This document shows, piece after piece, positions 1-25,468 of a DNA stretch of 25,468 nt. This DNA is from a bacterium (GTDB lineage Bacteria; BMS3Abin14): positions 1-25,468 of the forward strand of contig JARGFV010000031.1 of the NCBI GenBank assembly GCA_029210545.1, in the 5' to 3' direction. Within the stretch, counting starts at the first letter, position 1. Each line of letters begins with the position of its first letter. The notes beneath the pieces are model-generated. The model was not told the origin of the DNA and searched no databases. It saw only the letters and a list, made by a program, of their open reading frames with translations. The position numbers and the translations under genes were made by a program.

Positions 1-93
1 TGCAAACTCGCCAAAAAGGGCCAAACCGGCATGAGGAGTAATCGTATCGTGGGTCGTTTCAAGCTTGAAAGGAAGCAGCGTTTTCGTTATCAT
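1..93 (-). CDS. IS1380-like transposase, N-terminal 31 residues (partial)
   Basis: Reading the minus strand from the ATG at 93 gives 31 codons that run off the left edge. The translation contains LPFKLETT and HAGLALFGEF. This resembles the conserved N-terminus of IS1380-family DDE transposases, in which an 'AGLALFGEF' block opens the protein. An AAGGTGAT stretch a few bases upstream of the ATG can serve as ribosome binding site. The family call rests on this short N-terminus alone, so the catalytic domain and the intactness of the gene are unknown. Confidence 0.65.
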   Translation of the reverse strand, partial: MITKTLLPFKLETTHDTITPHAGLALFGEFA

Positions 94-168
94 TTCATCA
101 CCTTGTTGGTTATCTGTGGAAAGTTCCGTCGGTTAACGTAACTTACCATACCAACAAGGTTTTTTTAT

Positions 169-208
169 CCCCAGAATCTCGAAAATAAAATCAATCGAGA
201 TTCTGGGG
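169..208. repeat. Perfect inverted repeat at the IS1380-like end
   Basis: CCCCAGAATCTCGA (169-182) and TCGAGATTCTGGGG (195-208) are perfect 14-bp reverse complements with a 12-nt loop. A run of seven T lies just before 169, so on the minus strand a U-run follows the stem at a distance of 2 nt. It could therefore also act as a terminator that keeps outside transcription out of the transposase gene. Confidence 0.75.
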
Positions 209-347
209 CCCCGTCTGACCGTGTCGAGTGTCCAGGATCCGGTGCCCAGGGGCCAGGATCCCGGGCCTTTTCCAGACCCCAGCTTGCCACGCCGTAGTCA
301 CGCTTATGGCGTGACGAAGGCGGGACCCCAGACCCTGGAACCTGTAT

Positions 348-2453
348 TTATTTCCCCCTGTACATGATCGTGGTCTCGCCCCATGTCAGGGTCTGGCCCG
401 GCTTGAGCGTGGCAGAGCCTGTGACCGGCTGGTTATTGACGAGGAGCGTCTCGCCCCCGATGGACATGGGCACGGTCATGCCGTGGCGGGTGAGCACCCG
501 GGTGAGCATACGGGTCGCGTTGGACGAGCCTTCCACGAGGAGAACGGGGCCGCGTGAGACCACGAACCCGGTGAGCCGCGACGCTGCCACGAGTCCGGCG
601 GCTCCCAGCATGCCGGCAAGGATCAGTGCCACAGAACCTCTGCCGTTGGTGCCCATGAAGGTGGCCCGCGGGGAAAAATAGCGGCTCTCGAGAGCAATGT
701 CCGAACTCCGGGTGCTCACGCGCAGGACCACGGGAACGACCTGGCTTTCGCCTGAAGCCGCGCGGTAGCGGAAAAGGACCTCCCTTGAGATCTCCGTTGC
801 AAAACCTTCGAACAGGCTCGAGAGCGCCGAGGCCTCGGCCGTGTAGACGGCCAGGCCGCCGGTCCGCCGGGCCATGGAGCTCAGACGGTTCTTCCTGGCG
901 TCGGGACCCAGGCCCACGAACAGGAGACTGACACCGGCCCGCTGGGCCGCCTCCAGCGCTTCTTCCATGGAAACTGATCCCCGGTTCGCCATTCCGTCGG
1001 TGAGGGTCACGACGACCCTGCGGCCGGGGGTCCCCTCCGCAAGGGCCACACCCCTTGATATCCCGTCGAACAGGGCCGTGTGGCCCCCGGCGGTGAGTAA
1101 CAGGGAGCGGTCAGCCAGGTCGGAAGGGGCAAGGTCCCTGCCGGCGACGGTCACCGTGTCGTTGAAAATTACCAGGTGGACCATGGCGGAAGACGGGATC
1201 GTCCGGGCGAACCGGGAAAGGGCCCGCCTGGCCTCGTCGAGCTTGGCGCCCCGCATGCTCTCGCTGGTATCCACCACGAGGGAAACGGTGAGAGGCTGGT
1301 CCCGCACACCCGTGGAAAGGTCCCGGACCTCGACGATGGATAAGGAAACGTCTCCTTCCGTAACGGCCAAATCTGTAATCCCGTTTGGATTGGCGTCACC
1401 AGGCAGTGTGGCGTAGAGGTCCACCAGGGGATACCGGCTCGCGTCCACCTGGGTGATGCGCCAGTTGTCCCCTTCACCGGTGTCGGCATAGGAGCTTGCG
1501 GGGAGGATCAGACAAAGGCCCGCCAGCAGGGTTGCTGCCGCTCCCGACCTGCCCGTTGCTCCCTGATAAGCTCCAAGAACATTGACCCGCAGGAGGCTGC
1601 TGCCGATACGGACAAGGTCACCGTGCTTCAGGGACTTCCCGCCTCCGGCCACCTTCCGGTCGTTGACCATGACACCCTTGGGTGAACCCAGGTCCTCGAT
1701 GAGAGGGTTTCCTTCACGGGCTGTTATGCGGGCGTGTTTCGACGCCACTCCGGCACCGGTGATCCGCACGGGACAGTGGGGGTCGCTGCCGATGAGCGTG
1801 TCGGAGTCGAGGATAAATTCCGAGCCCCGCCCGGCTCCCTCGAGGACCTGGAGACGAACCCTCGCCGCCAGCCCCTGGGCCCAGGCGATCCCGAATGCGA
1901 TGGCGCCCCCCAGGGCTACCAGGCCCAGCGTCATGCTGGCCGGGCCCAGGAGGGGACGGAACACCTGCATGAGGGCGCCACCCACCGAACCGCCCACCGC
2001 TCCGCCGAGGGCAGCGGCCATCCAACGGCCGCGGCTTTCGGGACGGGTGAGAGTGACGGCAAGGCCCACGGCAAGGCCCGTGATACCCCACCCGAGGGCG
2101 GAACCCGCCGAGAGGGGAACGGATATGCCGGAAGAGGCCGTCCGCACCAGGCTGGTTCCGAGGGCTCCATAGAGGGCCTGGCCCAGGGCGGCGCCAACGG
2201 CACCGCCAACAGCTCCAAAGGAAGCCGGCGCCAGGACCGCCGTCACCATGCGGCCGGCACGCCCGTACCACAGCTGTTCGAAAACCCTGATGAATCCCGA
2301 AAGGGTCCCGCCCACAAGCAGGCCGAACCAGATGCTGGCGGCCCAGGCGCTTTCGACCGTGGCCAGGACCATACCCAGGGGAGCCGCGGCGGCCAGGGCC
2401 GCGCAGCAGCCCACCAGGCCCATCCTCGCTGTCCGGCTGCCCACAGCTCTCAT
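348..2453 (-). CDS. Membrane-anchored FHA-VWA domain protein
   Basis: 701 residues, read as: an Ala/Gly-rich block with several membrane segments (about 1-195); a forkhead-associated (FHA) domain (about 198-290) with IGSDPHC and SKHARI; a short hydrophobic stretch (about 305-322); a von Willebrand A domain (about 385-560); a membrane segment near 605-625; and a short C-terminal domain (about 635-701) that looks like a degenerate second FHA. The VWA metal site is intact: DTSES near 394, a Thr in GGHTALFDG and LTDG near 484. FHA domains bind phosphothreonine and VWA domains bind protein partners through a metal ion, so a signal-dependent membrane scaffold is a fair inference. No enzyme domain is seen. 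The ATG overlaps the stop of the upstream FHA gene (ATGA), so the two are translationally coupled. Confidence 0.9.
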   Translation of the reverse strand: MRAVGSRTARMGLVGCCAALAAAAPLGMVLATVESAWAASIWFGLLVGGTLSGFIRVFEQLWYGRAGRMVTAVLAPASFGAVGGAVGAALGQALYGALGTSLVRTASSGISVPLSAGSALGWGITGLAVGLAVTLTRPESRGRWMAAALGGAVGGSVGGALMQVFRPLLGPASMTLGLVALGGAIAFGIAWAQGLAARVRLQVLEGAGRGSEFILDSDTLIGSDPHCPVRITGAGVASKHARITAREGNPLIEDLGSPKGVMVNDRKVAGGGKSLKHGDLVRIGSSLLRVNVLGAYQGATGRSGAAATLLAGLCLILPASSYADTGEGDNWRITQVDASRYPLVDLYATLPGDANPNGITDLAVTEGDVSLSIVEVRDLSTGVRDQPLTVSLVVDTSESMRGAKLDEARRALSRFARTIPSSAMVHLVIFNDTVTVAGRDLAPSDLADRSLLLTAGGHTALFDGISRGVALAEGTPGRRVVVTLTDGMANRGSVSMEEALEAAQRAGVSLLFVGLGPDARKNRLSSMARRTGGLAVYTAEASALSSLFEGFATEISREVLFRYRAASGESQVVPVVLRVSTRSSDIALESRYFSPRATFMGTNGRGSVALILAGMLGAAGLVAASRLTGFVVSRGPVLLVEGSSNATRMLTRVLTRHGMTVPMSIGGETLLVNNQPVTGSATLKPGQTLTWGETTIMYRGK

Positions 2454-2914
2454 GACACACCCCCATTTACGGTGCCACCGTGGAAAACAACCCTGAGGTG
2501 GCCGAAGTGGATTACGTCCCCTTCGGTCAGGATCATGGGCTCGCCGGCGGGGACCTTTTCCCGGTTCAGCACAGTACCGTTAGTGCTGCCCAGATCCTCC
2601 AGGACGTAGGCATCGTCCTCACGCCGGATGACTGCGTGGCGCCGGGACACGCCCCTTTCGAACCCGCCGTGGATGCTCAGATCGACCTCGGGGTCCAGAT
2701 CGTCCAGGGGGTCCCTGCGGCCCAGAAGGATTTCGTCGCCGGTGATGTCGAACCGGTACCCGTCCTCCAGTTCGAGACAGGCCGAGGGGGAATCCGCGTT
2801 TTGCCCGGGAAGATCCTCCACTGAGGTTTTCTCGAGGGGGGCCTCACCCGAACAGTCCACACACAACTTGCGATCTTCTTCCATCTCCACTTCACACTCC
2901 GGACAGATATTCAT
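2450..2914 (-). CDS. Small zinc-ribbon/FHA domain protein
   Basis: 154 residues. The N-terminus has two CxxC-type pairs (CPEC near residue 4 and CVDC near 18), a zinc-ribbon arrangement. An acidic linker follows, then an FHA domain from about 55 to the end with the expected landmarks ILLGR, SRRHAVI and DLGSTNGTVLN. These are the residues that bind phosphothreonine in the family. AGGAGGTGCGGG lies just before the ATG. It overlaps the next gene by 4 bases and probably forms a two-gene unit with it. A soluble phospho-binding adaptor is likely; its partner is unknown. Confidence 0.9.
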   Translation of the reverse strand: MNICPECEVEMEEDRKLCVDCSGEAPLEKTSVEDLPGQNADSPSACLELEDGYRFDITGDEILLGRRDPLDDLDPEVDLSIHGGFERGVSRRHAVIRREDDAYVLEDLGSTNGTVLNREKVPAGEPMILTEGDVIHFGHLRVVFHGGTVNGGVS

Positions 2915-3386
2915 CCCGCACCTCCTGAATTGTTGATTCGTTGTCCATGCCGGATAAAGAGCAAAAGAGGGGCCAGCGAATCAAAGGGAGGAGGGAGGAG
3001 GGAGGAGGGGGTTAAACAGCTTTAAAAACAGCCAGTTAGACCGCCGGATGCTGAAAGGCTGTTTTTAAAGAATGTGTTCGGGAATCGAACGGGGGGATGA
3101 GAATTGGACAGGAGCGAGGTGCCTGGTGGCTGGGGTCTAACAAATTTGATAAGGTCGCAAGTTGAATGAGCTTTTGACCCTCCCCGCGGCTTTTCGTTGA
3201 AAACCCCGGTGTCCGCGCGCTTTCAAACTTTTGCGTCTTTGCGTCTTGAGCGACCGAAGGGAGCGGGCGTGAGTCATGGCGTCCCGGCGCCAGAACGCTG
3301 AAGCTGCGACCATCAGCGTTAACGCTTTTGATCTCTATTTGAAATCTGAGATCCGAGATCTGAAATCTGAAATCTGAAATCTGAAA
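2915..3386. other. 472-base intergenic stretch between FHA genes, with repeats
   Basis: No gene seen. It holds a GGGAGGA-type tandem run (about 2985-3010), a 14-bp perfect inverted repeat (3020-3070), a TTTGCGTC tandem (3230-3247) and an AAATCTG tandem (3338-3390). I looked for a sigma54 promoter (GG-N10-GC) facing the 2914 gene and found no convincing one. Confidence 0.6.
3020..3070. repeat. Perfect 14-bp inverted repeat, possible bidirectional terminator
   Basis: CTTTAAAAACAGCC (3020-3033) pairs perfectly with GGCTGTTTTTAAAG (3057-3070) across a 23-nt loop. The T-run inside each outer arm is terminator-like in both directions. It lies between the sigma54 activator gene and the zinc-ribbon/FHA gene and may separate their transcripts. 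A related sequence starts near 12513. Confidence 0.6.
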
Positions 3387-3390
3387 TCAG
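3338..3390. repeat. AAATCTG-type tandem repeat
   Basis: A run of 6-8 nt units, mostly TGAAATC and variants such as TGAGATCCGAGATC. It runs into the stop codon of the sigma54 activator at 3387-3389. It is one of several different short-word tandem runs in intergenic sites of this window. Confidence 0.75.
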
Positions 3391-4673
3391 TCTAATCCCA
3401 TCTTCTTCATCTTCGCGTAAAGGGTGGACGGGGCGATGCCCAGGAGGCGGGCGGCCTGGCGCTTGTTGCCGCCGGCCCGGTCGAGGGCCTCCCGGACAGC
3501 CTGGGCCTCCGCGTCGGCCAGGCTCCCCGGGCTGCCAAGGCTATCGGACGCCGCGCTGCCTCCATGAAGGTTCAAATCGCCCGCATCGAGGGTGTCGCCC
3601 CTGGCCAGGGCCGCGGCGGTCTCCAGGACGTTCTTGAGCTCCCTCACGTTCCCGGGCCAGCCGTGGAGCTGGAGCTTTTTCAGGCCCGCCTTTGTTAAAG
3701 TGATCCCCCGCCCCTGGCTTTCCCCGACCCTCTCCAGGAAGGTCCGGGCCAGGACGGAGATGTCCTCGGGCCGCTCACGGAGGGGCGGCAGGACGGCGCG
3801 GGCCGCTGACACCCGGTAGAAAAGATCCTGCCGGAAAGTTCCCTTACGAACCTGCGACTCCAGGTCGCGGTTGGTGGCCGCAACGAAACGCAGGTCCACC
3901 GTCTCATGCTGTGAGGTTCCCAGGCGCTTGTACTCCCGGCGGTCCAGAAGGCGAAGGAACTTTGGCTGGAGGTTCAGCGGAAGCTCACCGATCTCATCCA
4001 GGAAAAGGGTGCCCCCTTCCGCGTCCTTGACAGCGCCTGACCTTGAGCTGTCCGCCCCGGTGAAGGCGCCCTTGACGTACCCGAACAGTTCGCTCTCCAT
4101 GAGCTCTGCGGGAACGGTGGAGCAATCGAAGATGACGAAGGGGCCCCTGGCCCGGGGGCTCCTGTCGTGAACGGCCCTGGCCGCCAGTTCCTTCCCCGTT
4201 CCGGTCTCGCCCTCCACGAGGACCGTGACGTCACTGGCCGCAAGGCCCTCCAGGAGCGTGAAAGCCCTCTGCATGCTTTCGCTGACCGACACCATCTCAC
4301 CGAACCCCTGTTGAGCGCCGGGTGCGAGGACCGATCCGGCCGGGGCCAGCTGGAACCGGAGACGGGTCTTTCCCATGGTGAGGATCGCCCCATCCCTGAG
4401 ATAGGCCCGGTCCACACGGACCCCGTTGAGAAAGGTACCGTTGGTGCTGCCCAGATCCTGGAGGAGATAGCCCTCGGCGGTGATGGCCACCTCGGCATGC
4501 TCCCGGGACACCGTGGGGTCATCCAGGCAAAGCTCGCTGCCCTTCCGGCTCCCGATGGCAACCGTCCCGGTGATCCTGAGGGAGGTTCCCTTGCCCGGGC
4601 CTTCCACCACGACCAGGAGGGCCTCGCCCCGTGTCGGCGTCTTGCTGCTGGAGATTTTTCGGGTAAGGGTCAT
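3387..4673 (-). CDS. Sigma54-dependent activator with N-terminal FHA input domain
   Basis: 428 residues: FHA (about 17-110, with VSREHAEV and DLGSTNGTFLN), AAA+ sigma54 interaction domain (about 125-360) and a Fis-type helix-turn-helix at the C-terminus (about 388-428). Walker A is GETGTGKE near 157, Walker B is LFLDEIGELP near 225, and the sigma54-contacting GAFTGA loop is intact near 202. There is no receiver domain, so the FHA domain replaces the usual phospho-Asp input; activation by binding a phosphothreonine is the natural inference. It lies upstream of two further FHA genes on the same strand. No strong ribosome binding site precedes the ATG, and a TTTACAGTTCAC-type repeat begins about 7 bases upstream of it. 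Confidence 0.93.
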   Translation of the reverse strand: MTLTRKISSSKTPTRGEALLVVVEGPGKGTSLRITGTVAIGSRKGSELCLDDPTVSREHAEVAITAEGYLLQDLGSTNGTFLNGVRVDRAYLRDGAILTMGKTRLRFQLAPAGSVLAPGAQQGFGEMVSVSESMQRAFTLLEGLAASDVTVLVEGETGTGKELAARAVHDRSPRARGPFVIFDCSTVPAELMESELFGYVKGAFTGADSSRSGAVKDAEGGTLFLDEIGELPLNLQPKFLRLLDRREYKRLGTSQHETVDLRFVAATNRDLESQVRKGTFRQDLFYRVSAARAVLPPLRERPEDISVLARTFLERVGESQGRGITLTKAGLKKLQLHGWPGNVRELKNVLETAAALARGDTLDAGDLNLHGGSAASDSLGSPGSLADAEAQAVREALDRAGGNKRQAARLLGIAPSTLYAKMKKMGLD

Positions 4674-4678
4674 AGGTT

Positions 4679-4721
4679 AAGAGTTCACAGTTTACAGTTC
4701 ACGGTTTACTGTTTACCGACT
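4679..4721. repeat. TTTACAGTTCAC-type tandem repeat
   Basis: Imperfect units of the words AGTTCAC and AGTTTAC follow one another directly upstream of the sigma54 activator start codon. The same words recur at 10066-10110 and 10160-10192, so this is a dispersed intergenic repeat rather than a local accident. Confidence 0.7.
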
Positions 4722-4950
4722 TTTCGTTCCCTCGTCCGTCGTCGTGTCAGCCGAAGCTTTATGCGAAGGCTGAAGCTCGAAGAGCGAATTCGGATGGCTA
4801 CTGACTACTGATTCTAGGCTACAGAGCATCTCAAGCCAAGGCTTATGATTCTACACCGGCACCCCGACACTCCGCTACACCGATACCGTGTTTATTCCCC
4901 GCCCTCCGCACCTCGCACTTCGTACTGCCTTTCTTCCCCGTGTCCCCGCG

Positions 4951-5940
4951 TCACCCCATCTCCGTGTCTAAAGGTTCTTCTCCCCCTCTCCCCTTAGCCC
5001 CCTTCTGACGTACTTTCAGATAAACACGTCCCTGCCACCTTCCTTCCCTTTCCATGTGATCCCTGATGGCCTGGATCACCCTGGCGCGGTCCGGCCACCG
5101 GGGGGCGATGAGCATCTCCCGGGGGGCATCGGCTACCAGACGATGGATGACGGTTTCCGGCGGCAGCCTTTCCAGGAAGGCTGCCGCCAGCTCGGGGTAC
5201 GACTTCCACTCCAGGGGCTTGGCGTCGCCATCTGCCAGCATCTTTTCCATGCGGGTGCCCCTGACCACCTGGAGATGGTGGATCTTCACCCCTTCTACCG
5301 CGAGGCCAGCCAGGTAATCAGCCGTTTGGAGCATCTTCTCCCTGTCCTCACCGGGCAGCCCCAGGATGACGTGGGCCAGCACCGGGATCCCGGACTTCCC
5401 GGCAAGCTCCCTCGCCCGTGTAAAGCTTTCGACATCGTGGCCCCGCCCGAGGAGGGAAAGGGTCTCGTCGTGGGCGGACTGCAGCCCCAGCTCCAGCCAG
5501 ATCAGCTTTCTGTAAAGCCAGGGCGACAGGGCTTCCAGGATCGGTTCGTCGATACAGTCCGGCCTGGTTCCCACGAAAAACCCGACCACGTCCGGCAGGC
5601 CGCAAAGACGGTCCACAAGCTGGTTGAATACGTCCGGCTCGGTGTAGGTGCCGGTGCCGGCCTGCAGGTAGACGATAAAGGGCGACCCCTCCTGCCCCTT
5701 GCGCGCCCGTGCGATCTGTTCTACAGGATCCGTTCCCGATCTGGCGTGGGAAGGGACGAAGCTGTCAAGGCGGCAAAAGGCGCACCCGTCCATGGCCAGG
5801 GTCCCGTCCCGGTTGGGACATCCGAAACCCGGGTCCACCGGCACTTTCCGGAGCGGTGCCCCGAAGACCTCCGTCAGGTAGGAGGACAGGGACCGGTACA
5901 GAAAGGGGCGTTGACTCTTTTTTCCGGTTCTGATAGTCAT
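4951..5940 (-). CDS. Radical SAM protein, TIGR01212/YhcC family
   Basis: 329 residues. The radical SAM iron-sulfur motif has the wide spacing typical of this family: one Cys in GFGCPNRDG, then CAFC ten residues later. The TIM-barrel core continues with QAGTGTYTEP, GTRPDC and LELGLQSAHDETL, all characteristic of YhcC-like proteins related to Elp3. The substrate of this family is not established to my knowledge. GGAGGAACGTAA precedes the ATG with good spacing. It is divergent from the Rho_N gene across 70 bases, so the two promoters must lie within that gap. Confidence 0.9.
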   Translation of the reverse strand: MTIRTGKKSQRPFLYRSLSSYLTEVFGAPLRKVPVDPGFGCPNRDGTLAMDGCAFCRLDSFVPSHARSGTDPVEQIARARKGQEGSPFIVYLQAGTGTYTEPDVFNQLVDRLCGLPDVVGFFVGTRPDCIDEPILEALSPWLYRKLIWLELGLQSAHDETLSLLGRGHDVESFTRARELAGKSGIPVLAHVILGLPGEDREKMLQTADYLAGLAVEGVKIHHLQVVRGTRMEKMLADGDAKPLEWKSYPELAAAFLERLPPETVIHRLVADAPREMLIAPRWPDRARVIQAIRDHMEREGRWQGRVYLKVRQKGAKGRGGEEPLDTEMG

Positions 5941-6010
5941 TTACGTTCCTCCAAACCCGCATTACACCTCTGATATTATATAAGAAATCATGTTTTGAAA
6001 GGAGTTCACC

Positions 6011-6784
6011 ATGGAAGTCAAGGAACTTGAACACAAAACGGTCGCCGAACTCAAGGAGATGGCCAGGGAGCTGGGTATCACGGGCCTTTCCTCCATGAAG
6101 AAGGCCGACCTTGTCGCCGCTATTGCGGGAGCATCGGACGCATCCACTGCCGCCGAAGCTCCGGTCGAACAGCCCGCCCCTGAGCCTGTGGAGACCGAGG
6201 CTCCCGTAAAGGCCGAGGCCCCTGTCGAAGAGGAAGCAGCCCCTGAAGTCGAGGCCGCATCCGAGCCCGAGCCTGAGCCCGAAGTCGAAGCTGCCCCGGC
6301 CGAAGAGGCTCCGGTAGAAAAGGCTCCGATAGAAGAACCCGTTGTCAAAGCCGCTTCCCCCTCCGCTGACGTGTCCGCCGACCTTTCCACCGAAGCCGAG
6401 GTGGCGAAGGTGGAAGCCGATGAGGCGAAGGCGAAAGCAGCCCCTGCACCCGCTCCCGCACCTGAGCCCGAGCCAAAGGTTGAGACCGCACCTGAACCCG
6501 AACCTGAACCGAAGGTTGACGTGTCCGCCAAGGCTGAGGAAGCGAAGGCGAAAGCAGCCCCTGCACCCGCTCCCGCACCTGAGCCCGAGCCAAAGGTCAA
6601 GGAGGTCGTTCTCTCCAAGACCCAGGCCCGCCTCCGGGGAAAGCATGACGTCCCCGCCCTGAAGCTGGAAAAGAGGGCACTGCGCTCCCAGATCCTGGCT
6701 GCCATCGCCGAACAGGATTACGTGAAGATGAAGGAGCTCCGGAACAGGAAGAAGGAACTCAGACGCCTGCTTAATCGCGTCTGA
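6011..6784 (+). CDS. Rho_N/SAP-like domain protein with long acidic Pro/Ala/Glu linker
   Basis: 257 residues. The N-terminus (about 5-38; VAELKEMARELGI and KKADLVAAIA) is the Rho termination factor N-terminal/SAP-like helical fold, which binds nucleic acid. Residues about 45-200 are low-complexity Glu/Pro/Ala/Lys, surely disordered, with EPEPEP runs. The C-terminus (about 215-257) is basic and helical (LEKRALRSQIL, KELRNRKKELRRLL) and may form a coiled coil or bind nucleic acid. AAAGGAG lies six bases before the ATG, and a strong terminator follows at 6814. A 56-bp perfect direct repeat lies in the linker. A nucleoid- or RNA-associated role is inference. Confidence 0.85.
   Translation: MEVKELEHKTVAELKEMARELGITGLSSMKKADLVAAIAGASDASTAAEAPVEQPAPEPVETEAPVKAEAPVEEEAAPEVEAASEPEPEPEVEAAPAEEAPVEKAPIEEPVVKAASPSADVSADLSTEAEVAKVEADEAKAKAAPAPAPAPEPEPKVETAPEPEPEPKVDVSAKAEEAKAKAAPAPAPAPEPEPKVKEVVLSKTQARLRGKHDVPALKLEKRALRSQILAAIAEQDYVKMKELRNRKKELRRLLNRV
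6425..6597 (+). repeat. 56-bp perfect direct repeat, in frame, 117-bp period
   Basis: Bases 6425-6480 recur exactly at 6542-6597. The offset of 117 bases is 39 codons, so the reading frame is kept and the peptide AKAAPAPAPAPEPEPKV appears twice. Exact identity, including synonymous positions, implies a recent duplication or ongoing homogenisation of the linker. Confidence 0.9.
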
Positions 6785-6788
6785 GCGA

Positions 6789-6811
6789 TCTCAAATCTCA
6801 GATCTCAAATC
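6789..6811. repeat. TCTCAAATC-type short tandem
   Basis: Words of the form TCTCAAATC and TCTCAGATC repeat between the stop codon of the Rho_N gene and its terminator. They resemble the AAATCTG run at 3338-3390 read from the other strand only in composition, not in exact unit. Confidence 0.5.
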
Positions 6812-6813
6812 AG

Positions 6814-6837
6814 GCCGCCCGATGGGCGGCTTTTTTT
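6814..6837 (+). terminator. Rho-independent terminator after the Rho_N gene
   Basis: GCCGCCC, a GAT loop and GGGCGGC form a perfect 7-bp stem, followed at once by seven T. It stands 30 bases after the stop codon. Confidence 0.92.
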
Positions 6838-6976
6838 CGAACCGTCCGTTCAAAGGTGGTGAATAAATCAACCTTTTTACAGGAACCGGGATCGCTTCGC
6901 CCGGATAATAGCTCGCGATGACAAAGATGGAAATGAACGGTTCTTCCCCGTTTCTCACCCTTCCCGTTTCCCCGCG

Positions 6977-8161
6977 TCACGAGTTGTCCCGGACAACAGC
7001 ATCCACGATCCTTCCCTTGAGTCCGGGAACAAACTTTTCCGTCTCCTCCCACGCCGGCAAAGGTCCCAGCTCCTGCTCTTCGCCCATGCAGGAAAGGGCA
7101 AGCTGTACGGCCGCCGCGAAAGTGTCGATGGCGGCAAGCTCCTTCTCCCTGTCGTAGGCCAGGCCGTTTGCCAGGGCGTCGGCCCGGTAGCCGGGGACCA
7201 TCGCCAGCGCCCTTTCCCGGTATCGGTCCACCAGCCCTTTAAGCAACTCAGGATCGTTGACCTCCCGGAGAAGGGCGGATGTGACCTCCAGGGCCATCCG
7301 GTTCAGGCCTTTGGACGTGTCGCCCGGGTGCAGCTCCTGGTGCTTGTGTTCGTAATTGTCGCAAAGCTCTGCCTGGCAGATCCTCCCTGGCTCGACGGCC
7401 CGGGACACCGCCGACAGGATCCCGATCTCAAGACCCCAGTCCCTGGGGATGGGGATCCGGTTCGCAAGGTCAAGTGTAAGGCCAAACTCCCCGGCGAGGG
7501 GATACCTCATGGCCCCGATGGTCTCCAGGGCGCTGGACGGGGACCACTCCCTGAGGAGCCACACCAGAGGCATCACAAGGAGCCGCGTCACACGTCCCGC
7601 CAGGCGGTCGCCTGAGATCCTGGGGTAGTACCCCTTGCAGAAGGAGTATTCCAGGCCTGGGTGAACGAGAGGCATCAGGAGCCTCATGGGGAGTTCCTTC
7701 GTATAGGTGACGATGTCGGCGTCGTGAAGCCCCACAGCATACAGCCCACCCCTGGCCAGGAGGTAGCCCATGGCGATCCAGACATCTCTCCCCTTGCCCG
7801 GGGGACCGATATCGATGCCCCCTTTTGCGTCATCGAAAACCTTCTTCAGCCCCTCGCTGCCCGGCCATACCACCGTCGTTTGCATGGGCAGTTCGGCAAG
7901 CGCGGCCCTGGCCCTGTCGAAATCCTTCCGTGACGGAGCACCCAGTGCGAGGACAACTTCCCGGACCCAGGGGACATCGTGGAGCTGCTCAAGGATGACG
8001 GGCCAGGCGGGACCGTCCATTTCCGAGGCCAGGGCGGGCAGAAGGAGGGCGGGCGGGCGCTGGTCCGCGTACCTGGCCATGCTTTCCGGCAGCCCATGGA
8101 CCCCGGGGGCGGGAAGCCGGTGGATGGTGGTTACGGGAAAGTTCTGGAAGAAATCGGACAT
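6977..8161 (-). CDS. GT81-like glycosyltransferase (glucosyl-3-phosphoglycerate synthase type)
   Basis: 394 residues. The opening SDFFQNFPVTTIHRL, the metal-binding HDADIV near residue 149, the block FCKGYYPRI with GRVTRLL, the AGEFG and WGLEIG segments, and a late His-rich ELCDNYEHKHQ all fit the GT81/GpgS family. Members transfer glucose from a nucleotide sugar to 3-phosphoglycerate, the first step to glucosylglycerate, or make related mannosyl compounds. The exact sugar and acceptor cannot be read here. The usual partner phosphatase gene (gpgP-like) is not next to it. The start is supported by the family N-terminus rather than by a ribosome binding site, which is weak. Confidence 0.8.
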   Translation of the reverse strand: MSDFFQNFPVTTIHRLPAPGVHGLPESMARYADQRPPALLLPALASEMDGPAWPVILEQLHDVPWVREVVLALGAPSRKDFDRARAALAELPMQTTVVWPGSEGLKKVFDDAKGGIDIGPPGKGRDVWIAMGYLLARGGLYAVGLHDADIVTYTKELPMRLLMPLVHPGLEYSFCKGYYPRISGDRLAGRVTRLLVMPLVWLLREWSPSSALETIGAMRYPLAGEFGLTLDLANRIPIPRDWGLEIGILSAVSRAVEPGRICQAELCDNYEHKHQELHPGDTSKGLNRMALEVTSALLREVNDPELLKGLVDRYRERALAMVPGYRADALANGLAYDREKELAAIDTFAAAVQLALSCMGEEQELGPLPAWEETEKFVPGLKGRIVDAVVRDNS

Positions 8162-8186
8162 AATAAAGAGTGGTACTAGGAGCCTG

Positions 8187-8320
8187 GACTATTCACGAGG
8201 TTCTTTTCCGTTCCGGCTGCGTTGCTGTGTCGTTCGCTTGTGCGGAATACTAAAGTATGCCTCCGCGCTCACTCCACAGTCGCCTTGCCGGAACGAAAAA
8301 CTCCTCTCGTGACTATGTCC
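8187..8320. repeat. Palindromic element of about 134 bp
   Basis: Outer arms GGACTATTCACGAG (from 8187) and CTCGTGACTATGTCC (to 8320) match with small gaps. Inner arms GTTCCGGC and GCCGGAAC pair, and the centre is AATACTAAAGTAT. The layout is that of a REP/MITE-like element. It starts 26 bases upstream of the glycosyltransferase start codon, so it lies where that gene's promoter would be. Confidence 0.65.
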
Positions 8321-8327
8321 GGGCAAC

Positions 8328-8424
8328 CCCGCATAATTCATGATGTTTATCGTGCCATTCCCATTTATCTTTAATTGCCACACAGTTAGCTGACATCTCA
8401 TCACCATCATGAATAATGCGGGCT
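8328..8424. repeat. Second inverted-repeat element, MITE-like
   Basis: CCGCATAATTCATGATG (about 8329-8345) and CATCATGAATAATGCGG (about 8407-8423) are reverse complements with one mismatch over 17 bp, enclosing about 60 bases with no gene. The arms are AT-richer than the flanking genes, as in a non-autonomous insertion element. No matching transposase is visible. Confidence 0.5.
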
Positions 8425-8610
8425 AGATATAGTTTTTCGGAAGTAGCATTTAGACCGAAAAAAACAAATATATGGCACATTTGGTAATTCACCGGAGTTA
8501 TTTACCGGTTTAATGCTCTTGTTTTCAAGAAAAGACCCAAAAAAGGGCTTTCCGAAAAACCTATAGCAGCGTGTCAAGAGGTTTTCCGACACGCTGCTAG
8601 CGCTTAGCTC
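8425..8610. other. AT-rich palindromic spacer
   Basis: No gene supported. Imperfect inverted copies of ATAGTTTTTCGGAAG occur near 8431 and 8549, with a strong hairpin at 8564-8599 inside the gene-proximal end. Together with the two preceding elements this forms a stretch of more than 400 bases of nested palindromes between the glycosyltransferase and the next gene. Confidence 0.5.
8551..8599 (-). terminator. Hairpin terminator of the exported-protein gene
   Basis: TAGCAGCGTGTC (8564-8575) and GACACGCTGCTA (8588-8599) pair perfectly over 12 bp with a 12-nt loop. Read on the minus strand, the stem stands 11 bases after the stop codon at 8611 and is soon followed by a run of five T (TATAGGTTTTTCGG). 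Confidence 0.6.
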
Positions 8611-9057
8611 TCACTTCAAGAATTTCGCTTCCACGGTCCGATCGCCGAGGCGGATCTGGATCGGGTTGGCCAGGGTGAACTCCTCGGGAAGGATGAGGTA
8701 CCCTTTGTAGATATTCCCCCTGATGTTCGTAACGCACAGGAGGGGGCGCCACCTGTTTTCCCCCTGGTCCATCATGAGCATGCTGCACAGTTCCTGGGGT
8801 TCCTTGGTGTTGATGTCCATCTGAAGGATCACATTGGTGATCCCGTTTTCCTCCCTGACCTGCGCCTCCAGCTTCTCGTCGTACTGGACAACAGCCGAAA
8901 CGATGCACGCATTGGTGTCACGGCTGCTGATCCAGAAGGAGCTGCGGGCCTGGAGCTGGTGAGGCCAGACCGTCAAAAGGAAAAGGACGGCAATAAGCAG
9001 GGCCGGGGCCTTCCGCCATGTCAAAACGATTTTTTTCACAAGGCAAGAATACAACAA
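8611..9057 (-). CDS. Hypothetical exported protein
   Basis: I do not recognise this protein. After a short charged start it has a classic signal peptide (APALLIAVLFLLTVW, then a probable cleavage site near LQARSS), so it is exported. The mature part of about 115 residues is probably beta-rich, with three Cys (NACIV, LCSML, LLCVT) and the end LGDRTVEAKFLK. The start is uncertain. A TTG at 9057 has AAGGA eight bases upstream; a GTG at 9039 gives a tidier signal peptide; an ATG at 9129 would add 24 residues that read through a repeat-like stretch. A strong hairpin follows the stop. Confidence 0.65.
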   Translation of the reverse strand: MLYSCLVKKIVLTWRKAPALLIAVLFLLTVWPHQLQARSSFWISSRDTNACIVSAVVQYDEKLEAQVREENGITNVILQMDINTKEPQELCSMLMMDQGENRWRPLLCVTNIRGNIYKGYLILPEEFTLANPIQIRLGDRTVEAKFLK

Positions 9058-9141
9058 GCCTCCCTTCCTTTCAAGAGTGAGGCTTGCGTTCGTGATTCGG
9101 GTCTTCCCCAACCACCATTCACGAGTCACCAGTCACGGCCC

Positions 9142-10047
9142 TTATATTATCTTGTTCAACGGATATTCGATGATCCCCTCCGCGCCGCCTTCCAGGAGAA
9201 GGGGGACGAGGCGCCGTACCGTTTCCTCCGAGACCACGGACTCCACCGAGTACCAGTCGCTCTGGTGGAGCCCGGCCACGGTGGGGGCGTTCAGGCTGGG
9301 AAGGAGGCTCACGATCTTGTCCAGGTCGTCCCGGTGGATATTGAGCTTGAGACCCACCATGCCGATGGCTTTTTCGGCCCCCTTGAGCAGCATGGCGATG
9401 GTGTCGATCTTCTTTCGCCTGAACGGATCCTTGTACGCCTGCTTGTTGGCTATGAGGTACGGTTTGGACTGCATCATCTCGTGGATGATCTCCAGCCCGT
9501 GGGCGCGGATCGTGCTGCCGGTCTCGGTCACTTCCACCGCGGCGTCGGCGATCCCCTCCACGACCTTGGCTTCCGTTGTCCCCCAGGAGTAGTCCACCTT
9601 GACGTCGATGTTGCGTTCGGCGAAATACCGGCGGGTGAACTGGACCAGTTCCGTGGAGATCCGCCTGCCGGCCAGATCCTCGATGGTCTTGTAGGAGCTG
9701 TCCCTGGGAACGATGACCACCCACCGGGCCGGCCGGCTGCTGACCTTGGAATAGGCGAGTTCTTCCACCCAGGCCACGTCGGAGTCGTTCTCCAGGATCC
9801 AGTCCCTGCCCGTGATACCGGCGTCCAGAATCCCTTCCTCCACGAAGCGGGACATCTCCTGGGCCCGGACGAGGGAGCAGGTCAGTTCGGGGTCGTCCAC
9901 GGTTGGGAAGTAGCTCCTCGATCCGCGGTTGATGCGCCACCCGGCTCTCCTGAAAAGGTCTATGGTCGCCTCTTCAAGGCTGCCTTTGGGGATACCAAGC
10001 TTAAGGGTGTCCCCGTTCCCGTTAAGAGGTCTTTTGTATTCAGTCAA
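9142..10047 (-). CDS. hisG: ATP phosphoribosyltransferase, long form (histidine biosynthesis step 1)
   Basis: 301 residues. HisG condenses ATP and PRPP to phosphoribosyl-ATP. Landmarks seen are [10 protein letters not shown] near the start, DAGITGRDW, the PRPP-region [16 protein letters not shown], and a C-terminal ACT-like domain (from about residue 225) that marks the long, hexameric, HisZ-independent form. That domain is the usual site of feedback inhibition by histidine. I chose the TTG at 10047, not the ATG at 10101, because AAAGGA lies seven bases upstream of it and the longer start would translate through an intergenic repeat. No other his genes are present in the window. Confidence 0.95.
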
Positions 10048-10065
10048 GATGGGTTCCTTTCGGGA

Positions 10066-10192
10066 AAGTTTACGGTTCACAGTCCACGGTTTACAGTTCA
10101 CTGCTCAAAAACCGATAACTGCAAACGGTTTTCAGTTTCAAAGCTCCTGCAAGGAGCAACAACCGTTAACTGTACACTGTGAACAGTTAACT
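10066..10192. repeat. TTTACAGTTCAC-type repeats and three hairpins between ychF-like gene and hisG
   Basis: Words AGTTCAC/GGTTCAC/GTTTACAG run through 10066-10110. Three perfect small inverted repeats follow: AAAACCG (10108-10114) with CGGTTTT (10126-10132); GCTCCT (10143-10148) with AGGAGC (10152-10157); and GTTAACTGT (10165-10173) with ACAGTTAAC (10183-10191). The last one touches the stop codon of the YchF-like gene. They may end the ychF-like transcript or shape the hisG leader; no T-run makes either certain. Confidence 0.6.
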
Positions 10193-10193
10193 C

Positions 10194-11246
10194 CTATATA
10201 TTAAACCTCACGTGGAAGATCTCTCCGTCTTTCACGATGTAATCCTTTCCCTCGATGCGGAGCTTGCCGACCTCCTTCGCCTTCGTCAGTCCTCCCAGGG
10301 CGATGCATTCATCGTAGGCCATGACTTCGGCCCTGATGAACCCCCGCTCCAGGTCGGTGTGGATCTTTCCCGCCGCTTTGGCCGCGGGTGTGCCCTCGGG
10401 GATCGTCCAGGCATGGACCTCTTTTTCCCCCACCGTAAAAAAGGTGACGATGTGCAGCTGCTCGAAAAGGGTGGCCATGAACCGTTCCCTGGCAGATACC
10501 TCGATGCCGAGGTCGGCCAGAAAAGGCGCTCTCTCACTTTCGGGTATCTCCAGGGTCTCGAATTCCGCAAGGGCAGGAATCTCAAGGTAGTCCATGCCTT
10601 CACGGAGACAGCGGTCGGCAAGATCCGGGAACCTGAGGGCTCCCGCACCTTCGGCTCCCTGATTGGCGATCACGAGGAGGGGAACGAGAGTGAGAAAGTT
10701 GTATCCGGAAAGGGTCTTCAGCTCTTCCTTGTCAAGACTAAGCCGCCTGATGGGCTGTCCTTCCTCAAGGCCGTCCTTGAGCCTGCCCAGCAGCTGGGCC
10801 TCCCTCGAAGAGTGCTTGCCCTCCTTTTCGAGACGCTCAAGGCGGTTCTCGATGGGCATGAGGTCGGCAATGGCGAATTCCTGAAGGAGCGATTCAAGCT
10901 CCGTTGAAAGTTCGTCAGCCTTGCGGCACACCTCTGACAAGGGGGCGTCGAAACCGCGCAGAACCAGTACCAGGGCATCCAGGCCGGCCGTCCGGGCCAG
11001 GGTTTCCTTCCGCAGGCCGCCTCCCTCCTGGGGCCGCAGATCTCCCATCTCGACGACATCCACATGAAGCGGGGTGATCTTCTTCGGCCGGAAAAGGTCA
11101 ACCAGCTGATCCAGTCTGGGATCGTCCACGATAATGGAACGGATCTCCGGCCCTCCGTGCTTTCCGGCAAGTTCCGGATCTTCGGAAAGGAGGGCTAGAA
11201 GGGTGGTAACCCCGGAGCCCGAGTATCCTGCTAATCCAATTTTCAT
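10194..11246 (-). CDS. YchF/Obg-related GTPase-like protein with C-terminal TGS/DUF933 domain
   Basis: 350 residues. The N-terminal P-loop is GYSGSGVTT (residues about 7-15), compared with GxPNxGKST in YchF; the invariant Lys appears replaced by Val, which makes nucleotide hydrolysis doubtful. The G4-like motif is ANQGAEG. A coiled-coil insert spans about 120-165. The C-terminus (TFFTVGEKEVHAWTI; KEVGKLRIEGKDY; FHVRFNI) matches the YchF TGS-like DUF933 domain closely. YchF itself is a ribosome-associated ATPase. This looks like a diverged paralog, and I withhold the gene symbol for that reason. Confidence 0.85.
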   Translation of the reverse strand: MKIGLAGYSGSGVTTLLALLSEDPELAGKHGGPEIRSIIVDDPRLDQLVDLFRPKKITPLHVDVVEMGDLRPQEGGGLRKETLARTAGLDALVLVLRGFDAPLSEVCRKADELSTELESLLQEFAIADLMPIENRLERLEKEGKHSSREAQLLGRLKDGLEEGQPIRRLSLDKEELKTLSGYNFLTLVPLLVIANQGAEGAGALRFPDLADRCLREGMDYLEIPALAEFETLEIPESERAPFLADLGIEVSARERFMATLFEQLHIVTFFTVGEKEVHAWTIPEGTPAAKAAGKIHTDLERGFIRAEVMAYDECIALGGLTKAKEVGKLRIEGKDYIVKDGEIFHVRFNI

Positions 11247-11343
11247 GATAATTTTGATTTCAGTATCCAGTATCCGGTAGCCGGAATATACCGAATCCCG
11301 AACACTTGCCTTTTAAAAGAGTGCGTTGTTAATTATAGTTCCG

Positions 11344-11376
11344 TTTACTGATTACTGATTACTGATTACTGATTGT
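11344..11376. repeat. CTGATTA tandem repeat
   Basis: Four near-perfect copies of the 7-nt unit ACTGATT stand between the divergent YchF-like and PflX-like genes. About 60 bases away (11259-11290) CAGTATC/CCGGTAGC words form another short run. No gene product can be assigned to either. Confidence 0.8.
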
Positions 11377-11416
11377 TACCACCTTTCCAAGACCCTCACA
11401 AGCCCGGAGGAGGATT

Positions 11417-12322
11417 GTGGAACGGTTCGTGCCAGGCTACCTGCAGATAGAGGCCGGTGTGTTCCAGCGCAGGATCCGGACCCTCAGGGAGATCGCCTCC
11501 CCGTGCGGGTTGTGCCCAAGACGATGCGGGTCCCTGCGGGGGGAAGGTGAAGAAGGCTACTGCCGCACCGGGTTCGGCCCCTTCGTAAGCTCGGTGCACC
11601 CTCACCACGGCGAGGAGGCTCCCCTGACCGGGGCCGGCGGTTCGGGGGCCATCTTCCTTGCGGGATGCAACCTGGGCTGTATCTTCTGCCAGAACTACGA
11701 CATCAGCCACCTGGGCGGCGGACGGATGATCACCGTCAAGGCTCTGGCCGAGGCAATGCTGTCCCTTCAGCATGCGGGTTGCCATAACATCAACTTCGTC
11801 AGCCCCTCCCACCAGGTCCACTCCATCGTCGAGGCGGTCATGCTGGCTGCCGGAGCCGGGCTGACAGTCCCCCTTGTCTACAATACCGGAAGCTATGACT
11901 CTGCCGAGACCCTCCGCCTTCTGGATGGTATCTTCGACATCTACATGCCTGACCTGAAGTTCACCGACAGTAAAACCGCCCTGAAACTGGCCGGCGCCGC
12001 CGACTACCCTGATGTCGCCAGGCAGGCCATCAGGGAGATGCATCGCCAGGTGGGAGACCTCGTCACAGATGAAAGGGGCGTTGCGCTGCGGGGCCTCCTG
12101 GTCCGCCATCTTGTCCTGCCCCACGACCTGGCGGGATCCGGCGAGGCGTTCCGGTTCCTGGCCGAGGAGATCTCCGTCAACACTTATCTCAACGTCATGG
12201 GCCAGTACCGGCCCTGTTTCGAATCCGCGGGTCAGCCCGGTATCGGTGACTCCCTTTCCCGGAGCGACTATCTGAATGTCCTCGAGCTGGCACTTAAATG
12301 GGGGTTGAGGAGGCTTGATTGA
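11417..12322 (+). CDS. Radical SAM protein, PflX-like (COG1313)
   Basis: 301 residues. An N-terminal Cys set (CGLCPRRC, then GYCRTG) precedes the radical SAM motif CNLGCIFCQN near residue 88. This layout is that of the PflX/COG1313 group, proteins related to pyruvate formate-lyase activase. Later blocks (VYNTGSYDS, DIYMPDLKF, RHLVLPHDLAGS, NVMGQYRP) fit the same group. Such enzymes use SAM and a 4Fe-4S cluster, but the target of this group is not clearly known. GGAGGAGG stands upstream of the GTG start. No partner glycyl-radical enzyme is in the window. Confidence 0.9.
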   Translation: MERFVPGYLQIEAGVFQRRIRTLREIASPCGLCPRRCGSLRGEGEEGYCRTGFGPFVSSVHPHHGEEAPLTGAGGSGAIFLAGCNLGCIFCQNYDISHLGGGRMITVKALAEAMLSLQHAGCHNINFVSPSHQVHSIVEAVMLAAGAGLTVPLVYNTGSYDSAETLRLLDGIFDIYMPDLKFTDSKTALKLAGAADYPDVARQAIREMHRQVGDLVTDERGVALRGLLVRHLVLPHDLAGSGEAFRFLAEEISVNTYLNVMGQYRPCFESAGQPGIGDSLSRSDYLNVLELALKWGLRRLD

Positions 12323-12908
12323 GCGTCCGAACAAGCCATCAAACGCCGATTTTTATTCTCCCGGGCTTTTCCGGAACCTGGGGCCTGGAAGCCGGATCGG
12401 CCGGCATCCGGTTGTTTAACACTGTTTTGACATTTTTCTTGACATGAACGAAACATCGTTTTACCATTCACAACAAAGGGTAAGGGGGCTGAAAGCCCCT
12501 CCCACCAGAATCCTTTAAAAACAGGCCGTTATAAAGATAAATAGCGGTATTTACGGGCCTGGCTTTTCTATAAACACTGTTTTAATTCTTGAAATGTCAC
12601 CGGCCTGGACAGCATTGGAGCCGGACTAAAGCGAGAGACACAATCCCTTGTGAAAGGAGGTGGAGCCGAGCGCCGATCACAACACCGGCTTAACGCAGCC
12701 GGTGCAGGGCCAGGTGTCATTATGGCCCATCAGGCATCGGGGCGGGTCCCACGTAAAGAGCAGGCCCCGCACCCCCGCACGGAATCCGGGCACAAGACCG
12801 GAGCCGGACACAAGACCGGAGCGGCAGGATAACGAGACGCTTCGGGCAACGTGATGTGATTAACCCTGGAGGGGTAGGGATCCCTCCCACTGAGTTATGG
12901 AGGAATCA
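12323..12908 (+). other. 586-base gap: leader region of the OFA transporter
   Basis: No protein gene supported. It contains a promoter candidate (12439-12467), a GGGGCTGAAAGCCCC hairpin (12486-12500), a degenerate palindrome related to 3020-3070 (from 12513), a hairpin CACCGGC/GCCGGTG (12683-12704), a tandem ACAAGACCGGAGC (about 12792-12823) and GGAGGG/CCCTCC (12869-12886). If the promoter is right, the transcript has a leader of about 435 nt, unusually long, and GC-rich structure fills its second half. Confidence 0.5.
12439..12467 (+). promoter_or_regulatory. Candidate promoter for the OFA transporter with internal palindrome
   Basis: TTGACA at 12439-12444, a 17-bp spacer and TACCAT at 12462-12467. 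The spacer contains AACGA-AACA-TCGTT, a short inverted repeat where a repressor could sit. A second TTGACA at 12427 has no good -10 at the right distance. Confidence 0.4.
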
Positions 12909-14171
12909 ATGGAACAAAATCTCGGTAACAGATGGCGGTTCGTCGGGGCTGCGCTTATCATGCAGCTTTGTCTCGGCGTGCTGTACTCCTGGTCCGTGTT
13001 CAGGGGCCCGCTGGAGGCCCTGCACGGCTGGGACAAGACCCAGAGCATCGCACCTTACCGGTGGTCGGTTCTCATGTTCACCGTGGCCATGATCTTCGCC
13101 GGGTTCTGGCAGGACAAGAAGGGCCCGAGACTCGTCGGTAGCGTCGGGGGTATTCTCCTCGGCACCGGCTGTCTGCTGGCGTCCTTCATCGGCAACACCC
13201 CCGGCGGAATGATCTTCGCCTACGGTGTCCTCGGCGGCCTCGGTGTGGGCTTCGCCTACGTTACGCCCATCGCCACCTGTGTTAAGTGGTTCCCGGACAA
13301 ACGCGGAATGATCGTCGGCCTCGCGGTCATGGGTTTCGGCGCCGGCTCCCTCATCTTCGCGCCTCTCATTGAAAAACTCATCGGATCCAACCCGGACGCT
13401 TTCGCCCAGACGATTCCGAGAACCTTCATCATCATGGCGATCACCTTCTACATCTGCGTCATCGGCGCCGCCCAGGTTTACAAGGTCCCCCCCGTCGGCT
13501 ATCGCCCGCCCGGCTGGTCACCGCCCGCAACTGCCGGCGCTCCCACCAAAGAGGACTACTCTCCTGGTGAGATGATCAAGACGTGGCAGTTCTACGTTCT
13601 GTGGATCATGTACTTCCTCGGCACCTCGGTGGGTATCACCGCCATCGGGCAGGCCAAACCGATCATCGTGGAGCTCTCCAAGGGCGCCGCGGTCATGTCG
13701 GGTGGTGCCGCCCTCGGCATCATGTCCCTGTTTAACGGCGTGGGCCGCCTTGCCTGGGGGACCACCTCCGACAAGATCGGCCGAAACATGACGACCGCCC
13801 TTATGTACGGCACCTACGTCATCGCCTGCCTGTTCCTCCTCAGGAACGCCCAGAACTTCTGGCAGGTCCTTATCGGCCTGTGTGTCGTCGGTTTCTCCTA
13901 CGGCGGATACCTGGCCCTGATGCCCTCCTTTACGGCCGACTACTTCGGCGCCAAGAACGTGGGCGCCAACTACGGCATCCTGTTTACCGCATGGGGCATC
14001 TGCGGGTTCGTGGTTCCCGGCTACTTTGCCGGCATCATGAAGGCTGCCAAGGCAGCGGGCAACGTCGCCGGTGGCTACAACAAGGTCTATTTTATCCTCG
14101 CCATGATGTCCATTATCGGCGCGGTGCTCTGCTTCGTTGTCAAGCGCCCCGTCCAGGAAGTAGGCAGTTAG
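12909..14171 (+). CDS. OFA-family MFS transporter (oxalate/formate antiporter-like)
   Basis: 420 residues with about 12 membrane segments. It matches the OFA family of the major facilitator superfamily: LCLGVLYSWSVFRGPLE near the start, GVGFAYVTPIATCVKWFPDKRG after the fourth helix, and SYGGYLALMPSFTADYFG and YGILFTAWGICGFVVPG late in the protein. OFA members exchange organic anions such as oxalate, formate or lactate; the substrate here cannot be read from sequence. I prefer the ATG at 12909 because GGAGGAA lies six bases upstream; the ATG at 12897 has none. A strong terminator follows. Confidence 0.93.
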   Translation: MEQNLGNRWRFVGAALIMQLCLGVLYSWSVFRGPLEALHGWDKTQSIAPYRWSVLMFTVAMIFAGFWQDKKGPRLVGSVGGILLGTGCLLASFIGNTPGGMIFAYGVLGGLGVGFAYVTPIATCVKWFPDKRGMIVGLAVMGFGAGSLIFAPLIEKLIGSNPDAFAQTIPRTFIIMAITFYICVIGAAQVYKVPPVGYRPPGWSPPATAGAPTKEDYSPGEMIKTWQFYVLWIMYFLGTSVGITAIGQAKPIIVELSKGAAVMSGGAALGIMSLFNGVGRLAWGTTSDKIGRNMTTALMYGTYVIACLFLLRNAQNFWQVLIGLCVVGFSYGGYLALMPSFTADYFGAKNVGANYGILFTAWGICGFVVPGYFAGIMKAAKAAGNVAGGYNKVYFILAMMSIIGAVLCFVVKRPVQEVGS

Positions 14172-14198
14172 ACAAGGATCTGTCGATCCTGAAGCTCA

Positions 14199-14233
14199 AA
14201 AAAAAGGGCGGCTCGAAAGAGCCGCCCTTTTTC
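14199..14233. terminator. Bidirectional terminator
   Basis: GGGCGGCTC and GAGCCGCCC pair perfectly (14206-14227) around a GAAA tetraloop. A T-run follows and an A-run precedes, so it can end the OFA gene from the left and the PxxKW gene from the right. Confidence 0.93.
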
Positions 14234-14256
14234 TATCCCGTAAAACGGCAACCTTA

Positions 14257-14544
14257 TTACCGGCCGGCCGCCGCCCTTTTTGATGCCTTGAGGGGGTTGA
14301 TCTTGGCCTGAGCCACAACCGGCGCCTCCTTCACCACGTGCGTGGCATAGTTGCAGACACCCATGTTCCATTTGGCCGACGGGTTGGCACTGGTGGTGCA
14401 ATAGTAATCCTCGTCGATCTCCTTGATGTGATTACAACCCTCACAGGCCTGCACGACCGGATCGCAATGACCGCCGTTGTAGGTGCAGCCCTGCCGGGTC
14501 ATGAACACGCAATCGATTTCTTCCTTCAAGACAGTACAGATCAT
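14257..14544 (-). CDS. PxxKW family cysteine-rich protein
   Basis: 95 residues with eight Cys (positions 3, 12, 20, 27, 34, 37, 49 and 64) and the motif PSAKW at 55-59. This fits the small 'PxxKW' Cys-rich family found in anaerobic deltaproteobacteria. The function is not known; the Cys set could bind a metal or an iron-sulfur cluster. The tail (AQAKINPLKASKR) is basic and Ala-rich. AGGAGGAATTGAAA precedes the ATG at 14544, which decides the start over the longer frame from 14595. It converges with the OFA transporter on a shared terminator. Confidence 0.85.
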   Translation of the reverse strand: MICTVLKEEIDCVFMTRQGCTYNGGHCDPVVQACEGCNHIKEIDEDYYCTTSANPSAKWNMGVCNYATHVVKEAPVVAQAKINPLKASKRAAAGR

Positions 14545-14664
14545 TTTCAATTCCTCCTGATACGAATGACTGCGCAACGAGGCGCTTTGACACAAAAGGG
14601 GAATTCTATAGTATCTTTGGAGACAAATGGCAAGCCATTTTTATCTAATACAGAATTGGGAACA

Positions 14665-14685
14665 TGGAAGGTGGAAGGTGGAAGA
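14665..14685. repeat. GGAAGGT tandem
   Basis: Three copies of GGAAGGT or a near variant stand in the gap upstream of queH. A CTTCCACCT stretch near 14746 is its approximate reverse complement, so the two could pair across about 75 bases. Confidence 0.55.
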
Positions 14686-14775
14686 AAACTTTTCAAGCTT
14701 GTTAAACAACGCAGGCCATCACAAGATCACAGGTGTTGCCTTGCTTCCACCTCCCCTGTTCTTCCTTCCTCCTTC

Positions 14776-14808
14776 GCAAATATGAAGAAGCTCCTTCTTC
14801 ATATTTGC
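14776..14808 (+). promoter_or_regulatory. Perfect hairpin enclosing the queH start codon
   Basis: GCAAATATGAAGAAG (14776-14790) and CTTCTTCATATTTGC (14794-14808) are perfect 15-bp reverse complements with a 3-nt loop. The ATG of queH (14782) lies inside the first arm. No Shine-Dalgarno sequence precedes it; the upstream bases are pyrimidine-rich. Such a stem would block initiation unless opened. Confidence 0.75.
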
Positions 14809-15324
14809 TGCGCCCCCGACGCTACCATCGGTATTGAACGCCTCACCTCCGGGTGGGACGCCCGTGGCTTTTTCTACAACCCCAACATCCATCCGCCCCA
14901 GGAATACGACCGGCGTCTTGCCGCGATGAACAGGCTGTCAGAAGCTACCGGCTTTCCTTTTCTTACCGGAGAGTACAACCCCGGGGAGTGGATGGTCATG
15001 GTTCAGGGGCTGGAAGGGGAGCCGGAAAAAGGCCGCCGTTGCGAGATCTGCATCCGGGACCGTTTGCGACGGACGGCCCGGGAGGCAAGGGACGGAGCAT
15101 ATGACGCTTTCGCCGCCGTCCTCACCGTCAGCCCCCACAAGAACGCGGCCATGGTCAACCGGCTCGGCACAGAGGCTGCCCTGGAATACGGCGTCGAGTA
15201 CCTGCCCACAGACCTGAAAAAGATGGACGGTTTCAAGCGGAGCGTCCAGCTCAGCCGGGAGATGGGCATCTACAGACAGGATTACTGCGGATGCGAATTC
15301 AGCCGAAAACGCGAAGTTTTGTGA
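14782..15324 (+). CDS. queH: QueH-type epoxyqueuosine reductase
   Basis: 180 residues. QueH reduces epoxyqueuosine to queuosine in tRNA, the last step of Q biosynthesis in organisms that use it in place of QueG. Family landmarks: KKLLLHICCAP at the start, GFFYNPNIHP, GEYNPGEWM, RRCEICIRDRL, LTVSPHKNA, PTDLKKMDG and YRQDYCGCEFS at the end. The Cys pairs are candidate iron-sulfur ligands. The opening reads CCAPD, whereas many members have CCAPC; I believe CCAPD also occurs in homologs. The start follows the family N-terminus although no ribosome binding site is seen and the codon is buried in a hairpin. Confidence 0.93.
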   Translation: MKKLLLHICCAPDATIGIERLTSGWDARGFFYNPNIHPPQEYDRRLAAMNRLSEATGFPFLTGEYNPGEWMVMVQGLEGEPEKGRRCEICIRDRLRRTAREARDGAYDAFAAVLTVSPHKNAAMVNRLGTEAALEYGVEYLPTDLKKMDGFKRSVQLSREMGIYRQDYCGCEFSRKREVL

Positions 15325-15682
15325 AGCTCCCATCCCCTCACGGCGTTCGAATTTCTCGGCTTACCGCCAATTTCCCCGCCCGCATTTTTGCAAAACTCGC
15401 GCCTGGTTAACTTGCACCAGCCGGGGATTGACACCAGCTCCGATTACCATCAGCTTCCGGAACCTGCTTCAACACGGTGCCTGCCCGGAGGAACGAAGAG
15501 AAGACTGTTTGTTTCCACAGCATTTCCCCACCTGTGGAAAAGTGTGATAACTGCTTGACACTCGGCACTCACGGTTATTCATGAACCTGCAGTCGATGGT
15601 AAATCGACCTGAGAGCCTTATCTGGTGTGGATCCTGGGCGGAATTGGGGCGGAATTTTCCGACTATTGGGCTGCTTGGAGGA
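15325..15682. other. 358-base convergent gap
   Basis: It separates queH and the Cys-rich gene, which converge. No gene seen. An inverted repeat TTTCCACAG (15512-15520) with CTGTGGAAA (15532-15540) is present, and TGTGGAAAA inside it matches one DnaA box. One box is not enough for an origin. Confidence 0.6.
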
Positions 15683-16141
15683 CTACTGCTTGTTTGAAGG
15701 GTTTATTCTGCGTTCCGTATTCTCAACCATATCTCTTATCTGCTCTTCGGTCAGGGCCTCGCATTCCAGCAGCGCCTGCAGGAAACGGTAGCCGCCGCAG
15801 GGGGTGGCGCCAGGGGTTGGAAGTTCGGAGAGGTAATCGCACCCCTCTGCGAGGTAACCGCAACCGGCACAAAGGTTTTCCACGAGGAACCTGGATTTCC
15901 GTGCCCGATGGGGCTTCCGGTCAACCAACTGCTCCAGGTGGGACGGGTCAACGCACCCGGAGTCAATACCATTTTTCACAGCGTTAAAACCGCCGCATTC
16001 GGGCTCCCCCCCATCACCCTTGAAATATTCGCAAAAACCACGGCAGACGACCTGTACGGCTTCTTCCCGGGTATTGGCGTCCGCTTCCAGCAATCGGCTC
16101 ACCACCTCCCTGGGCACTCCTCCGGGCCGGTTACCTTTCAT
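15683..16141 (-). CDS. Hypothetical cysteine-rich protein
   Basis: 152 residues with nine Cys; I do not recognise the family. Two halves look alike. The first is CRGFCEYF with PECGGFNAV, the second CAGCGYL with CDYLSE and PCGGYRFLQ. This suggests an internal duplication of a metal or iron-sulfur binding unit. The C-terminus (ALTEEQIRDMVENTERRI) is helical. The ATG overlaps the end of the CNNM/CorC gene by 11 bases, so it is the last gene of that operon and is probably coupled to it. No signal peptide. Confidence 0.75.
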   Translation of the reverse strand: MKGNRPGGVPREVVSRLLEADANTREEAVQVVCRGFCEYFKGDGGEPECGGFNAVKNGIDSGCVDPSHLEQLVDRKPHRARKSRFLVENLCAGCGYLAEGCDYLSELPTPGATPCGGYRFLQALLECEALTEEQIRDMVENTERRINPSNKQ

Positions 16142-17414
16142 GGCCCCCCTCTTCGCCGGCCGTGCTTTCCACGCTCACCCTCTTGATCTGGCGCTCGTCG
16201 GACCCCAGGACGACGAGCTTGAGCCCCCCTGTATACACGGTCTCCCCTGGTGCGGGCACCCTCCCTGTTATCGCCATGATGAGCCCTCCAACAGTCTTGG
16301 AAGGGGTCTCCCCTGACCATGAAGGAAAAGCCCTCATGAGATCGTCGATGGGTGTCCGTCCCGACACCTCCAGCGCCCCCGAAGGAAGGCGCCGCATCAT
16401 GACGATCTCCCGGTCGAACTCGTCATGGATCTCTCCCACCAGTTCCTCCAGGATATCCTCAAGCGTGATCATCCCCTCTGTTCCGCCGAACTCATCCACC
16501 ACCAGGGCGAGATGGATCTTCCTTTTCTGGAACTCCCTGATGGTGCGGCCCAGGTAGGCGCTCTCCGGCACGAAATAGGGCGGATGCATGTGCTCGGCCA
16601 ACCGGTAATCGCCCCAGTTCGTCCGGGGTTCCGAGAGCAGGTCCTTGACGTAGAATACCCCGACGATCTCGTCCAGGCTCTCCCGGCACACAGGGAAACG
16701 GCTGTGCCCGCTCTCGTTTGCCACTTCCAGGACCTTTTCCACCCCGTCGTCGAGCTCCAGGGCGACGATCTGGGTACGGGGCACCATGGCATCCTTCACG
16801 GTCCTGTCATGGAACGCCAGGACCCGGTCAATGAGCTGGGCGGGGTATTTCGCGATCCCCCCCTCGCTGGCGCTCAGGGACACGATCAACTGGATCTCAT
16901 CGGCCTGGACGGTATCAAAGTCCCGGTCGGGATCGCCCCCCGTGGCCCTGATGAGGAGGTTGGTTATCCCTGTGAAGACCAGGGTGGCCGGCCAGGTGAG
17001 GAGATAGAAGATCGCGAGGGACCAGGCGGTCAGGAGGACAAACCGCTCGGCGTAGCGCCGGGCCATGACCTTTGGGGTGATCTCCCCGAAAACCAGGATG
17101 GCCAGGGTCATGACCCCCACCGACACGGCAAGGCCGCGATTGGCAAAGAGCCTTGAAGCGATGTCGGTGGCCAGCGCCGAAGCTCCGATATTGACCAGGT
17201 TGTTGCCGATGAGGATTGAGGTGAGAAGGGCGCTGGGGTGCTTCACCCAGATGTTGAGGGGATCGGGCTTCCGGTTCCGGGCCTTCATGAGAGCCTGGAA
17301 TTTGGCCTTTGACAGGCTTACAAAGGCTGTTTCGGACCCGGAAAAAAAGCCGGACAGCAGCAGGCACACAAGTATGGTGACCCACTCCCATGTGGGCACG
17401 GATGCCGTGGGCAA
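16131..17414 (-). CDS. CNNM-domain/CBS/CorC membrane protein (HlyC/CorC family)
   Basis: 427 residues: DUF21/CNNM membrane domain with four segments (about 8-160; SGFFSGSETAFVSLSK, FGEITPK), two CBS domains (about 205-325; VPRTQIVAL, LVVDEFGGTEGMITLEDILEE is split across the second) and a C-terminal CorC_HlyC domain (about 340-420). The family is linked to magnesium or cobalt efflux; older 'hemolysin' names are misleading. The start is TTG at 17414. A GGAGGG lies 13 bases upstream inside the end of the LOG gene, a long but usable spacing. It stands 6 bases after that gene's stop. Confidence 0.92.
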   Translation of the reverse strand: MPTASVPTWEWVTILVCLLLSGFFSGSETAFVSLSKAKFQALMKARNRKPDPLNIWVKHPSALLTSILIGNNLVNIGASALATDIASRLFANRGLAVSVGVMTLAILVFGEITPKVMARRYAERFVLLTAWSLAIFYLLTWPATLVFTGITNLLIRATGGDPDRDFDTVQADEIQLIVSLSASEGGIAKYPAQLIDRVLAFHDRTVKDAMVPRTQIVALELDDGVEKVLEVANESGHSRFPVCRESLDEIVGVFYVKDLLSEPRTNWGDYRLAEHMHPPYFVPESAYLGRTIREFQKRKIHLALVVDEFGGTEGMITLEDILEELVGEIHDEFDREIVMMRRLPSGALEVSGRTPIDDLMRAFPSWSGETPSKTVGGLIMAITGRVPAPGETVYTGGLKLVVLGSDERQIKRVSVESTAGEEGGHER

Positions 17415-17420
17415 GATCGC

Positions 17421-18194
17421 TTAGAGACCCTCCGTGAACTCCTCGGATTCGACATAGGAGACATATGGTTCTTCGTGGGACTTCTGGGTCTGACAGTAGA
17501 TGTGCACTCGCTCCACCACATCTTCGGGGTCGTCGGTCATGGAGAAGAGGTTCAGGTCTTCCTCGTCCAGGTAGCCGGCAGACACCATCTGATCCCGAAG
17601 CCACCCGTAAAGGGAGGCCCAGTAGGCCTTGTCGAACAGGATGATGGGGAACTTCTGCATCTTCCCGGTCTGCTTGAGAGTCAGGGACTCGAACAGCTCG
17701 TCCATGGTGCCGAAACCGCCGGGGAGGACCACGAGAGCCCTCGCGTATTTTACGAACATGACCTTGCGTATAAAAAAGTAGCGGAAGTTGAGCTCCACGT
17801 TGGCGTATTTGTTGGCGAGCTGCTCGTGGGGCAGGGAGATGTTGAGTCCCACCGAGGTCCCTCCCCCTTCCAAGGCACCCCTGTTGGCGGCCTCCATGAC
17901 GCCTGGCCCGCCTCCGGTGATCACCGCGTAGCCCTCTTCGGCGAACCTCTTGCCGATTTGCCGGGCGGCCTTGTAAGCCGGGTCCCGGTGCTTGGAACGT
18001 GCCGAGCCGAAGATGCTGACGGCGTCGGGCAATTTGGACATGACCTCCATTCCCGTCACCATCTCGGCCATCATCCTGAAAACCCGGCGGTTGTCCAGCT
18101 GGGCCCGGTGGAGCCTCTGCAGGACCGGGTGGATCTCCTTGGAAAGGACCTCCTCGAGGAGGGCCTTGATGATAAGGCTGGTCTCGTTGCTCAC
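17421..18194 (-). CDS. LOG-family (TIGR00730) Rossmann-fold protein
   Basis: 257 residues. The two signatures of the family are present: GGGPGVMEAAN near residue 95 and PGGFGTMDELFE near 161. LOG proteins split cytokinin riboside monophosphates or other nucleotide monophosphates into base and ribose 5-phosphate; the Arg and Glu of the signatures are the catalytic residues. The real substrate in bacteria is often unclear. Residues 1-60 form a helical extension. AAAGGAG precedes the GTG start. It heads a three-gene minus-strand operon and is divergent from the heme genes. Confidence 0.92.
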   Translation of the reverse strand: MSNETSLIIKALLEEVLSKEIHPVLQRLHRAQLDNRRVFRMMAEMVTGMEVMSKLPDAVSIFGSARSKHRDPAYKAARQIGKRFAEEGYAVITGGGPGVMEAANRGALEGGGTSVGLNISLPHEQLANKYANVELNFRYFFIRKVMFVKYARALVVLPGGFGTMDELFESLTLKQTGKMQKFPIILFDKAYWASLYGWLRDQMVSAGYLDEEDLNLFSMTDDPEDVVERVHIYCQTQKSHEEPYVSYVESEEFTEGL

Positions 18195-18578
18195 ACATTC
18201 TCCTTTCTTTCATGCAGGCACGAACCTGCTCGCCTGCCTCACCCACCCTGTTTAGCAGATAAGGGTCCTTTCATCAATGAGCCCGGTAGCCCGAAATCCG
18301 CGATTGGTTTTGCCCAGTCCCCGGTCGGGGCGCTTCCGATGCCGTTTTTGCCGTTGACGGGCGCCGGTGGACTCTGAAAGCGACCCGATGCCGCCCATCC
18401 GCCCCACAACCCCGCCCGGCGGTATCCCGTCGCTGGATTTCGGGTGAAGCAAGCCCCCTTTTGTTTTCTGGATCGTTATGATAATTTGTCGTGCTTTCGG
18501 GGACCCCTTAAGATCGAGAGCCATGCGGCTGACCGTAAGGACGTCGGGGAGAAACGGGTCCCGGGCAGGAGGATCGAT
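18195..18578. other. 384-base divergent gap (LOG operon / heme operon)
   Basis: No gene supported, although a frame without stops runs from 18444 into the radical SAM gene. It must hold both promoters. A candidate for the plus strand is at 18486-18514; none was found with confidence for the minus strand. Confidence 0.6.
18486..18514 (+). promoter_or_regulatory. Candidate promoter of the heme operon
   Basis: TTGTCG (18486-18491), a 17-bp spacer and TAAGAT (18509-18514), about 65 bases before the TTG start of the radical SAM gene. Match to the housekeeping consensus is fair. Confidence 0.4.
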
Positions 18579-19700
18579 TTGACTCAGATACAGGCAAAGA
18601 GACCCGGTCCCAGGGCGTACGAGCCCAAATGGCTCGCCTGGGAGATCACGGGCAGGTGCAACCTCAACTGCATTCACTGCCGCTCATCTTCGGACATGGG
18701 CTCGGACGAGGGGGATTTTTCCCTTGAAGAGGCCAGGAGGTTCATCGACGAACTGACGTCCTTTGCCACCCCGGTGGTTGTCCTGTCCGGAGGCGAGCCG
18801 CTGCTGCGCAAGGACGTCTTCGAGATCGCAGCCTACGGCACGAGCAAGGGTCTCCGCATGGCCCTGGCTACCAACGGCGTCCTGGTGGACGACCCGATCT
18901 GCGAGAGAATAAAGGCGTCGGGGATACGCATCGTTTCCCTGAGCCTGGACGGCTCCACGGCCGGAATCCACGACGATTTCCGCCAGCAGCCAGGAGCCTT
19001 CGACTCCACCCTGAGAGCGGCCGGATACTTCCGCAAACACGGCATCGAGTTCCTGGTCAACTCCTCCTTCACCAGGCGCAACCAGAAAGACATCCCCAAC
19101 ACCTACAAGCTGGCCAAAAAGATCGGCTCCACAGCCTGGTACATGTTCATGATCGTTCCCATGGGCAGGGGTGAGGACCTCCTGGCCGAACTCATCTCCA
19201 GGGAGGATTATGACGAGATCCTCAAGTGGCATTTCGCGATGGAGCTGGAGGAACATGAGATGCTCGTCCGTCCCACCTGTGCGCCCCATTATTACCGCAT
19301 CGTTCAGCAGGAGGCCAAGGCCAAGGGGATCGATTTTGAAAGAAGGAACCTGAAGTTCGGGACGGGGGGCTCAAAGGGGTGTATCGCCGCCCAGTCCATC
19401 GCCTTTATCGGCAGCCGCGGCGAGGTCCAGCCCTGCAGCTACTTCCCCCGGTCCGCGGGCAACGTCAAGAAGCAGCACTTCAAGGAGATCTGGGAAAACA
19501 GCCGGCTCTTCAATGACATGAGAAGCTTCAAGGATTACAAGGGCCGATGCGGCTCCTGTGAATACCTCGGAGTCTGCGGCGGCTGCCGCGCACGTGCCCT
19601 GGCCATTACCGGCGACTACATGGAGGAAGAACCGTTTTGCGACCACATCCCGAAAAAGGTCCTCCGTGAAAGGGAAAAGGAGTTAAAAACTGATGAATAA
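18579..19700 (+). CDS. AhbD-like radical SAM/SPASM heme-biosynthesis enzyme
   Basis: 373 residues. Radical SAM motif CNLNCIHC (Cys 27, 31, 34) and SAM-binding SGGEPLLR, then a C-terminal SPASM-like Cys set ([37 protein letters not shown]) for a second cluster. The blocks TCAPHYYRI and [15 protein letters not shown] are what I know of AhbD, which decarboxylates two propionates of Fe-coproporphyrin III to vinyls, giving heme b in the siroheme route. The TTG start at 18579 has GGAGG six bases upstream; upstream codons look non-coding. The stop overlaps hemE by 8 bases. Its presence with hemE, hemH and hemG is odd, and its substrate here may differ. Confidence 0.85.
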
Positions 19701-20715
19701 CACTTATATCGACGCCTGCTTTCGCCGCCCGACGTCCCACACGCCGATCTGGATCATGCGCCAGGCCGGACGGTACATGCCCCAGTACCAGGCGGTCCGG
19801 GGAGAGGTCGACTTTCTCACCCTCTGCAAAACCCCTGAGCTGGCCACCAAAGTCACCCTGCTGCCCATCGACCTTCTCAACGTGGACGCGGCCATCCTCT
19901 TTTCCGACATCCTGATCCCTTTAGAGCCCATGGGTATCGACGTCACCTTCGAAGACAAGCGCGGACCGGTCCTGTCCGCTGTCCAGGACGAGGCCGCCAT
20001 CAGGAACCTGCGAACGATCGAATCGGAAGAGGACGTGGGGTTCGTCATGGATGCCATCCGGATGATCAGGCGGGAGCTGGAAGGACGGGTACCCCTTATC
20101 GGCTTTTCCGGCTCCCCGTTCACACTGGCCACCTATGCCGTCGAGGGCGGGACCACCAAGAGTTTCCACAACATCAAGGGCCTGATCTACTCCAGGCCGG
20201 AGTTGGCTGACTACCTCATGGACCTTCTTGCCGACGTTGTGATCAACTATCTCAACGCCCAGGTTGACGCCGGCGCCCAGGCTGTTCAGATCTTCGACAC
20301 CTGGGGCGGTATCCTTGCGGATCCCGAATACGTCAGGTTCTCTCTCAAGCCGGTCCAGAAGGTCATCGCCAACCTCAAGCGGGACGGGGTTCCGGTCATC
20401 TATTACCTCAACAACGGCGCCTATCTGGCCCACCACATGGACAGCGTGGACGCCGACGTGATCGGCATCGACTGGCGTCAGGACATCGCCCGTTCCAGGG
20501 CCACTTTCGGAAAGACGAAGGGGGTGCAGGGGAATCTGGATCCCACCGTTCTGTTCGCCCCTCCGGAGGAGATCCGGAGAAGAGCCCACGCCATCATGGA
20601 CGCTGCCGGGCCCGAACCCGGCCACCTGTTCAATCTTGGTCACGGGATCCTTCCGCCCACCCCCGTGGAAAACGCCATCACGCTGGTCGAAGCGGTCCAC
20701 GAATACAGACGCTGA
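19693..20715 (+). CDS. hemE: Uroporphyrinogen decarboxylase
   Basis: 340 residues, the usual length. HemE removes four acetate carboxyls from uroporphyrinogen III to give coproporphyrinogen III. Signature [15 protein letters not shown] at about 17-31, including the substrate-binding Arg; FSDILIP near 73 with the catalytic Asp; [16 protein letters not shown]; and NLGHGILP at the end. The ATG lies within the last codons of the AhbD-like gene, so the two are translationally coupled. One base separates it from hemH. Confidence 0.96.
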
Positions 20716-20716
20716 G

Positions 20717-21694
20717 ATGGATCCAGTGGATAGGGGAGGGGCGGTCCTTCTGCTCAACATGGGAGGCCCCGACTCCCTCGAAGCGGTACAGCCATTTTTA
20801 CGAAACCTTTTCAGCGATCCGGCGATCATCACCCTGCCTGAACTGCTGCGCCGCCCCCTCGCCTCCTTTCTTTCCGCCCGCAGAGCCAGTAAGGTCATAC
20901 CCCGCTATAGGGTCATCGGCGGGAAAAGCCCCATTGGGGAGCTGACCCGGAATCAGGCGGCGGCCCTTGCTGCCCTTTTGCCGGCCGGTTTTGGTCCTGT
21001 TCTTCCCGCATTCAGCTACTGGAACCCTTTTATCCAGGAGGCCGTGGAGGCTGCCGCCGCCTCGGGAGCCAGGCGTCTGGTGGCCCTTTCCCTTTACCCC
21101 CAGTACTGCACGGCCACCACGGGGACCTGCGTTGAGGAACTCTCCATGCTCCTTCCGGGCACCCCCTTCGAGTCGTCTGTCCAGATCATCGACTCCTGGC
21201 CCACCCACCCGGGTTACCTCGATGCCCTCGCCTCCACCATCGAGGAGGCTATCGAACAGGTTCCTGAGGAGAGAAAGGACGACGTGGTCGTGCTGTTTTC
21301 CGCCCACGGAGTTCCGCGGAAGCTCGTGGACAGGGGAGACCCCTACCTTGCCGAGATTCTCGCCACCGTAAACGGTGTCGTTGGGCGGCTTGGCGGCAGA
21401 CCCCACGAACTTGCTTTCCAGAGCCGCCTCGGGCCCGTCAAATGGCTCGAACCTTCCCTGCCCGAAAAGTTGGCCGAACTGGCCGCCGGCAGAACTCCTC
21501 CCCTCGTCATTGTGCCCGTATCGTTCGTGTCGGATCACATCGAAACCCTTTACGAACTGGACATACAGCACAGGGCAATGGCAAAAGAGCTCGGTTTCGA
21601 TATTTATGTCAGGGCACCGGCTTTAAACTCGAGACCGGATTTTATCGCAGCCCTCGCGGACCTGGTTTTGAATTCCCTGCGGGAGGGTAACTAG
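20717..21694 (+). CDS. hemH: Ferrochelatase
   Basis: 325 residues. Inserts iron into a porphyrin. Opening LLLNMGGPDS, catalytic-His segment FSAHGVPRKLVDRGDPY near 196, and SFVSDHIETLYELD with the conserved acidic residue. The opening motif is NMGGP. Protoporphyrin-type ferrochelatases such as human have Met there, whereas the coproporphyrin-type enzyme of Bacillus subtilis has Tyr (AYGTP). This favours protoporphyrin as substrate but does not prove it. I chose the ATG at 20717, one base after hemE stops; the frame extends upstream but only inside hemE. Confidence 0.95.
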   Translation: MDPVDRGGAVLLLNMGGPDSLEAVQPFLRNLFSDPAIITLPELLRRPLASFLSARRASKVIPRYRVIGGKSPIGELTRNQAAALAALLPAGFGPVLPAFSYWNPFIQEAVEAAAASGARRLVALSLYPQYCTATTGTCVEELSMLLPGTPFESSVQIIDSWPTHPGYLDALASTIEEAIEQVPEERKDDVVVLFSAHGVPRKLVDRGDPYLAEILATVNGVVGRLGGRPHELAFQSRLGPVKWLEPSLPEKLAELAAGRTPPLVIVPVSFVSDHIETLYELDIQHRAMAKELGFDIYVRAPALNSRPDFIAALADLVLNSLREGN

Positions 21695-21759
21695 GGTCTG
21701 GGGTCTGGAAAAGGCCGCCAATTCTTCTTCCACATTCGTAACTCCTTTATTCCACTTTG

Positions 21760-21822
21760 ATCTTGATAGAGTCGCAAAAAGTCCAATCCGGGACTTTTTG
21801 CGAGTCCATCAATCTTGAATTT
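21760..21822. repeat. REP-like palindrome after hemH
   Basis: TCGCAAAAAGTCC and GGACTTTTTGCGA are perfect 13-bp arms around the loop AATCCG. With two mismatches the arms extend to 22 bp (TTGATAGAG outside on the left, GAGTCCATCAA on the right). T-runs inside the arms make it a possible terminator between hemH and the marR-hemG unit. Confidence 0.7.
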
Positions 21823-21836
21823 TGCATTCAAAGAGC

Positions 21837-21865
21837 TTGACATGTCATCCTAGCCGCCCTAATAT
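21837..21865 (+). promoter_or_regulatory. Strong promoter of marR-hemG
   Basis: TTGACA (21837-21842), exactly 17 bp, then TAATAT (21860-21865). This is near the sigma70 consensus and the best promoter in the window. The -10 box lies within the first palindrome of the operator pair. Confidence 0.8.
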
Positions 21866-21888
21866 TTAGGCTTCCTAATAGTTAGGAA
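21858..21888 (+). promoter_or_regulatory. Tandem palindromic operators, probably for the MarR protein
   Basis: CCTAA-TAT-TTAGG (21858-21870) and TTCCTAA-TAG-TTAGGAA (21872-21888) share the core CCTAA-N3-TTAGG and have centres 16 bp apart. They cover the -10 box and the predicted transcription start. Binding by the downstream MarR-type regulator, and so autorepression of marR-hemG, is the simple reading. Confidence 0.75.
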
Positions 21889-21909
21889 ACTTAACAAGGA
21901 GTGTTGGCC

Positions 21910-22362
21910 GTGTCCGACCCTATCCATACCATCGCCCAGCTCTACCCCAGGCTTATGCGGGCCATGGGGCATCTGCGGGGGGCGGTGGATGAGACCATGG
22001 ACCTCACCTACAACCAGTACAAGGCCCTCCTGACGCTGTCCGACACAGGTCCCTGTACCCTCAACACCCTGAGCCAGGAGCTGGGGGTCGCCACCAGTTC
22101 CGCAAGCCAGATGGTTGATCGCCTGTTCTCCATGGACCTTGTTGTGAGAACCCCTGCGGATGAAGATCGGCGGCGCATCGTGCTGAACACTTCCCGGGAG
22201 GGAGAGGATCTCCTCGACCGGGTCAAGGAGGATATCGTCAGGCGGTACCAGGACCTTTTCAAGCATCTCGGCCCGGCCGAGCAGAGCAACCTGGCTGGTG
22301 CCATTCACACGCTCGTCCGCATCCTCGAAAGAGCTATTCAGGAAGAGGAGAGGGGGAAATAA
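21910..22362 (+). CDS. MarR-family transcriptional regulator
   Basis: 150 residues with a winged helix-turn-helix (about 28-100; TYNQYKALLTL, NTLSQELGVATSSASQMVDRL, then the wing RTPADEDRRRIVLNT) between helices for dimerisation. MarR proteins are dimers that bind palindromes and release on a ligand or redox signal. GTG at 21910 has AAGGAG eight bases before it; the GTG at 21901 abuts the ribosome site and is unlikely. It lies two bases before hemG, so its regulon very likely includes hemG. The signal could be a porphyrin, heme or an oxidant; the sequence does not say. Confidence 0.92.
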   Translation: MSDPIHTIAQLYPRLMRAMGHLRGAVDETMDLTYNQYKALLTLSDTGPCTLNTLSQELGVATSSASQMVDRLFSMDLVVRTPADEDRRRIVLNTSREGEDLLDRVKEDIVRRYQDLFKHLGPAEQSNLAGAIHTLVRILERAIQEEERGK

Positions 22363-22364
22363 CG

Positions 22365-23780
22365 ATGTCACTTCAGACCAGGAGGATCGCTGTCATCGGC
22401 GGCGGCATATCAGGACTTTCCGCTGCCTGGTTCGTCAGGAGGATCGCAAGGCAGCAAGGCCGCCCTGTACAGGTAGACCTGTTCGAAAAGAAAGAGCGGC
22501 CCGGCGGCAAATTCGAAACCGTTAAGGATCAGGGGTTTACCATCGAAGGTGGCCCCAACGGTTTTCTTGACAGCAAACCGTGGACCCTTGACCTCGTGCG
22601 CGAGCTGGGGATGGAGGACCGGCTCCTCCCGAGCGACCAGGCGGCTGCCAGAAGGTTCATCTATTCGAGGGGGAAACTCCACGAGCTCAAGCCCTCGCCG
22701 GTCTCTTTTTTCCTCGGAGGTCCCCTCTCCGTAAGGGGGCGCCTCAGGGTGATCGGAGAGCTCTGGGCCCGGACCACTCCCAAGGGCAAGGACACCTCCC
22801 TCGCCGAGTTCGCACGTCGTCGCCTCGGTCCGGAAGCGTTGGACAGGCTTCTCGATCCCATGGTTTCCGGGATCTTCGCCGGAGATCCCGAAAGGATGAG
22901 CCTGAGGGCTTCCTTTCCGCGGATCGCAGAGCTCGAGGAGCAATACGGCGGCCTGACAAGGGCCATGCTCAAGATCGCGTCGGAAAAAAAGAAAGCCAAA
23001 AAACGCGGTGAGGACACCGGTGCCGCCTCCGGTCCCTCCGGCCCGGGAGGGGTGCTGACGTCATTCAAGAGCGGCGTCAGCGAACTCACGGACCGCCTGG
23101 CTCTCGAGTTGGGTGAAGGTATGCACATCGGCGACGGGGTCAACTTTCTCCGCCGGGAGGGAGGGCTGTACAGGATCGTGACCACTGGGGGTGAATACGA
23201 GGCGGACGCTGTCATCATGGCCACCCCTTCCGACGTCACCGCTGCCATCCTTTCCGACATCGCACCCGACAGCGGTGCCATCCTTTCCAGGATCCCCTAC
23301 TCGCCCATGGCTGTCGTCGGCGTCGGTTTCGACCTGACAGATCTCAAGAGCCCGCCTCAGGGTTTCGGCTACCTCATACCAGGGGTCGAAAAGCGCCGCA
23401 TCCTGGGCGCCCTGTGGACTTCGAGCATTTTTCCAGGACACCGCTCTCCAGCGGGCAAGTTCCTGATCCGCACCATGGTAGGAGGAGCCAAGGACCACGA
23501 GACACCTTTCCTTCCCGACGAAGAGCTGATCCCCCTGGTGAGGGAGGAGCTCCGGGTCACCATGGGAGTGGAGGCCGTCCCGTCCTTCACATCGGTCATT
23601 CGGTGGCGCAAAGCGATCCCGCTTTATACGGTGGGACACCTCGACAGGGTCGCCGAGGTTGAAGGGCGGCTGCCCCACGGACTTTTTCTGGCCGGCAACG
23701 CCTACCGTGGAGTCGGCATCAACGATTGCGTGAGGGAGTCAGAGGTCGCGGCCCGGAAGGCCCTGGAAGGGCTGGACTGA
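22365..23780 (+). CDS. hemG: HemY-type FAD protoporphyrinogen (or coproporphyrinogen) oxidase
   Basis: 471 residues. The N-terminal FAD-binding Rossmann motif is GGGISGLSAAW, followed by a glutamate-containing LFEKKERPGGKFET. Later blocks: GPNGFLDSKPW, DPMVSGIFAGDPERMSLR and the C-terminal GLFLAGNAYRGVGINDCVRE, which closes the FAD site. The family (HemY, also named HemG in many genomes) takes six electrons from a porphyrinogen, normally with oxygen. Members act on protoporphyrinogen IX or, as CgoX in Gram-positives, on coproporphyrinogen III; the sequence alone does not decide. It is co-transcribed with marR. Confidence 0.94.
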   Translation: MSLQTRRIAVIGGGISGLSAAWFVRRIARQQGRPVQVDLFEKKERPGGKFETVKDQGFTIEGGPNGFLDSKPWTLDLVRELGMEDRLLPSDQAAARRFIYSRGKLHELKPSPVSFFLGGPLSVRGRLRVIGELWARTTPKGKDTSLAEFARRRLGPEALDRLLDPMVSGIFAGDPERMSLRASFPRIAELEEQYGGLTRAMLKIASEKKKAKKRGEDTGAASGPSGPGGVLTSFKSGVSELTDRLALELGEGMHIGDGVNFLRREGGLYRIVTTGGEYEADAVIMATPSDVTAAILSDIAPDSGAILSRIPYSPMAVVGVGFDLTDLKSPPQGFGYLIPGVEKRRILGALWTSSIFPGHRSPAGKFLIRTMVGGAKDHETPFLPDEELIPLVREELRVTMGVEAVPSFTSVIRWRKAIPLYTVGHLDRVAEVEGRLPHGLFLAGNAYRGVGINDCVRESEVAARKALEGLD

Positions 23781-23807
23781 GCTGGAGAGGGAAACTCGGG
23801 GATGAGG

Positions 23808-23888
23808 GGAAAAGGAGAAGAAGAAGAGGAGAGGAGAAGAGGGAAACCTGTTTTACCGTTTGTATGGTTGCTTCTCCTCTTCTTGTTT
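23808..23888. terminator. Possible bidirectional terminator, purine-rich arms
   Basis: A purine run (AAGAAGAAGAGGAGAGG) and, 40 bases on, the opposite CTTCTCCTCTTCTTG can pair with small mismatches. It lies between the convergent hemG and receiver-PilZ genes and ends in TTTTC on the plus strand. Confidence 0.5.
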
Positions 23889-24593
23889 TCACGATCTTTC
23901 CAACAGGGTGTCTTGTACGAATTTCCTGATAACCTTCCTGGTTGCCGTATCGATAATGATAAAACGCAGTCCGTGAAGAAACTGCTCGTCCACCTCCCGG
24001 GCGTAAACGATCTCCGCGCCGACGACGAGATCTTCCTTGCTTCGCGGCAGGGGAAAGGTCACCTTGACGATATCCCCGGGTGTGAGCTTCTCCCCGACAA
24101 GCATCCCGGCGCCCCCCTCACCGATCTCCCTGAGGATCCCGGCAACCAGCTCGGTTCCGGTAGTGGCTTCGGCTACGACATTGCACTCGACACGGTTATA
24201 GGCTCTCGGGTTGGACTCGAGCAGGGACTGTATCCGCTGAAAAAGGAGACGGGGACTCACCGGCTTTAGAAGGAAATCATCGCACCCCGCATCCAGCATT
24301 GCGGCAACGCCTCCCACCGCCCCAGCCTGAACCAGGGCGACAACGGGTACCTCTTCGCCACCCGGCGCGGACCTAAGGGATCCAATCCCTTCAACGGCAC
24401 TCTGGTCAGCGGACATCTCCATCAGGACCAGCTCAACATCCCCTTCCCTGAACGACACCACCCCGGCGGCTGCGTCCCGGGCCTCCTTCACATGGTATCC
24501 GTAACCCTTCAGGAGGGTCGCCAGCATCTCTCTTACCTCAGGCGCTGGATCTACAACCAGGATCGTCTTTGTTCTCCTGAAATCATCAACCAT
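23889..24593 (-). CDS. Degenerate receiver domain fused to a PilZ domain
   Basis: 234 residues. Residues about 8-125 have a CheY-like receiver fold (KTILVVDPAPEVREML; DDFLLKPVSPRLL with the conserved Lys). The phosphate-accepting Asp position reads LVLMEMS, that is Glu near residue 58, and the second acidic pair is reduced to one Asp. Residues about 130-228 look like PilZ (NRVECNVVAEATTG, GLRFIIID), a domain that often binds cyclic di-GMP, but its RxxxR motif is not clear. The Glu may mimic phosphorylation or abolish signalling. GGGAGG precedes the ATG. It is downstream of rnpB on the same strand. Confidence 0.8.
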   Translation of the reverse strand: MVDDFRRTKTILVVDPAPEVREMLATLLKGYGYHVKEARDAAAGVVSFREGDVELVLMEMSADQSAVEGIGSLRSAPGGEEVPVVALVQAGAVGGVAAMLDAGCDDFLLKPVSPRLLFQRIQSLLESNPRAYNRVECNVVAEATTGTELVAGILREIGEGGAGMLVGEKLTPGDIVKVTFPLPRSKEDLVVGAEIVYAREVDEQFLHGLRFIIIDTATRKVIRKFVQDTLLERS

Positions 24594-24690
24594 CCAGACC
24601 TCCCGGTTCCGGAATAATGGCAGGGGCCAGGCCCCGCCATCCAGCCCCGGGAGAACCTGGACAGGATGCCGTGGCCTGACCCCGAAAAAG

Positions 24691-25135
24691 GTGAAGAGGT
24701 CCTGTAAGCCGAGTTCTGTTCCCCCTTCGCTGAAGCTGCGGGGGACAAGCCCTCGCGACCTCTTTGAAAAGAGTGGTGACCATTCATCTGGGACCGCCGT
24801 TGCCGACGGCCTCTAGCAGCCTACCCGGAAGCTTTGGACGGGCAGCCCTCAGACGCTTCCCTATTTGGCCTTGCACCGGATGGGGTTTGCCAAGCTGCCG
24901 GCGTCACCACCGGCACTGGTGAGCTCTTACCTCACCGTTTCACCCTTGCCGCGTCGAAGTCACGCCAGAGGTGCGACGAAGACGGGCGGTCTGCTCTCTG
25001 TGGCACTGTCCCTGGGGTCACCCCCGGTCGGAGTTACCGACCATCCTGCCCTGCGGTGCTCGGACTTTCCTCTCCCTCGACAAGCTCGGGACAGGCCGTC
25101 ACTCATCAAGGAAGCGGTCACCCGGACCACTTCAC
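24691..25135 (-). ncRNA. rnpB: RNase P RNA (bacterial type A)
   Basis: The minus strand shows the universal RNase P blocks in order: GAGAGGAAAGTCCGAGCACC, ACAGAGAGCAGACCGCC, AAGGGTGAAACGGTGAGGTA, GCAAGGCCAAATAGGG, GGGTAGGCTGCTAGAGG, AGATGAATGG and ACAGAACTCGGCTTACAGG. Helix P1 closes the molecule: GTGAAG-T-GGTCC at the 5' end pairs with GGACC-T-CTTCAC at the 3' end, which sets the ends to about 25135 and 24691. P2 pairs GGTGACC with GGTCACC. Between P2 and the final CR V there are extra hairpins of about 60 nt. It is the catalytic RNA that trims tRNA 5' ends. Confidence 0.97.
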
Positions 25136-25141
25136 AGGTGT

Positions 25142-25169
25142 ATTCTAACGCAAAACGGCCAGATGGCAA
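25142..25169 (-). promoter_or_regulatory. rnpB promoter
   Basis: On the minus strand TTGCCA (25169-25164), a 16-bp spacer and TAGAAT (25147-25142) stand at the right distance from the RNA 5' end at about 25135. Confidence 0.6.
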
Positions 25170-25250
25170 AGGGGAGGGAATGGTTGCTGGTTCTGCTCTT
25201 TCCAGGCCCCAGACTCTGCCCTTCGATCCAGTTTTCCCAGACACCAGACA

Positions 25251-25309
25251 CTAGGAGTCTGTCGGAGAACCTGCCTGTCTGGTTAGACAGGCAGGGCACA
25301 GACTCCTAG
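25251..25309. repeat. Nested perfect palindrome near the IS1182-like gene
   Basis: Outer arms CTAGGAGTCTGT (25251-25262) and ACAGACTCCTAG (25298-25309); inner arms CCTGCCTGTCT (25270-25280) and AGACAGGCAGG (25285-25295). Both pairs are perfect. It may be the insertion-sequence end, or a separate palindromic repeat that the IS landed beside. Confidence 0.75.
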
Positions 25310-25342
25310 ATATATTTTGTCGGCCCATGATACTATGATGTC

Positions 25343-25468
25343 ATGAAAAAACATATAATTCTGAAGAAGTTAGCCCTCAGAATTATATGTTTTGAACGGA
25401 TTTACGCATCCTATGACGGTTCGGCCGGCGGGCAGCCACCCTACGATCCCCAGATGATGGTGAGCTTG
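25343..25468 (+). CDS. IS1182-like transposase, N-terminal fragment with unusual start (partial)
   Basis: 42 codons from the ATG at 25343. From residue 20 the text is IYASYDGSAGGQPPYDPQMM, the conserved start of the DUF772 block in IS1182-family transposases. In that family this block follows an N-terminal segment of about 35 residues (with a PEDHL-like motif). Here only 18 or 19 residues (MKKHIILKKLALRIICFER) precede it, and they are encoded by a hairpin. The gene therefore looks like a truncated or rearranged copy that keeps the frame, and it may be inactive. Confidence 0.7.
   Translation, partial: MKKHIILKKLALRIICFERIYASYDGSAGGQPPYDPQMMVSL
25348..25393. repeat. 17-bp perfect inverted repeat within the transposase start
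   Basis: AAAAACATATAATTCTGA minus its first base (25348-25364) pairs perfectly with 25377-25393 around a 12-nt loop (AGAAGTTAGCCC). It begins 2 bases after the transposase ATG. The loop length equals that of the stems at 169-208 and 8564-8599. Confidence 0.75.

Follow-up and report, generated by a model that had tools for sequence, protein, structure and literature searches.

An AhbD-like radical SAM enzyme encoded with hemE, hemH and hemY as a candidate substitute for HemN/HemF

The late heme genes of the window (the whole stretch of DNA analyzed, 25,468 nucleotides) may well encode a protoporphyrin-type pathway in which a diverged clade of AhbD-like enzymes substitutes for HemN/HemF, a reading to which we give a slight balance of probability. 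It rests on the gene set, the absence of alternative enzymes, the conserved ahbD-hemE pairing and the types of the partner enzymes, all read from sequence. In the proposed route, HemE would produce coproporphyrinogen III, and the AhbD-like enzyme, whose substrate is predicted, would oxidatively decarboxylate the propionates of rings A and B to vinyls, giving protoporphyrinogen IX. HemY would oxidize this to protoporphyrin IX, into which HemH would insert iron to form heme b. By analogy with HemN and AhbD, a 5'-deoxyadenosyl radical would abstract hydrogen at the propionate beta carbon, and the electrons would presumably leave through the auxiliary clusters of the AhbD-like enzyme.

The heme locus and its recurrence

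Protein families were assigned by an NCBIfam scan against 72 families and by Pfam. The order and positions of the five genes given in a first-pass annotation of this DNA were confirmed, with all genes on the plus strand (Table 1), as were the overlap of the ahbD-like and hemE reading frames (8 nt) and the contact of hemE with hemH (1 nt between stop codon and start). That annotation spoke of genes 'fused by operon', which is correct for the overlap but not as an actual gene fusion; its marR-hemG pair was rightly placed and partly misnamed, the oxidase being of the HemY type and not E. coli HemG. marR was present in only part of the window's family. The palindromic repeat between hemH and marR occurs in about 45 copies in the genome and lies outside the pathway.

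Table 1. Features of the heme locus, in window coordinates
Feature	Position	Strand	Remarks
ahbD-like radical SAM/SPASM gene	18579..19700	+	373 aa; TTG start placed by homologues; TIGR04545, 437.9 bits
hemE, uroporphyrinogen III decarboxylase	19693..20715	+	ATG 19693; TIGR01464, 391 bits (cut-off 303)
hemH, ferrochelatase	20717..21694	+	ATG 20717; TIGR00109, 291 bits (cut-off 125); protoporphyrin-type features
Interspersed palindromic repeat	21763..21812	strand-less	22-nt arms, 6-nt loop
marR, MarR-type regulator	21901..22362	+	Family scan
hemY, FAD-dependent porphyrinogen oxidase	22365..23780	+	TIGR00562, 310 bits (cut-off 98)

The family comprised 12 genomes, and the comparison set held no relatives between the levels of family and domain. 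Within the family, ahbD-hemE(-hemH-hemY) was found wherever contigs were long enough. A contig pattern search confirmed at least 572 relatives, and the loci examined were the best 80 of these, mostly from MAGs of Nitrospirota and Desulfobacterota, with one from Aquificota and one from a MAG labelled Actinomycetota. Among these best 80 of at least 572, ahbD lay directly upstream of hemE in 75, with a same-strand hemH in 38 and a same-strand hemY in 19; genome counts of this kind are not independent events. The ahbD-hemE arrangement recurs across phyla well beyond chance. A plasmid search for the window's AhbD clade returned only more distant AhbD/TIGR04053-type relatives. In Desulfobulbaceae-type loci, a gene between hemE and hemH was considered as HemJ/HemG and rejected; its product of about 190 aa resembles an HD-domain phosphohydrolase by eye. 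No HemJ over its cut-off was found in any clade genome searched.

Identity of the AhbD-like protein and the enzymes missing beside it

AhbD (TIGR04545) was by far the top family for the protein among the 72, at a score under the curated equivalog cut-off (437.9 vs 500 bits); other genomes of the family gave full-length matches of 432-453 bits. The Pfam domains were Radical_SAM and SPASM. The protein carries CX3CX2C (C27/C31/C34) and a full eight-cysteine SPASM motif (C234/C268/C286/C324/C327/C333/C336/C354), both kept in 28/28 members of its clade; the motif described for the methanogen and sulfate-reducer type is CX20-33CX17CX36-37CX2CX5CX2CX17-35C (PMC10452713). The HemN-type CX3CX2CXC was not found, CX3CX2C being followed by RS, and the NCBIfam and Pfam scans gave no HemN_C match. 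No close solved structure for AhbD was found, the best match scoring 81 bits.

The grouping with AhbD suggested by the first-pass annotation was upheld in the enzyme tree, where the 28 members formed a clade (support 100/100) nested among AhbDs and apart from AhbC. The long stem of this tight clade (0.55) fits the pattern to be expected if the substrate had changed. Residues fixed in the clade include an inserted T262, Y188 for His and S287 for Gly. Y188 had been considered as the loss of a heme-iron ligand His; this reading was dropped because the archaeal-type AhbD branch has mostly Ser at 188. The sister of the clade was the AhbD of genome G051, whose gene lies inside a hemA-hemC-hemD-hemB-ahbD operon adjoined by an aminotransferase gene, probably hemL. 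From this sister relationship and operon, the ancestor of the window's clade was likely an AhbD serving the coproporphyrin route.

Absence of a coproporphyrinogen oxidase, first noted for the locus, holds genome-wide. The only HemN_C match in the own genome is a HemW adjoining an hrcA-like gene, with the motif HIPFCRRLCPYCHF, of the form CxxxCxxCxF, in which Phe takes the place of the fourth Cys; that Cys is present in E. coli HemN and in the true HemNs of G094 and G113. All HemN-like genes checked in the own genome, in the family and in other operon genomes lacking a true HemN had the HemW Phe. Neither HemF (searched for in the own genome only) nor ChdC was found there, by searches that were positive in control genomes. 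No family genome (0/12, several of these assemblies being nearly complete) had a HemN over the cut-off, nor did 46/47 other genomes with the operon. AhbA/B (PF17805) was found in 0/12 family genomes, nor in G021 or G032, and a search with the ahbD-like protein found no AhbC in the own genome or family. Weaker matches in the own genome were rejected as AhbC candidates, since by eye and position they resemble a GeoRSP-type pair, another SPASM protein and MoaA. With AhbA/B and AhbC both missing, there is no siroheme-route supply of coproheme.

A plainer explanation, also raised in the first-pass annotation, is that the operon is accessory, with AhbD in a parallel route, and that the genome has an ordinary hemN or a complete siroheme route at another locus. 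It could draw on the state of the own genome, a MAG of 2.72 Mb in 241 contigs (97.5% complete), and on G113, which bears the operon together with a true HemN (603 bits, fourth Cys present). The absence of HemN, AhbA/B and AhbC from the own genome and family, and of HemF and ChdC from the own genome, leaves this explanation refuted for the genome and its family, unless all these assemblies happen to lack the same gene, and very improbable overall. The proposal that the AhbD-like enzyme fills the missing propionate decarboxylation gained support from the same absences and from the conserved ahbD-hemE linkage.

Types of the partner enzymes and the likely substrate

By its sequence features, the window HemH is protoporphyrin-type and not of the CpfC type. 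It carries NMGGP, a 13-residue QS...W segment and ETLYELD, and it scored 217 bits against human ferrochelatase vs at most 96 bits against coproporphyrin ferrochelatases. The QS-to-W segment has 13 residues in 43/44 clade HemHs, as in human and E. coli HemH. It has 14-15 residues in all five HemHs of genomes with an ordinary AhbD and no AhbABC, and in 10 of the 12 scorable HemHs of ChdC genomes, where the remaining two are each a second copy of HemH. In the HemH tree, the ordinary-AhbD genomes and most ChdC genomes grouped together (100/99) with the window's clade outside. The NMGGP hint of the first-pass annotation was thus informative: the HemH is of protoporphyrin type across the clade and of coproporphyrin type in the ordinary-AhbD genomes.

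HemY was typed with published residue rules that tell protoporphyrinogen from coproporphyrinogen oxidases (PMC10740692). All 24 clade HemYs scored have N63/R95/F329/L332 (M. xanthus numbering) and Leu at the position of B. subtilis F227, as in protoporphyrinogen oxidases. The same 24 have K/R71 and R364 (B. subtilis numbering), which are CgoX-like (K71 and R364 in the window HemY). The CgoX-type set tested was Asp at N63, a small residue at R95, Phe227 and Arg364; in the human row of the residue table, the wild-type Arg was entered at position 59 and the N63 value was left out. The window HemY scored 319 bits against the M. xanthus enzyme vs 223 bits against that of B. subtilis. N/R/F/L are also found, with Ser at 364, in a HemY whose gene neighbors hemN on a Bacteroides plasmid. 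In the HemY tree, the ordinary-AhbD and ChdC genomes joined B. subtilis CgoX in a 100/100 clade that excluded the window type, and the clade HemYs fell between M. xanthus PgoX and CgoX with weak support (83/75).

The ordinary-AhbD genomes serve as the comparison. Five of them (G025, G031, G042, G051, G097) lack AhbA/B, ChdC and any HemN over the cut-off, and all five have coproporphyrin-type HemH and HemY, the latter with the coproporphyrinogen-oxidase residue set. The same combination of genes occurs there with coproporphyrin-type partners, which speaks for a coproporphyrin route in the window: HemY would oxidize coproporphyrinogen III, HemH would make coproheme, and the AhbD-like enzyme, in place of ChdC, would give heme b. 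On this view, the resemblance of HemY and HemH to protoporphyrin-type enzymes would be ancestral and would not decide the substrate. Characterized AhbDs act on Fe-coproporphyrin III (PMC10452713, PMC11306076). That AhbD can end the coproporphyrin route has been published before, a 2020 review assigning it this last step in some organisms (PMC7242693), and a 2023 review reports ahbD co-located with hemY/hemH/hemQ or ahbA/B/C (PMC10548856).

AhbD ancestry, together with the two basic residues that HemY shares with CgoX, keeps coproheme decarboxylation alive, and several observations speak against HemN replacement: the clade is nested in AhbD with a sister whose genome has coproporphyrin-type partners, its HemYs retain K/R71 and R364, its HemYs sit between PgoX and CgoX in the tree, and the HemHs of Nitrospirota and Desulfobacterota fall near the middle of theirs. 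The genomes expected to work by the coproporphyrin route, however, have HemY and HemH that are clearly of coproporphyrin type, unlike those of the window's clade. Ferrochelatases like those of human and E. coli would not be expected to take the tetracarboxylate coproporphyrin III as substrate, and ahbD is paired with hemE rather than hemH. We regard the coproporphyrin route as a real but lesser possibility, and the ancestral status of the partner features, on which it depends, as equally tentative.

The mixed signature of HemY (narrow-cavity residues combined with basic residues like those of CgoX, in 24/24 clade members) could also reflect a promiscuous or reordered use. The AhbD-like enzyme would then take metal-free coproporphyrin III after HemY, or would accept two or more substrates out of coproporphyrinogen III, coproporphyrin III and coproheme, with both routes operating. 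HemH is protoporphyrin-type throughout the clade, and we know of no precedent for enzymatic decarboxylation of metal-free coproporphyrin III; we consider this use improbable.

The protoporphyrin-type HemH, the mostly protoporphyrin-type HemY signature, the missing HemN and the ahbD-hemE pairing favor HemN replacement, for which the position of ahbD beside hemE, the source of coproporphyrinogen III, also counts. The first-pass annotation had left coproheme and coproporphyrinogen III decarboxylation unranked; the partner types lean to the latter, short of proof. The chances seem about evenly balanced that the clade represents a third class of coproporphyrinogen III decarboxylase in addition to HemF and HemN, namely a SPASM radical SAM enzyme that arose from coproheme decarboxylases and makes protoporphyrinogen IX in many HemN-less Nitrospirota, Desulfobacterota and relatives. 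Its members have probably been annotated so far as heme b synthase and counted towards the siroheme or coproporphyrin pathway. The split between ordinary AhbDs with coproporphyrin-type partners and the window's clade with protoporphyrin-type HemH and HemY cavity residues of that type may be new; no published account of it or of HemN replacement was found in the literature covered, which excluded the 2015 and 2017 papers of Dailey and co-workers.

Many of the bacteria concerned are anaerobic and some are probably cytochrome-rich; their route to heme has been deduced only from annotation. If HemN replacement is true, the standard rule that reads an AhbD match as a siroheme or coproporphyrin pathway fails for a large clade, and the coproporphyrinogen III step gains a third class of enzyme. 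If the coproporphyrin route is true, HemH and HemY of protoporphyrin type handle coproporphyrin, which overturns the residue rules that separate the routes. Either outcome is informative.

Comparison with known heme pathways

The protein resembles the AhbD heme synthases of Desulfovibrio vulgaris and Methanosarcina barkeri in its best family, in both cysteine motifs and in its nesting within AhbD, and would carry out the same kind of chemistry, converting two propionates to vinyls. It differs from them in its sub-cut-off score, its long-stemmed clade with fixed residues, the lack of AhbA/B/C and the encoding with hemE, hemH and hemY. Unlike in the siroheme-dependent pathway, AhbA/B and AhbC are absent from the window's genome and family.

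With the coproporphyrin-dependent pathway ended by AhbD, which five genomes fit, the locus shares an AhbD-family enzyme with HemE, HemH and HemY, without AhbABC and without ChdC; its HemH and most of its HemY signature residues are instead protoporphyrin-type. With HemN/CgdH it would share radical SAM chemistry and the proposed step from coproporphyrinogen III to protoporphyrinogen IX, and HemN/CgdH is missing where the window's AhbD clade is present (46/47 operon genomes outside the family). In contrast to HemN/CgdH, the protein belongs to another radical SAM subfamily, having a SPASM domain with auxiliary clusters and neither HemN_C nor CX3CX2CXC.

Gene order and spacing of the operon in relatives

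Most loci of the Desulfobulbaceae type have a gene of about 190 aa separating hemE from hemH, and its product looks like an HD-domain phosphohydrolase. In one genome with an operon of the window's type (G021), ahbD is separated from hemE by an IS110-family transposase gene, and the hemH-marR spacing in another (G007) is about 2.9 kb.

Coordinates of features, numbered within each DNA stretch
Feature	Stretch	Positions
hemE-hemH intervening gene (similar loci also seen)	L154	11145-11738
hemE-hemH intervening gene	L200	5385-5963
Transposase gene between ahbD and hemE, G021	L072	9842-11149
hemH-marR spacing, G007	L064	11953-14872
GeoRSP-type pair, own genome	L016	6225-8729
Palindromic repeat	Window	21763-21812

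Mixed or redundant heme gene sets

True HemN (603 bits) accompanied the operon in a single operon-bearing genome, G113 (locus L254), reflecting either redundancy or a binning error. Two HemH/HemY sets, one coproporphyrin-type and one protoporphyrin-type, were present in the G068 MAG (loci L244, L251 and L253), and these represent either two routes or contamination.

Other features of the window's own genome

The genome also encodes an apparent GeoRSP-type radical SAM/SPASM pair, adjoined by an aminotransferase-like gene. Between hemH and marR lies a palindromic repeat with 22-nt arms; about 45 more similar copies are scattered genome-wide, and together they are REP-like.
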